A stretch of 64,000 bases of DNA from Rhizobium lentis (GTDB taxonomy: Bacteria > Pseudomonadota > Alphaproteobacteria > Rhizobiales > Rhizobiaceae), in contig NZ_CP071454.1 in the NCBI RefSeq assembly GCF_017352135.1, positions 434,001 to 498,000 of the forward strand, written 5' to 3'. Shown here piece after piece: positions 1-64,000 of this stretch; the first letter of the stretch is position 1, and every line of letters begins with the position of its first letter. Under the pieces are notes generated by a model that did no database searches, had not been told where the DNA came from, and saw only the letters and a list, made by a program, of their open reading frames with translations. The position numbers and the translations under genes were made by a program.

Positions 1-111
1 ATCCGGATCGCCGATAATGATATTAAACTGGGCGGCAGCCGGAACCACCGTGCCGGCAAGGGTGCCGGCGGTCAGCATGGCGGCGAGACCCGCCTTTGCC
101 AGAAACTGCAT
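1..111 (-). CDS. Secreted small protein, 3' part outside the window
   Basis: Only the first 37 codons are inside the window; the gene runs off the left edge. The ATG lies at 109-111 on the minus strand. The translation begins MQFLAKAGLAAMLTAG and has a charged start, a hydrophobic core and an Ala-rich AAAQ cleavage region near residue 27, which is a clear Sec signal peptide. Its N-terminus resembles that of the next minus-strand gene (MTHFLTKACLAAVLAL), so the two may be tandem paralogues. Function is unknown. Confidence 0.6.
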   Translation of the reverse strand, partial: MQFLAKAGLAAMLTAGTLAGTVVPAAAQFNIIIGDPD

Positions 112-237
112 CTTCAAAAAACCTTTCGTTTGATAGTCGGTGCGGTCGAGCCGCCCTCCCAACTCTCCGCGTCACGCCGAAGCGCCATTGGGAATCACTC
201 ATACAACCAGAGAAAAAACGGCTGAAAGTATCGCCGT

Positions 238-278
238 CAAGGCAAAACAGGCGGCAAGCGCTTGTCGGCGCTTGCCGC
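238..278 (-). terminator. Rho-independent terminator-like hairpin after the 101-aa secreted protein
   Basis: An 11-bp perfect inverted repeat (251-261 and 268-278, loop TTGTCG) is followed, read on the minus strand, by CTGTTTTGCC. It lies about 10 bp past the stop of the minus-strand gene at 287-592. The T-tract is interrupted, so termination strength is uncertain. Confidence 0.5.
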
Positions 279-286
279 GCCTTTGG

Positions 287-592
287 TCAGCGGCGGATCA
301 GCGGGCAACCGCGGACATTGGCGAAGACCATCCTGTCCCAGCCGCGACGATCGCGCCCGGCAACGACGACGACGCGCGGCGACATGCGGGTGATATGGGC
401 TCTGCGCAGGCCGTAATCGCGCGCCTTGCTCACGGCATGCATCGGCGAGCAGCCGCGGATCGGACGATGATATTGCGCCTCGACGATGAAGTTCGTCTGC
501 GGGCCTGCGGCGGCTGCCGTGGAAACAGTGGCCGGAATGGATGAAAGGGCGAGCACTGCGGCAAGGCAAGCCTTGGTGAGGAAATGCGTCAT
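287..592 (-). CDS. Small secreted protein of unknown function
   Basis: The 101-residue product starts with a Sec signal peptide (residues 1 to about 29, ending TAAAA). The mature part is basic and carries two RGC motifs (Cys48 and Cys96) that could form a disulfide in the periplasm. Between them is a KARDYGLRRA stretch followed by a Val-rich strand. It is probably periplasmic. The signal peptide resembles that of the partial gene to its left on the same strand. I do not recognise an assigned function. Confidence 0.6.
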   Translation of the reverse strand: MTHFLTKACLAAVLALSSIPATVSTAAAAGPQTNFIVEAQYHRPIRGCSPMHAVSKARDYGLRRAHITRMSPRVVVVAGRDRRGWDRMVFANVRGCPLIRR

Positions 593-999
593 TGAGTGTC
601 TCCGTCGATCGGTCTTTTAAGCTCTCCCTTCAGGGATTGCTTCGACACTAACCGGGGCAAGCTGAATGCTGTTCGAACCGGCCATTCAGTTTGCATTCAC
701 TGACGATGAGCGGCTTTCGACGGCTCTTGCTTTGATCGGATTCGCACGATCGTCTTGACATCTCGTCCGATGAATACCGCTCATCACCCGTCCCCGTCTT
801 TCGAGGTTCCGGCCTATGACCTACGCGCCTCAGGATGATCGTTCGAGGCGATCCTGCGGATCGCACCTCTGCCGTGCGGCTGGTGGTTTGATCGGGGCGT
901 CATGTGGCCGGTGGCCGACCTGTATGACGTATGTTTCCTGAGCGGCTGAGCGGTACCGCACAGGACCTTGTGGTGAGGCAAACCGCGCCCTCTCTCTCC
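593..999. other. Intergenic stretch without a recognisable gene
   Basis: About 400 bp between the secreted-protein gene and the repeat element at 1000-1044. The only open frames are short, have no family resemblance and lack convincing ribosome-binding sites. The promoter of the 101-aa gene should lie at the left end; nothing else was recognised. Confidence 0.5.
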
Positions 1000-1044
1000 G
1001 CCCTCATCCTGAGGCGCCCTGCAGGGGCCGCGAAGGGCGAGGGC
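1000..1044. repeat. Imperfect palindromic intergenic repeat (CCCTCATCCT type), copy 1
   Basis: The element opens with GCCCTCATCCTGAGGCGCC and closes with CGAAGGGCGAGGGC, so its ends form an imperfect inverted repeat. A related element with the same termini is at 6491-6542. Short palindromes of this kind are common between genes in Rhizobiales. It sits just past the stop of the UPF0047 gene, where it could act as an RNA hairpin. Confidence 0.5.
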
Positions 1045-1060
1045 GGCCGCTGCCCCCTCC

Positions 1061-1531
1061 TCAGGCTCCGAGATGCAGCACGATTTCGCGCCGGTGCGGC
1101 CGGTCGCGATGTTCGAAGAGATAGAGGCCCTGCCAGGTGCCGAGCATCAAGCGCCCGTCGGCGACGGGAATGCCGATCGACACCTGCGTCAGCGCCGCCT
1201 TGATATGCGCCGGCATGTCGTCCGGCCCCTCGGCCCTATGCACGACCCAGCCCATCGACAAATCGGAGGCCGGCGGCACCAGGCGGCGGAAGAAGGAAAG
1301 AAGGTCGGTTTGCACGTCGGGATCGGCGTTTTCCTGGATCAGCAGCGAACACGATGTGTGGCGCACGAAGACGGTGAGAAGCCCCTCCTCCTGCCCCGAG
1401 GCGCTGACGAAAGCTTCCGCCTGATCGGTGAATTCGTAGAGGCCCTGGCCGCGCGTGGCCAAGGTGAGGATTGTCTGGGGCACCGGCGCTCTCCATCTGG
1501 CAATGACATTGCCCGCGAGTTGGCGCGCCAT
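1061..1531 (-). CDS. UPF0047 / YjbQ family protein
   Basis: The 156-residue product has the YjbQ signature along its whole length: HTSCSLLIQENADPDV in the middle, then a GPDDMPAHIKAAL segment, and IPVADGRLMLGTWQGLYLFEH near the C-terminus. The conserved His, Asp and Glu residues of these segments are present. Some members show secondary thiamine-phosphate synthase activity in vitro, but the physiological role of the family is not settled. The open frame extends upstream, but MARQLAGNV at 1531 gives the usual family length. It lies 44 bp downstream of the DUF1428 gene on the same strand and may be cotranscribed. Confidence 0.85.
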   Translation of the reverse strand: MARQLAGNVIARWRAPVPQTILTLATRGQGLYEFTDQAEAFVSASGQEEGLLTVFVRHTSCSLLIQENADPDVQTDLLSFFRRLVPPASDLSMGWVVHRAEGPDDMPAHIKAALTQVSIGIPVADGRLMLGTWQGLYLFEHRDRPHRREIVLHLGA

Positions 1532-1575
1532 GACGGCCAAGTCAATGCCCTGGCGAAGATGCGGCTGCGCCGGCT

Positions 1576-1929
1576 TCAGAGCTTCAGCAGCGTCTCGAAC
1601 CCGCCATAGATCATCCGCTTGCCGTCGAACGGCATCTGCCATTGGTCGCCCTTGAGCCGCGGATCGGCCATCACCTTGGCATTGATGTCGTCGCGTTCCT
1701 GCCGCGACCTGTAGGTGATCCAGGATAACACCACCACCTCGTCCTCCTTGGCCTGCACGGCGCGGGGAAAAGAGGTCAGCTCTCCATAGGGCACGTCGTC
1801 GCCGATGCATTCGACAAATTCGAGCGCGCCATATTCCTTCCAGAGCGAGCCGGCAAAGGTGGAGAATTTCTTGTAGGCGTCGATATTCTCCCTCGGCACC
1901 GCCACGACGAAACCATCGACATAAGACAT
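1576..1929 (-). CDS. DUF1428 family protein
   Basis: The 117-residue product begins MSYVDGFVVAVPRENIDAYK and contains the family segments ECIGDDVPYGE and, later, VVLSWITYRSRQERD, ending in FDGKRMIYGGFETLL. This is a ferredoxin-fold (dimeric alpha-beta barrel) family whose members resemble small monooxygenase-like or stress proteins; no reaction is established. The frame is open upstream, but the ATG at 1929 matches the family start. It probably shares a transcript with the UPF0047 gene downstream. Confidence 0.85.
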   Translation of the reverse strand: MSYVDGFVVAVPRENIDAYKKFSTFAGSLWKEYGALEFVECIGDDVPYGELTSFPRAVQAKEDEVVVLSWITYRSRQERDDINAKVMADPRLKGDQWQMPFDGKRMIYGGFETLLKL

Positions 1930-2024
1930 GGCACGACTCCTCGATCCATCCTCGTCAGCGGAAGAGATAGGCGGCCGGCGGGGCAGGTCCAGGGATGAAA
2001 CGGCGGCCAAGCTCTTTCAGGCAA

Positions 2025-2624
2025 TCACGGCCCGTTCACCAGCTTGAGCACGAGCTGCTGGATGTTGCCGCCGTCGCCCATTTCGACCTTATCGAAGTCG
2101 CGGCCGCGCTGGCGCTGCCTTGCCGAAATCTCGCCGAGGCGCCGGGTCAGTTCGATCCTGATCTTCTTGCACTCGGGATCGTCGGCAACGGTGAGGCCGA
2201 TGCTCATCGTCTCGATTTCCTTGACCATGTCCTTGATGGTCTCGCCATGCACCCGCTCATGCGACGCAACGCCCGATATGAAGGCCTCCCAGCTGCTTTC
2301 GACAGCGGCCGGCAGCGCACCCGCCGGCTTCGGCAGCGTATAGGTGATGATGAGCTTCGGCCGGTTGGTGACGATCACGCAGGCATTGCCCTGCGACTCG
2401 TATTTTCGGGTCCAGGTGAGCTTGAACGTGGTATGCGCGATGACCCGGCCGGTCACCCCGGCCTTGGGGCCATGGGCTCCGATCGATTCATAAAGTTCGG
2501 CGCCGGTCTTGCCTGTAATCGAATAGGGCCGCACCTCCTCGACCGCCTGCCATTCGGTCTGCGCCACAGCCGGTACCGCCGCGAAAACCACCGCCAATAC
2601 GTAGAGTAGAGAAGTCTTCGTCAC
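2025..2624 (-). CDS. Secreted DUF922 protein, putative zinc peptidase
   Basis: The product has a signal peptide (TKTSLLYVLAVVFAAVPAVAQ) and then a periplasmic domain with an HExxH motif (SHERVHGE) near residues 122-126, characteristic of the DUF922 putative metallopeptidases. The C-terminal third is charged and helical (RRLGEISARQRQRGRDF). I chose the GTG at 2624, which places the signal peptide directly at the start; a TTG at 2639, preceded by GGCGGGAA, would add five residues. Catalysis is inferred from the motif only. Confidence 0.75.
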   Translation of the reverse strand: MTKTSLLYVLAVVFAAVPAVAQTEWQAVEEVRPYSITGKTGAELYESIGAHGPKAGVTGRVIAHTTFKLTWTRKYESQGNACVIVTNRPKLIITYTLPKPAGALPAAVESSWEAFISGVASHERVHGETIKDMVKEIETMSIGLTVADDPECKKIRIELTRRLGEISARQRQRGRDFDKVEMGDGGNIQQLVLKLVNGP

Positions 2625-2700
2625 GCACCGCCCCGTCAAGTGATTCCCGCCAGCCTAACGGCGCCGTTCCTCCCTTTCAACGCATGCGATGCCGCTGATA

Positions 2701-3420
2701 TCAGCGCGGCTCCCGGGAGATGCTGAGATAGGCGGGGTCGAATTCGGCGATCTCCTGCAGACGTTCCCAATCGACGATGGTGATCGTTCGGTTCTCCCAC
2801 GTGAAGACACCCTCGCGCCTGAGGGCCTGCAGCGTCTTGTTGAGGTGGACCACCGATATGCCCAGCACGTCAGCCATCTCGATCTGCGTCAGCGGAAACT
2901 GAAAGCTTTCGCCCCGGGTCCGCCTGACGACCTTCAGCCGCATGAAGAGTTCGCAGACGAGATGGGCGATCTGGGCGCGTTTGGAGCGCCGCCCCATGGC
3001 GACGATCCATTCTCGGTGAATAGCGCCATCGACCAGCGTGTCGAGCCAAAGCAGCCGCGTCAAATGCGGCATGCGCTCGGTGATCGCCCTCAAGTCGGCA
3101 TGATCGGCCAAGGCGACGTGGCAGGGTGAGAGCGCAACGATGCCATGATCCATTACCTTGACGGGAAAAGCATGAAGGTCGACAAAGTCGCCGGCAACAT
3201 GAAGAGCGGTAATCTGCCGGCTGCCGTCCGCCATCACCTTGTAGCGCGCGGCGAACCCATCGAGCAGCAGCGTGCTGAAGGGCGGCCGGCTGCCTTGGGA
3301 AACGAGATCTTCTCCGACGGCGAATTGCCTGTCCTTGACGAGGATCGACCGAAGAAGGTTTTCCTCTTCGCTCGACAGGAGATCACGGCTTCCAAGGTTC
3401 AGCAACAAGGACTCAATCAC
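2701..3420 (-). CDS. Crp/Fnr-family transcriptional regulator
   Basis: The 239-residue protein has an N-terminal cyclic-nucleotide-binding-like beta-roll (about residues 20-130, with VAGDFVDLHAF) and a C-terminal winged helix. The recognition region reads LTQIEMADVLGISVVHLNKTLQALRREG (roughly 175-202), typical of Crp/Fnr proteins. There is no N-terminal cysteine cluster like that of Fnr or FixK, so an oxygen-sensing iron-sulfur cluster is unlikely. It is divergent from the DUF6894 gene at 3553. The effector and targets cannot be told from the sequence. Confidence 0.85.
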   Translation of the reverse strand: MIESLLLNLGSRDLLSSEEENLLRSILVKDRQFAVGEDLVSQGSRPPFSTLLLDGFAARYKVMADGSRQITALHVAGDFVDLHAFPVKVMDHGIVALSPCHVALADHADLRAITERMPHLTRLLWLDTLVDGAIHREWIVAMGRRSKRAQIAHLVCELFMRLKVVRRTRGESFQFPLTQIEMADVLGISVVHLNKTLQALRREGVFTWENRTITIVDWERLQEIAEFDPAYLSISREPR

Positions 3421-3552
3421 GGTCCTGTCTCCCGCTATCGCGAGGGCTGGGGACCGTTTCGGTGCGAACTGTATTTTCTATAGGAATCAACGCCTAGCCT
3501 CGGGAACAATTGTCTTCACTGGTTATTTCTTCTCTGACGCGCAGGAAAGAAC

Positions 3553-3798
3553 ATGGCTCGCTACTATTTCGATCTACACAACGGGGAAGGTCCGACCCGC
3601 GACGAGCACGGCACCGAGCTCAAATCTCGTGATGACATCCCCAAAGAGGTGACCCGCATCCTGCTGGACGTGGCCCGAGACGAGTTGCCCGCAGGTGACC
3701 GCATGACGATTGCAGTCACCGTCCGCGACGAGCGCGGCGATCCTGTCACAGTCGCCAGTCTCGTCTTCAGCAATGAATGGCTCGACGTCATCCGATGA
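3553..3798 (+). CDS. DUF6894 small protein
   Basis: The 81-residue product starts MARYYFDLHNGEGPTRDEHG and ends in a VRDERGDPVTVASLVF strand followed by a short tail. This is the pattern of the DUF6894 proteins common in Rhizobiales: an aromatic first strand, the D-x-x-G segment, a central helix with a VTRILLDVARDELP-like sequence, and a closing sheet. A second member is encoded convergently at 4015-4245. The function is unknown. The ATG follows GCAGGAAAGAAC, which gives an acceptable Shine-Dalgarno. Confidence 0.75.
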   Translation: MARYYFDLHNGEGPTRDEHGTELKSRDDIPKEVTRILLDVARDELPAGDRMTIAVTVRDERGDPVTVASLVFSNEWLDVIR

Positions 3799-4014
3799 CG
3801 GCCTCTGGTTGCCGCCGGGTCCCATATACGCATCAATTCGACTCGGTCGATGGATGCGCTCTAGCTCCTTGCTTTCATGCATGTCGTCATCCGCACACTT
3901 CCGGGCGACATGCATTAAGACCCCGCCCCGGCAGGCGGCAATTAAATTTGACATAGTTCCGCGATTGCCCGGGACGCGTCGACAGGCATTCCTCCGGTCG
4001 AATTCCGATCGCTT

Positions 4015-4245
4015 CTATTTCGCGATCTCTTCCAGAATCAGCCGAATTTCCGCGAGCGGTTTGCGGCTTTCGTCGAAAAGTTCGACCGAAAGCATGTTCA
4101 AAGGCGCAGTCGGCAGGCCTTCGGCTGCCATTTCCGCGAGGACCCTTCGCGCCTCTGCCTTGGCAGCCTCGACGGATTCGAATTCGTATCCGGTCTCGGT
4201 GCCAACACCATCGCGATCGAAGAGCTGGAAGTGGAATTTCGGCAC
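4015..4245 (-). CDS. DUF6894 small protein, second copy
   Basis: The 76-residue product, MPKFHFQLFDRDGVGTETG..., has the same plan as the gene at 3553-3798: an aromatic beta strand, a D-G loop, a helix with AKAEARRVLAEMAAEGLP, then VELFDESRKPLAEIRLI. The two are distant paralogues in convergent orientation with 216 bp between them, in which I see no gene. The function is unknown. Confidence 0.75.
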   Translation of the reverse strand: MPKFHFQLFDRDGVGTETGYEFESVEAAKAEARRVLAEMAAEGLPTAPLNMLSVELFDESRKPLAEIRLILEEIAK

Positions 4246-4332
4246 GGCATGCTCCTTCGGTGATGCCCCTAACGAAGCTGGAGGCGACAGGTTCCGCCCG
4301 AACGATTTTCAGCGCCCGCCGTCAGGCGATCC

Positions 4333-4731
4333 TCAGAAGGCGCCGGCCTCGGGCGAAGCCAATTCCTCGATTGCGTCGACACGGTCGGGATAAAAGGCGA
4401 GATGGTCCTTGATGTTGCTGACGGCGGCATGAGGGGTTTCGTAGGTCCAGGCCGCGTTCTCAGTGCGTTCGCCGCCCAAACCAATGCTGTAATAGGAGGC
4501 ATCGCCCTTGTAGGGGCAATGTGTGGCGTGATCGGTGCGCTGAAGCAGCGACATGTCGACATCCCTGCGCGGAATATAGTGGACCGGCGGATAGGAGGCC
4601 TCGCGTAGCGTCAGCGCGTTGCGGCTATCGGCAATCGTCCTGCCGGCGACGGTGACGACGACGCGGCAGGGATTGTGCTCGACGGTGATCGGATGGTCCG
4701 GCCCGGGAATCTTGATCGACTTGTCCAACAT
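4333..4731 (-). CDS. DUF427 domain protein
   Basis: The 132-residue product begins MLDKSIKIPGPDHPITVEHN and carries the DUF427 hallmarks: RVVVTVAGRTIADS, then YPPVHYIPRRDVDM, TDHATHCPYKGDASYYSI and finally ENAAWTYETPHAAV with a closing AFYPDRVD. The family is a compact beta-tent fold of unknown reaction. The frame is open further upstream, but the ATG at 4731 matches the domain start. It lies about 80 bp downstream of the B3/4 gene on the same strand. Confidence 0.85.
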   Translation of the reverse strand: MLDKSIKIPGPDHPITVEHNPCRVVVTVAGRTIADSRNALTLREASYPPVHYIPRRDVDMSLLQRTDHATHCPYKGDASYYSIGLGGERTENAAWTYETPHAAVSNIKDHLAFYPDRVDAIEELASPEAGAF

Positions 4732-4810
4732 GGGTTCGTCTCCAGAAGATAACGATGCCCCTGAGATAGGGCGCGCATGCCGCCGGCCCAAGCCTCGAAC
4801 CTTCCTCCAC

Positions 4811-5515
4811 TCACGCCTGCAATTCGAAGCGCGATGACGCGCGGCTGAGAGCAGCGGTCGCCACCGTCACCGGCCAGTGATGCGCGAGCGCTTCGGCGAA
4901 CGTCGCAACCAGCCTGGCGGTATCCTCGCCGGCGCCGGCATGCAGCGCCTCGGCAACGATCAGCACCGAGCGCGTCGTCTCCCGCACCGCTGAAAGCCCG
5001 CTCTGCCGGTTCGTCCAGCGGCGCGCATGGGCTCTGCCTTCGCCATCAGCGAAGATCACTTCGTCAGGCTCCGGATGTTCGCTTTGACCGCCGAAGGTGA
5101 GATAGGTCTCATGCCCCGTTGCGTGCCGCACCTGCAGATCGCCGGCAATTTCTTTCGTGTCGAAGACGGCGACAGGAATGGCAAAGGCGAGTGAAATCGC
5201 ATTGCAGAGATCGACGAGCGGATGAAGGCGCGGCAGCACGCATTCCTGGCGGAAGCGGCGCAGCAGCGCCTCGGAGGCCGAGCGATACTGCGTCGGCTTC
5301 AAGCCCATGCGGGAAAAACCGCGCCGCCAGGCCTGGATCTCCGGGAACTCGCTTTCCTGGGCTTCAGCCAGGCGGGCCCCGGCAATCGCGCTGAAACTTG
5401 CGACCGCCTCTTCGACATCGGCCGCCGCATCAATGCCATCGGCACAAAGCGCGCCGGCGCGAAGCTCCGGAAAAGCCTGCCATATCGCATCGGAATGGCT
5501 GAATTGCATGGTCAT
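4811..5515 (-). CDS. B3/B4 tRNA-binding domain protein
   Basis: The 234-residue product matches stand-alone B3/4-domain proteins, the domain found in the beta subunit of phenylalanyl-tRNA synthetase. Signature segments are SEFPEIQAWRRGFSRMGLKP near residues 56-75, then PLVDLCNAISLAFAIPV and WTNRQSGLSAVRETT. A role in editing or tRNA-related quality control is only inferred from the domain. Its ATG (5513-5515) overlaps the TGA of the upstream EamA gene (ATGA at 5512-5515), so the two are likely translationally coupled. Confidence 0.8.
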   Translation of the reverse strand: MTMQFSHSDAIWQAFPELRAGALCADGIDAAADVEEAVASFSAIAGARLAEAQESEFPEIQAWRRGFSRMGLKPTQYRSASEALLRRFRQECVLPRLHPLVDLCNAISLAFAIPVAVFDTKEIAGDLQVRHATGHETYLTFGGQSEHPEPDEVIFADGEGRAHARRWTNRQSGLSAVRETTRSVLIVAEALHAGAGEDTARLVATFAEALAHHWPVTVATAALSRASSRFELQA

Positions 5516-6405
5516 TTCCCTTCGATGAATTTCCTGTGGTTTCCTGCAAAGGCAAGCCCGGACACGGCCGCCAGCACGCAGGCGATGCCGGCAATCTGGT
5601 TGAAGCCAACTGGCTCGCCGAGGATGACGAAAGCGAGCATGACGGCCGAAACCGGAGCAAGCGCCGTGAAGAGCGCGGCTTCGGTGCCGCTCACCCTCTC
5701 CGCTCCCGCATACCAGAGCAGGAAGCCGCCGACAGTCGGCACCAGGGCGTAATAGACGACGGCAGCGGCAGCGCTTGCGGAAAATCCATGCACGAGGGGC
5801 GCCTCGAAGATCGCCGGAACAATCGAGACGACGAAGCCGATGCCGGTCATCAGCGTCGACTGGGCAAGCGGCGGAATGTCAGCCGCCAGCCGCTTGTTCA
5901 AGAGAATGAATAGGCCCTCGCAGATGACCGCGAGGAAAATCAGCAGATTGCCGGCAAGCGACCCGCCGGTCGCCTCCGGCTTGAAGGCGATCGAAAACAC
6001 GCCGGCACTTGCCAGCGCCACCGCCAGCAGCAGGGCCCGCCCCGGCCGTTCGCGCAGCAGCAGGATCGAAACCGCCGCCGAGACCACCGGCAGCGTGCCG
6101 ATGAGGACGCCCGCATCGGCGGCCGAGGTCAGGCTGAGACCCGATATCAGCAGAGTCGTATATCCGACACTGCCGGCGCCGGCCTGAATGACGAGGATGA
6201 GGCGGTCATGGCTGGAGAGTTTCGGCAAGCGGGTTCCGATTACCCGCATGAGCAGGAAAAAGACGGGAAGAGCGACGGCGAAGCGTAAGGCGGTGGCGGT
6301 AAACGGCGGCAGCTCCGAAGCAATGATCTTGCTCGCGATGACAGTGCTGCCGACCGTCAGCATGGCCAGCGCCAGATAGAAATAGCCTTGAACCTGTCTC
6401 GACAT
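5512..6405 (-). CDS. EamA (DMT) family inner-membrane transporter
   Basis: The 297-residue protein has about ten hydrophobic segments in two EamA repeats, each of five helices, and short loops. It starts MSRQVQGYFYLALAMLTVGSTVIASK and includes the family segment FTATALRFAVALPVFFLL. Members export amino acids, nucleobases or other small metabolites; the substrate is not evident here. The stop overlaps the start of the B3/4 gene, so the pair forms an operon. Confidence 0.88.
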   Translation of the reverse strand: MSRQVQGYFYLALAMLTVGSTVIASKIIASELPPFTATALRFAVALPVFFLLMRVIGTRLPKLSSHDRLILVIQAGAGSVGYTTLLISGLSLTSAADAGVLIGTLPVVSAAVSILLLRERPGRALLLAVALASAGVFSIAFKPEATGGSLAGNLLIFLAVICEGLFILLNKRLAADIPPLAQSTLMTGIGFVVSIVPAIFEAPLVHGFSASAAAAVVYYALVPTVGGFLLWYAGAERVSGTEAALFTALAPVSAVMLAFVILGEPVGFNQIAGIACVLAAVSGLAFAGNHRKFIEGK

Positions 6406-6490
6406 TCCGCGCCTCCGATTGGATGCGCCGAAGAAACAGCAGGGACCGGTCGGGGTCTTGAACGAAATTGCAGGGCGTCACCCACGAACA

Positions 6491-6542
6491 GCCCTCATCC
6501 TAAGGTACGCAGGCCGAAGGCGGAGTCTAGAAGGACGAGGGC
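6491..6542. repeat. Imperfect palindromic intergenic repeat (CCCTCATCCT type), copy 2
   Basis: The element begins GCCCTCATCCTAAGGTACGC and ends AGAAGGACGAGGGC, sharing both termini with the element at 1000-1044. It lies between the AraC-type gene and the EamA gene. Confidence 0.55.
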
Positions 6543-6562
6543 GGGTGGCTGGAAATCGAACC

Positions 6563-7357
6563 TCAGAGAAAAGCATCGGCGTAAAGCCGCGGCGACAGGC
6601 CGTATTTGCGCACGAAAACACGCGTCATATGGCTCTGGTCGGCAAAGCCGCTGGCAAAGGCGGCTTCCGCAAGCGGCGTACCCTGCGCGATCAGCCGTCG
6701 GGCGATATGGATGCGGGCCTGGATGAGATAGGCATGCGGCGTCAATCCGGTTGCCCTGGCAAAACCGCGCAGCACCTGAAAGCGGCTGAGCCCGCTCCCC
6801 CTGGAAAGGTCGGCAAGCGAGACGGCGGCAAGAGGATCGTCGTCGATCAGATCCCGCGCCGCACGGATGGATGACGGCACCGGCGGCCTCTCTTCGCTGC
6901 CGCCGCCTTCGCGCATGACATCGGCGACGAGTTGCAGCAGCAGTTCCTCGCAAAGCAGGCCGTCGGCAGCACTCGCGGTCGCCGCGTAAAACAGCGTTTC
7001 GAAGCGGCCGGCCATCGCCGCATCGCGCATGACAGGATGCGGGATTTCCGAGCGCCCTGGACCGATCTCCTGCGAGAGGCCGGTGACGATCTCGGGGTCG
7101 AAATAGAGGATGCGCCAGGATCGTCCCTCGCCGATCGGCGCGCCGTCATGCACCTCGTTCGGGTTGACGGTGATGATGTCGCCGGCCTCGGCCTCCACCA
7201 TGCCGCGACCGCTGAGCGATTTCTGCGCCCCCGATGAAATGAGCCCGATGCCGAACTGCTCATGCGTGTGCCTGGCGAAGCTGTGATGCGTCTCCGCTTC
7301 CACCGCTTCGACGCCAGTGAGCGTCGAGCGCAGCATTCTGAACTGGTTTTTCGGCAT
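6563..7357 (-). CDS. AraC-family transcriptional regulator
   Basis: The 264-residue protein has an N-terminal AraC-type cupin (HTHEQFGIGLISSG, then GDIITVNPNEVHDG) and two C-terminal helix-turn-helix units: LADLSRGSGLSRFQVLRGF and LAEAAFASGFADQSHMTRVF. The final segment, RKYGLSPRLYADAF, varies from the usual fGvTPgqYr pattern. I chose the ATG at 7357 (MPKNQFRML); an in-frame ATG at 7417 would add 20 residues that look unlike the family. It follows the APH-type gene closely on the same strand. AraC proteins beside exporters often control them, so the EamA gene downstream is a possible target. Confidence 0.85.
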   Translation of the reverse strand: MPKNQFRMLRSTLTGVEAVEAETHHSFARHTHEQFGIGLISSGAQKSLSGRGMVEAEAGDIITVNPNEVHDGAPIGEGRSWRILYFDPEIVTGLSQEIGPGRSEIPHPVMRDAAMAGRFETLFYAATASAADGLLCEELLLQLVADVMREGGGSEERPPVPSSIRAARDLIDDDPLAAVSLADLSRGSGLSRFQVLRGFARATGLTPHAYLIQARIHIARRLIAQGTPLAEAAFASGFADQSHMTRVFVRKYGLSPRLYADAFL

Positions 7358-7423
7358 GTCTGGTCCGCAGGTCCGGTCCCCGCCACTTTGCCAGCCGGAC
7401 GGACAGGACGCAATCATTGCTGC

Positions 7424-8212
7424 CTAGAAGAACTCGTCGAGCAGCTGATAATAGTCGAGCCGCGCCGGATCCGGCGCCGGCAGGCCGTAGCGATCGAGAA
7501 AAGGCTGCACCAGCGCCTCGCCGAAATTATCGGCGATGCTGCGGCAGGCAAGCGCGATATCCTGATAGCGGTCGGCGACGCCGAGGCGGCTGCAATCGAT
7601 ATAGCCGGAGAACCGGCCGTCAAGGGCGATGAAATTCGGCAGGCAGGCATCGCCATGCGTGACGACGAGATCTTCGTCGCCAGGCTTCAGACGCTCGAGA
7701 TCGGCGAAAAGCGCGGCAGCACTTTTGCCTAGCCGGGCCGCATCAAAAACGTCCTCGTCGACGAACCCAGCCTCCATGCGCGCCTTCGCTGCCGGCAGGC
7801 GTTTTTCCAGTCGGTGATCGAACGGGCAGGAGGCGATCGGCAGGCGATGGAGATCGAGAAGCGCCTGCGCCAGCAGCTCGACGCGCGCCAGCGGCGTCAG
7901 CGCCGCAGCGCTGGCAAGGTCGCTTCCAGGCAGCGCACCGATCAGCAGCCAGTTGCGCCCACCGTCGCCTTCCCGCGCAATCACGTCGGGGCACGCCAGG
8001 CCGGCGGCCTTGAGCCAATCGAGCCGGGCCGCCTCATCGGCAAGCTCGCCGAACGGACCTGCCTCCTCGATCTTCAGATAGAGCGCCGGCAAGCCCTCGC
8101 CTTCCAGGCGGAAGACGCGCGCCGCCGACCGGCCCAGCGCATCGCGCTCCATGCGGTAGCCGGACAGACGTGCTGTCAGCGGTCCAGCCGGCAATGTCCC
8201 GAAAGATGTCAA
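7424..8212 (-). CDS. Aminoglycoside 3'-phosphotransferase-like kinase
   Basis: The 262-residue protein has the APH(3') fold markers: LYLKIE with the ATP-binding Lys (about residue 47), the catalytic loop [13 protein letters not shown] (HGDxxxxN, about 193-205) and the metal-binding segment [18 protein letters not shown]. Length and motifs fit APH(3') enzymes, which phosphorylate kanamycin- and neomycin-type aminoglycosides using ATP. Whether this chromosomal form confers resistance cannot be told from sequence. Its ATG overlaps the TGA of the small upstream gene (ATGA at 8209-8212). Confidence 0.85.
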
Positions 8213-8370
8213 TGAAGCGTTTCGGCGGGCGCAGATTCGAGAAGGATCTCGAAAGCCTCTTCGAGCGCCGCCACCAGAATATCGGTCAGCTCGTCGCCCT
8301 TGTTTTCCAGAAACAGCGCGCTGACGGCTTCGTCCTGACGTTCCAAAAACTGCTCGATCTCGTTCGACAT
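8209..8370 (-). CDS. Small acidic hypothetical protein
   Basis: The 53-residue product (MSNEIEQFLERQDEAVSAL...) is acidic and predicted helical, with no signal peptide or membrane span. Its stop overlaps the start of the APH-type gene by 4 bp, which supports it being real and translationally coupled. An in-frame ATG at 8391 would add seven residues. I do not recognise a family. Confidence 0.5.
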   Translation of the reverse strand: MSNEIEQFLERQDEAVSALFLENKGDELTDILVAALEEAFEILLESAPAETLH

Positions 8371-8477
8371 ATCATGTGTCCTCTTCTTCACCGTGCCATC
8401 ACGGCCATGAAAAGAGGCTAGGTGTGGTTCCTTGCGTGTGGCTTGTTGCCGGTACGACGGGATCCGACCGCGAGGAC

Positions 8478-9605
8478 TTAGTCGCGAATTTCATACTTCG
8501 CATACTGACCGCGGGGGATCAAGCCGCCAACCTGGTGGGCAAACGACACGACTTTTGTAGCTCCCTGATCCACTTCGCAACGGAAGCGAACCTGGAACCA
8601 GCCCTTGGCTGTGCCGAACGCCGCATCCCTCACATCAAGAACGGTACCGGTTCGCAACCCGAAACTCGGCAATGCGAGTGGGAAATAGGCCGGTGAACCG
8701 TGAATAAGCTGGCCCTGAAGCTCGGTGGTGCAAAGCGTCGCCACCCGCTGTTTTCGTGAAAGCCCATCCATTGCAGTTTGCGCAAATAAACTGCCATCTG
8801 CCATTCGTGAAAACAGCGTTTTCGCCTCGCGCAGATCGTTGCTGTCAGGCAGCGTTTTCGGCTTGTCAGCGGTCTTCTGCTCAGGCAGTTCGCCCTGCTC
8901 GATAGTTGTATTGGCTTCGTCAGACGCTTCTGTCGGCGGCCCTTTAGCCTCCGGAGAAACGGCCATCGCGGCCACCTCCGGGAGCTTCACATCGTCCGGT
9001 ACGGGTTTGGATGGAGGCGCCTCAGTTTTCGACTTCGCCGCAGCAGCCCTTGTTGGCATTTGCTCCGATGCATTATCGCGTTGCGGCGTAGTTGTTGCGG
9101 GTTTTCTTTCACCTTGGGAAGAATTTCCGGCCATGAACTCGTCAGGACCGCTATTCCTGCTTCCAAACTCGGTGACAGGGTTCAGGGTCGGCATAGGTTT
9201 CCACTTGGCTTGCTCAGACGGCTTCTTGGCCGGCGGTGGCGGAGGTGGTGGTGGCGGAGGCGATGCCTTCTTGGCCTCTTCAGGCGGCTTCGGCTCCGGC
9301 GGCTTTTCCTTGGGCTTGGGCTCCGGCGTTTTCTCCTCCGGCGGGGGAACGAGTTCCACCTTAACGGTCTCGTCTTCCGGAGGCTTCAGCTCCATCTTCG
9401 GCAGGCCGAAAATCAGAAGGGCAACGATCGGCACATGCAGAAGCACCGACGCGGCAACGCCCCAGCGGATTTCAGGCCGCCGTCTTGCCGTTTCGTGAGT
9501 CGTCTCTGCCAGGTCCACGTCGTCTGTCACAGCAGCGATGTGGCCTTTAAAGTCGGCAGCATCAAGCCGCAAAAGCAAAAAACCTCGTGATCGCGCCGAA
9601 GCCAT
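8478..9605 (-). CDS. DUF930 envelope protein with TonB-like proline-rich linker
   Basis: The 375-residue product has a cytoplasmic head, one membrane span (about 47-67, GVAASVLLHVPIVALLIFGL), then a long Pro/Glu/Lys linker including a run of about ten prolines (residues 114-123) like that of TonB. The C-terminal domain (about 260-375) matches DUF930: LFSRMADGSLFAQTAMDGLS, RVATLCTTELQGQL and a final VGGLIPRGQYAKYEIRD. It is probably anchored in the inner membrane and spans the periplasm. An alternative start is the GTG at 9530 (MTDDVDLAE), which would place the span nearer the N-terminus. Confidence 0.75.
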   Translation of the reverse strand: MASARSRGFLLLRLDAADFKGHIAAVTDDVDLAETTHETARRRPEIRWGVAASVLLHVPIVALLIFGLPKMELKPPEDETVKVELVPPPEEKTPEPKPKEKPPEPKPPEEAKKASPPPPPPPPPPAKKPSEQAKWKPMPTLNPVTEFGSRNSGPDEFMAGNSSQGERKPATTTPQRDNASEQMPTRAAAAKSKTEAPPSKPVPDDVKLPEVAAMAVSPEAKGPPTEASDEANTTIEQGELPEQKTADKPKTLPDSNDLREAKTLFSRMADGSLFAQTAMDGLSRKQRVATLCTTELQGQLIHGSPAYFPLALPSFGLRTGTVLDVRDAAFGTAKGWFQVRFRCEVDQGATKVVSFAHQVGGLIPRGQYAKYEIRD

Positions 9606-9716
9606 CCGCTGGCCGGTGCGCCATCCGTTCTCTCCTCAGACGTGGACAACGGGTCACCGGCCAGCGGAGCCGAGGCCGCGCCCTTGACAGGAAGAGGCGC
9701 TAAACCTCCGCATGCG

Positions 9717-10010
9717 TTAGCCGAGCGAACCGATGATCTCTCGATAGGCGGCCTCCGGGAATGCCTTCAGTGTCTGGGTGCGGACGTTGCCGGCCATCGC
9801 CAGCGACAGGCCAAACCGCGCCATGACGGCATCGTCAGGCGCTTCGCAGACAGCCACCATGTCGTAGCCGCCCATCGTCAGAAAGAACTGCTTGAAGGAG
9901 CCGCCCATGTCGCCGAGCAGTTTCTTCGCCGCATCCAGCCGTTTTGACGAGTCGCGAACAGTGCGCACACCTTGGTCCGTCCAGTTGATCAAGACAATGT
10001 AAGTGGTCAT
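9717..10010 (-). CDS. GYD domain protein
   Basis: The 97-residue product begins MTTYIVLINWTDQGVRTVRD and contains the family's GGYDMVAVCEAPDDAVMARF segment, then NVRTQTLKAFPEAAYREII. GYD proteins adopt a dimeric alpha-beta barrel fold and have no settled function. The frame is open upstream, but the ATG at 10010 matches the domain start. Confidence 0.85.
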   Translation of the reverse strand: MTTYIVLINWTDQGVRTVRDSSKRLDAAKKLLGDMGGSFKQFFLTMGGYDMVAVCEAPDDAVMARFGLSLAMAGNVRTQTLKAFPEAAYREIIGSLG

Positions 10011-10164
10011 TTCGCACCTCCCAACGGAGGATTCACCCGACACGGGCATGCGTCGGTCCTCGCTCGCGCATGGCGATCGATTTCTTCCCCCGTGGCCCAA
10101 ACTATAATCTTGTCACCATAGAGGGACAAGAAAGCCGCCGGGATCATTGGTATTAATCCCAAAA

Positions 10165-10190
10165 GCAAAAACCGGGCACGAAGCCCGGCT
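10165..10190 (-). terminator. Rho-independent terminator of rpoD
   Basis: Read on the minus strand, the stem GCCGGGC / GCCCGGT with a TTCGT loop is followed by TTTTGCTTTT. It lies about 65 bp past the rpoD stop, beyond the duplicated tail codons at 10220-10246. Confidence 0.8.
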
Positions 10191-10219
10191 TTCCAATCAT
10201 GACGGCAATTGTCGAAGCC

Positions 10220-10246
10220 TCAGCTGTCGAGGCACGAGCGCAGCTT
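10220..10246 (-). other. Diverged second copy of the RpoD C-terminal codons
   Basis: On the minus strand these bases read KLRSCLDS and a TGA stop. The genuine rpoD end at 10255-10281 reads KLRSFLDS and a TAA stop. The two copies are 35 bp apart and in different frames. Four of the nine codons (two Leu/Ser/Arg class changes among them) differ only synonymously, plus one Phe/Cys change and different stops. This copy is not translated as part of RpoD. Confidence 0.6.
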
Positions 10247-10254
10247 GCAGTTTC

Positions 10255-12312
<2,058 letters not shown>

Positions 12313-12786
12313 TTATATCGTCGCCTTCCTGACGCTATCCAATCTCGCTACGGTGAATGGGCCGTCTCAGGGCCTTGACGCGCCGCTCGCGTCGCCCTTC
12401 AATCACCTGAGCCCACCTAACGGGATGACATTTAAAGTCTGATTAACCACGATCGCCGGTACCGGACAGCAAAGCTTTCTTGCTTTTGGATTTCCGGCCA
12501 TGGTTGCGCGATCCGCCTTGACCCTGTTCACCGTTTCAACAAGTCGAACGGTGATTCCCACATTTTTTGTTCTCGTCAAGCTTTTCCAGAAAAAAAGCCG
12601 ACGAAAAATCGGAAAAAGCCTTATCCACAGGCTTTGAACCGCGGCTGCGATTGCGAACCTTATTTAAGAAGCGGCGAACAAAAGACAAGGGTGGCAAGGA
12701 TTTTGCCCGCCGCGCCCGTTGTTTCGACCTTTTGCCCGGTTGCGGCGGCGGCATGCCGCCCTCTTTCCGGGCAAATATCGGACGGA
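12313..12786. other. rpoD upstream region
   Basis: About 470 bp between the GFA pseudogene and rpoD. It should contain the rpoD promoters on the minus strand. The only sharp motif I see is a perfect DnaA box at 12621-12629. Open frames here are short shadows without family resemblance. Confidence 0.5.
12621..12629 (+). promoter_or_regulatory. Consensus DnaA box
   Basis: TTATCCACA matches the strict DnaA-box consensus. It lies about 310 bp upstream of the rpoD start. It is a single copy, so it is a possible regulatory site rather than an origin. Confidence 0.4.
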
Positions 12787-13102
12787 CTAACGCGACGCGC
12801 CGTCGTAGGCCGTCACCTTCAACGCGCCGAGGTCGAGCGCCGGAAGGCAGCGCAGGTTGATCGAGGCCATCGCCGATCCATCAGGGGCGACGCCTTCACC
12901 AAAGGGCGCGATGCCGCAATTGGCGCAAAAGTGATGGCGAATGACATGCCTGTTGAAAGTATAGGTCGAGATATTTTCTTCGGGCGTCTTCAGTACCGCC
13001 CCGTCTGCGGCAGAGTGAACAGTTGCAATCGAGCGCTTCGGTGAATTCGCCTTCGACCTCGAAGGCGACGTTGCCGCAATGGCAGCTTCCTTCATAGAGC
13101 AT
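12787..13102 (-). pseudogene. GFA-family (glutathione-dependent formaldehyde-activating) gene, frameshifted
   Basis: The N-terminal frame from the ATG at 13102 reads MLYEGSCHCGNVAFEVEGEF...DCNCSLCRRRG, with the first two zinc-binding Cys pairs. The rest of the domain (TYTFNRHVIRHHFCANCGIAPF and onward to YDGASR) is in another frame. Removing one G from the four-base run at 12999-13002 (CCCC on the plus strand) restores a single frame. Both halves are otherwise well preserved, so the change is recent or a sequencing error. An intact GFA gene is at 26746-27246. Confidence 0.8.
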
Positions 13103-13112
13103 GTGGTCTCCC

Positions 13113-14150
<1,038 letters not shown>

Positions 14151-14192
14151 TCAACTATCCCACCTTTGCTTGGCGCAGACTTCGCTATTCCC

Positions 14193-14352
14193 TCTTCTCC
14201 CCAGCGGGGAGAAGGTGCCCGTAGGGCGGATGAGGGGGCCACACGGCACACCGCTCAAATCCAATATTGTTTCTCGCTTACCGCTCGAAACCTCGCTTCG
14301 CTCACCCCCTCATCTGTCCTGACGGACATCTTCTCCCCACTGGGGAGAAGAG
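14193..14352. repeat. Inverted pair of rhizobial intergenic palindromic elements
   Basis: Left copy 14193-14238 (CTTCTCCCC...GGGGAGAAG, then a GCCCGTAGGGCGGATGAGGGGG arm) and right copy 14304-14352 (ACCCCCTCATCTGTCC...then TTCTCCCCACTGGGGAGAAG) face each other. Each carries its own TTCTCCCC-GGGGAGAA hairpin, and together they form an inverted repeat of about 160 bp between kbl and tdh. The unit matches the short palindromic (RIME-like) elements abundant in rhizobial genomes. Confidence 0.75.
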
Positions 14353-14366
14353 GAAGCAAGCCCCGC

Positions 14367-15554
14367 TCAAATCACACCCAATTCCCGCCCTGCCTCGGCA
14401 AAGGCGGCGACCGCCCGCTCCACATCGGCCTTAGAATGTGCCGCCGACATTTGCGTGCGGATGCGGGCCTGGCCCTTCGGCACGACGGGGAAGGAGAAGC
14501 CGATCACATAGATCCCCTTCTTCAGCATCAGGCTTGCCATGTCCTGCGCCAGCTTGGCGTCACCCAGCATGACCGGGATGATTGGATGCCCCTCGCCGGC
14601 GAGCTTGAAGCCGAGCTTGGTCATCTCGCTGCGGAAGAGATCGGCATTGTCGGAAAGGCGCTTGCGCAAGGCATCGCCGTTTTCGATGAGATCGAACACC
14701 TTGAGCGAGGCGGCGGCGATCACGGGCGCCAACGTATTCGAAAACAGGTAGGGCCGCGAGCGCTGCCGGAGCCATTCGACGATCTCGGCCTTTGCCGAGG
14801 TATAACCGCCGGAAGCACCGCCGAGCGCCTTGCCGAGCGTGCCGGTGATGATGTCGACGCGCCCTTCGACGCCGCAATGTTCCGGCGAACCGCGGCCGTT
14901 CCTGCCGACAAAGCCGACCGCATGGCTGTCGTCGACCATGACCATCGCGCTATATTTTTCGGCGAGATCGCACACCCCTTGCAGATTGGCGATGATGCCA
15001 TCCATCGAGAAGACGCCGTCGGTGGCAATCAGCTTGAAACGGCTGCCTTCGGCTTTTTTCAGCTCTTCTTCCAGCGCCGCCATCTCATTATTGGCGTAGC
15101 GGAAGCGCTTTGCCTTGGAGAGGCGCACGCCATCGATGATCGAAGCGTGGTTCAAGGCGTCCGAAATGATCGCATCCTCTTCACCAAGCAGCGTCTCGAA
15201 CAGGCCGCCATTGGCGTCGAAGCAGGAAGAATAGAGGATCGTGTCTTCCATGCCGAGGAAGGCGGAAATGCGCGCTTCAAGCTGCTTGTGCTCCTCCTGC
15301 GTGCCGCAGATGAAGCGCACCGAGGCCATGCCGTAACCGTAGCGGTCGAGCGCCCTCCTGCCGGCCTCGGCCAGCTCCTCATTGTCGGCGAGGCCGAGAT
15401 AGTTGTTGGCGCAGAAATTCAGCACCCGCTCGCCGGAAACAACGGCGATTTCGCCTGATTGCTTCGAGGTGATGACGCGTTCGGACTTGTAAAGGCCGGC
15501 ATCCCTAAGAGAGGCAAGCTCAGCTTGCAGGTGGGAGAGAAATGCTTTTGTCAT
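14367..15554 (-). CDS. kbl: 2-amino-3-ketobutyrate CoA ligase (glycine C-acetyltransferase)
   Basis: The 395-residue PLP enzyme splits 2-amino-3-ketobutyrate with CoA into glycine and acetyl-CoA, the step after Tdh. Alpha-oxoamine synthase features are visible: [25 protein letters not shown], the [16 protein letters not shown]sp/His pair and the PLP-lysine segment [16 protein letters not shown]. The family start is MTKAFLSHL at 15554; an in-frame start 60 bp upstream is less likely. Confidence 0.95.
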
Positions 15555-15683
15555 TGTAAACGCCCCTTTTTCCCCAAACGTCCTCCGATGGGCGCTGCAA
15601 TTAACACAAAGCAAGTGCAGATGTCGCCGATCCGGTACGAAATATTTTCAGAAGGGTCCGCAGCGAGAGAAGCAGCGAGAGAA

Positions 15684-15711
15684 ATTCAAATGAATATTCA
15701 AAAATGATATC
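15684..15711. promoter_or_regulatory. Palindromic AT-rich operator-like sites before vapB
   Basis: Upstream of vapB are an inverted repeat ATTCA-AA-TGAAT (15684-15695), the perfect 10-bp palindrome TGAATATTCA (15691-15700) and GATATC (15706-15711). The segment is much more AT-rich than its surroundings. VapBC modules normally repress themselves at such sites, so it is a likely operator. Confidence 0.45.
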
Positions 15712-15735
15712 TGTATATGCAGAAGGAATATCAAC

Positions 15736-15978
15736 ATGGCGCTTTACATTCGAGACCCTGAAGTAGACGAGCTTGCGAATGAGCTGCAGCGACTGACCAA
15801 GGCTGCGACAAAAACCGACGCCGTGCGAACGGCCCTTCATCATGAGCTGACGCGCGCGCGGCAAAGCCGTCCACTGCATGAACGCCTTGCGCGCGCAAAA
15901 TCGCTGGCGGATGCGATGGGAGCAAACGACCCGTCATTCGACATGAAGAAATTCAGCGACGAAATGTGGGATACCTGA
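15736..15978 (+). CDS. vapB: VapB-type antitoxin
   Basis: The 80-residue protein, MALYIRDPEVDELANELQRL..., fits the Rv0623-like (PSK operon) antitoxins: an N-terminal DNA-binding part (TKTDAVRTALHHELTRA) and a toxin-binding tail (FDMKKFSDEMWDT). It should neutralise the adjacent VapC and repress the operon. Its TGA shares a base with the vapC ATG (TGATG at 15976-15980). The pair sits alone between kbl and recQ. Confidence 0.88.
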   Translation: MALYIRDPEVDELANELQRLTKAATKTDAVRTALHHELTRARQSRPLHERLARAKSLADAMGANDPSFDMKKFSDEMWDT

Positions 15979-16400
15979 TGTTTATCGACGCATCGGCGAT
16001 CGTCGCCATTCTTGCGCGAGAGCCCGGCCATGAAGAACTGGAGAAGTCTCTGGCGGCCTCGGGCGATCCCATCACGCACATCTCGCCGCTAGTCCGCTTC
16101 GAGGCAATCCAGGCGCTCGCACGCCAGAAGACGCCGACGGGCAGGAAAACCACACCCGACCTTCTAAGGGCATCAGCCGAGGCGGTCGACGCATTCGCCG
16201 AAGATCTGGGTCTCGAAGAGATTTCGATTTCGCAGGAGATCGGCGAAGATGCACTGTCTGCAAGCAGGAGCTATGGAAAAGTCATTGGTCATCGGGCAGA
16301 CCTGAATTTCGGCGATTGCTTTGCATATGCTTGCGCCAAAGCGTTGAAAACGCGCCTTCTCTACAAAGGCAACGATTTCCACCACACAGACCTCGCCTGA
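15978..16400 (+). CDS. vapC: VapC-type PIN-domain ribonuclease toxin
   Basis: The 140-residue protein starts MFIDASAIVAILAREPGHEEL. It carries the PIN acidic residues: Asp in FIDAS, Glu in VRFEAIQAL, and Asp in DLNFGDCFAYACAKAL, followed by LLYKGNDF. Members cleave RNA, often tRNA, using Mg2+ or Mn2+. I used the ATG that overlaps the antitoxin stop; a GTG 12 bases upstream is less likely. Confidence 0.9.
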   Translation: MFIDASAIVAILAREPGHEELEKSLAASGDPITHISPLVRFEAIQALARQKTPTGRKTTPDLLRASAEAVDAFAEDLGLEEISISQEIGEDALSASRSYGKVIGHRADLNFGDCFAYACAKALKTRLLYKGNDFHHTDLA

Positions 16401-16441
16401 CCAACAGCTCCAGGATCGGGACCGTCGCCAATCTCCGCGGA

Positions 16442-18307
16442 CTACCGGTCGTGCGAGAGAATGATCTCAAGGAAGGCATCGCCGTAGCGCTCGAGCTTCG
16501 ACTGGCCGACGCCTGATATGCCGAGCAGTTCCTTGCGGCTGCGCGGCCGTTCCGTGGCGAAGGCAATAAGGGTCGTATCGGGAAAGACGACATAGGGCGG
16601 CACGCCGAGCGATTTCGCGATCGACATGCGCTCGGCCCTGAGCGCTTCGAAGAGCGTGCCGTCGGCGCCGGACAAGCCGGATTTGCGCTCGCTGCGCTCG
16701 GCTTTCTTCGTGCGACGCTCCGACGCCGGGCGGTCCTTGCGGAAGAAGACCTGCCGCTCGTGCTTGAACACGGCGCGCGCCTCCGGCTCCAGCTTCAGTG
16801 CGCCATAGGCTCCGTGATCGAGGCGGATTAATCCCATGGCGAGCAGCTGGCGATAGACGGATTGCCATGTGCGCGCCGGAATATCCTTGCCGGCGCCGAA
16901 GACCGGCATGTCGATATGCCCGAAACGCTCGGTCTTCTCGTTGACGTTGCCGACCAGCACGTCGATGACGTGGCCGGCGCCGAACCGTTCGCCGGTGCGA
17001 TAGACGGCGGCGAGCGCCTTGATCGCCGCCTCCGTGCCCTCCCAGGTCTCGACCGGCTTCAGGCAGGTGTCGCAATTGCCGCATTGGCCGGCATGCGCCT
17101 CGCCGAAATGGGCAAGGATCGCCTGCCGGCGGCAGGAGGCGGTTTCGCAGATCGCCAGCAAGGCGTTGAGCTTGGCGCGCTCCACCCGCTTAATCTCATC
17201 GGCGGCATTGCCCTCATCGATCATCCGGCGGCGCTGGATGACGTCGGCCATGCCATAGGCCATCCAGACCTCGGACGGCAGGCCGTCACGACCGGCACGC
17301 CCGGTCTCCTGATAATAGGCCTCCACCGAACCCGGCAGGTCGAGATGGGCGACATAACGCACGTTCGGCTTGTCGATGCCCATGCCGAAGGCGACGGTTG
17401 CGACCAGGCAGAGGTTCTCTTCTTTCAGGAAAGCATCCTGATTGGTGTCGCGCAGCCGCCGGTCCATGCCGGCATGATAGGGCAGAGCGCGGATACCCTG
17501 CCCGTTCAGCCACTCGGCCGTATCCTCGACCTTGGCGCGCGACAGGCAATAGACGATGCCGCTGTTGCCCTTATGGCCGGAGAGGAACCGCAGGAGCTGC
17601 TGGCGCGCCTGGTCGCGCTCGACGATCTCATAGGCGATGTTCGGGCGATCGAAGCTGGTGGTGAAGATTTCGGCATCGTTGAGCCCCAGCCGCTCGACGA
17701 TATCGTCGCGCGTGTGCGGATCGGCCGTTGCCGTCAGCGCTATTCTGGGCACACCGGCATATTGCTCGCCGAGGCGGCCGAGCTCGCGGTATTCCGGCCG
17801 AAAGTCATGACCCCATTGCGAGACGCAATGCGCCTCGTCGATCGCAAACAGCGCGATCTTCTCATGGGCGATGAGCTCGCGGAACCCGTCGGTCAGGATC
17901 CGCTCGGGCGTCACGTAGAGAAGGTCGAGCTTTCCCGCCGACAGCGTGCGGCGAACCTCGACGAACTCTTCGCGCGACAGCGAAGAATTCAGCGCCGCGG
18001 CCCTGATGCCGAGCTGCTTCATCGCCTCCACCTGGTCGCGCATCAAGGCGATCAGCGGCGAAACGACGATGCCGACGCCCTCCCGGCAGAGCGCCGGGAT
18101 CTGGAAACACAGCGATTTGCCCGCTCCAGTCGGAAACAACACCACCGCATCGCCGCCGGACACGACGTGCTCGACCACCTGCTGTTGTTTGCCGCGGAAG
18201 GAGGAATAGCCATAGATCTGCTTCAGCACATCGAGCGGCGCGCGGCCGGCCGAAAACAGCGCGTCGGCAGCGGAAAACCCCGGTTCATCGCGTTCGCTGA
18301 GCGGCAT
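16442..18307 (-). CDS. recQ: ATP-dependent DNA helicase RecQ
   Basis: The 621-residue 3'-5' helicase acts in recombination and fork repair. Helicase motifs are Walker A FPTGAGKS (58-65), DEAHC (157-161), ALTATAD and [10 protein letters not shown]. The RQC zinc Cys residues lie in [11 protein letters not shown] and [10 protein letters not shown], and a C-terminal HRDC domain includes [14 protein letters not shown]. Its ATG overlaps the dnaG TGA (TGATG at 18305-18309), so translation is coupled to dnaG. Confidence 0.96.
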
Positions 18308-20301
18308 CAGTGGTTCGCCGCCCCTTTGACGCGGCCGGAGAGCACGCCGAAGCCGTCGATGATCGCCTCCTGATTTTCGAGGCGCACCCCTTCGAAATGC
18401 ACTTCCTGCTGTGCCCGCATCAGCTGGGCTATCGCCTCGCCATCGCCGGCTTCGGTCGCGAGCGCAATCTCGCGCTCGAGCTCGATCTTCTGGCGGCGCA
18501 GCGCTTTGGCCCGTTTATGGAAGGCGAGCGCCTGGCGATAACCCTCGCGCGCATCCTCCATCGCCGCCTCCTCGGTCGCCGTCCACAGCCGGGCATTGCG
18601 CACCTGCTGGTCGAGGCTCTTGATGAGTGGGCCGAAGCCCTCGAATTCCAGCCGTTCGGTCAGATATTCCCGCGTCAGATGCGGACCGGCGACGGCAGCG
18701 GCAGCCCCGAGCATCGCCGACCAGAGCCGCTGCAGCGGCTTGCTGTCATATTCGATCGCGGCGATTTCGTCATAATCGTCGATCATCAGCGACGGATGGT
18801 TGACGATCGTCAGCGCCAGCACGCTTTCGCGCAGCGCCGTATTGTCCTGATGGCCGCGCACCAGGCCGGAGCGGGCAAGCCGGTCGGAAATGACGTTCGG
18901 GCTTTTCGGCCCTTCCTTGCCGGCATTGCCGCGGCCTGTCCGCCCGTTGAAGCCGCGTCGCTCGCCATTGCCGCGGTTCAGGAACTGCGGTTGGAAGAAG
19001 GCATTCAGCCGGTCGCGAATATCCTGCTGGTAGTGGCGGCGCACATTCTCATCGGCGATGACGGCGACGAGCTGTTTCAATCGCGCTTCAAGCTCGGCGC
19101 GCGCCTCGGGCGTGTCGAACTTGCCGGTATTGATTTCCCGGCTCCACAGCATTTCCGAAAGCGGCTTTGCCTGGCTCATCACCTTGTCGAAAGCCGCCCG
19201 CCCGTCATCGCGCACCAGATCGTCCGGGTCCTTGCCATCCGGCAGCAGCGCGAAGCGGACGGAGCGGCCGGGCTTCAGGTGCGGCAGCGCCAATTCGGCG
19301 GCGCGATTGGCGGCGCGAATGCCGGCGCCGTCGCCGTCGAAGCAGAGCACCGGCTGCGGAACCATCTTCCAGAGCAGCTCGAGCTGGTTTTCGGTGAGCG
19401 CCGTGCCGAGCGGCGCAACGGCGTTCTCGATCCCCGCCTGATGAAGCGCGATCACGTCCATATAGCCTTCGACGGCGATGATAGTGCCGGCCGCATTGTC
19501 ATCCTGCGGATCGCCACGGCCCGGCCCCTGGATTGCGCGACGCGCGCGGGCGAAATTGTAAAGGACATTGCCCTTGTGGAAGAGCTCGGTCTCGTTGGAG
19601 TTCAGATATTTCGCTGGCGCATCAGCCGACATGGCGCGGCCGCCGAAGGCGATGACCTTCTCCCGCGACGACAGGATCGGAAACATGATGCGGTCGCGGA
19701 AGCGATCGTAGGACACTGGCACGTTTTCATGCACAACGAGACCGCAGGCCTCGATCTGCTCCTTGGTGACGCCTTTGCCGGCGAGAAATTCCTTCAGCGC
19801 ATTGCGGCTGTCGGGTGCATATCCGAGACGGAAGGTCTCGATGGTGCGTCCCGTCAGCCCGCGATCGCGCAGATAGGCGCGCGCCTTTGCGCCATTTGCC
19901 GTCTGCAGCTGGTCTTGGAAGAAGGCCGTCGCCATTTCCATGACGTCGATCAGCGAGCCGCGTTCCTTCTCGCGCTTCTCCATGACAGGGTCAGCAAGCG
20001 GCATCGGCACACCGGCCATGTCGGCAATCTGCTGCACCGCCTCCGGAAAACTCAGCCCCTCGAGCTCCGTCAGGAAGCGAAAATGGTCGCCGGTTACGCC
20101 GCAGCCGAAGCAGTGGTACCGGCCCTTCCTGTCCTCGCAGTGAAAGCTCGGCGATTTCTCGCCGTGGAAGGGGCAGCAGGCCCAGTAGTCGCCACGCGAG
20201 ACGTTGGTCTTGCGCTTATCCCAGCTGACGCGGCGCGCGATCACGTTCGAAATCGGAACGCGGTCGCGAATCTCATCGAGAAAAGTGTTGGAAAAGCGCA
20301 T
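18307..20301 (-). CDS. dnaG: DNA primase
   Basis: The 664-residue enzyme synthesises RNA primers for replication. The CHC2 zinc-ribbon is [12 protein letters not shown] (42-53) with CFGCG (64-68). The catalytic core has the [16 protein letters not shown] segment, the TOPRIM glutamate in [14 protein letters not shown] and the acidic DGDGAG. The C-terminal part should bind the DnaB helicase. recQ overlaps its stop, and rpoD lies on the same strand about 6 kb downstream. Confidence 0.97.
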
Positions 20302-20969
20302 TTATACCTCTTGGCCAACCTCCATATAAGCTGCTTTGCCGCTCCATGCCACGAAACTTGTCGCGAAAACCCGCTATTCACAGGCAAGTGCAGCTGTCGC
20401 CGGCGGTGGCGCTTATTCGATCAACAACGCGTTACCGCACCTGCGACAGGGGTGCGACATTATTGTCTTCACCGGTCGAAATTCCACCGCGGCGAGTCCT
20501 GCGCCAAGAACCTCGTACTTAGAAGAAGGAGGAATGAAACCGCCGCTAAAACAATTCCTTATCGACTTTGTCAATTGAGCATCATCGTCGTTTGGCCGCC
20601 TCCGCGCCCATCGCTTCGAAGCTTCCCCGACCGCCTTTTCCGGCAATCATTATTTTTTTGTAATTTGAACAAGCAGCCAGCCCGCAATAGGTTCGATCTC
20701 AACCAAGCGATCCCCGAGCGAAGCACCATCCCTACCCCCGGCGCCGCTTCGCAAGGGTGCCTTTGCAAAGACCCTCCGGTTTGGGCTTCGGCCCTGCGTG
20801 CCGGCGGAAGCAAAGAGCAAGAAGGCAGGAGCGCCCCCAGCTCCTGCCTTCTTAATTTTTGGCACGCCCCGAGAGAGTTTCCCCTTTGAAATTAACAGTT
20901 TGTTAACAAAGGCGTTGACAGGCCGCGTCGGCATGAAAGATGTATGCGCCGACATCCTGGACCCTTCCA
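20302..20969. other. Large intergenic region between dnaG and the 21.0-kb gene
   Basis: A 668-bp divergent region with no convincing protein gene. It must hold the dnaG promoter on the left. It has several hairpin-forming GC tracts around 20740-20815, an AT-rich T-run near 20650 and a strong terminator at 20821-20860 on the plus strand with no gene before it. A plus-strand small RNA ending there is possible. Confidence 0.5.
20821..20860 (+). terminator. Strong rho-independent terminator without an upstream gene
   Basis: A perfect 12-bp stem, GAAGGCAGGAGC (20821-20832) with GCTCCTGCCTTC (20840-20851), and a 7-nt loop are followed by TTAATTTTT. It faces the plus strand, where no coding region precedes it. 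This suggests an untranslated transcript in the 20.6-20.8 kb region. Confidence 0.75.
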
Positions 20970-21860
20970 ATGGCCTTCACCGCCGACAATCTTGCAGCAG
21001 ACGATCGCTTTCTGGCCGCTATCCTGCATTGCGCCAATCAGCTGCTTGCGATCTATCGCGAGAGCCCGCGCATCGCCTCGATCTTCGCCGCGCAGCAGCG
21101 CTGGCTGATGGCCCATGCGGGCTTCGCGCTTCATTACGGCCATCCCGACGACGGCCAGAACGTCGGCCTCTACTCCGGACGCTTCATCGATTTCGCGGTC
21201 AAGAATGACATCGCCAGCCGCAACACGGCTGCGGCCTTCATGCAGGAAATGCTGGCCTATCGCTTCCTGCGGCCGGTCCCCGGTCCCGACAAGCGCACAC
21301 GCTATCTGGAGCCAACCGAAAGCGCCGAGCAGCATTTCACCCGATGGCTCGTCACCCATATGATGATCCTCGACAGCCTCGACGGGGGTGAACGCGCCAA
21401 CCGGATCACCGCCGATCCCTCCACGATGATGGCAGCCATTCAGCCGCGGATCGCAAGGGCGATCATTGGCAGCGAAGCCGTTCGCAGTCCCGGGCCTACT
21501 TTCAACCTCTTCAACTGGGCGAATTCCGGCGGGCTGGTGATGGATTATCTAATCTCGCGCCTTCCGGATTTTTCCCGAACGGCCGAACGCGTCGTTCTCG
21601 GTCCCCTGTCGCTCAGGGAGCTCCGCGAACAATTCATGATATCCAATACGCACCTGAAGCGGCTTCTGACGCAGGCAACAATCATGGAAAGCGTCGGCTG
21701 GACCGAGCCTGCCCGTAGGGGCGACTTCTGGCTGTCGGGCCGCTTCATCTGCGAATACCGGAATTATCAGGCGGCGAAATTCGCCATTGTCGACGCCGCC
21801 GCCGAGGCGGTGCTCGGGCCTGCGGTCCAGGACGAACCGCAGGCAAGACGGGTCATTTGA
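20970..21860 (+). CDS. Hypothetical protein, possible winged-helix regulator
   Basis: The 296-residue product has no signal peptide or membrane span. The C-terminal half contains a region that looks like a winged helix (LSLRELREQFMISNTHLKRLLTQATIMESVGW), with a helical N-terminal part. I do not recognise the family; the C-terminal likeness suggests DNA binding. An in-frame ATG at 20940 would add 10 residues. It ends 4 bp from the convergent yqeY gene. Confidence 0.7.
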   Translation: MAFTADNLAADDRFLAAILHCANQLLAIYRESPRIASIFAAQQRWLMAHAGFALHYGHPDDGQNVGLYSGRFIDFAVKNDIASRNTAAAFMQEMLAYRFLRPVPGPDKRTRYLEPTESAEQHFTRWLVTHMMILDSLDGGERANRITADPSTMMAAIQPRIARAIIGSEAVRSPGPTFNLFNWANSGGLVMDYLISRLPDFSRTAERVVLGPLSLRELREQFMISNTHLKRLLTQATIMESVGWTEPARRGDFWLSGRFICEYRNYQAAKFAIVDAAAEAVLGPAVQDEPQARRVI

Positions 21861-21864
21861 GCGA

Positions 21865-22317
21865 TCAGTTCAAGAGTTCCTTGACGGTCGCCGATGCCTT
21901 GGCGAAATCCATCTGGCCGGCATAACGCTCCTTGAGCGCCGCCATCACCTTGCCCATGTCCTTGACGCCGGCCGCACCAGTCTCCGCGATGATTGCCGAG
22001 ATGTTGGCGCGCACTTCGCCGTCGGAAAGCTGCTTTGGCATGAAATCCTGGATGACGGTGATTTCCGCACGCTCCTTGGCGGCAAGCTCCGGCCGGGAAT
22101 TCTCCTCGTAGATCTTTGCCGATTCGTCGCGCTGCTTCACCATCTTGGCGAGGATCTGCAGGATCTCGTCGTCGCTCGCCTGCTCCTTGCCGGTGCCGCG
22201 ATTGGCAATGTCGCGGTCCTTGATCGCGGCCTGAATCAGCCGAACGGTCGACAGCCGCTCCGCATCCTTGGCCTTCATCGCCTCTTTCAGCTGGGTGGCG
22301 AGTTGATCGCGCAGCAT
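21865..22317 (-). CDS. GatB/YqeY domain protein
   Basis: The 150-residue product begins MLRDQLATQLKEAMKAKD and has the YqeY markers LSTVRLIQAAIKDRDIANR, EILQILAKMVKQRDESAKIY and the C-terminal MGKVMAALKERYAGQMDFAKAS. The domain occurs at the C-terminus of GatB, where it helps bind tRNA in the amidotransferase, so a tRNA-related role is inferred. In-frame starts upstream exist, but 22317 is the family start. It is divergent from carA. Confidence 0.9.
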   Translation of the reverse strand: MLRDQLATQLKEAMKAKDAERLSTVRLIQAAIKDRDIANRGTGKEQASDDEILQILAKMVKQRDESAKIYEENSRPELAAKERAEITVIQDFMPKQLSDGEVRANISAIIAETGAAGVKDMGKVMAALKERYAGQMDFAKASATVKELLN

Positions 22318-22584
22318 GTCTTCACTCCTTTTTTGATGCCGCTTCATAAACCACGCCGATGCGGGGGATCAAATAAATTGCGCGATCGGCGCGATAAAGC
22401 GCAGGAAAACGGCGGCAATCCAGGCTACAAAGATTGACGCTAGGCAATTGCGTGGCTATTTACCGCCACCTGCACCAAAATTCGTGATCAGGCCAGAAGC
22501 GCGCGCCATTGCAGTGCCTAGACGCCTGGGAGATCAAATGGCGACGCGCGCGGCAACGCGCCGGCTGCCGGAAACGGGATAAAG

Positions 22585-23790
22585 ATGACCGCGACAGCAC
22601 CCTGGACAATTGAAAAGCCGACCGCCCTGCTCGTCCTTGCCGACGGCACGGTGATCGAAGGCAAGGGCATAGGCGCCACCGGCAAGGTGCAGGCCGAGGT
22701 AGTCTTCAACACGGCGCTGACCGGTTACGAGGAGATCCTGACGGACCCTTCCTACCTCGGGCAGATCGTCACCTTCACCTTTCCCCATATCGGCAATATC
22801 GGCACCAATGATGAAGACATCGAGGATCTGACGCCTGCCGCCCGCCACGGCGCCGTCGGCGTCATCTTCAAGGCTGACATCACCGAACCCTCGAACTACC
22901 GCGCCGCCAAGCACCTCGACCAGTGGCTGAAGGCGCGTGGCGTCATCGGCCTCTGCGGCATCGATACCCGTGCGCTGACCGCCTGGATCCGCGAGAACGG
23001 CGCTCCCAACGCGGTGATCGCCCACGATCCGAACGGCGTCTTCGACATCGAGGCGCTGAAGGCCGAAGCCAAGGCCTGGAGCGGCCTCGAAGGTCTCGAC
23101 CTCGCCAAGATCGCCTCATCGGGCCAGTCCTCGCAATGGACCGAAACGCCGTGGGTCTGGAACCAGGGCTATGGCGAACTCGGCGCGGCGGATGCGAAAT
23201 ACCACGTCGTCTGCCTCGATTACGGCGTCAAGCGCAACATCCTGCGCCTGTTTGCCGGCCTCGACTGCAAGGTGACCGTCGTGCCGGCGACAACGAGCGC
23301 CGAAGACGTTCTCGCCATGCAGCCGGACGGCATCTTCCTGTCGAATGGCCCGGGCGATCCGGCGGCAACCGGCGAATATGCCGTGCCTGTCATCAAGACG
23401 CTTGTGAAGACGGATATCCCGGTCTTCGGCATCTGCCTCGGCCATCAGATGCTGGGGCTGGCGCTCGGCGCCAAGACCGAGAAGATGCATCAGGGCCATC
23501 ACGGCGCCAACCATCCGGTCAAGGATCACACGACCGGTAAGGTCGAGATCGTCTCGATGAACCACGGCTTCGCGATCGACTCGAAATCGCTGCCGGATGG
23601 CGTTGAAGAGACTCACATTTCGCTTTTCGACGGCACCAATTGCGGCCTGCGAGTCCTTGGCAAGCAGGTCTTCTCGGTCCAGCACCATCCGGAAGCCTCC
23701 CCCGGCCCGCAGGACAGCCACTACCTCTTCCGCCGCTTCATCAACATGGTGCGCGAGAAGAAAGGCGAACCGGCGCTCGCCGAACGCTGA
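22585..23790 (+). CDS. carA: Carbamoyl-phosphate synthase small chain (glutaminase)
   Basis: The 401-residue subunit hydrolyses glutamine and passes ammonia to CarB for carbamoyl-phosphate synthesis (arginine and pyrimidines). The N-terminal domain has VFNTALTGYEEILTDPSY. The class I glutaminase domain has the nucleophile Cys284 in FGICLGHQMLGLALGA and the His/Glu pair in VQHHPEASPGP. carB is about 11 kb away. A terminator follows at 23886-23915. Confidence 0.97.
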   Translation: MTATAPWTIEKPTALLVLADGTVIEGKGIGATGKVQAEVVFNTALTGYEEILTDPSYLGQIVTFTFPHIGNIGTNDEDIEDLTPAARHGAVGVIFKADITEPSNYRAAKHLDQWLKARGVIGLCGIDTRALTAWIRENGAPNAVIAHDPNGVFDIEALKAEAKAWSGLEGLDLAKIASSGQSSQWTETPWVWNQGYGELGAADAKYHVVCLDYGVKRNILRLFAGLDCKVTVVPATTSAEDVLAMQPDGIFLSNGPGDPAATGEYAVPVIKTLVKTDIPVFGICLGHQMLGLALGAKTEKMHQGHHGANHPVKDHTTGKVEIVSMNHGFAIDSKSLPDGVEETHISLFDGTNCGLRVLGKQVFSVQHHPEASPGPQDSHYLFRRFINMVREKKGEPALAER

Positions 23791-24133
23791 TTTCAAGACG
23801 TGTGGTTTCGCAAGGCTCCTTAAGCCGGCGCCCACCAACTTGATCTGGTCTCTCTTGAATTTTGGGAGGCAGCAAGGAGGGGAAGGACCGCTATTTGCGT
23901 AAGCGGTCTTTTTTCGTTGTAGAAGGATAACGCTGCTTTGCGACCTCCAGCCAGCCGTTCCGGCGGCTATGCCTAATCCCCGAAGGCAAACGTTGGGCTC
24001 GGGCCTTCTCGACATCCGATCTGGGGTGGAGAGCGGCCACTCGCCAAGGTGGATGGGGACGACTCGAGCATGGAGCGGAAGTGCTGGCGAACGGCTTCGG
24101 ACTTCGGGCTTCGGGAGACTTGCCAAACGCGGT
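23791..24133. other. Intergenic region after carA
   Basis: About 340 bp between convergent carA and the cyclase gene. It holds the carA terminator at 23886-23915. The remainder shows no recognisable gene. Confidence 0.6.
23886..23915 (+). terminator. Rho-independent terminator of carA
   Basis: The stem GACCGCT (23886-23892) / AGCGGTC (23902-23908) is followed by six T residues. It lies about 95 bp past the carA stop. Confidence 0.85.
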
Positions 24134-25870
24134 TCATTCCGGAAGCCCCGCTAGGCGATAGCCAGCCACGATATGCTGGCGCACGTCTTCCGCCGGGAAA
24201 GGCTGCGATGCCGACCAGTGCCGGGTGGTGAAGTGCGGGTTGCTTATCATGAACATTTTCGCCTCCCAGCGCGCCTCCTCCAAGCGGCCAAGCTGCGCCA
24301 GGCTCGCTGCCAGCAGGCGTCGTGAAGTCGTGCGATAAGTTTCGGGCCTGCGCAGCGTTTGGACCGCTGATTTGTAGTCGCCGATGGAATATTGAGCCTG
24401 GCCCAACATCCAGTAATACCAACCGGGCGGGTGAGGATTGAGCCGGAGCGCCTTCCGCACCTGCTCAATGGCTTCCGCAGGCCGCCCGTTTTCGGTCGTC
24501 AGTTCAGCCTGCATCGCCCATGCGTCGGCGTGGTTGGGGTCCAGCCTGTGGGCGGCGTTAAATTCGGCATCCGAATCCGCCCAGCGGCTCTCGTGGCCCA
24601 ATATTACGCCCAATACCCAGCGATTCCCTGCATCGTTCGGATCGAGTTCTACCGCGCGCTGTGCTTCGGCAAGGGCTTTTGCGCGGTTGGGATCCATCGG
24701 TTCGTCCCAGAACTCCCAGCCCAGCCAGAGGTTCAGTGCCAGCCAACGGTGCGCCTCCGCGTAATCCGGATCGAGTTCGATTGCCCGGTTCAGCAGGAAA
24801 ATAGCTTCCTTCGCGGTGAGCGCCGTTTGCAGGCCAAGGGCCCGCGCGCGTACACAGAGGTCGTAGGCTTCCAGGTTGCTTGGTCTGTTGCGCGCCGGCG
24901 CGGCGATCAGGCGGCCCACCAAAGCTTCGACAATTTTGCCGGTCACCTCGTCCTGAACAGCGAAGATATCTTCAAGGCTCCGGTCGAATCGTTCGGCCCA
25001 AAGATGGTCACCCGCGATCGCGTCGATCAGTTGGGCATTTATACGCACCCGTCCCGCTGCCCGCCGTGCACTCCCTTCAAGAAGATGGCGCACTCCCAAC
25101 TCGCGCGCGACGCGACGCACATCCATATGCCTGCCCTTGTAGGCAAACACCGAGTTGCTGGCGATGACAAACAACTCACTGGTTCTCGACAGATCCGTGA
25201 TCAGGTCTTCGGTGAGGCCATCGACAAATGCCTCCTGCTCCGGATCGTTGCTCATGTTCGTAAATGGGAGGACGGCGATGGAGGGCTTGGTGGGGAGGGG
25301 CAGCGGCGCTTTGTCCGCCGGCACGCCACCTTCCGATGCGGCCGACAACCGAATCCGGTAGACGGACACCGGTTCGGCGACGTTTTTGATCGATTGCGGA
25401 CCAAGTTCGTCGAAGCCGCAATCAAGCTTCCGCTTGACCTGGTCGTAGATGCCGCCGGAGACACAGATATCTCCTGCCCCGGCCATCGCCTGAAGTCGCA
25501 CGGCGACAACGACGCCATCGCCGAACAGATCGCCGGCCTCGACAACGACGTCACCCAGATTAATGCCGATATGAAGGTTGATTTGCCGGTCGGCAGGCAT
25601 ACCCTCGTTGGCGGCCGCCATCCGCTTCTGGAGTTCGACGGCGCATAACACAGCGTTCACAGAACTTCCGAACTCCACGAGAACGCCATCACCCATCACC
25701 TTTACGACACGGCCTTGGCGGTCGCGGACCAGCGGTTCAAGGATCTCCTTTCGCCGCCCCCTTAACGCGGCCAGTGTTCCCTGCTCGTCCTGGTCCAGAA
25801 GTCGACTGTAACCCACCACGTCGGCCGCCAATATGGCGGCAAGACGGCGCTGGGCCCGTTCTTCGGACAT
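24134..25870 (-). CDS. Class III adenylate/guanylate cyclase with TPR repeats
   Basis: The 578-residue protein has an N-terminal class III cyclase domain (about 8-175): the metal-binding Asp in AAILAADVVGYSRLL and VVKVMGDGVLVEFGS. The middle part (about 195-325) is a TolB-like domain (SIAVLPFTNMSNDPEQEAFVDGLTEDL...LLEGSARRAAGRVRINAQLIDA). The C-terminal part has TPR units such as AIELDPDYAEAHRWLALNL and LDPNHADAWAMQAELTTENG. This architecture is common in rhizobia, which carry many cyclases. cAMP production is inferred. Confidence 0.92.
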   Translation of the reverse strand: MSEERAQRRLAAILAADVVGYSRLLDQDEQGTLAALRGRRKEILEPLVRDRQGRVVKVMGDGVLVEFGSSVNAVLCAVELQKRMAAANEGMPADRQINLHIGINLGDVVVEAGDLFGDGVVVAVRLQAMAGAGDICVSGGIYDQVKRKLDCGFDELGPQSIKNVAEPVSVYRIRLSAASEGGVPADKAPLPLPTKPSIAVLPFTNMSNDPEQEAFVDGLTEDLITDLSRTSELFVIASNSVFAYKGRHMDVRRVARELGVRHLLEGSARRAAGRVRINAQLIDAIAGDHLWAERFDRSLEDIFAVQDEVTGKIVEALVGRLIAAPARNRPSNLEAYDLCVRARALGLQTALTAKEAIFLLNRAIELDPDYAEAHRWLALNLWLGWEFWDEPMDPNRAKALAEAQRAVELDPNDAGNRWVLGVILGHESRWADSDAEFNAAHRLDPNHADAWAMQAELTTENGRPAEAIEQVRKALRLNPHPPGWYYWMLGQAQYSIGDYKSAVQTLRRPETYRTTSRRLLAASLAQLGRLEEARWEAKMFMISNPHFTTRHWSASQPFPAEDVRQHIVAGYRLAGLPE

Positions 25871-25993
25871 TTCACATTGCCTTCCTAGAACGCAGAGATC
25901 GGATTGTAAGACGACTATTTCAAAAGTCTATCGCGACTTCGAGGTTCCTGCGTTTGGGATTGCTCCGAAGAAGGTCCTCAATAGTTTCAGGCG

Positions 25994-26503
25994 TCAGGTG
26001 AGTTGAGCGAGGATGTCGTCGACAACACTTTGGACGGTACCCGTGGTGTCGATATCGATGCCGATGGGAAGATATTCCCGGGTATGATGGTAACGGAGCA
26101 CCAGCGCTCGCTCGGCCGGCTCGAAGCCCGGCTCATTTGGCCGCCCATCCAACCGCCGGTTCAAGGTCTCAACGTCGATATCGAGCACGAAAACCTTGTC
26201 GAAAAGCTCCAGGAATTTGTGGAAATTGCGCGAGCCGCCACAGAAAAAGGTGGCAGGATGGCTGGTGTCGGCAGCAATAGCGCGGACCTTGTCGACACGC
26301 CAGATCCAGTGGGCGTATCCCCAAACGATGCGGTCCGCGCCTTTGGGTGGTCCTGCGAGTGCCTGGCCCGTCTCGGGGTCGCCGACATAGGCCAAGACCC
26401 GATCACCATGGACGACATGGTAGCCCCGCCGCTCCAATTCGGTCGCGACAGACGTTTTCCCAGTGCCGGAACCGCCTTCGATGAGATAGTTCTTGATTCC
26501 CAT
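25994..26503 (-). CDS. P-loop nucleotide kinase-like protein
   Basis: The 169-residue protein begins MGIKNYLIEGGSGTGKTSVATEL, with the Walker A motif GGSGTGKTS at about residues 9-17. It continues with a YHVVHGD strand-turn and FDKVFVLDIDVETLNRRLDGR (an LID-type segment with a NxRL-R pattern). It resembles small AAA/adenylate-kinase-like ATPases of unknown substrate. I used the ATG at 26503; an upstream start at 26512 adds three residues. Confidence 0.75.
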   Translation of the reverse strand: MGIKNYLIEGGSGTGKTSVATELERRGYHVVHGDRVLAYVGDPETGQALAGPPKGADRIVWGYAHWIWRVDKVRAIAADTSHPATFFCGGSRNFHKFLELFDKVFVLDIDVETLNRRLDGRPNEPGFEPAERALVLRYHHTREYLPIGIDIDTTGTVQSVVDDILAQLT

Positions 26504-26542
26504 AGGCACCACCTATCATGGCCTTCGATCTGGTGAGAAGAC

Positions 26543-26662
26543 ACTCTCACCTACGTCAAGGAACCAGCTGCTGAGGAATTTCGGTATGCTGGCAAAGATG
26601 ACGGAGCCCAATGCCGAAATGAACCGGGCAATGGCAACGGCCACGGCCACGAACATCAGAAT
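26543..26662 (-). pseudogene. Fragment of a MATE efflux gene
   Basis: On the minus strand this stretch reads ILMFVAVAVAIARFISALGS and then VIFASIPKFLSSWFLDVG. It aligns with SIMVVVIACAISAVGSVIFA-TMPQFLGSWFLDVS of the intact MATE gene (28131-28230). The DNA is also clearly alike. The rest of the gene is missing, so this is a remnant of a second MATE gene or a duplication. Confidence 0.75.
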
Positions 26663-26745
26663 TGGACCCGCTCCAGGCTGGACGATCAGAAAACGAAAAC
26701 CTAAAAGAGATTAGGCCCATCCCGCCTCTTGAAGGAGGAGAAAAG

Positions 26746-27246
26746 ATGAAACGCATCGAGATGGAGGTGAGCGGCGGCTGCCAGTGCGGTTCCGTGCGCT
26801 ACCGCGCAACCGCTATGCTCGACAATTCGCATCTCTGCCACTGCCGCATGTGCCAGAAGGCCTCGGGCAACATCTTTGCGGCGCTCGTCGCCGCGCCCGA
26901 TGATGCGCTCACCTGGACACGCGCCAAGCCAAGCGTCTGGAAGAGTTCGGAACTCGTCGAGCGCGGCTTCTGCGCCAATTGCGGCACGCCATTGTTTTTT
27001 CACCACCTCGAAAACGGCCGCACCAACCTGATGATTGGTTCGCTCGACAATCCGCACGCCTTCCCGCCGCTTGCCAATACCTGCACCGAGAACATGGTGG
27101 GCTGGTTCGAAACGATCACGGGCCTGGAAAATACCGGGGCGACCGAAACCAACGGCGCTGATTGGGCGGCGGCGATCAAGGCGAGCAACAACCAGCACCC
27201 CGATCACGATACCACCTCATGGGCGGTGAAAGGGCGTGACGGCTGA
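26746..27246 (+). CDS. GFA-family protein
   Basis: The 166-residue product has the GFA zinc-binding Cys pattern: SGGCQCGSVRYRA, then HLCHCRMCQKASGN and RGFCANCGTPLFF. GFA domains occur in glutathione-dependent formaldehyde-activating enzymes, but most members have other, unassigned roles. An AAGGAGGAG ribosome-binding site at 26732-26740 supports the ATG at 26746. It replaces or parallels the frameshifted copy at 12787-13102. Confidence 0.9.
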   Translation: MKRIEMEVSGGCQCGSVRYRATAMLDNSHLCHCRMCQKASGNIFAALVAAPDDALTWTRAKPSVWKSSELVERGFCANCGTPLFFHHLENGRTNLMIGSLDNPHAFPPLANTCTENMVGWFETITGLENTGATETNGADWAAAIKASNNQHPDHDTTSWAVKGRDG

Positions 27247-27407
27247 GTTCTATTCCGGCTGCCGGTGCGGCGCTGCCCCGTTGCCGCTTTTTCGAAGAGC
27301 GGCGCCCCGGACCCCAACGAGAGCAACGGCTTTATTTTCAGGATGCGCGGAAGGGTGCCTGAAGAACGACTGGGCGTTCAACCGGCCCCATTTCTTTGAT
27401 TTTCATA

Positions 27408-27438
27408 TTGACCTCAACCAAGCTTGAGGAATTACACA
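27408..27438 (+). promoter_or_regulatory. SoxR-type promoter for the ABM monooxygenase gene
   Basis: The inverted repeat CCTCAA-CCAAGC-TTGAGG (27412-27429) has the same arms and 6-bp spacer as the E. coli soxS SoxR box. It lies between a -35 TTGACC (27408-27413) and a -10 TACACA (27433-27438), with the stretched 19-bp spacing typical of MerR-family activators such as SoxR. The gene begins at 27470. Confidence 0.75.
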
Positions 27439-27469
27439 AGTGCCTGCAGATCCGATGCAGGAGAAATAG

Positions 27470-27790
27470 ATGAATGTAGCTTTCTATCGTGTCGACAAAT
27501 TCGTGGTGCCGGCTGCAGCACGGGAGGAATTTCTCGTCAAAGTGATGATGACCCACAAGGTGCTGGAGGCACAGGAGGGCTTTATCGATCACAAGGTGCT
27601 GGAGCAGGTCGCAGGTCCCGGCGAATTCAATTTCGTCACCATCGCCGAATGGGAAAATACCGAGGTGGTCGAGCGTGCGCGGGCAGCCGTGGCGGCCGCG
27701 CATAAGGCAGCAAATTTCGATCCGCAGGAAATGTTCGCACGTCTCGGCATTCGAGCCGATATTGCCAGCTACAAGCCGGTCGCTGCCTGA
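27470..27790 (+). CDS. Antibiotic biosynthesis monooxygenase (ABM) domain protein
   Basis: The 106-residue product, MNVAFYRVDKFVVPAAAREE..., has the ABM ferredoxin-fold pattern: a first strand, a helix, LEAQEGFIDHKVLEQVAG, and FNFVTIAEWENTEVVERA. Family members are small cofactor-free monooxygenases or related proteins. AGGAGA at 27459-27464 is the ribosome-binding site. The SoxR-type promoter upstream suggests induction by redox-cycling compounds; SoxR regulons in other bacteria include a small monooxygenase. Confidence 0.9.
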   Translation: MNVAFYRVDKFVVPAAAREEFLVKVMMTHKVLEAQEGFIDHKVLEQVAGPGEFNFVTIAEWENTEVVERARAAVAAAHKAANFDPQEMFARLGIRADIASYKPVAA

Positions 27791-27798
27791 GGATAAGA

Positions 27799-27820
27799 CG
27801 GCCGGCTCAGGCGCCGGCCG
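27799..27820. terminator. Hairpin between convergent ABM and MATE genes
   Basis: A perfect 8-bp stem, CGGCCGGC / GCCGGCCG with loop TCAGGC, lies between the two stops; the MATE stop codon is in the loop. No T-tract follows on either strand, so it may act as a transcript 3' boundary or a weak terminator. Confidence 0.4.
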
Positions 27821-29210
27821 CTGTCCCCTCGCGGCGAAGCAGAAGGTAGAACCTTCCGCAGAGCATTGTCGCGGCAGCCGCCAGCCCGACGAGGAAGCCG
27901 AACCAGATGCCGATGCCGCCGAAACCCAGCGGGAAGGCAAAGGCCCAGGCAAGGAAGAAGCCGATCGGCCAGTAAGCAATCAGCGCCATGATCATCGGCA
28001 CGCGCGCGTCCTTCAGGCCGCGCAACAATCCGTTGGCGATAACCTGCAGGCCGTCGACGAGCTGGAAAAGCCCGGCAACGACGATCAGCGGCCCGGCATA
28101 GGCAAGCACCTCGGGCGCCTCCGGCGAGCTGACGTCGAGGAACCAACTGCCGAGGAATTGCGGCATAGTGGCGAAGATAACCGATCCGACCGCCGAGATG
28201 GCGCAGGCGATGACAACAACCATGATCGAAGCACGCACCAGTCCGTCATAATCGCCCTGCCCGTGCGCGACGCCGATGCGCACCGTCGCCGCCTGGCTCA
28301 GACCGAGCGGAATCATGAAGGCGATCGAGGCCCATTGCAGCGCGATGCCGTGGGCGGCGAGTTCGATGGTGCCGATATAACCCATCAAGAGCGACGCGAC
28401 CGTAAACAGACTGACCTCGGCAAGCACGGTGACGCTGATCGGAAAACCGAGCCGGATGACCTCCAGCAGAGCGTGCCAGTCCGGCTTCCAGAACCGCACG
28501 AAGATCTCGTAGCGCCGCGTCTCTTCCCGCCGCTGGACGAAGACGAGGATGAAGAGGAAACCCGCCGTCTGTACGACCACCGAGACGATCGCCGCCCCCT
28601 CGAGCCCCATTGCCGGAAAGCCGAAATGGCCGAGCACGAGGGCGTAGGCGAAGATCGCATTCATCACCAACGTGACGATCGTGACGTTGAGGATGATGCC
28701 CGCCTTGCCGATGGCGCTGACGAGGGCCCGCATCACGTTGAAAAGAAGAGCCGGCAGCACGCCGAGCTGGCCGATCAGAATATAGCTATGGGCGAGCCTG
28801 GCTACCTCCGGCTTCTGCTGCGCAAAAAGCAGGATCTGTTCCGCATTGAAAAAGGCCGGTTGCGCGATGATCCAGAATCCGATCACCACCCAGAGCCCCA
28901 TGCGCAGCGATCGGCGCACCGAGACGACGTCGCCGCGGCCATAGGCCTGCGCCACCATCGGAATGACGGCAATGGAAAAGCCCGAGCCGAAGATCAGGAT
29001 CGTGAACAGGAACTGGGCCGACAGCACCATGGCCGCCAGTTGCTCGGCGCCAAGGCGGCCGATGATCATTACATCGGTCGTATGGATACCGAGCTGAGCG
29101 AGCTGGGCGCCGATCAGCGGAATGCCGAGCGCCAGCGTCGCACGGAAATGTGCGCCCCACCGATTATCGTTTGTCGGCGCAAGGCTGTGCGCGTCGATCG
29201 ACGTGTCCAT
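27807..29210 (-). CDS. MATE-family multidrug efflux transporter
   Basis: The 467-residue protein has about twelve hydrophobic segments arranged as two MATE halves. Family segments are LGIPLIGAQLAQLGIHTTDVMIIG, GSGFSIAVIPMVAQAYGRGD and the second-half GLSQAATVRIGVAHGQGD. MATE proteins export cationic drugs or other compounds in exchange for H+ or Na+. It is convergent with the SoxR-linked monooxygenase gene, and part of a similar gene survives at 26543-26662. Confidence 0.93.
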   Translation of the reverse strand: MDTSIDAHSLAPTNDNRWGAHFRATLALGIPLIGAQLAQLGIHTTDVMIIGRLGAEQLAAMVLSAQFLFTILIFGSGFSIAVIPMVAQAYGRGDVVSVRRSLRMGLWVVIGFWIIAQPAFFNAEQILLFAQQKPEVARLAHSYILIGQLGVLPALLFNVMRALVSAIGKAGIILNVTIVTLVMNAIFAYALVLGHFGFPAMGLEGAAIVSVVVQTAGFLFILVFVQRREETRRYEIFVRFWKPDWHALLEVIRLGFPISVTVLAEVSLFTVASLLMGYIGTIELAAHGIALQWASIAFMIPLGLSQAATVRIGVAHGQGDYDGLVRASIMVVVIACAISAVGSVIFATMPQFLGSWFLDVSSPEAPEVLAYAGPLIVVAGLFQLVDGLQVIANGLLRGLKDARVPMIMALIAYWPIGFFLAWAFAFPLGFGGIGIWFGFLVGLAAAATMLCGRFYLLLRREGTAAGA

Positions 29211-29312
29211 GACACCAGTCCTGTGATTGAAATATGTGGTCGTCGCAACTTGCGGCGAAATATCATTCGGACTTAGATCAAAGTCCGGACAAGAACTACC
29301 CCAAAACAGGCA

Positions 29313-29333
29313 GATGATGAAAAATTCATCATC
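29313..29333. promoter_or_regulatory. Palindrome between MATE and Tet-type MFS genes
   Basis: GATGATGAA-AAA-TTCATCATC is a 9-bp perfect inverted repeat with a 3-nt loop. It is about 100 bp upstream of the MATE start and 20 bp past the stop of the MFS gene. It could be an operator for the MATE gene or a terminator for the MFS gene; no T-tract decides. Confidence 0.35.
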
Positions 29334-29353
29334 GCATCACCATTTCTAATCGA

Positions 29354-30598
29354 TCAGCCAGCGACTTCCAGCGCCTCGGCCGGCTCCCTCGCCCGAACCC
29401 GTGTGAGGAATACCCCGGCGGCTAGAAGGATGAGCACGGCGGCCGTGAGATACGGCGCGCCGGCAAAAGTGACCGGCGCCTCAGGCCTTGTGAAATAGCC
29501 GAACATCTGCGTGAAGATCAGCGGGCCGACTATGGTGGTGATGCTGCTGAGGCTGGTCAGCGCACCCTGTAACTCGCCCTGCGCCGACGGCGGCACCATG
29601 CCGGCGGCAATGCTGCGCAGCGGCGGATCGGCGACATTTTCTATGACGGTCGCGACGATAACGACGTACACCACCCAGCCCTCCCAGGCGAAGGCATAGC
29701 CGGTCAGTCCTGCGGCGGAGAAGCAGAGGCCGAGAAGCGCCGTCTTCCATTCGCCGAGCAGAGGCACGACACGCGGCAGGACCAAGCCCATGACGAGCGC
29801 CGCACCGATGCCGTAAATGCCGAGCGACAGGCCGATCTGGCCCTCGCTCCAGCCATAGCGGTAGGTCGAGACAAAGGACCAGACCGACGGATAGACGGCA
29901 TGCGCCAGGAAGAACAGGAACATGACGAGGCTGACCCAGCCGATGCCGGGGTAATGGCGCATCTGGCGCAGCGCGCCGAGCGGATTGGCACGTTTCCACT
30001 CGAAGCGGCGTCGGTTCTTGGCTTCCAGCGTTTCCGGCAGCAGGAAGCAGGCGGCAATGAAATTGAGAAGCGACAAAGCGGCTGCGCCGAGGAACGGCAC
30101 ACGCGGGCCGAATTCCCCGAGGAACCCGCCGATGACCGGGCCGATAGTGAAACCGACCCCGAAGGCGATGCCGATCAGCCCGAAGTTCTTTGCCCGGTTC
30201 TCCTCAGTGCTGATGTCGGCGATATAGGCCGAGCAGGTGGCGAAGCTGCCGCCGCTGATGCCGGCAAGAACCCGGCCGACGAACAGCATCCAGAAGCTGG
30301 TGGCCACTCCGCAGATGAAATTGTCGATTGCGAAGGTCAGCACCGACAACAGAAGGATCGGCCGGCGGCCGAAACGGTCGGACAGGTTTCCGAGGAACGG
30401 CGCGAACAGGAACTGCATGCCGGCATAGACAAGCATCAGCCAGCCGCCGTCGATCGCCGCATCGCTGATGCTGCCGCCTGTCAACTGCTCCAGATAGGCC
30501 GGCAGCACCGGCATGATGATGGCGATGCCGATAATGTCGAGGAAGAGGATGACGAAGACCAGGAACAAGCCGCGGCGCACGAATTTCGGATCAAGCAT
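29354..30598 (-). CDS. MFS transporter of the TetA/TCR type
   Basis: The 414-residue protein has about twelve membrane segments. MFS motif A is GNLSDRFGRRPILLLSV, and the central motif is GIAFGVGFTIGPVIGGFLGE, as in TetA-type tetracycline/H+ antiporters. It should be an inner-membrane efflux pump. The substrate is not settled, since many rhizobial relatives are annotated only as tetracycline resistance proteins. It lies beside the MATE gene in the same orientation with 143 bp between. Confidence 0.9.
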   Translation of the reverse strand: MLDPKFVRRGLFLVFVILFLDIIGIAIIMPVLPAYLEQLTGGSISDAAIDGGWLMLVYAGMQFLFAPFLGNLSDRFGRRPILLLSVLTFAIDNFICGVATSFWMLFVGRVLAGISGGSFATCSAYIADISTEENRAKNFGLIGIAFGVGFTIGPVIGGFLGEFGPRVPFLGAAALSLLNFIAACFLLPETLEAKNRRRFEWKRANPLGALRQMRHYPGIGWVSLVMFLFFLAHAVYPSVWSFVSTYRYGWSEGQIGLSLGIYGIGAALVMGLVLPRVVPLLGEWKTALLGLCFSAAGLTGYAFAWEGWVVYVVIVATVIENVADPPLRSIAAGMVPPSAQGELQGALTSLSSITTIVGPLIFTQMFGYFTRPEAPVTFAGAPYLTAAVLILLAAGVFLTRVRAREPAEALEVAG

Positions 30599-30972
30599 GA
30601 CGCATCTCTACAGCGGTTGTTTCTGAAAAGACGATCTCGTCGCCAGCCATGTGACATAGCCTAGAAAAGGGACCGAAACAATCCGTGAACATTTCACTAG
30701 CTTCTGATGAGTTGTACGAGAAATTCAAAAGAGCTTCAACCGACGGGCGCGCTGCCGTTCCAGCGTATCGACAGGCGACGCGGTTCCCTTGCAATCGCCG
30801 GGAGGCATTCAGATCAAAGCCAAGGAAACATCGCTCATTGTGCATTCTTACGCACAGGCTGTTCGATGTCGTCCGATTATCGCCCGGATGCGAACGCGGT
30901 AAAACGGCATCGATCGCGCCGCTCGGGCGCGGATGCCGGTCGCGCTCGGCGGCGCAATGAAGGAGAAAGAGA
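30599..30972. other. Divergent intergenic region
   Basis: A 374-bp stretch between the divergent MFS and aldo/keto reductase genes. It should carry both promoters. I see no conserved motif or small gene apart from an AAGGAGAAAGAG ribosome-binding site just before 30973. Confidence 0.5.
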
Positions 30973-31968
30973 ATGCAGACCTATCGTTTGGGAAAGACCG
31001 GACCCGAAGTCTCGGCCATCGGCCTCGGCTGTATGGGCATGTCAGGCATGTACGGTCCCGCCGACCGTGCAGAGAGTATCGCAACGATCCATGCAGCGCT
31101 CGATGCCGGCATCAACCTGCTCGACACCGGCGACTTTTACGGCATGGGCCATAACGAGATGCTGATCGGTGAAGCTTTGAAAGGCCGCAGGCGCGAAGAC
31201 GCAGTCATCAGCGTCAAGTTCGGCGCGCTCCGTGATCCAGCAAGTGGCTGGAGCGGTATCGATGCCCGCCCCGTCGCCTTGAAGAATTTCCTCGCCTACA
31301 CGCTGCAGCGGCTCGGCGTCGATTACATCGACATCTATCGCCCGGCCCGCCTGGATCCCAACGTGCCGATCGAGGACACCGTCGGCGCCATAGCCGATCT
31401 GGTCAAGGCTGGCTATGTCAGACATATCGGCCTGTCGGAAGTCGGCGCAAACACAATCCGCCGGGCCGCCGCCATCGCCCCGATTGTCGACCTGCAGATC
31501 GAATATTCGCTGATCTCGCGCGGGGTCGAGGATCGCATCCTGCCAACCACCCGTGAACTCGGTATTTCGATCACCGCCTACGGCGTGCTCTCGCGCGGTC
31601 TGATCAGCGGTCACTGGCAGAAAGACCAGGGCACGTCGGCAGGTGACTTCCGCACCCATAGCCCGCGCTTCCAGGAAGGAAATGTCGAGCGGAACCTCGC
31701 TTTGGTGGAAAAGCTGCGCGAGATCGCCGAAGCAAAAGACGTCTCCGTCGCCCAGATCGCCATCGCCTGGGTCGCCGCCAAGGGCAAGGACATCGTTCCG
31801 CTCATCGGCGCCCGCCGCCGCGACCGGCTGACCGAGGCACTCGGCTCACGCGCAGTCGAGCTGTCACCTGAAGATTTCGCGGCTATCGAACGCGCCGTGC
31901 CGAAGGATGCGGCGGCCGGTGGGCGCTATCCCGAACATATGCTGCAGCATATGGACAGTGAGAAGTAA
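30973..31968 (+). CDS. Aldo/keto reductase
   Basis: The 331-residue NADPH-type reductase is a TIM barrel. The opening [25 protein letters not shown] is typical, and the catalytic Asp, Tyr and Lys are seen in LLDTGDFYG and ISVKFG. The fourth catalytic residue is unusual: the usual HRxDP is ARLDP ([15 protein letters not shown]), so the His is an Ala. NADP-binding residues lie in [11 protein letters not shown]. The substrate is unknown; it may form part of a detoxification cluster with the exporters next to it. Confidence 0.92.
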
Positions 31969-31992
31969 GCGGCGCGTTCTGCCGTGCAGTCC

Positions 31993-32910
31993 TCAAACCG
32001 GCCCCGAAAACGTATCGCAGGCCGTTAGCTGTCCGCTGTCGAAGCCGCGCTTGAACCACCTGACGCGCTGCGCCGAGGTGCCGTGGTTGAAACTCTCAGG
32101 GACCACATAACCCTGCGAGCGCTTCTGCAGCGTATCGTCGCCGATCTGCTGGGCGGCATTCAACGCCTCTTCAAGGTCGCCAGCCTCCAGTATGCCCTTC
32201 TGCTGGGTATATTTGCCCCAGATGCCGGCGAAGCAATCGGCCTGCAGCTCGACGCGGACTGACATCTTGTTGGCTTCTTCTTCGCTCATGCGCTGACGGG
32301 CCTGGTTGAACTTCGGCAGGATGCCGAGCAGGTTCTGCACGTGGTGGCCGACTTCATGGGAGATGACGTAGGCCTCGGCGAAATCGCCGGATGCGCCGAA
32401 CCGCTCGGAAAGCTCCTGGAAGAAGGTCGTGTCGAGATAGACCTTACGATCGCCCGGGCAATAGAACGGACCGGTGGCGGCTGAGGCGAAGCCGCAGGCC
32501 GACTGCGTCTGGTCGGAGAACAACACGAGACGTGGCTCTTCGTAGGTCTGGCCCCGTGCCTGGAAAATGCCGTTCCAGGTATCCTCGGTCTCGGCAAGTA
32601 CTGTGCGCATGAAGGCGGTCATCTCGTCATTGGCCGGCGTGCGGGTGTCCGATTGGCTCTGCTCGTAGCCTGGGCCGCTCGACATGCCGCCGGTTTCGAG
32701 CACCTGCAGCAGATCGACACCCATCAGCTTGAAGATGAAATAGATGACGATAAGGAAGATGATCGTTCCGATGCTCAAGCCGCCGCCGGCGCGGCGAACG
32801 CCGCCGCCAGAGGGAAAGCTGAAACCGCCCCCGCGGCCAAAACCGCCCCCTGTGCGACCGCCGCGACGATCTTCGACATTGTCGGACTGACGCCGGCCTC
32901 TCCATTCCAT
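31993..32910 (-). CDS. Membrane-anchored neutral zinc metallopeptidase (YpfJ-like)
   Basis: The 305-residue protein has a short Gly/Arg-rich cytoplasmic N-terminus, one membrane span (about 47-66, LSIGTIIFLIVIYFIFKLMG) and a periplasmic peptidase domain. The zinc site is ISHEVGHHVQNLLG (HExxH), and a downstream segment VELQADCFAGIWGKY carries the third ligand. It belongs to the family of E. coli YpfJ, whose substrate is not established. I chose the ATG at 32910 (MEWRGRRQSDN); a start 33 bp upstream is possible. Confidence 0.88.
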   Translation of the reverse strand: MEWRGRRQSDNVEDRRGGRTGGGFGRGGGFSFPSGGGVRRAGGGLSIGTIIFLIVIYFIFKLMGVDLLQVLETGGMSSGPGYEQSQSDTRTPANDEMTAFMRTVLAETEDTWNGIFQARGQTYEEPRLVLFSDQTQSACGFASAATGPFYCPGDRKVYLDTTFFQELSERFGASGDFAEAYVISHEVGHHVQNLLGILPKFNQARQRMSEEEANKMSVRVELQADCFAGIWGKYTQQKGILEAGDLEEALNAAQQIGDDTLQKRSQGYVVPESFNHGTSAQRVRWFKRGFDSGQLTACDTFSGPV

Positions 32911-33018
32911 TCTCGTTCTCCCCGGCAATGCTCGTGCTTGCACTAAAGGATTTATATAACCGCTGGCCGGAGGAATTCCAGCGGCTCCATCCGTCCGCGA
33001 GACAGCCGGTTGAACGGC

Positions 33019-33177
33019 TCACTTTTTCCTAGGGCTTGGGCCTGGTTGCGCCGGTCCCTTTTGACCGTCGCTTTTGCCGGCGCTGCCGTGCGATTTGCCC
33101 TCCCCCTGACGTGCCAGCTCCTTATCCACAGTCTCCCGCGAGCCTTCCGCCGGGTCCTTGTCTTTCGGATCAACCAT
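33019..33177 (-). CDS. Small hydrophilic hypothetical protein
   Basis: The 52-residue product, MVDPKDKDPAEGSRETVDKE..., is rich in Lys, Gly, Ser and Pro and looks unstructured. It resembles small conserved rhizobial proteins but I cannot name a family. An upstream start exists but gives an unlike N-terminus. A DnaA-box sequence (33122-33130) lies inside the coding region. Confidence 0.4.
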   Translation of the reverse strand: MVDPKDKDPAEGSRETVDKELARQGEGKSHGSAGKSDGQKGPAQPGPSPRKK

Positions 33178-33397
33178 CACAACCTCCAGCTTCTCGACCG
33201 CAAACCTGAAGGACGTGATATTGTTCCCTTGACGGAGCAAGCGCTCGCTCTTCCGATCGTGACGGCCGCGAGGCGCCGATCGGCCGCGACCATGCCTCAC
33301 ATTTGTCTTCCGATGCGTAAAGAAGATGCGTCAAGCGCTTGACGAGACTCCCGCTTTCGCTCTTCCTGAAAAGAGGAGAATGCGGGAGGAGATGGCG

Positions 33398-34426
33398 ATG
33401 AAGGCGGTGCGCCTGCAGGCAACAGGACAGCTGCAGCTTTGCGAGGTCGAAAAACCGGCGCCACGCCCGGGCGAATTGCTCGTCCGGATCGAGGCCTGCG
33501 GCATCTGCGGCACCGACCGCCATATCTTCCACGGCGATTTTCCGTCGAAGCCGCCGGTGACACTCGGCCATGAATTTGCAGGCATCGTCGAGACGGTCGG
33601 ACCGGGGGTGACCGATTTCCGTCCCGGCATGCGCGTGACCGGCGATCCGAACATTTCCTGCGGCGGCTGCGAGGAATGCCGGCGCGGCCGTGTCAATCTC
33701 TGCCGGAAGTTGCAGGCGATCGGCATTCACCGCGATGGCGGTTTCGCCGATTATGTCTGCATGCCGCAAAGTCAGGCCTTCGCACTGCCGTCCGATCTCG
33801 ATCCGCTGCACGGCGCCTTCTGCGAACCGCTCGCCTGTTGTATCCACGGCGTCGATCTCGGTGGACTGCAAACCGGCTCATCGGTCATCGTGCTCGGCGG
33901 CGGCGTCATCGGACTGCTCACCCTTCAACTGGCGCGGTTCGCCGGCGCCACCCGCGTCTTGCTGGTGACGCGCAGTTCCGAGAAACGCCGGCTGGCCGAA
34001 AGCCTTGGCGCCACTGCGACGGCCGATCCCGGTGGAGGCGACATTATCGCGCGCATCACCGCTGATGATGGACTGCTGCCGGGTGGCGCCGATGTCGTCT
34101 TCGAATGCGCCGGTGTTGCCGAGACCATGCAGCAGGCGCCCCGGCTTGCCCGGCGCGGCGGCACCGCCGTCATTCTCGGCGTCATGGCGCAGGGCGCAAA
34201 GATCGAGATCGAACCTTTCGACCTGCTGTTTCGCGAAATCCGGCTGATAACCTCTTTCGTCAACCCATTCACCCATGGCCGCGCCGCCGATCTGATCGCC
34301 TCCGGCGAGATCAGGGTCGAGCCACTGATCTCCCGCCGGATCGGGCTCGCCGAGGCCCCCGAAGCGATCGTCAATCCGGCGCGCAGCGGCGAAATCCGGG
34401 TGCTCGTCGTGCCCGACGGGAAATAG
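33398..34426 (+). CDS. Zinc-dependent alcohol/polyol dehydrogenase
   Basis: The 342-residue medium-chain dehydrogenase has the catalytic zinc residues in ACGICGTDRHIF and LGHEFAG, and a structural zinc Cys cluster SCGGCEECRRGRVNLCRK. The nucleotide-binding loop is VLGGGVIGLLTLQLA. The sequence is closer to sorbitol/L-iditol- and threonine-type dehydrogenases than to ethanol dehydrogenases; the substrate is unknown. GGGAGGAG just before 33392 favours the ATG at 33398. Confidence 0.88.
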   Translation: MKAVRLQATGQLQLCEVEKPAPRPGELLVRIEACGICGTDRHIFHGDFPSKPPVTLGHEFAGIVETVGPGVTDFRPGMRVTGDPNISCGGCEECRRGRVNLCRKLQAIGIHRDGGFADYVCMPQSQAFALPSDLDPLHGAFCEPLACCIHGVDLGGLQTGSSVIVLGGGVIGLLTLQLARFAGATRVLLVTRSSEKRRLAESLGATATADPGGGDIIARITADDGLLPGGADVVFECAGVAETMQQAPRLARRGGTAVILGVMAQGAKIEIEPFDLLFREIRLITSFVNPFTHGRAADLIASGEIRVEPLISRRIGLAEAPEAIVNPARSGEIRVLVVPDGK

Positions 34427-34596
34427 CTTTCGCGCCATGTCGGGATTCCTGTCGATTCCGCGATTTATGGGGTTCCGTTTGCAAATACATTTGCCTATAA
34501 GCCGCTTCTAGCCTGAAAAAACCTCAATGCGCGACCCGACCCGGTGATCTCCCACCCTGGCCGGCTTTTTGCGCAGCCAGACAATGGATATCGCCC

Positions 34597-38085
<3,489 letters not shown>

Positions 38086-38153
38086 GATGAAAGCAATTCC
38101 AGCAAAACTGTGCCGTGGTTTTGCGCCCGGGATTGCGTAAAAACAAAGAGACA

Positions 38154-38180
38154 GCGCCATCGCTCGACAGGCGGTGGCGC
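38154..38180 (-). terminator. Probable terminator of the UdgX gene
   Basis: A 10-bp stem with one wobble pair, GCGCCATCGC / GCGGTGGCGC with a 7-nt loop, lies 20 bp past the minus-strand stop at 38200. Read on the minus strand it is followed by TCTCTTTGTTTTT. Confidence 0.5.
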
Positions 38181-38199
38181 GAACCCAGCCGGAATCAGT

Positions 38200-39654
38200 T
38201 TATCTACCTGACACCATAAGCCGCTGAATTTTCAGCATGTCCTCGCGAAACCGCGCCATCTCCTCCGCCTTCAGTTGTTCGTCCGGAATACGCAGGAGAT
38301 AGGACGGATGCACGGTCACGAAAAGCGTGCGTTCGCCGTCGATCGCCATCGCCTTGCCCCTGACATCCTGCAGGCGCTCCTTCACATCGGTCAGCGCCGC
38401 AAGCGCGGTCGCCCCCATCGCGACGATCAGCTTCGGCTTGAGGAGCGCCAACTCCCGATCAAGCCACCAGCGGCAATGCCTTACCTCGCCCATGTTGGGT
38501 TTCTGGTGGATGCGCCGCTTGCCGCGCGGCTCGTATTTGAAATGTTTGACAGCATTGGTGACATAAAGCCTCGAACGGTCGATGCCCGCTTCCGATATCA
38601 CCTGATCGAGAAGCCTGCCGGCGGGGCCGACGAAGGGACGCCCCGAAATATCCTCCTGGTCACCCGGCTGCTCGCCGACGAAGATGACCTGTGCATCCCG
38701 CGGCCCCTCGCCGAACACCGTCTGCGTCGCATTGGCATGAAGCGGACAGCGGGTGCAGACGGCGGCTTCCGCGCGCAGCGCTTCCAGCGTTCCCTTCGGT
38801 GCCTGCGGTTCGGCGGGCAGATGGCGCGCGGCCTGCTGCAGCCGGTCGTGAAAGGGCAGCGCTTGCGTCGCCTCCCGCGCCGCCATCTCCCGCACTTTGC
38901 TCTCGGCCGAGGCAATCAGGCCAGGAATGAGATCGGCTTCCGGCAGGTTCTTCCAGTATTTCTTCGGCATCTCCGCCTGCATCGCCTTCACCTTCAATCG
39001 CGCCGGATTGAAGATGCTGGAATAGTAGGTCCGCCAAAGCTCGTCCGTCGCATCGCTGAGGTTGGGCCTTTCGCATGCCTCATCGGTGATCGTCAGTCGC
39101 TCGCCGTCCCAGGCTGCCGATCCCTTCGGGGTTGCGATCAGCCAGTCCATGTCGTTAAAGCGCCGCTGAAAAAAGGGAGCGGTGCGCCTGACGATATGAT
39201 GATCCGGCTCGAACCAGGCGAGGAATTTTCGACGGCCTGCCGACGCGGCATCGATTTCCTTGAAACGGACGAAAGCCGTCATCTTGTGCGCGTCGCGCCG
39301 GACGTTCTTCGCCATCAGCCTGGCCCGCACGACATCCTCATCGGAGGTCACCTCGAGCAACTGCCGGTCCAGTTGCAGCCGCCAGAGCAGGCGGTAAAGC
39401 AGGGAAAACCGCGCCGGGTCGGAATGGCAGAGAACGGTTTCGGCAAGCTCGATGAAGGCAGGCGGCACCGTCATTGGCTTGCGCGATGTTGCAGGCACCG
39501 GCGGCATGGCGTCGCGCTGAAACGAAAGATCCGCCTCCGCGGTCTTCTCGCGCCAGTCGATTTCCTCTGGCAAAATGCCGGCAGCCGCAAGCGCGCGTGC
39601 CGCATCGCGCCATTCGGCAAGGTCTCCGCGTCCTGCAAGCACGACGCGGCGCAT
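38200..39654 (-). CDS. DUF4130 - UdgX fusion, uracil-DNA glycosylase family
   Basis: The N-terminal half matches the DUF4130 DNA-metabolism domain, with KNVRRDAHKMTAFVRFKE and HHIVRRTAPFFQRRF. The C-terminal half is a family 4/5-type uracil-DNA glycosylase with an iron-sulfur cluster (CTRCPL near 300) and GEQPGDQED. The KRRIH motif (about 379-383) is the mark of UdgX, whose His bonds covalently to the abasic sugar at uracil sites. The ATG at 39654 shares its A with the TGA of the upstream radical SAM gene. A GTG at 39657 is an alternative. Confidence 0.9.
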   Translation of the reverse strand: MRRVVLAGRGDLAEWRDAARALAAAGILPEEIDWREKTAEADLSFQRDAMPPVPATSRKPMTVPPAFIELAETVLCHSDPARFSLLYRLLWRLQLDRQLLEVTSDEDVVRARLMAKNVRRDAHKMTAFVRFKEIDAASAGRRKFLAWFEPDHHIVRRTAPFFQRRFNDMDWLIATPKGSAAWDGERLTITDEACERPNLSDATDELWRTYYSSIFNPARLKVKAMQAEMPKKYWKNLPEADLIPGLIASAESKVREMAAREATQALPFHDRLQQAARHLPAEPQAPKGTLEALRAEAAVCTRCPLHANATQTVFGEGPRDAQVIFVGEQPGDQEDISGRPFVGPAGRLLDQVISEAGIDRSRLYVTNAVKHFKYEPRGKRRIHQKPNMGEVRHCRWWLDRELALLKPKLIVAMGATALAALTDVKERLQDVRGKAMAIDGERTLFVTVHPSYLLRIPDEQLKAEEMARFREDMLKIQRLMVSGR

Positions 39655-40887
39655 CACAGCAGCGACAATTGTTCGGGCTGCGGCTCGAACATGGCGCGCA
39701 GATCCGGGCGGTCGATCAACCGACGCGGCGACCAGCCTTCCGCTGAAATGAAGGATTGAACCTTCTTGATCGAAACACCGAGCCGGGAGAGGTCGTCAAG
39801 CCGCAGACGGCGGAAGCGCCGCGCCGAAACGATCCCCTTGACTGTCTTGGTGCCGAGGCCGGGCACGCGCAGCAATCGTTCCCGCTCGGCCTTGTTGACG
39901 TCGACGGGAAATTCGCCCCGGTTGGCAAGCGCCCAGGCAAGCTTCGGGTCGAGGTTGAGATCCAGCATGCCGCCGGCCTGGTTTGCGGTGATCTCCTCGA
40001 CGCCGAAACCGTAGAACCGATAGAGCCAGTCGGCCTGGTAGAGCCGGTGTTCGCGCATCAAGCGGCGGCTTGATCAGCGGCAGGTTCTTCGAGGCGTCGG
40101 GGATCGGGCTGAAGGCGGAATAATAAACCCGCTTCAGGCCATAACTGCTGTAGAGCCGGCCGCTACTCGCAAGGATCGTCGCGTCGCTGGCTCCGTCTGC
40201 ACCCACGATCATCTGCGTGCTCTGCCCGGCCGGAATGAAACGCTGGCGCTTTTTGCTTTGCAGCGTCGGCTCGCCGGCCGCCTCGATCTTCAGCCTCAGA
40301 TCAGCCATCGACCGCCGGATATGGGCCGGCTTCTTTTCCGGCGCCAGGCGGGTGATGCCGTTGTCCGTCGGCAATTCGATGTTGAGCGACAGCCTGTCGG
40401 CATGAAGCCCCGCCTCCTCGATCAGATGCGGCGATGCTTCGGGGATCGCCTTCAGATGGATATAGCCGCGGAAATTATGCGTCAGGCGCAGCTCGCGGAC
40501 GATCCGGACCATCTCCTCCATCGTGTAGTCGGACGAGCGAATGATGCCGGACGAAAGGAAGAGCCCTTCGATATAATTGCGGCGGTAGAATTCCAGAGTC
40601 AGCCAGACGACCTCCTCCGCCGTGAAGCGCGCGCGTTCGACATTGCTGGAGGAGCGATTGACGCAATAGGCGCAGTCGTAGATGCAGAAATTGGTCAGCA
40701 ATATCTTCAGAAGCGAAATGCACCGCCCGTCCGGGGCATAGGCATGACAGATGCCCGACCCCTCGGTCGAACCGAGCCCGCCGCTCGCGGCCGAATCGCG
40801 TTTCTCCGTACCGCTGGAGGCACAGGAGGCGTCATATTTGGCGGCATCGGAAAGAATGGCCAAGCGTTCGGCAAGCGACTTCTTCAT
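39654..40887 (-). pseudogene. Radical SAM DNA-repair protein linked to UDG, frameshifted
   Basis: The first frame (from 40887) begins MKKSLAERLAILSDAAKYDA and has the CX3CX2C iron-sulfur motif NFCIYDCAYCVNR. It runs well to KNLPLIKPP and then leaves the family sequence. The expected continuation, MREHRLYQADWLYRFYGFGV through a helix-hairpin-helix (VPGLGTKTVKGIVSARR) to QPEQLSLL, is in another frame from 40058 to 39654. One extra base near 40059-40061 (CTTGATG) accounts for it. The family accompanies DUF4130/UDG genes. If real, the shift removes the C-terminal DNA-binding part. Confidence 0.85.
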
Positions 40888-40893
40888 CCCTAT

Positions 40894-40908
40894 GTTCGCT
40901 ATATGTTC
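40894..40908 (-). promoter_or_regulatory. LexA-type (SOS) box
   Basis: GTTC-N7-GTTC on the plus strand (GAAC-N7-GAAC on the minus strand) is the LexA-binding pattern of alphaproteobacteria. It ends 7 bp before the radical SAM start codon at 40887, where a repressor would block transcription of the repair operon. Confidence 0.65.
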
Positions 40909-41152
40909 TTGTCGGCAAAGTCAATATGGCCGACCCCGCCCCTGTCCATTTTTGGGGCGCATCGCCCGGTGTCGCAGTGGGTAGCGTTTCATTTATGCGA
41001 ATTTTCTGGAAATCGGCCTTACCGATCTGCTATAAGCACGCGACTAGGATTGTGGCACGGTTCCGAAGTTCCCTTCGGGACCTGTTTTCTTTTGTGTGTG
41101 CCTAACTGTGCTGAAGCAAGACGGGCGGCCACAAGGAGTGAAGGACAGAAAA

Positions 41153-41629
41153 ATGGTTGATAAGGTACCGATGACACAGGGTGGTTTCGTCAAGCTGCAG
41201 GAAGAACTGCGCTGGCGCCAGCAGGAGGAGCGTCCTCGAATCATCGAGGCGATCGCCGAAGCCCGTGCCCACGGCGACCTTTCCGAAAATGCCGAATACC
41301 ACGCCGCCAAAGAAGCCCAGAGCCACAACGAGGGCCGCATCACTGAGCTGGAAGATCTGACAGCACGTGCCGAAGTCATCGACCTCACCAAGATGTCGGG
41401 CGACAAGATCAAGTTCGGCGCCAAGGTGAAGCTCGTCGACGAGGACACCGAGGAAGAAAAGACCTACCAGATCGTTGGCGACCAGGAGGCCGACGTCAAG
41501 GCCGGCCGCATCTCGATTTCCTCCCCGATCGCCCGTGCGCTGATCGGCAAGGCAGTTGGCGATTCCATCGAAGTCAATGCACCCGGCGGCTCCAAGGCCT
41601 ACGAAATTCTCCAGGTTTCCTGGGGCTGA
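41153..41629 (+). CDS. greA: Transcription elongation factor GreA
   Basis: The 158-residue protein rescues backtracked RNA polymerase by stimulating transcript cleavage. The N-terminal coiled coil has the acidic tip with [23 protein letters not shown], and the C-terminal FKBP-like domain has [17 protein letters not shown]. The ATG at 41153 is the family start; upstream in-frame starts lack likeness. lpcC follows 27 bp downstream. Confidence 0.96.
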
Positions 41630-41656
41630 TCGCCCGCCAGACACGAGATCCCTTCC

Positions 41657-42715
41657 TTGCCTGATATGCGTGACGTCGAGATCATCGCGCCCAATTTCAA
41701 GCGCCGGCTCTCCGGCGTCACGTCGACCATCGTCCAGCTCATTCCCTGCCAGAGCCGGCTCGGCATCAGGATCGCGACACTGGGTCCCGGCCTGCCGGAG
41801 GGCTTGGCGAAACTCCGATGGCCGCAGCTTCTTGGCCTGTGGCGCCCGCCTGCGCGTCGGCGCCGCCGCGTATGGCACGCCCGCCGCAACAATGAGATGG
41901 CCGTCGGCATCCTGCTTCGCCATGTCCTTCGCATGCCGCTGAAGCTGCTCTTCACCTCGGCCGCGCAGCGCCGCCACACCGCCTATACGAAATGGCTGAT
42001 CCGCCGCATGGACGCGGTCATCGCAACCAGCGACCGTTCCGGCTCCTTCCTTGAGGTGCCGCACACGGTCATCCAGCACGGCGTCGACCTTTCCCTCTTC
42101 CACCCGCCGGAAACGGCCGACGACGGCATTGCCGCCACCGGCCTGCCCGGCCGCTATCTCGTCGGCTGCTTCGGCCGCGTCCGCCACCAGAAGGGCACCG
42201 ATCTCTTCGTCCAGGCGATGATCGAGCTGCTGCCAGACCATCCTGAATGGACGGCCGTCGTCTCCGGCCGAGTGACCGTCGAGCACACCGGCTTCGCCGA
42301 CAAACTCAAAGCGGATGTTGCCGCCGCCGGCCTGAGCGACCGGATCGTCTTCCTCGGCGAAGTGCCCGATATCAAGGTCTGGTATCGCCGTCTGACGCTA
42401 TACGTCGCCCCGTCCCGCAACGAGGGCTTCGGCCTGACGCCGCTCGAGGCTATGGCCTCGCGCACTGCGGTGGTGGCCTCGAATGCCGGCGCCTATGCCG
42501 AACTCATCGCCGAAGGCGAGACCGGCACGGTGGTGGCCGCCGGCGACGGCGAGGCGCTGACGCGGGCCATCGCGCCCTACATCGCAAATCCCACGCTGGC
42601 GATCGCCCATGGCGAGAATGCGCTGCGCCATGTCAGGGCGAATTTTGCGCTGGAGAAGGAAGCAAGCGCGATCGGCGCTATCTACGATCGCCTTCTCGGT
42701 GAGAACCGCGGCTGA
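41657..42715 (+). CDS. lpcC: LPS core mannosyltransferase LpcC/LpsB type
   Basis: The 352-residue GT4 glycosyltransferase starts with PDMRDVEIIAPNFKRRLSG. The C-terminal domain has the donor-binding FGRVRHQKGTDLFV and the conserved EGFGLTPLEAMASRTAVVAS (EX7E). In Rhizobium, LpcC moves mannose to the inner Kdo of the LPS core, and its Sinorhizobium counterpart LpsB lies beside greA. The TTG at 41657 gives the usual length; an ATG at 41666 is an alternative. Confidence 0.88.
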   Translation: MPDMRDVEIIAPNFKRRLSGVTSTIVQLIPCQSRLGIRIATLGPGLPEGLAKLRWPQLLGLWRPPARRRRRVWHARRNNEMAVGILLRHVLRMPLKLLFTSAAQRRHTAYTKWLIRRMDAVIATSDRSGSFLEVPHTVIQHGVDLSLFHPPETADDGIAATGLPGRYLVGCFGRVRHQKGTDLFVQAMIELLPDHPEWTAVVSGRVTVEHTGFADKLKADVAAAGLSDRIVFLGEVPDIKVWYRRLTLYVAPSRNEGFGLTPLEAMASRTAVVASNAGAYAELIAEGETGTVVAAGDGEALTRAIAPYIANPTLAIAHGENALRHVRANFALEKEASAIGAIYDRLLGENRG

Positions 42716-42851
42716 GCGAAAAGAGAAACGGCCGATTGGATAAGGGGCGCAAGGGCCACTAAAGAAGTCCGCCACCCCCTCCTCCACCATGCTCGGGCTT
42801 GACCAGCACAAGGCCGAGGATGACGATGGTAGAGAACGAAATTACCATAAG

Positions 42852-42878
42852 CAAACGGCCCGCTGAAAAACGGGCCGC
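42852..42878 (-). terminator. Terminator of dctA
   Basis: The stem CGGCCCG / CGGGCCG (42856-42862 and 42871-42877) has the loop CTGAAAAA. On the minus strand it is followed by TTTGCTT. It lies about 30 bp past the dctA stop and could also end lpcC transcripts coming the other way. Confidence 0.6.
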
Positions 42879-42906
42879 TGCAAAGATTGCCAAAAATCAA
42901 ACCTTG

Positions 42907-44241
42907 TTATTCCGCCGGCTGAAGTCCCGCAGCCGGAGCCGTCTCTTCCGTCTGGCCGCCGAGCGCCGCCGCGAGCTGCGCCGTATCCAGTTCTTTTTCC
43001 CAGCGCGCCACGACGATCGTCGCGACAGCATTGCCGACGAGGTTCGTCAGTGCCCGGCATTCCGACATGAAGCGGTCGATGCCGAGGATGAGCGCCATGC
43101 CGGCAACCGGCACGGAGGGCACGACGGAAAGGGTGGCGGCAAGCGTGATGAAGCCGGCGCCGGTGATGCCTGCGGCACCCTTCGAGCTCAGCATCGCCAC
43201 GAGCAGCAGCAGGATCTGGTCACCCCAGGAGAGCTGGATGCCGGTTGCCTGGGCGATGAAAAGTGCGGCCAGCGTCATGTAGATGTTGGTGCCGTCGAGA
43301 TTGAAGGAATAGCCGGTGGGGATGACGAGGCCGACGACCGAGCGCTTGCAGCCAGCCTTTTCCATCTTGTTCATCAGCCCCGGAAGGGCGGCTTCGGAAG
43401 ACGAAGTGCCGAGGACGAGCAACAGCTCTTCCTTGATGTAGCGCAGCAGCGCCAGGATCGAGAAGCCGTTGTAGCGGGCGACGGCGCCGAGAACGACAAG
43501 CACGAAGAGCAGCGAGGTGATGTAGAAGGTGCCGATCAGCATGGCGAGGTTGGCGATCGACCCGATGCCGTACTTGCCGATGGTGAAGGCCATGGCGCCG
43601 AAAGCGCCGATCGGGGCAGCCTTCATCAGGATGCCGACGAGCTTGAAGATCGGAGCCGTCAGCGCATTGAGGAAGGTCACGACCTGCTCGCCCTTTTCGC
43701 CGACCATGGCGAGCGCGATGCCGAAAAGCACCGAGAAGAACAGCACCTGCAGAATGTCGCCGTCGGCAAACGCGCCGACGATCGTCGACGGGATGATGTT
43801 GGTGAGGAAGCCGACAATGCTCTGCTCATGCGCCTTTTCGGCAAAGGTAGCAATGGCCTTCGGGTCGAGCGAAGCCGGATCAATGTTCATGCCGGCACCG
43901 GGCTGAACGACATTGGCGACGACCATGCCGATGACGAGAGCCAGCGTCGAGAAGGTCAGGAAGTACAGCATTGCCTTGCCGGCAACGCGGCCGACCTTCT
44001 TCAGGTCGCTCATGCCGGCAATGCCGGTCGCCACCGTCAGGAATATGACCGGCGCAATGACCATCTTCACCAGCTTGATGAAGGCATCGCCAAGCGGCTT
44101 CAGCTGCGTGCCGAGCTCGGGATAGAAATGGCCGAGCAGGATACCCGCGGCGATGGCAGCGAGTACTTGAACGTAGAGATGGGTGTAAAAGGGCTTCTTG
44201 CCCTTGCTGTCTGCGACTGCGTCGAATGGGGCTGCGATCAT
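42907..44241 (-). CDS. dctA: C4-dicarboxylate/H+ symporter DctA
   Basis: The 444-residue inner-membrane symporter imports succinate, fumarate and malate, the carbon supply of nitrogen-fixing bacteroids. It is of the DAACS family: a serine-rich loop near [19 protein letters not shown], the [21 protein letters not shown] binding segment, and multiple membrane helices from [20 protein letters not shown] on. TAGGAGG precedes the ATG. A sigma54 promoter and two DctD-type sites lie upstream; dctBD are divergent. Confidence 0.97.
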
Positions 44242-44335
44242 GATGTCCTCCTAAAGGCTCGTCCGGAACGAACTCCGGCCTCCCGAGCCGTCCGCTTCAA
44301 GTCCAACAGCTCAGCCGTTGTTGCCGTCCCTCTTC

Positions 44336-44350
44336 GCAATCGCCGTGCCA
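44336..44350 (-). promoter_or_regulatory. Sigma54 (-24/-12) promoter of dctA
   Basis: On the minus strand TGGCAC-GGCGA-TTGC matches the RpoN consensus TGGCAC-N5-TTGC exactly, with GG and GC at the -24 and -12 positions. It lies about 95 bp upstream of the dctA ATG, consistent with DctD-activated transcription. Confidence 0.9.
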
Positions 44351-44425
44351 GTTTTGACAATATGAATTAAACTATTGATTTGTAAGTGTAAAAAATTTTT
44401 GGACGTGTCGCGCTCCGCCGAGAAA

Positions 44426-44473
44426 TGCGGAAATCCGCACAAACTCATTTGCATCTCGTGCAGAAACATGCAC
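44426..44473. promoter_or_regulatory. DctD-type upstream activating sites of dctA
   Basis: Two inverted repeats lie 80-125 bp upstream of the sigma54 promoter: TGCGGA-AA-TCCGCA (44426-44439) and GTGCA-GAAACA-TGCAC (44458-44473). This is the arrangement known for DctD sites in rhizobia. The second overlaps the first possible dctB start codon (44468). Confidence 0.7.
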
Positions 44474-46342
44474 AAATCCGCCATGTCCTTATCCGTCTCG
44501 AAAAAGCTGTGGCCGTCCCTGCCGCTGCATCATCGCATCCGGCGGATGTGGTGGGCCTATGCGGCGATCGCGCTTCTGGCTGTCGTCGCGAGCCTGTGGG
44601 CAAGCGGCGAAATCGGCCGCGAGCAAGCCGAGAGCGCTCTCGAGGAACAGGCCCGCATGGATGCCAGGCTGAATGTAGCTTTGCTGCGCACTGTCCTCGA
44701 AAAATACCGGGCGCTTCCCTTCGTGCTCTCGCAGGACGCCGCGCTCGCAGCCGCGCTGGCGGAAAACGACGCCGGCACGTTCGAGCAGCTGAGCCAGAAG
44801 CTGGAAATGCTGGCGGCAGGCACGAAGGCTGCGGTCATCTATGTCATCGACAAGGACGGCATTGCGGTTTCGGCCAGCAACTGGCGCGAACCGACGAGCT
44901 TCGTCGGCAACGACTATCGTTTCCGCGAATATTTTCAGGGTGCGGTGGCGAATGGCCAGGCCGAGCACTTCGCGCTCGGCACCGTCAGCAAGAAACCCGG
45001 CCTCTATATCTCCGAGCGGATATCAGGCAGCAACGGCCTCCTGGGCGTCGTCGTCGTTAAGCTTGAATTCGACGACGTCGAGGCGGATTGGGATGCCACC
45101 GACGCCCCCTCCTACGTCGTCGACGAACGCGGCATAGTCCTCATAACAAGCATCCCCTCGTGGCGGTTCATGACGATCGGCCGGATCGCCGAGGACCGGC
45201 TGACCGCGATCCGCGAAAGCCTGCAGTTCGGCGATGCGCCGCTTCAGCCCCTGCCGCTCGACACCGTCCGAAACCTCGGCGACGGGCTCGATGTCGTCGA
45301 GATCGTCATGCCGGGAGGCGCCGGAAAGACCAGGTTTCTCGATATCGGCACCCCGGTTCCCGGGACCCGATGGGTGCTGCAGCATCTGGTGGCGCTCGGG
45401 CCGGCCGTCGATGCAGGCATTCGCGAAGCCCGCATGCTGGCATTGCTGATACTCTTGCCGCTGCTTGCTGGCGGAGCCTTGCTGTTGCGGCGCCGCCAGG
45501 CGGTCACTTTGCGAATTTTCAGAGAACAGCAGGCACGCGAGGAGCTGGAGCGGCGGGTGGCCGAGCGGACGCTGGATCTCAGACAGGCGCGGGACCGGCT
45601 GCAGGCCGAAATCACAGGCCACAGGAATACGGAACAGAGGCTGCAGGCGGTGCAGCAGGATCTGGTGCAGGCCAACCGGTTGGCGATCCTGGGCCAGGTC
45701 GCCGCTGGCGTCGCCCATGAGATCAACCAGCCGGTCGCAACCATCCGCGCCTATGCGGATAATGCCCGCATCTTCCTCGATCGCGGCCAGACCGTACCTG
45801 CGGGCAAGAATCTCGAGAATATCGCGGCGCTGACGGAGCGCATCGGCGCGATCACCGAGGAGTTGAAGACCTTCGCGCGCAAGGGCCGCGGCAGCGCCGA
45901 GCCGACGGGCCTGAAGGATGTGATCGAAGGGGCGGTGATATTGCTGCGGAGCCGCTTTGCCGGGCGCATGGATACGCTCAACATCGATCTGCCGCCTGCC
46001 GAGCTGCAGGTCATGGGCAACAGGATCCGCCTGGAACAGGTGCTCATCAACCTGCTCCAGAATGCCCTGGAGGCTGTGGCGCCGAAAGCCGATCAGGCCC
46101 GCGTCCGAGTCAGGACCTCGGCCGATGCGGAGACCGTGACGCTGACGGTCGCCGACAATGGTCCCGGCATTTCGCCGGAGATCCGCAAGGGCCTCTTCAC
46201 CCCGTTCAACACCTCGAAGGAAAAAGGTCTCGGCCTCGGGCTCGTGATCTCCAAGGATATCGTCAGCGATTACGGCGGCCGAATGGAAGTCGAGAGCGAT
46301 GGCGAGGGAGCCCGGTTCATCGTTCATCTGAGGAGGGCTTGA
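44468..46342 (+). CDS. dctB: C4-dicarboxylate sensor histidine kinase DctB
   Basis: The 624-residue membrane kinase senses dicarboxylates in the periplasm and phosphorylates DctD. Two spans (about 25-45 and 315-335) flank a double PAS-like sensor domain. A coiled-coil linker leads to the histidine box, [22 protein letters not shown] (about residue 418), then N-box [12 protein letters not shown] and G-boxes [10 protein letters not shown] and [10 protein letters not shown]. The alternative ATG at 44483 gives 619 residues. dctD follows 4 bases after its stop. Confidence 0.95.
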
Positions 46343-46346
46343 TGTC

Positions 46347-47693
46347 ATGGACACACTGAGTCCCGTCGCGCTGATCGACGACGACAGGGATCTGCGCCGC
46401 GCCACCGCCCAGACGCTTGAACTCGCCGGCTTTTCGGTTTCGGCCTATGACGGCGCGCAAGCGGTGCTGGCGGAGCTGACGGCCGATTTTGCCGGCCCCG
46501 TCGTCACCGATATCCGCATGCCGGAGATCGACGGGCTGCAGCTCTTCGCCACGCTCAAGGACATGGATGCCGACCTCCCGGTAATCCTGATGACCGGTCA
46601 CGGCGATATCCCCATGGCCGTTCAGGCGATCCAGAACGGCGCCTATGATTTCATCGCCAAACCCTTTCCGGCCGATCGGCTGGTGCAGAGCGTGCGCCGC
46701 GCGAGCGAAAAGCGGCGGCTCGTTCTGGAAAACCGCGCATTGCGCAAAGCGGCCGAGAATGCGCAGGAAACCCTGCCGCTGATCGGCCAGACACCCGCCA
46801 TGGAAAACCTGAGGAAGATCCTTCGCCATATCGCCGATACAGATGTCGACGTGCTCGTCGCCGGCGAAACCGGCAGCGGCAAGGAAGTCGTCGCCCAGAT
46901 CCTGCACCAATGGAGCTACCGCCGGAAGGGCAATTTCGTCGCATTGAACTGCGGAGCGCTCCCCGAAACCGTCATCGAAAGCGAGCTGTTCGGCCATGAG
47001 GCCGGCGCCTTTACCGGCGCCCAGAAGCGCCGCATGGGCCGCATCGAACATGCAAGCGGCGGCACGCTCTTCCTCGACGAGATCGAAAGCATGCCCGTCG
47101 CCACGCAGGTCAAGATGCTGCGTGTGTTGGAGATGCGCGAAATCACGCCGCTCGGCACAAATGAGGTGCGCCCGGTCGATCTGCGCGTCGTCGCCGCCGC
47201 CAAGATCGACCTCGGCGATCCCGAGTTGCGCGGCGATTTTCGCGAGGATCTCTATTACAGGCTGAATGTCGTGACGATTTCCATTCCGCCGCTGAGGGAG
47301 CGCCGCGACGATATTCCGCTGCTGTTTTCCCACTTCGCCGCCCGCGCCGCCGAGCGCTTCCGCCGCGATGTCCCGCAGCTTTCAGAAAATGTTCGCCGCC
47401 ATCTCGCCTCCCATGCTTGGCCGGGCAACGTCCGCGAGCTCTCCCACTATGCCGAACGCGTTGTGCTGGGCGTGGAAGGCGGCGGCGTTGCGGCGGTCCC
47501 TCCGCAGCCGGCGGGCGGCACGCTGCCCGAACGGCTGGAACGCTACGAGGCGGAGACCATCCGCGAGGCTCTGACGGCCAATGACGGCGACGTGCGCCGC
47601 ACCATCGAAGCGCTCGGCATCCCCAGAAAGACGTTTTACGACAAGCTCCAGCGCCACGGCATCAGCCGCGGCGGCTACATCAAGGGCAAGTGA
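46347..47693 (+). CDS. dctD: C4-dicarboxylate response regulator DctD
   Basis: The 448-residue NtrC-type activator turns on sigma54 transcription of dctA. The receiver domain has the phosphorylation Asp in [12 protein letters not shown] (about 55). The AAA+ domain has Walker A GETGSGKE, the sigma54-contacting [15 protein letters not shown] and Walker [14 protein letters not shown] Fis-type helix-turn-helix ends the protein ([23 protein letters not shown]). It should bind the two inverted repeats upstream of dctA. Confidence 0.96.
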
Positions 47694-47718
47694 GCCGAAC
47701 CGGCATTGAACCGCGCTG

Positions 47719-48180
47719 TCAGAACGGCAGACGCGCATCCTCCTTGACTTCCTTCATGACGAAAAATGTACGGGTCTGCCTGACGCCGGGTAGCGCGATC
47801 AGTTTTTGCCCGTGCAGCTTGTTGAAATCAGCGATGTCGCGAACCCTGATCTTGAGAAGATAATCGAAGTCACCGGCGACGAGATTACAGTCGAGGACTT
47901 CCTTCAATTCGAGCACCGCACTTTCAAAGGCTGCAAAGCTCTCCGGCGTGGAGCGGTCGAGCACGACACCGACCATGACGAGTGCCCCGAGACCGACCGA
48001 GGCGGGTGCCACCTCCGCTCTCACGCCCGTGATGTAGCCATCGTCGAACAGGCGCTGCGTGCGCCTGTGACAGGTGGCGGGACTGACGTTGACGCGTTCG
48101 GCAAGCTCGGCATTCGTCAGCCGGCCTTCGGCCTGCAAAGCCCTCAGAATCTTGACGTCGATCCGGTCCAGCGGCTCCAT
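47719..48180 (-). CDS. acdR: Lrp/AsnC-family regulator AcdR
   Basis: The 153-residue protein has an N-terminal helix-turn-helix ([23 protein letters not shown]) and a C-terminal RAM effector domain ([19 protein letters not shown], then [14 protein letters not shown]). It is divergent from acdS, with about 150 bp between, exactly as AcdR genes are. In other bacteria AcdR regulates acdS in response to the substrate ACC. I used [12 protein letters not shown] at 48180; in-frame ATGs at 48195 and 48210 are alternatives. Confidence 0.85.
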
Positions 48181-48336
48181 GAAAGAATCTTTCATATTTC
48201 GAGTATTCACCTACTGAAAGCTTCATTCGACTACAATAAATTCGCGGATCACAAAAGCTTTACTCGCAAAATAGAGAGCACCTCTCACGCCGTTTGCCTT
48301 AAAATCGGCGCCGATGCCACACGACGGAGCCGCCTG

Positions 48337-49356
48337 ATGTCCCTTCTCGAAAAATTCGAACGCTATCCCCTCACTTTCGGCGCGACCCCGATCGAGCATC
48401 TCCCGCGGTTGACGGCAGCGCTCGGCGGAAAGGTGCAGATCTACGCCAAACGCGACGACTGCAATTCGGGCCTCGCCATGGGCGGCAACAAGCTCAGAAA
48501 GCTCGAATATATAGTGCCGGACGCAATCGCCTCGGGTGCCGATACACTGGTTTCCATCGGGGGCGTGCAATCCAACCATACCCGCATGGTCGCCGCCACT
48601 GCAGCCAAGATTGGCATGAAATGCGTGGTAATTCAGGAGAAATGGGTGCCGCACTATGACGCCGTCTATGATCGCGTCGGCAACATCCTGATGACGCGGC
48701 TGATGGGCGCCGACAGCCGCCTTGTTGATGACGGTTTCGACATCGGCATCCGAAAGAGCTGGGAAGATGCCATCCAGTCCGTGAAGGATGCGGGCGGCAA
48801 GCCCTATCCCATCCCCGCGGGCGCCTCGGTGCATAAATACGGCGCCCTCGGCTATATCGGCTTTGCCGAAGAAGTGGCAAAGCAGGAAGAAGAGCTCGGC
48901 TTCAGATTCGACTACGTCGTCGTGTGCGTCGTCACCGGATCGACGCAAGGCGGCATGATTGTCGGCTTCGCCGCGCAGAACCGCGCCGATCGCGTGATCG
49001 GCATCGATGCATCGGGCACGCCCGATCAGACGCGAGCCCAGGTCCGCCACATCGTCGACAACACTGCCGAGCTGGTCGGGCTGGGCCGAGCCATTCGAGA
49101 CGACGAAATCGTCATCAATCCCGACTATGCCTATCCGGCCTACGGCGTACCGTCAGAGGAGACCAACGAGGCCATACGCTTTGCCGCCCGCACCGAGGCG
49201 ATGATCACCGATCCGGTCTATGAAGGAAAATCCATGCAGGGCCTCATAGACCTGACACGCAAAGGCTTCTTCCCGGAGGGGTCGAAGGTTCTCTACGCCC
49301 ATCTTGGCGGCGCCCCGGCGCTCAATGGCTACAGCTACTATTATCGAGAGGGATAG
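48337..49356 (+). CDS. acdS: 1-aminocyclopropane-1-carboxylate deaminase
   Basis: The 339-residue PLP enzyme breaks the ethylene precursor ACC into ammonia and 2-oxobutyrate, which lowers plant ethylene and can aid nodulation. The PLP lysine is Lys52 in [11 protein letters not shown]. Tyr295-Glu296 (DPVYEGKS) and Leu323 (AHLGG) are at the positions that separate ACC deaminase from D-cysteine desulfhydrase. Length matches the family exactly. The ATG at 48337 gives the standard [15 protein letters not shown] start. Confidence 0.96.
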
Positions 49357-49533
49357 GTCCCCAAGGAATTGGAAGGAGAGTGCCGCCGTCGGATGCGATG
49401 CTCTCCTCGATCAGACAGACGGCGTCGTTTCCGGCCCAGGCCGATCGACCGTCCGTTCAGATGGCGCCGGAAACTAGGTTTCGAGCAGGAAATCGCGCTT
49501 TGCAGATCCGTTGGGGCTGAATGTCGCCTTGCC

Positions 49534-50001
49534 CTAGACTTCGACCAGTCCCAGCTTTTTCACCTGCCGGATCGTCAGCATGGTGCGCACGGTATCGACA
49601 TGTTCGTTCGCCGTCAGCACTTCGATGACGAAATCCTGGAAGTGGGTGAGATTTTCAGCCACGCAATGCAGCAGGAAATCGCTGTCGCCCGACACCATCC
49701 AGGCCTGGCGCACCAGCGGCCATTCGGTGGTGGCGGCGGCGAACGCCTTGAGATTGCCTTCCGACTGGTGCTTGAGGCCGACCATGCAGAAAGCCACCAG
49801 ATCGAAGCCGAGCTTCGGGCTGTTTAGCATGGCGTGGTAGCCTTCGATGATGCCGGCTTCCTCGAGCTTGCGCACCCGGCGCAGACACGGCGGCGCGGAA
49901 ATGCCGACGCGGTCGGCGAGCTCCACATTAGTCATGCGGCCGTCGGCTTGCAGCTCCCGAAGGATCTTTATGTCGATGACGTCGAGCTCGGTCCGACCCA
50001 C
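49534..50001 (-). CDS. lrp: Lrp-family transcriptional regulator
   Basis: The 155-residue protein has the Lrp helix-turn-helix (MTNVELADRVGISAPPCLRRVRKLEEAGII) and the RAM domain (GLKHQSEGNLKAFAAATTEWP, then AWMVSGDSDFLLHCVA). It sits beside trxB and lsrB as in Sinorhizobium. The GTG at 50001 places the domain at the family start; an ATG at 50061 would add 20 residues with no likeness. It is divergent from trxB. Confidence 0.85.
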   Translation of the reverse strand: MGRTELDVIDIKILRELQADGRMTNVELADRVGISAPPCLRRVRKLEEAGIIEGYHAMLNSPKLGFDLVAFCMVGLKHQSEGNLKAFAAATTEWPLVRQAWMVSGDSDFLLHCVAENLTHFQDFVIEVLTANEHVDTVRTMLTIRQVKKLGLVEV

Positions 50002-50232
50002 ATCCTTGCCTTTCTTTAATTCGCAGCGGCGAGCTTCTATATAAAGCGGCGGAATACGCAAGAAAGTTTCAAGCTGATGACGGATTCTTGCACATCAAGG
50101 CGATTTGCCTTGTTGGTAATGCAAGGCTGCCCTTGAATAAAAGCATTGGACGTTCATAAATGGCGCATGGACCGCGAAACGGCCGCAATCGCATTTTAGC
50201 CGCCGCCCTCCTGCCAGTCGAAAGGAAATGAC

Positions 50233-51207
50233 ATGCCCGCCCGCCACACAAAGGTGCTCATCATCGGTTCCGGACCCGCGGGTTATACTGCCGCAGTCTA
50301 TGCCGCGCGCGCCATGCTGAAGCCGGTTCTGATCGCCGGCCTCGAACAGGGCGGCCAGTTGATGATCACCACCGATGTCGAGAATTATCCGGGCTTTGCC
50401 GATCCGATCCAAGGCCCCTGGCTGATGGAGCAGATGCTGCAGCAGGCACAACATGTCGGCGCCGAGATCGTCAATGATCTGGTGACCGAAGTCGACTTGA
50501 ACCAGCGCCCCTTCGTCGCACGTACCGACAGCGGCCAAGTCTGGACCGCAGATACGCTGATCATCGCCACCGGCGCCAAGGCTAAGTGGCTCGGTATCGA
50601 GAGCGAGCAGCATTTCCAGGGCTTCGGCGTTTCGGCCTGCGCCACCTGCGATGGCTTCTTCTATCGCAACAAGGATGTGATCGTGGTCGGCGGCGGCAAC
50701 AGCGCCGTCGAAGAGGCGCTCTATCTCTCCAATATCGCCAAGTCGGTCACATTGGTGCACCGCCGCGACTCCTTCCGGGCAGAGAAGATCCTGCAGGAAC
50801 GCCTGTTCGCCAAGGAGAACGTCAAGGTGCTGTGGAACACCGAGGTGGCCGAGATCACGGGAACGCCTGCCAAGCCGCCGATGCCGCCGTCGGTATCCGG
50901 CGCGCGCCTGCGCGATGTCAGAACCGGCGCGATCACCGAAATGGCGATCGACGGCGTCTTCGTCGCGATCGGCCATGCGCCGGCAACCGAGCTTTTCAAG
51001 GGCAAGCTGAAGCTGAAGGAGAATGGTTATCTCTGGACCGCGCCGGATTCGACTGCGACCAGTCTGGAAGGGGTCTATGCCGCCGGCGACGTGACGGACG
51101 ATACGTTCCGCCAGGCTATCACCGCCGCCGGCCTGGGATGCATGGCAGCGCTTGAGGCCGAGCGCTATCTGACGGGTCACATGCCCGTCGCCGTGGCCGC
51201 GGAGTAA
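50233..51207 (+). CDS. trxB: Thioredoxin-disulfide reductase
   Basis: The 324-residue flavoprotein reduces thioredoxin with NADPH. It has the FAD loop IGSGPAGYTAAVYAARA (11-27), the redox-active CATC (Cys136, Cys139) in SACATCDGFFY, the NADPH loop VVGGGNSAVEEALYL and the C-terminal FAD segment YAAGDVTDDTFRQAITAAG. lsrB follows 22 bases after its stop on the same strand. Confidence 0.96.
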   Translation: MPARHTKVLIIGSGPAGYTAAVYAARAMLKPVLIAGLEQGGQLMITTDVENYPGFADPIQGPWLMEQMLQQAQHVGAEIVNDLVTEVDLNQRPFVARTDSGQVWTADTLIIATGAKAKWLGIESEQHFQGFGVSACATCDGFFYRNKDVIVVGGGNSAVEEALYLSNIAKSVTLVHRRDSFRAEKILQERLFAKENVKVLWNTEVAEITGTPAKPPMPPSVSGARLRDVRTGAITEMAIDGVFVAIGHAPATELFKGKLKLKENGYLWTAPDSTATSLEGVYAAGDVTDDTFRQAITAAGLGCMAALEAERYLTGHMPVAVAAE

Positions 51208-51229
51208 GATCGGCATGAGGGGCGGGGGA

Positions 51230-52126
51230 ATGCCATTGGATTGGGACAAGCTGCGTATTTTTCACGCAGCTGCCGAAGCGGGTTCGTTCACGCATGCGGC
51301 GGACAAACTGCATCTGTCTCAATCCGCCATCAGCCGCCAGGTCAGTGCGTTGGAGCAGGATGTCGGCACCAAGCTGTTTCACCGTCACGCGCGCGGGCTG
51401 ATCCTGACGGAACAGGGCGAACTGCTTTACCGCACCGCCCATGACGTGCTGCTCAAGCTCGAAACCGTGAAGATGCAGCTCACCGAGACCACCGAGACGC
51501 CGTCCGGCAAGCTGCGCGTCACGACAACGGTCGGCCTCGGCCAGGGCTGGCTCACCGACAAAATCCAGGAATTTCTGCAGCTTTATCCCGACGTGCAGAT
51601 CCAGCTCATCCTCGACAATGAGGAAGTGGATGTGAACATGCGCCATGCCGACTGCGCGATCCGGCTGCGCCAGCCGCAACAGTCCGACCTGATCCAGCGC
51701 AAGCTCTTCACCGTGCACATGCACGTCTATGCGGCCCCCTCCTATATCAATCGCCACGGCGAACCGCAGAAGATCGAGGATCTCGACAATCACCGCATCA
51801 TCACCTTCGGCGAACCGGCGCCGAGTTATCTGCTCGACGTCAACTGGCTCGAAGTCGCCGGCCGCTCCTCGGACAACAAGCGGATCCCGCATCTGCAGAT
51901 CAACAGCCAAACCTCGATCAAACGCGCCTGCCTGCTCGGAATCGGTGTCGCCTGCCTTCCGGATTATATCGTCGGCCGCGATCCCGGCTTGATTCAGCTG
52001 GCGATCAACGCCGATGTGCCATCCTTCGACACCTATTTCTGTTATCCGGATGAGATCAAGAACGCAGCCAAGCTGAAAGCCTTCCGCGACTTCATCGTCA
52101 GCAAAGCCAGAAACTGGAACTTTTAA
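51230..52126 (+). CDS. lsrB: LysR-family regulator LsrB/VtlR
   Basis: The 298-residue LysR protein has the DNA-binding helix in SFTHAADKLHLSQSAISRQVSALEQDVG. Its neighbours identify it: trxB upstream and the AbcR genes and arsR downstream, as for LsrB of Sinorhizobium (VtlR in Brucella). Cys residues at 142 and 234 fit the redox-active positions reported for LsrB after an offset of four. LsrB affects symbiosis, LPS and glutathione; VtlR activates an AbcR gene. The start MPLDWDKLRIF at 51230 is chosen over an in-frame start at 51215. Confidence 0.9.
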   Translation: MPLDWDKLRIFHAAAEAGSFTHAADKLHLSQSAISRQVSALEQDVGTKLFHRHARGLILTEQGELLYRTAHDVLLKLETVKMQLTETTETPSGKLRVTTTVGLGQGWLTDKIQEFLQLYPDVQIQLILDNEEVDVNMRHADCAIRLRQPQQSDLIQRKLFTVHMHVYAAPSYINRHGEPQKIEDLDNHRIITFGEPAPSYLLDVNWLEVAGRSSDNKRIPHLQINSQTSIKRACLLGIGVACLPDYIVGRDPGLIQLAINADVPSFDTYFCYPDEIKNAAKLKAFRDFIVSKARNWNF

Positions 52127-52163
52127 GCCAGTTTTATGGAATGATTTCCATACTATGCAGAGA

Positions 52164-52185
52164 GCGCATAACTGGCATGCACAAA
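52164..52185 (+). promoter_or_regulatory. Upstream element of first AbcR gene (candidate LsrB box)
   Basis: GCGCATA-ACT-GGCATGCACAAA lies 6 bp before the -35. The identical pattern, with only the middle three bases changed, occurs at the same distance before the second gene (52387-52408). Conservation of spacing and sequence suggests a shared activator site. Confidence 0.6.
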
Positions 52186-52191
52186 TGTGGG

Positions 52192-52220
52192 TTGCCGTTT
52201 GCCCATTAAACCACCATATC
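52192..52220 (+). promoter_or_regulatory. Promoter of first AbcR gene
   Basis: -35 TTGCCG (52192-52197), a 17-bp spacer and -10 CATATC (52215-52220). The second gene has the same spacing and the same -10. Confidence 0.65.
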
Positions 52221-52226
52221 GCACAT

Positions 52227-52342
52227 AGCTGATGCACATGGTGGCTTTTCCTCCCAGTTCCACCGCATTAGCTGTTCCCCTCTGGAGGTTTTTAACCTTC
52301 ACACTTATAAGGGCCCTGGTTTTCCAGCGGCCCTCTTTTTTT
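52227..52342 (+). ncRNA. abcR: AbcR-type (alpha-r15) small RNA, first copy
   Basis: The roughly 116-nt RNA is predicted from its promoter to the T-run at 52336-52342. It has a single-stranded CTCCCAG segment, then CACCGCATTAGCTGTTCCCC followed by a CTCTGGAGG hairpin, and a terminator GGGCC...GGCCCTCTTTTTTT. AbcR RNAs pair through their CU-rich, anti-ribosome-binding motifs with Hfq and repress ABC-transporter mRNAs. It lies between lsrB and arsR, the known Sinorhizobium location. Ends are estimated. Confidence 0.88.
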
Positions 52343-52386
52343 GCCTTGGCTCAGCGGAAAATGCCGCACCGCAAAAAAATTGTGCG

Positions 52387-52408
52387 GCGCATAGCAGGCA
52401 TGCACAAA
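52387..52408 (+). promoter_or_regulatory. Upstream element of second AbcR gene (candidate LsrB box)
   Basis: GCGCATA-GCA-GGCATGCACAAA, 6 bp before the -35, matches the element at 52164-52185. Confidence 0.6.
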
Positions 52409-52414
52409 AAAGCA

Positions 52415-52443
52415 TTGAAACCTGCCTAAGGAAGCACCATATC
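52415..52443 (+). promoter_or_regulatory. Promoter of second AbcR gene
   Basis: -35 TTGAAA (52415-52420), a 17-bp spacer and -10 CATATC (52438-52443). Confidence 0.65.
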
Positions 52444-52449
52444 CCTTTC

Positions 52450-52564
52450 AGCTGATGCATTTCGTGGTTTCTCTCCCAGTACCACCGCATTAGCTGTTCC
52501 CCTCTGGAGGTTATTGACCTTCACAATTCAAAGGGCCCTGGTTTTCCGGTGGCCCTCTTTTTTT
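52450..52564 (+). ncRNA. abcR: AbcR-type (alpha-r15) small RNA, second copy
   Basis: The roughly 115-nt RNA is the tandem partner of the first copy. The core CACCGCATTAGCTGTTCCCC and the following CTCTGGAGG are identical, the 5' stem-loop differs (GCATTTCGTGG against GCACATGGTGG), and the terminator is GGGCC...GGCCCTCTTTTTTT with T-run 52558-52564. Which copy is AbcR1 and which AbcR2 cannot be told here. Confidence 0.88.
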
Positions 52565-52633
52565 GCCCAAAATTTGCGCACGGGCAAAAAGCAGCCGCCT
52601 CACGTCACCGTGATTTGCATATCGAAGCTGGCC

Positions 52634-52649
52634 GATCGATATATCGATC
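52634..52649. promoter_or_regulatory. Perfect 16-bp palindrome upstream of arsR
   Basis: GATCGATATATCGATC is a perfect palindrome 30 bp before the arsR start. ArsR-family repressors bind such sites in their own promoters. Confidence 0.55.
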
Positions 52650-52678
52650 AAAGACGATTTATAGTTCGGCAAACGACG

Positions 52679-52972
52679 ATGGACAAAGACGAGATCATTA
52701 AGGCGCTCGCCCATCCCACCCGGATGGACATTCTGAACTGGCTGAAAAATCCCGAGCAGCATTTTCCAACGCAGGAGCATCCCTTCGAGATGGGCGTCTG
52801 CGCCAGCCAGTTCGAACGCTGCGGCCTATCGCAATCCACGGTCTCGGCCCATCTCGGAACGTTGCATCGCGCCGGCCTCGTCACCACCAGGCGCGTCGGT
52901 CAGTGGATCTTCTACAAACGCAACGAAGAAACGATCGCCGCTTTCCTCAAGCAGCTAGCCCAGGATCTTTAG
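52679..52972 (+). CDS. ArsR-family transcriptional regulator
   Basis: The 97-residue protein has a winged helix with FERCGLSQSTVSAHLGTLHRAGLVTTRRVGQWIFYKRNE. Two Cys (MGVCASQFERCGLS) precede the recognition helix and may form a metal or redox site, but the classical ELCVCDL motif is absent. It lies downstream of the AbcR genes and one base before the MFS gene, so it probably controls that exporter. The ATG at 52679 fits the family start. Confidence 0.88.
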   Translation: MDKDEIIKALAHPTRMDILNWLKNPEQHFPTQEHPFEMGVCASQFERCGLSQSTVSAHLGTLHRAGLVTTRRVGQWIFYKRNEETIAAFLKQLAQDL

Positions 52973-52973
52973 A

Positions 52974-54140
52974 ATGCCCGTCGCTCTTCTCGTGCTTGCC
53001 TTGAGCTCCTTTGCGATAGGCACAACGGAATTCGTCATCATGGGTCTGCTGCCGGAGGTCGCCGCCGACCTCTCGGTCACCATCCCTGAGGCCGGATGGC
53101 TGGTAACCGGCTATGCGCTGGCGGTCGCGATCGGCGCACCCGTCATGGCCGCTTCGACTGCGAAGCTGAAGCGGCGCACGGCACTGATTGCGCTGATGGC
53201 CTTCTTCATCGCCGGCAATCTGCTTTGCGCCCTGGCGAGCGATTATTGGGTGCTGATGGTCGCCCGTATCGTCACCGCACTCTGCCACGGCGCCTTCTTC
53301 GGCATTGGCTCGGTCGTCGCCGCTGGCCTGGTCGCCGAAGACCGCAAGGCCCGCGCCGTCGCATTGATGTTCACCGGCCTGACGCTCGCCAATGTCCTCG
53401 GCGTGCCGCTCGGGACCGCGATCGGCCAAGCCTATGGCTGGCGCGCCACCTTCGGGGTCGTGACCGTCATCGGCATCGTCACCATATCGGGCCTGATCGC
53501 CATCCTGCCGCGTGACCGGCAGCAGGAAAGCGGCAGCATTCTGCGTGAAATCGCGGCCCTCAGGAATGGGGGTCTGTGGCTGGCGCTCTCCACCACCGTC
53601 TTCTTCGCCGCCTCGATGTTCGCGCTCTTCACCTATATCGCGCCGCTGCTGCGCGATGTCACCGGCGTTTCGCCGGAAGGCGTCACCTGGACGCTGTTCC
53701 TGATCGGGCTCGGGCTGACCGTCGGCAATCTCGTCGGCGGCAAGCTTGCCGATTGGCGGCTCGGCACGACGCTCGCCGGCGTCTTCGCCGCCATCGCCAT
53801 CACCTCCCTCGCTTTCAGCTATACGAGCCGTTTGTTCATCCCGGCTGAGATCACCCTCTTCCTCTGGGCGACCGCAAGCTTCGCCGCCGTGCCGGCGCTT
53901 CAGGTCGGCGTCGTCGGCTTCGGCAAGGACGCGCCGAACCTCGTCTCCACGATCAATATCGGCGCCTTCAACACCGGCAATGCGCTCGGCGCCTGGGCAG
54001 GCGGCCTGGTCATCGATGCCGGCTTCGATCTCACCCGCGTTCCTCTCGCCGCAGCCCTGATGGCCCTGATCGGCCTGGGTGCTACGGCGCTCACCTATCT
54101 CTCCGCCAAGGGCCGGGCCGCCCTTGCCCCTGCCGAGTGA
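52974..54140 (+). CDS. MFS exporter (DHA1, AraJ/YdhP type)
   Basis: The 388-residue protein has twelve membrane segments and begins with the AraJ/YdhP-type MPVALLVLALSSFAIGTTEFVIMGLLPEVA. It carries an ARIVTALCHGAFFGIGSVVA segment and GLTLANVLGVPLGTAIGQ. It probably exports a drug or metabolite. Its ATG follows the arsR TAG by a single base, so expression is linked to arsR, and the ene-reductase gene follows 25 bp downstream. Confidence 0.92.
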   Translation: MPVALLVLALSSFAIGTTEFVIMGLLPEVAADLSVTIPEAGWLVTGYALAVAIGAPVMAASTAKLKRRTALIALMAFFIAGNLLCALASDYWVLMVARIVTALCHGAFFGIGSVVAAGLVAEDRKARAVALMFTGLTLANVLGVPLGTAIGQAYGWRATFGVVTVIGIVTISGLIAILPRDRQQESGSILREIAALRNGGLWLALSTTVFFAASMFALFTYIAPLLRDVTGVSPEGVTWTLFLIGLGLTVGNLVGGKLADWRLGTTLAGVFAAIAITSLAFSYTSRLFIPAEITLFLWATASFAAVPALQVGVVGFGKDAPNLVSTINIGAFNTGNALGAWAGGLVIDAGFDLTRVPLAAALMALIGLGATALTYLSAKGRAALAPAE

Positions 54141-54165
54141 TCCTCCCGCAAAAGAAAGGACCATC

Positions 54166-55290
54166 ATGGCCAAGCTTTTCGAACCCACCAAGGTTGGCGA
54201 CATCAGTGTCAAGAACCGCATCGTCATGGCGCCGCTCACCCGCAATCGCTCGCCGGGCGCGATCCCCAATGACCTCAATGTCGAATATTACCGCCAGCGC
54301 GCCACATCAGGCCTGATCATCACCGAAGCGACCCCAATAACCCATCAGGGCCAGGGCTATGCCAACGTGCCAGGCCTCTACACCAAGGAAGCGCTCGACG
54401 GCTGGAAGCGCGTGACCGATGCCGTTCACGCGGCAGGTGGCAAGATCGTCGTCCAGATGTGGCATGTCGGCCGAATCTCGCACACGACGCTGCAGCCGGA
54501 CGGCGGAAAGCCGGTCTCCTCGACCAACCGCGCCGCAAAATCCAAGACCTATCTGGTCAATCCCGACGGCAGCGGCAGCTTTGCGGACACCTCCGAACCG
54601 CGCGCGCTCGAAACCGCTGAAATTCCCGGCATCGTCGAGGACTACCGCAAAGCGGCGCGCGCCGCGATCGATGCCGGCTTCGACGGCGTCGAAATCCACG
54701 GCGCCAACGGCTATCTCCTCGACCAGTTCATGCGCGACGGCATCAACGACCGAACCGACGAATATGGCGGGTCGATCGAAAACCGTGCCCGCCTGACTTT
54801 CGAGGTCGTCGATGCCGTCGTGAAGGAAATCGGCACCGGCCGCACGGCAATCCGCATCTCGCCGGTTACGCCGTCGAACGATAGCTACGATTCCAATCCG
54901 CAGACGACCTTCACCTACGTCGTCGAGAGGCTGGCCAAATACGATCTCGCCTATATCCACGTCGTCGAAGGCCAGACCGGCGGCGACCGCGACTACAAGC
55001 AGGGCGACAACCCCTCCTTCGACTACGAGGCGCTGCGCCAAGCCTATGAAAAGGCCGGCGGCAAGGCCAGCTGGATGGTCAACAACGGCTATGACCGCGA
55101 TCTCGCGATCGATGCTGCCGAAAGCGGCCGCGCTGATCTCGTCGCCTTCGGTAAGCCCTTCATCGCCAATCCGGATCTCGTCGAACGGCTGGCAAAGAAC
55201 CTGCCGCTCAACACGCCGGATCAATCGACCTTCTATGGCGGCAGCGCCAAGGGCTATATCGATTACCCCACGCTCGAAAAGGTCGCTTGA
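54166..55290 (+). CDS. Old yellow enzyme family ene-reductase
   Basis: The 374-residue FMN enzyme reduces activated C=C bonds (alkene or nitro substrates) with NADPH. It starts MAKLFEPTKVGDISVKNRIV and has APLTRNRS, SGLIITEATPITHQGQGY, the substrate-binding IHGANGYLLDQFM with DRTDEYGGSIENRARL, and a C-terminal GRADLVAFGKPFIANPDLVER. It is like NemA and glycerol trinitrate reductases. It follows arsR and the MFS gene in one operon, a common electrophile-detoxification arrangement. Confidence 0.94.
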   Translation: MAKLFEPTKVGDISVKNRIVMAPLTRNRSPGAIPNDLNVEYYRQRATSGLIITEATPITHQGQGYANVPGLYTKEALDGWKRVTDAVHAAGGKIVVQMWHVGRISHTTLQPDGGKPVSSTNRAAKSKTYLVNPDGSGSFADTSEPRALETAEIPGIVEDYRKAARAAIDAGFDGVEIHGANGYLLDQFMRDGINDRTDEYGGSIENRARLTFEVVDAVVKEIGTGRTAIRISPVTPSNDSYDSNPQTTFTYVVERLAKYDLAYIHVVEGQTGGDRDYKQGDNPSFDYEALRQAYEKAGGKASWMVNNGYDRDLAIDAAESGRADLVAFGKPFIANPDLVERLAKNLPLNTPDQSTFYGGSAKGYIDYPTLEKVA

Positions 55291-55307
55291 ACCCTCAGGA
55301 TACGAAC

Positions 55308-55340
55308 CGCAAAATCCCGCCGAGAGGCGGGATTTCTGCG
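55308..55340 (+). terminator. Terminator after the ene-reductase gene
   Basis: A 10-bp stem AAATCCCGCC / GGCGGGATTT (55312-55321 and 55326-55335) with a GAGA loop lies about 20 bp past the stop. The T-tract after it is short, so strength is moderate. Confidence 0.6.
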
Positions 55341-55364
55341 TTCAAGATCCCTATATAAGCCGCC

Positions 55365-56165
55365 ATGTTCGCTCCCTATCTCGATCGCTGGTCGCTCATC
55401 TCAGACGGCGAGCCCATCATCACCCATTCGAGCCGCCTGCTACCGGTCCTCTGGCAGGATCGGCCCGCCATGCTGAAAGTCGCGGCCGATATCGACGAAC
55501 GATACGGCGCGCTGTTGATGCAGTGGTGGGAGGGCGACGGCGCAGCCCATGTCTATGCCCATGAGGGCGACGCCGTGCTCCTGGAACGGGCGCTGGGAAA
55601 ACGCTCGCTGCTTTCCATGGCGATGGACGGCGAAGACGATGAGGCGAGCCGCATCCTCTGCCGCACCGCCGCACGGCTGCATGCGCCGCGCCAAAAACCG
55701 CTTCCCAATCCTATTCCCCTCACCCGCTGGTTCCGCGATCTCGAACCGGCCGCCGGCAGATATGGCGGCACGCTAACCGATTGCTCGGCAATAGCCAACG
55801 CCCTCCTTGCCGACCCGCGCGAGCCCGTCGTCCTCCATGGCGATATCCATCACGGCAACATTCTCGATTTCGAGGCCCGCGGCTGGCTGGCGATCGATCC
55901 GAAGCGGCTCCATGGCGAGCGCGGCTTCGATTTCGCCAATATCTTCGCCAATGAGGAACTGCCGACCATCACCGATCCCGCCCGTTTCCGCCGCCAGCTC
56001 GCGATCGTCTCGGCGGAGGCCCGGCTCGAGCCGAAGCGGCTGCTGCAATGGATCGCCGCCTATTCCGGCCTTTCCGCCGCCTGGTTCCTTGGTGACCCGA
56101 ATATGGAGCAGGCCGAGACGGCCTTGACGGTTGCCCGGATCGCCCTTTCGGAACTCTCGGCCTAG
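55365..56165 (+). CDS. Aminoglycoside 6-phosphotransferase-like kinase (streptomycin type)
   Basis: The 266-residue product matches the APH(6)/hydroxyurea kinase family: MFAPYLDRWSLISDGEPIIT at the start, HGDIHHGNILDF (catalytic loop, about 162-173) and the metal-binding AIDPKRLHGERGFDFANI. Members phosphorylate streptomycin at position 6. Whether it confers resistance here is unknown. Its stop and the stop of the convergent epimerase gene overlap by 4 bp. Confidence 0.88.
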   Translation: MFAPYLDRWSLISDGEPIITHSSRLLPVLWQDRPAMLKVAADIDERYGALLMQWWEGDGAAHVYAHEGDAVLLERALGKRSLLSMAMDGEDDEASRILCRTAARLHAPRQKPLPNPIPLTRWFRDLEPAAGRYGGTLTDCSAIANALLADPREPVVLHGDIHHGNILDFEARGWLAIDPKRLHGERGFDFANIFANEELPTITDPARFRRQLAIVSAEARLEPKRLLQWIAAYSGLSAAWFLGDPNMEQAETALTVARIALSELSA

Positions 56166-57184
56166 TGCGCCTTCTGCAGCGAATGCCCGACGAAGGCGGT
56201 TGCCGTGTCCTGACGCGGTTCAGGCAGGCAGCCGAGCGCCACGAGTGAGGCTCTCACCGCCTCGTCGATCGGCGTCTGCGGCTCCCGGCCGAGTTCGGCC
56301 ACAAGCTTGGCGTTGCTCATCCTTAGCGGCACCTTCCAGAGATAGCGCATCTCCTGGATCTCCCGCATGATCGGCATAAAGGGTGCCGCGAGCGGCACGA
56401 TCCACCAGGGAAACCGCGCGATCTTTGCCTTGCCGGCGGAAACGCGCTTGATTGCTTCCGCCATCTGCATGCCATCCGCATCCCAGAAGCCATCCATATG
56501 ATAGACGGCAAAGGGCGACAGCCGATCGGCCCGCTCGACGAGCTGGGCGATGGTTTCCGCCATGTCGGGCAGATAGGCCCATTGATGGCCGACGCCGCGC
56601 CGCCCGGGATTCTTGATCGTGCCGACCGGTTTTCCAGGTGTCACGAGTCCCGATGAAAACCAACTGTTGGCTGTGGCGCCAGGACCGAAGAAATCGCCGG
56701 CACGAACGATGATGGCGCCGGCGCCCGATCGCGACGCAGCCTCCAGCCGCTTCTCCATCTCGACGCGGATCACCCCCTTCTTCGTCACCGGATGCTGCGG
56801 GCTTTCCTCCGTCGGCGCCAGCAGGGCATCGGGGCCGAAGTTGTAGACGTTACCCGGCAGCACGATGCGCACACCGACGGCGAGAGCCGCAGCGATGCTA
56901 TTGTCGAGCATCGGCAGCACCAGCCTTTCCCAGTCGCGATAACCCGGCGGATTGACGGCGTGGACGATCAAGCCGACGCCTTCGGCCGCCCTCAGCACAT
57001 CGCCGGCGTTCATTGCGTCGCCCTGCACCCATTCGAATGCCGGCTCGTTCTTCGATGCTTTGGCAGCGTCGCGGTTGAGCGCCCGGATGCGCCAGCTTCG
57101 CGCCAGAAGCTTGCGCGCGATCGCGCCGCCGATACCGCCCGTCGCGCCGAGAACCAGTGCCGTCTTCTTGATATCTCCACTCAT
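56162..57184 (-). CDS. NAD(P)-dependent epimerase/dehydratase family protein
   Basis: The 340-residue product has a Rossmann fold with ALVLGATGGIGGAIARKLLARS and a GDAMNAGDVLRAAEGVGLIVHAV segment. A catalytic YxxxK pair is not evident. It resembles nucleoside-diphosphate-sugar epimerases and atypical SDRs. Its role is unknown; the divergent LysR gene at 57279 may regulate it. I used the ATG at 57184 (MSGDIKKTALVLG). Confidence 0.85.
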   Translation of the reverse strand: MSGDIKKTALVLGATGGIGGAIARKLLARSWRIRALNRDAAKASKNEPAFEWVQGDAMNAGDVLRAAEGVGLIVHAVNPPGYRDWERLVLPMLDNSIAAALAVGVRIVLPGNVYNFGPDALLAPTEESPQHPVTKKGVIRVEMEKRLEAASRSGAGAIIVRAGDFFGPGATANSWFSSGLVTPGKPVGTIKNPGRRGVGHQWAYLPDMAETIAQLVERADRLSPFAVYHMDGFWDADGMQMAEAIKRVSAGKAKIARFPWWIVPLAAPFMPIMREIQEMRYLWKVPLRMSNAKLVAELGREPQTPIDEAVRASLVALGCLPEPRQDTATAFVGHSLQKAH

Positions 57185-57278
57185 CACAATCATCTCCTTC
57201 GATTGCATGAGACGACTATGCTCCCGACTTAAGATAAACGAAATTGACGAAAAAAGTGCATTGGCTATACAAAAACAT

Positions 57279-58181
57279 ATGACTTTCGAACCGAGCTGGG
57301 ATTTCTACCGCAGTTTTTTGACCGTGCTCCAGCAGGGATCGCTTTCGGCCGCCGCGCGCGAGCTGGGGCTGACCCAGCCGACAATAGGCCGGCATGTCGA
57401 TGCTCTGGAACAGGCGATCGGCGCCGAGCTCTTCATCCGATCGCCGAACGGCCTGCTGCCGACCGACGCGGCGCAGGCGCTGAAACCCTATGCCGAGACG
57501 CTGGCGGCAACCGCCGCCGCCCTTTTACGCACCGCATCCGGCGAGCGCGAGAGCGTGGCGGGAACGGTCAGGGTCAGCGCCAGCGAGGTTGTCGCCGTCG
57601 AGGTCCTGCCTGGGATTCTCGGGCCGCTGCAGGAAACCTATCCCGAGCTCCAGATCGAGCTCTCGGCATCGGATACAATCGAGGACTTGGTGAACCGCGA
57701 GGCCGATATCGCCGTGCGTATGGCCGAGCCGCAACAAGACGCGCTCGTCGTGCGCCGCATCGGCGATATTCCGCTCGGCTTCCATGCTCATCGCCACTAT
57801 CTCGAACGCCATGGCATTCCGCAGACTATGGCGGATCTCGCCACCCACCGGCTGATCGGCTTCGACCGGCAGACAGCCTATGTTCGCATGGTGATGAAAC
57901 GCTACCCGGCACCCGAGGGCATCAAATTCGCCTACAGGACCGACAGCAATCTTGCTCAGCTTTCCGCAATCCGTGCCGGCGTCGGCATCGGCATCTGTCA
58001 GATCGGACTGGCGCGAGACAATCCCGACCTCGTGCACGTCCTGCCCGATGCTTTCGTCATACCGCTCGGCACATGGGTTGTGATGCATGAGAGCCTGAAG
58101 ACCTCGCCGCGCTGCCGGGCCACGTTTGACGCACTGGTCAAGGGCCTCCAGACCTATCAGCGTTATTCCACCGGCACATAA
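57279..58181 (+). CDS. LysR-family transcriptional regulator
   Basis: The 300-residue protein has the LysR helix-turn-helix (QGSLSAAARELGLTQPTIGRHVDALEQAIGAELF) and an effector domain with VSASEVVAVEVLPGILGPL and IRAGVGIGICQIGLA. It is divergent from the epimerase gene with 94 bp between, so that gene is the likely target. The start MTFEPSWDFYRSFL is the first after the divergent promoter region. Confidence 0.9.
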   Translation: MTFEPSWDFYRSFLTVLQQGSLSAAARELGLTQPTIGRHVDALEQAIGAELFIRSPNGLLPTDAAQALKPYAETLAATAAALLRTASGERESVAGTVRVSASEVVAVEVLPGILGPLQETYPELQIELSASDTIEDLVNREADIAVRMAEPQQDALVVRRIGDIPLGFHAHRHYLERHGIPQTMADLATHRLIGFDRQTAYVRMVMKRYPAPEGIKFAYRTDSNLAQLSAIRAGVGIGICQIGLARDNPDLVHVLPDAFVIPLGTWVVMHESLKTSPRCRATFDALVKGLQTYQRYSTGT

Positions 58182-58203
58182 TGAAATCACTGCCATACCG
58201 GGC

Positions 58204-58578
58204 ATGACCGCCAAGCCGCTCATCGATGTCGATATCGTTCTTCCCAGCCTCGAGCATGTCGAGGATGCGACGCGGGTACTTCTGGCAGAAGGTTACGAAC
58301 CGCGCGGCAATCGCTATGACGACGAAGTATGGGCATTCATGTCGAGAGGTTCGGTGCCGGCGGAACGCGTCTATCTTTGCCCGGCCGGCAACCACACGCA
58401 TCGAGACAGACTGGCTTTCCGGGATTATCTCATCGCGCATCCTCAGTCGGCGAGCGATTATGCCGCGCTCAAGCGCGAGCTGGCCGCCGAATTCAGGATG
58501 GATGGCGATCGCTATACCGCACTTAAGCGTGAATTCGTCGATACGGTCGTCGCGCGGGCATTGGCGGGCGATAATTAG
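58204..58578 (+). pseudogene. GrpB/UPF0157-family protein, N-terminally truncated
   Basis: The frame preserves the C-terminal two-thirds of GrpB proteins: TAIPGMTAKPLIDVDIVLP, then VYLCPAGNHTHRDRLAFRDYL and SASDYAALKRELAAEF. The usual N-terminal 40-50 residues before the TAIPGM segment are missing, and the LysR gene ends just upstream. The likeness starts immediately after 58181, so a deletion fused the two. A 124-residue protein from the ATG at 58204 could still be made. Confidence 0.7.
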
Positions 58579-58862
58579 CTTCGAATGCCTTGCGAGGCCT
58601 CGGCCGCACGGTCCTTCCACAGGGCGTCAACCACTTCGGTTTCCGGCCGATCGCCGCCCTCGGCATATTCCTCATGCCATTTTCCGTTTTCGTCCTGCCA
58701 GCTGATCTCGGCGGAATCGCCGCCGACCTGCTGTTCGGCCGCAACGATACGCGCAGCCTCGAGCGCCTCGGCGTGGGTCGGGAATGCCTCGGAATAAACG
58801 CCTCCCAGTCTGTAGGCCCAACCGCCGTCATGCGGCACGACTTCGTAGACCACCTTGACCAT
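58575..58862 (-). CDS. DUF2188 domain protein
   Basis: The 95-residue product, MVKVVYEVVPHDGGWAYRLG..., has the DUF2188 pattern: a V-x-P-H-x-G-G-W-A segment, FPTHAEALEAARIVAAEQQ, and an acidic tail. DUF2188 proteins are small and of unknown role. Its 3' end overlaps the truncated GrpB frame by 4 bp. Confidence 0.8.
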   Translation of the reverse strand: MVKVVYEVVPHDGGWAYRLGGVYSEAFPTHAEALEAARIVAAEQQVGGDSAEISWQDENGKWHEEYAEGGDRPETEVVDALWKDRAAEASQGIRS

Positions 58863-59093
58863 GCATCCGTCTCCTCATCTTCTTGTTGCACATACGCGCG
58901 CTTCCGGACAGGATCCGGATCATCGCGGCCGCTAGACGAGAATACGAGGACGCCGCGATCTGCTTTCCGGCCCCGATAATCGTCAGTATTCCATTAAACG
59001 CTGAAGACTGCAAATAGGACGAGTATCGGAGCATGCTGCCGTCGCGAGATCAAGGGCTTGTAGCGGACGCGTCCACGGCGACAGGAGCTGGGT

Positions 59094-60191
59094 TTGAGCA
59101 TCGTTTCACGCTTTGAAGAGGAAAAGTTTCTGATCGCCGCACTGATCGTTGCGATGATCGCCTATCTCTTGGAACACGCTGTGGTCGAATTGGGACGCGG
59201 CGTCGCGTTGCTCGCCGCCGGCGTCCTGGTCGCCACCATCGTACTTGCTTCGATCCGTGTTGCGCATCATGCCGAACTGCTCGCCGTCAAGGTCGGCGAT
59301 CCCTATGGCACGATGATTTTGACGCTTTCGGCTCTCGCCGTCGAAGTCATCATCCTCGCCATCATGATGGCCGGCGAGAGCTCTCCGACACTGGTGCGCG
59401 ACACGATCTATTCGGCCCTGATGATCGATATCAACGGCATTCTCGGCCTCGCCGCCCTTCTCGGCGGCCTCAAGCACGGCGAGCAGCCCTACAACGACAA
59501 TTCGGGCAAGACCTACGGCGTGATGATCCTTACCGCCATGGGCATTTCGATGATCGTGCCGGAATTCGTGCCGAGAGATAAGTGGCATTATTATTCCGCC
59601 TTCACCATCGTCGCGATGATTGCGCTTTACGGCCTCTTCCTGCGCATGCAGGTCGGCCAGCACAGCTATTTCTTCAGCTACAGCTATCCGCGGTCCGACC
59701 GGAAGAAGGAAAGTCACGATGAACAGGGCGCCGACAGACCGGCCGTCGTCTCAATCGCCACCATCCTCGTCGGCGTCGTCATCATCGGCCTGCTGGCGGA
59801 GTTCATGTCGGCCTTCATGAGCGAAGGCCTGCGCGACAGCGGCGCACCAATCGCCGTCACCGCCGTCGTCGTCGCGGCGATTTCCGCCGCACCCGAGATC
59901 CTGACCGCATTGAGGGCGGCACTAAGGAACCGCATGCAGGCGACGGTCAACATTGCGATGGGCGCGTCGCTCTCGACAGTGATCCTGACGGTCCCCGTGA
60001 TGGAGGCGATCGCGCTCTACACTGGCCAGCCCTTCATCATGGCGATGACCCCCGTGCAGACGGTGATGGTGGCGATCACGCTGATTGCCGCCGCAATCAA
60101 CCTCAACGACGGCGAGACCAACGCCATCGAAGGCATGACGCATTTCATCCTCTTCGCCACCTTCGTCATGCTGACGGCGCTGGGCCTTTGA
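59094..60191 (+). CDS. chaA: Calcium/proton antiporter (ChaA type)
   Basis: The 365-residue protein has about ten to eleven membrane segments in two halves. The acidic CaCA motifs are GDPYGTMILTLSALAVEVIILA and, in the second half, VVAAISAAPEILTALRAALRNRMQATVNIAMGA. It should export Ca2+ (or Na+/K+) in exchange for H+. The start is a TTG at 59094, chosen because AGGAG lies at 59083-59087. Confidence 0.88.
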   Translation: MSIVSRFEEEKFLIAALIVAMIAYLLEHAVVELGRGVALLAAGVLVATIVLASIRVAHHAELLAVKVGDPYGTMILTLSALAVEVIILAIMMAGESSPTLVRDTIYSALMIDINGILGLAALLGGLKHGEQPYNDNSGKTYGVMILTAMGISMIVPEFVPRDKWHYYSAFTIVAMIALYGLFLRMQVGQHSYFFSYSYPRSDRKKESHDEQGADRPAVVSIATILVGVVIIGLLAEFMSAFMSEGLRDSGAPIAVTAVVVAAISAAPEILTALRAALRNRMQATVNIAMGASLSTVILTVPVMEAIALYTGQPFIMAMTPVQTVMVAITLIAAAINLNDGETNAIEGMTHFILFATFVMLTALGL

Positions 60192-60255
60192 AGACGGCGC
60201 GCTGAGACCGGCGTGCGAGAGAAGCTCTCGGCAGGTCACGCCTGAAAGGCGACAG

Positions 60256-61125
60256 TCATTGCTTCGATTTTTCGAGGAAGCGCTCTTTACGGGTTTTCGG
60301 CTTGAAGCGCCGGAAGAAGTTTTCGATGGCGCGAATGGATTTGGTGACCGACATCAGCCTATCGATCTGGCCGTTCGCATTGTGGAGGCGCTCGGACAAG
60401 ACTTCGGCCGCCGTCATCGCGATCTCGATCGGCGGCACCTGTGGAAACCGTTTGGCGAGCGCGGCATAGGGGCTGGCATCGACGCCGCCCATCATCGAGA
60501 TCGCACCCATGCGGGCAAAGAGACGCAGGAAGATCTGTTCGAACGTCCAATCATGCACGTCGAAGACCTTCCACTTCTCGCTTCTCTTTGCCGAAAAGCC
60601 GGCCAGCAGGATCTTGCCCGGCAGCTGCAGTTCGGCGAGCCAGAGCGCCATCGCAAAGCCGCTCGTCGCAATCTTGCCTGCGGGATAGAGATCGACGAGC
60701 ATTTGCGTCAGATCGAGGTGGCGAGTTTTGGCGCCTTTGAAGCCGCTCTCCTCGCTAAAGTTTTCCTCAGGCGAGACGCGAATGTTGACGACGCCCAGAA
60801 AATCGTCGCCGGCAAAAAAACGCAGGACATCCCCCACCTCGCGCCGGTGAACGATATTGGCGCCCATCACGCCGCTGCGGGCAACCAGCACCGCATGGCC
60901 GGCAAAGGGTTCGTCGAGCACTTTGTAGACATTGTTGAAGAAGACGTAGAGCGCCGACTCCGGCAATTCGCTGAGCAGCCGTTCGAAATCGACCGCTTCG
61001 CTGTTTGCCACCAGCACGATGTGCGAATAGCGTGACAGCAGCGCCTTCCACGCGTCCGGCGTCAAGACATTGAAACCGTCATCTGCGGTGGCCATGGTTT
61101 GCGTCTCGCTGGGAATTGATTCCAT
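60256..61125 (-). CDS. Hypothetical protein, possible glycan-related
   Basis: The 289-residue product has no signal peptide or membrane span. It begins with an acidic tail, then alpha/beta segments such as RYSHIVLVANSEAVDFERLLSEL and a GKIATSGFAMALWLAELQLP stretch. The C-terminus is basic. I do not recognise the family with confidence; it looks like a glycosyltransferase-like protein and lies beside the GT8 gene on the same strand. Confidence 0.65.
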   Translation of the reverse strand: MESIPSETQTMATADDGFNVLTPDAWKALLSRYSHIVLVANSEAVDFERLLSELPESALYVFFNNVYKVLDEPFAGHAVLVARSGVMGANIVHRREVGDVLRFFAGDDFLGVVNIRVSPEENFSEESGFKGAKTRHLDLTQMLVDLYPAGKIATSGFAMALWLAELQLPGKILLAGFSAKRSEKWKVFDVHDWTFEQIFLRLFARMGAISMMGGVDASPYAALAKRFPQVPPIEIAMTAAEVLSERLHNANGQIDRLMSVTKSIRAIENFFRRFKPKTRKERFLEKSKQ

Positions 61126-61172
61126 ATCGGCTCACATGCACTTTCCAAGGACGATGCGCTCGGCCCGCCCCA

Positions 61173-62078
61173 CTAGCTGTTGCTGAAATAGGCGCGCATC
61201 CGTGCAAGCCGCGTCAGCCCGCCGATCTGCTTTCCCACATGCGAGAGGAAGCCCGCGACTCGGCCTGCCGTCGACGGCTGCCTGCTGAAGGAGGCCCAGG
61301 ACGTGTCGCGGAGATCCTCGGCGTAACGCTTGGCCATCCGCCGGTGCACCCAGGGAACGGTCGCCTGCCACGGCTTCTTGCGGCCGGTGAAATGAAAGAT
61401 CGCGGGCCGATCGACGAAAGGCAGCAGGCCCGTCTGCGTATTCCAGCGCGGATCGAGCACCAGCCAATCACCGTCGAAGGTGACATTCAAAGCATCCTGA
61501 TCGTTGTTCTCGAACAGATGCGACCGCTCCTCGAAGATGTCCCGGGTCCTGGCGAAAAGCCCCTTCGCCCGGCAGGCCGACCAGTCGAACAGCAGCACGC
61601 CAGCATTGAAGTAGCGGCCGCCCTCACCCATGCCGATCTTGCGCTGCCGCGCGCCTGATTTCTCGGGGAAAGCCATGACGTAATCGTCGACGGCGGCAAG
61701 CGCCTTGCCTTGAAAATCAAGATTAAAGAGTTCATCGACAGGCGCGACCGCCAGTACGTCGGCATCGAGGTAAAGCAGGCGCTCGATATTGCCGGGTATA
61801 TCACGATCCATGTAGAGCCGCGCCAGCGTGGCGCCGGACCAGCGGCCCCGCGCCTGGAGGCCGGTGTCGGGCGTCTTATAGGGCAGCACCCTGATCGCCA
61901 TACCGTGAAGCCGCCCAAAATTGTCGACCTCGGAGACCTCGTTCGGCTTGAGGTCGATGCCGAGAAGCAGGAACTCTACACCGGCGTTGGCGAGATTGCG
62001 CTTGACGGAAAGCAGGGTGCAGCAGGCGGCCGGCAGCATGTTGACGTCAGAACAGACGATGACGGCACTCTGCTGCAA
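61173..62078 (-). CDS. Glycosyltransferase family 8
   Basis: The 301-residue protein has the GT8 signature: LLYLDADVLAVAP with a DxD metal site, GRYFNAGVLLFDW, ENNDQDALNVTF and the C-terminal HFTGRKKPW. GT8 enzymes move hexoses to LPS or other glycans using nucleotide sugars. The start is a TTG at 62078 with an ideal GGGAGG seven bases before; an open frame extends to 62147 without such a site. Confidence 0.88.
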   Translation of the reverse strand: MQQSAVIVCSDVNMLPAACCTLLSVKRNLANAGVEFLLLGIDLKPNEVSEVDNFGRLHGMAIRVLPYKTPDTGLQARGRWSGATLARLYMDRDIPGNIERLLYLDADVLAVAPVDELFNLDFQGKALAAVDDYVMAFPEKSGARQRKIGMGEGGRYFNAGVLLFDWSACRAKGLFARTRDIFEERSHLFENNDQDALNVTFDGDWLVLDPRWNTQTGLLPFVDRPAIFHFTGRKKPWQATVPWVHRRMAKRYAEDLRDTSWASFSRQPSTAGRVAGFLSHVGKQIGGLTRLARMRAYFSNS

Positions 62079-62328
62079 AATCCGGCCTCCCGAAGCGGCA
62101 ATTGAACTTGATGCCGGATATCTAGTTGGTTTGGTGTCCGCCCGCAACTACAGACCGCCCATCCCACCGGCACTCGCCCTCACGTTTTGAATCGGAATTC
62201 AACGACTTGCGAGGCAAAGCGGATTCAGATGCGGAGCATGTTGAATCGAAACGTGAACTTAGAGCCCCTGCAGTTTCTGCTGGGCAATCGCGACCATCCT
62301 GTGCGTATCGAGCAACACACCCACATAG

Positions 62329-62588
62329 TCACGGCAGTGGCTTGAGAAGGAAATCTTTCGGCAAAGGATCGTCGAAGTCATCGGCGATATACATCTCCGT
62401 CCTCTTGATCCCCTTGGAACGAAGATAGGCCTCGCCGGCCTCCAGATTCAAACCACCGCGTTTCTGATGCGGCACGAGATCGAATACCGGCCGGCCGTTC
62501 CGCGTCACGACAACGGTCTCGCCTCCCTGATCTCGCGGGCGAGCTCGGTCAGGTGTTTTTTTGCATCGCGGATCGAGACGGTCTTCAT
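62329..62588 (-). pseudogene. Phd/YefM-type antitoxin, frameshifted
   Basis: From the ATG at 62588 the frame reads MKTVSIRDAKKHLTELAREI and then shifts out, meeting a stop soon after. The remaining antitoxin (GGETVVVTRNGRPVFDLVPH ... ADDFDDPLPKDFLLKPLP) is intact in another frame. One G is missing in the GGGAGGCGAG stretch near 62520-62530. Downstream on the same strand a GTG TTG CTC GAT ACG CAC reads VLLDTH, like the start of a PIN toxin, but stops after a few more codons. Confidence 0.7.
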
Positions 62589-62634
62589 GAAATTCGATGT
62601 AGCCACATGCCGCTACACCATCAACATCACAACA

Positions 62635-62666
62635 AATAAAAAGGCCCGCCGTCACCGGCAGGCCTT
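62635..62666 (-). terminator. Terminator of the aspartate aminotransferase gene
   Basis: On the minus strand AAGGCCTGCCG / CGGCGGGCCTT (one T-G pair) with a GTGA loop is followed by TTTATTT. It lies about 25 bp past the stop at 62690. Confidence 0.8.
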
Positions 62667-62689
62667 CGATCAATACAATCGCAGTCCGC

Positions 62690-63946
<1,257 letters not shown>

Positions 63947-64000
63947 TTAGCTCTATGTCCAATGTATGACGGCATTTCAAGCGCAAAGGCGTGATGGGAG

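Follow-up and report, generated by a model that had tools for sequence, protein, structure and literature searches.

The small RNAs AbcR1 and AbcR2 serve as models for the riboregulation of nutrient uptake in rhizobia and related bacteria, and the balance between redundancy and specialization of the two RNAs varies by species. RNAs of their family (ar15/AbcR) typically bind Hfq and repress the mRNAs of ABC transporters. The account of described systems given here is based on seven publications (PMC7486931, PMC8844928, PMC10746234, PMC12595884, PMC11975290, PMC3712013, and PMC7143759). In S. meliloti, the abcR1 promoter (PabcR1) contains a GCAT-N3-TG-N3-T box between -61 and -49 and is shifted by LsrB in gel shift assays; most PabcR1 sequences also contain a tandem T-N11-A motif (PMC8844928). 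Removal of the box region reduced PabcR1 reporter activity more than 22-fold, and in the absence of LsrB the promoter was only twice as active as the truncated version (PMC8844928). The same GCAT-N3-TG-N3-T box was described for VtlR of A. tumefaciens (PMC7486931). In Brucella, AbcR2 is the only AbcR named as a VtlR target in the accessible part of PMC12595884. Furthermore, another small RNA of S. meliloti, NfeR1, is under LsrB control (PMC10746234). The specificity of the S. meliloti AbcRs has been attributed largely to different expression and not to different targeting (PMC8844928).

We analyzed a window of 64,000 nucleotides of Rhizobium lentis (contig NZ_CP071454.1, positions 434,001 to 498,000) that contains an lsrB locus with two AbcR genes. 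The order of the genes, all on the + strand (i.e., trxB, lsrB, two ar15/AbcR genes, and an arsR-type gene), is the one known from S. meliloti. The trxB gene (50233..51207; thioredoxin-disulfide reductase, TIGR01292 over cut-off) is a conserved neighbor that is also present in S. meliloti Ak57. It is followed by lsrB/vtlR (51215..52126; alternative start, 51230), which encodes a LysR-type regulator that is 87.4% identical to the protein encoded at the equivalent locus of S. meliloti; this identity and the trxB-lsrB-abcR-arsR order identify the gene as the lsrB orthologue. The AbcR1-type sRNA (copy 1; 52227..52339; 125.7 bits; fold z, -4.99) ends in its own terminator, and the AbcR2-type sRNA (copy 2) lies at 52450..52561 (116.1 bits; fold z, -4.89). 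Both match positions 1 to 112 of Rfam model RF02345 (gathering score, 40 bits), and both have a predicted three-hairpin fold with a Rho-independent terminator. An ArsR/SmtB-type regulator gene (52679..52972; NF033788 over cut-off) is the downstream neighbor, and a gene of similar kind is found in S. meliloti. The original prediction, which had called for two AbcR-type RNAs of about 115 nt with identical core segments next to an upstream lsrB, is borne out by Rfam lengths of 113 nt (copy 1) and 112 nt (copy 2), by a longest identical stretch of 31 nt between the two RNAs, and by the end of lsrB at 52126. A coding explanation of the sRNA region was given a low rating, as the overlapping open reading frames all look spurious.

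The two AbcR genes share an upstream element, which occurs twice in the window with zero mismatches. As had been noted, it lies exactly 6 bp before the -35 of each copy (TTGCCG at 52192..52197 + for copy 1; TTGAAA at 52415..52420 + for copy 2), and both promoters have a 17-bp spacer and the -10 sequence CATATC (52215..52220 + and 52438..52443 +). In 100 shuffles, the element at up to three mismatches was found 0.03 times on average, and two occurrences were never reached; a chance origin of the shared element was considered and rated low. The element is an inverted repeat (dyad), GCAT-N7-ATGC, that encloses the published LsrB/VtlR box GCAT-N3-TG-N3-T, so the shared string consists of the known box plus flanking letters. 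Putative LsrB box 1, GCATAACTGGCATGC (52166..52180, +), and putative LsrB box 2, GCATAGCAGGCATGC (52389..52403, +), both match the dyad at 8/8 letters and extend from -61 to -47 of AbcR1 and AbcR2, respectively. The two dyads have different central letters (T in copy 1, A in copy 2), and the published box therefore reads on the + strand in the former and on the - strand in the latter. These positions refer to a predicted start site, set at position 1 of the ar15 model in the same frame for all loci; the frame is calibrated, because it places the box of an S. meliloti record precisely at -61. By itself, the dyad is no rarity (at up to one mismatch, the window contains 39 matches against 42 expected), and its weight is in its fixed position and its conservation. 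No dyad of at least 7/8 was found between 45446 and 52166, and there is thus no sign of lsrB autoregulation via this box.

Conservation was assessed in a near-kin sample composed of the window and the best 80 of 457 stretches from an LsrB scan, mostly from Rhizobium. Of these 81 loci, 77 contained two ar15 copies, two contained one, and two contained three. The dyad was present at 7/8 or better in all 81 first copies (8/8 in 80), in all 79 second copies (8/8 in 74), and in both third tandem copies, and the position was either -61 or -62 in every case. A match to the published consensus, on one strand or the other, was found in 81/81 first, 77/79 second, and 2/2 third copies. In a shift control with these 162 copies, matches of at least 7/8 occurred at -61 in 156 and at -62 in 6, and the next best offset (-70) yielded 18. 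Mean entropy over the eight dyad columns, calculated from 76 distinct promoters per copy (promoters with the box at -62 excluded), was 0.013 bits for copy 1 and 0.037 bits for copy 2 versus 1.44 and 1.39 bits upstream, and none of 100,000 random sets of eight columns was as conserved as the dyad in either copy. The case for a candidate LsrB/VtlR site had been made partly dependent on the motif occurring in related rhizobia. Its presence there, along with the published box at the published position, supports the LsrB reading; the further proposal that one activator serves both copies gains support from the box in 79/79 second copies, from which control of copy 2 is predicted.

Outside the box, the two copies differ systematically. 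An ATGC half-site 11 bp upstream of the dyad (52155..52158, + in the window), matched at three or more of its four letters, was present in 75/81 first copies versus 1/79 second copies; in 62/79 second copies, a similar stretch was located 4 bp nearer and off phase. Lacking this third half-site, copy 2 may have a low affinity. At a fixed frame, the -35 was TTGC in 58/81 first copies and TTGAA in 56/79 second copies (2 more were off by a base), and the center of the box was T in 75/81 first copies and A in 56/79 second copies. The TTGAAA of the window is the same as the RpoH1-type -35 of S. meliloti abcR2, and the core of copy 2 (ATTGAA-N17-CCATAT) departs from the RpoH1 consensus (CTTGAA-N16-CCTATAT) just as S. 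meliloti abcR2 does. The RNAs differ as well. The first anti-Shine-Dalgarno (aSD1) loop was UUCCUCCCA in 81/81 first copies (52248..52256, + in the window), while second copies had an altered loop, UCUCUCCCA, in 62/79 (52470..52478, + in the window), UUCCUCCCA in 16, and another sequence in 1. In both window RNAs, aSD1 is a CU-rich part of the 5' loop; the UCCUCCC of copy 1 is replaced by CUCUCCC in copy 2, and the aSD2 sequence UUCCCCUC is present in both.

Other genera of the family were represented by 86 ar15 copies in 47 genomes, taken with Rfam coordinates from the better-scoring part of a longer list. Among these, the dyad was found at 7/8 or better in 42/43 lsrB-linked first copies and was retained down to 68% LsrB identity; the exception (genome G017) had a 6/8 dyad and failed the published consensus. 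The literal published consensus was present in 36 of the 43 first copies and failed in 7. The later lsrB-linked copies were boxed in only 5 of 24 cases (two in G046, two in G100, and one in G097), the 19 unboxed copies including those of G017 and G120 as well as one in G100. In each of three named strains (S. meliloti Ak57, Sinorhizobium sp. M103, and Shinella sp. PSBB067), copy 1 had an 8/8 box, and copy 2 had no box of at least 7/8 and a core of TTGAA...CCATATC. Of the ar15 copies without a linked lsrB, 10/19 were boxed. Separately, tandem arrays of three to four AbcR genes were observed behind lsrB at three loci (L044 in G100, L209 in G046, and L127 in Metarhizobium album), with a dyad of at least 7/8 in all but one of their ten copies. 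A telomere resolvase, which we take to be a marker of Agrobacterium, was detected in G017 and G120 and was absent from 16 other genomes tested; on this basis, the genus of both was taken as Agrobacterium. The unboxed copy 2 of these two Agrobacterium-like genomes is in line with the failure of abcR2 promoter DNA to compete for Agrobacterium VtlR (PMC7486931). In S. meliloti and Agrobacterium, the two published cases, an unboxed copy 2 goes with a lack of LsrB control or VtlR recognition. On the lsrB tree (39 scorable of 49 chosen rows), the boxed copy 2 needs three changes, and none of 500 shuffles gave a number as low. The boxed copy 2 is, as judged from these sequences, a lineage-bound trait, for which gain and loss are both possible.

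The sequence, position, and conservation of the boxes and the lineage contrast in the copy 2 box are established directly. From them we infer a regulatory model that covers binding and activation by LsrB, an RpoH1 input, the relative strength of the sites, and a split of targets, as follows. We consider it likely that both AbcRs are switched on by LsrB at GCAT-N7-ATGC dyads, that copy 2 may also take RpoH1, and that the targets of the two RNAs are split. Each AbcR gene would have its own promoter and its own dyad, centered near -54, as a binding site for the LsrB encoded next to it, and dyad-bound LsrB would contact RNA polymerase and turn both RNAs on together. The third half-site of copy 1, one helical turn upstream, would probably make it the stronger site. 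Because copy 2 keeps the TTGAAA/CCATAT core of S. meliloti abcR2, a response to RpoH1 is also possible in this clade. The coactivated RNAs would differ in their first aSD loop (UUCCUCCC versus UCUCUCCC) and have the second in common, so that a single signal would act on two sets of targets with partial overlap. Several observations run counter to this reading: copy 2 lacks the third half-site, 2/79 second copies failed the published consensus, copy 1 of the Agrobacterium-like G017 has only a 6/8 dyad, 7/43 first copies of other genera failed the literal consensus, and S. meliloti LsrB had no effect on the abcR RNAs under the conditions of PMC7486931 (PMC8844928 reports the opposite for abcR1).

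The position of the copy 2 box, which stays at -61/-62 in 79/79 second copies, bears on a reading in which LsrB drives copy 1 only, while copy 2, as in S. meliloti, yields a stress RNA under RpoH1 and has a box left over passively from tandem duplication. Much in the copy 2 promoter would suit this reading (i.e., TTGAAA and CCATAT at the S. meliloti abcR2 spacing in this clade, the frequent TTGAA at -35, and the missing third half-site), as would the scarcity of boxes in later copies outside the Rhizobium set. However, few positions of the copy 2 promoter are as conserved as those of the dyad, in contrast to the upstream sequence, which has drifted to a mean entropy of 1.39 bits, and the R. 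tropici-type copy 2, with TTGC and no RpoH-like -35, nevertheless retains the box. We regard control of copy 1 alone as rather unlikely.

The similarity of the two promoters could also be due to tandem gene conversion, in which case homogenization and not selection would explain the conservation of the copy 2 box. The 31-nt identical core in the window and the near identity of both RNAs in some loci fit such a process, which would be expected to place copy-1-like, T-centered boxes with copy 1 flanks repeatedly at copy 2. The reverse was seen: the box centers differ systematically (T in 75/81 versus A in 56/79), as do the linker, the -35, and the upstream half-site. These differences indicate that the promoters are not overwriting each other in most loci, making this explanation very improbable. 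We give scarcely any credence to the idea that the element belongs to a different regulator with a GCAT...ATGC-like site and lies next to lsrB by coincidence. The dyad by itself is not rare and the LsrB site here is a predicted one, which leaves some room for another protein, but the position and consensus match those in work on LsrB/VtlR in S. meliloti, Agrobacterium, and Brucella (PMC8844928, PMC7486931, PMC10746234, and PMC12595884), the protein encoded in the window shares 87% identity with LsrB of S. meliloti, and the dyad persists in nearly all lsrB-linked first copies of other genera, even at the lowest LsrB identity.

Boxed AbcR genes are not confined to the lsrB locus. The genome of R. 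lentis contains a third ar15 copy (C5:71362-71473; L023) on a 270-kb plasmid-like contig, with an LsrB-type box, GCATAGGTGCATTGC, at -61. The 321-bp region of this gene is also found unchanged in R. leguminosarum plasmid pPR4 and matches 384 PLSDB records, of which 273 are typed as conjugative and a few are of chromosome size. In 24 plasmid loci, read from 40 evenly spaced among the 384 matches, a dyad of at least 7/8 was present in 19 and the published consensus in 18. The copies of p42a and Neorhizobium SOG26 were below this threshold (6/8 each), that of pAtK224a had a 7/8 dyad and failed the published consensus, and the plasmid ar15 loci of S. fredii NXT3b, Rhizobium T1473, and Roseibium had no box. 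The boxes of the plasmid-borne AbcRs look most like the Brucella version. At four plasmid loci (pRi1724 [L180], p42a [L186], Shinella p2 [L188], and pAtK224a [L191]), the AbcR gene came right after a large gene for a DEAD/DEAH helicase, and in three of the four a ParB-like gene followed at a greater distance; this helicase-linked AbcR looks like a plasmid-backbone sRNA. At least three ar15 matches were detected in 79/100 genomes of the genus, and three AbcR homologs were already known in S. meliloti (PMC7143759). The plasmid copies are also predicted, from their boxes, to be controlled by LsrB; if they are, mobile replicons carry sRNAs that connect to a redox regulator of the chromosome.

Boxes at a fixed place were also found upstream of ar14 (NfeR1-type) RNAs. 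Five ar14 copies were over the cut-off in the R. lentis genome. Relative to the model start, the box was at -56 in two of these (L234, C1:2284397; L235, C1:1750322) and at -95 in a third (L237, C3:144373); L236 offered nothing better than an inferior 7/8 match at -126, and L238 had no upstream box of 7/8. Of 60 genus genomes searched, 30 had ar14 loci; among the 29 readable loci, the box was at -56 in 26, with a tie in L266, and was below 7/8 in L256 and L267.

Genome wide, a loose scan allowing three mismatches gave 721 places against 203 in a reversed control and was useless alone. A promoter-anchored pattern (half-sites, spacer, TTG, and CAT) gave 34 places in the R. lentis genome versus 2 in the reversed control, 2 of the 34 being the AbcR promoters; the pattern did not isolate the regulon and was rejected as a regulon finder. 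The strict dyad GCATNNCWGNNATGC had 16 sites in this genome versus 0 in the reversed control. Of the 13 other strict-dyad loci, 9 were within open reading frames of at least 94 aa as judged by a crude scan, including the one at an ar14 promoter (L172), and among strict-dyad matches we restrict our claim to the sRNA sites. One side observation concerns a 47-aa open reading frame at C1:430726 (C1:430635-430866; L165 and L285), 3.4 kb to the left of the window. A perfect dyad precedes it, followed by 11 bp, TTGTGA, 17 bp, and TATACG, with the same box-to-TTG spacing as at the AbcRs. The frame had no Pfam match and was found in 2/81 genomes, the one relative detected lacking an exact dyad at this place; as a further LsrB target, it is a lead.

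Taken together, these data incline us, by a modest margin, to the view that LsrB of Rhizobium is a hub for anti-Shine-Dalgarno RNAs, i.e., the tandem AbcRs, a plasmid AbcR that can arrive prewired on conjugative plasmids, and several ar14 RNAs. Within this hub, the LsrB site of copy 2, together with its altered first seed, would turn the S. meliloti logic of different inputs with the same seeds into the same input with different seeds. The site at copy 1 restates known biology, and the class of site is already known. What is new is the boxed copy 2, which points to a lineage-specific rewiring and whose predicted sharing of LsrB control goes against the published pattern in the two species tested. 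We found no published description of an LsrB box on Rhizobium abcR2 or plasmid AbcRs in the mostly open literature consulted without supplements (e.g., the promoter alignment of PMC8844928). Relative to the original prediction, the present analysis adds the dyad, the prior literature on the box, a third copy, and two features of copy 2, namely, its RpoH1-like core and its changed loop.

Brucella AbcR1 is not known to be a VtlR target, and Eisfeld et al. (2021) reportedly deal with LsrB and many Agrobacterium sRNAs. The VtlR-abcR2 pair of Brucella resembles the present locus in having a LysR regulator near the AbcR that it activates, and its 15-base motif, read on the opposite strand, is the GCAT-N3-TG-N3-T box (PMC12595884). 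The VtlR/LsrB regulon of A. tumefaciens (abcR1, atu1667, and vrsA) has the same regulator and class of box, but DNA of the abcR2 promoter was no competitor for VtlR in that species (PMC7486931), and the two Agrobacterium-like genomes have no box at copy 2, whereas the Rhizobium copy 2 is boxed. In the NfeR1/ar14 system, LsrB likewise activates an anti-Shine-Dalgarno sRNA via a similar motif, consistent with the fixed-place ar14 boxes of this genus, although the RNA family is different and NfeR1 is also repressed by NtrC in S. meliloti (PMC10746234). The lsrB-abcR1-abcR2 locus of S. meliloti is alike in gene order, copy 1 box at -61, RNA family, and promoter cores (PMC8844928 and PMC3712013). 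There, however, only abcR1 is boxed and LsrB dependent, abcR2 being LsrB independent and RpoH1 dependent, and both aSD motifs are identical in AbcR1 and AbcR2 (PMC8844928); here, both copies are boxed and aSD1 of copy 2 is changed. The Rhizobium arrangement thus predicts a division of labor opposite to that of S. meliloti, which appears to combine like seeds with unlike promoters, whereas Rhizobium appears to combine like activator sites with unlike seeds.
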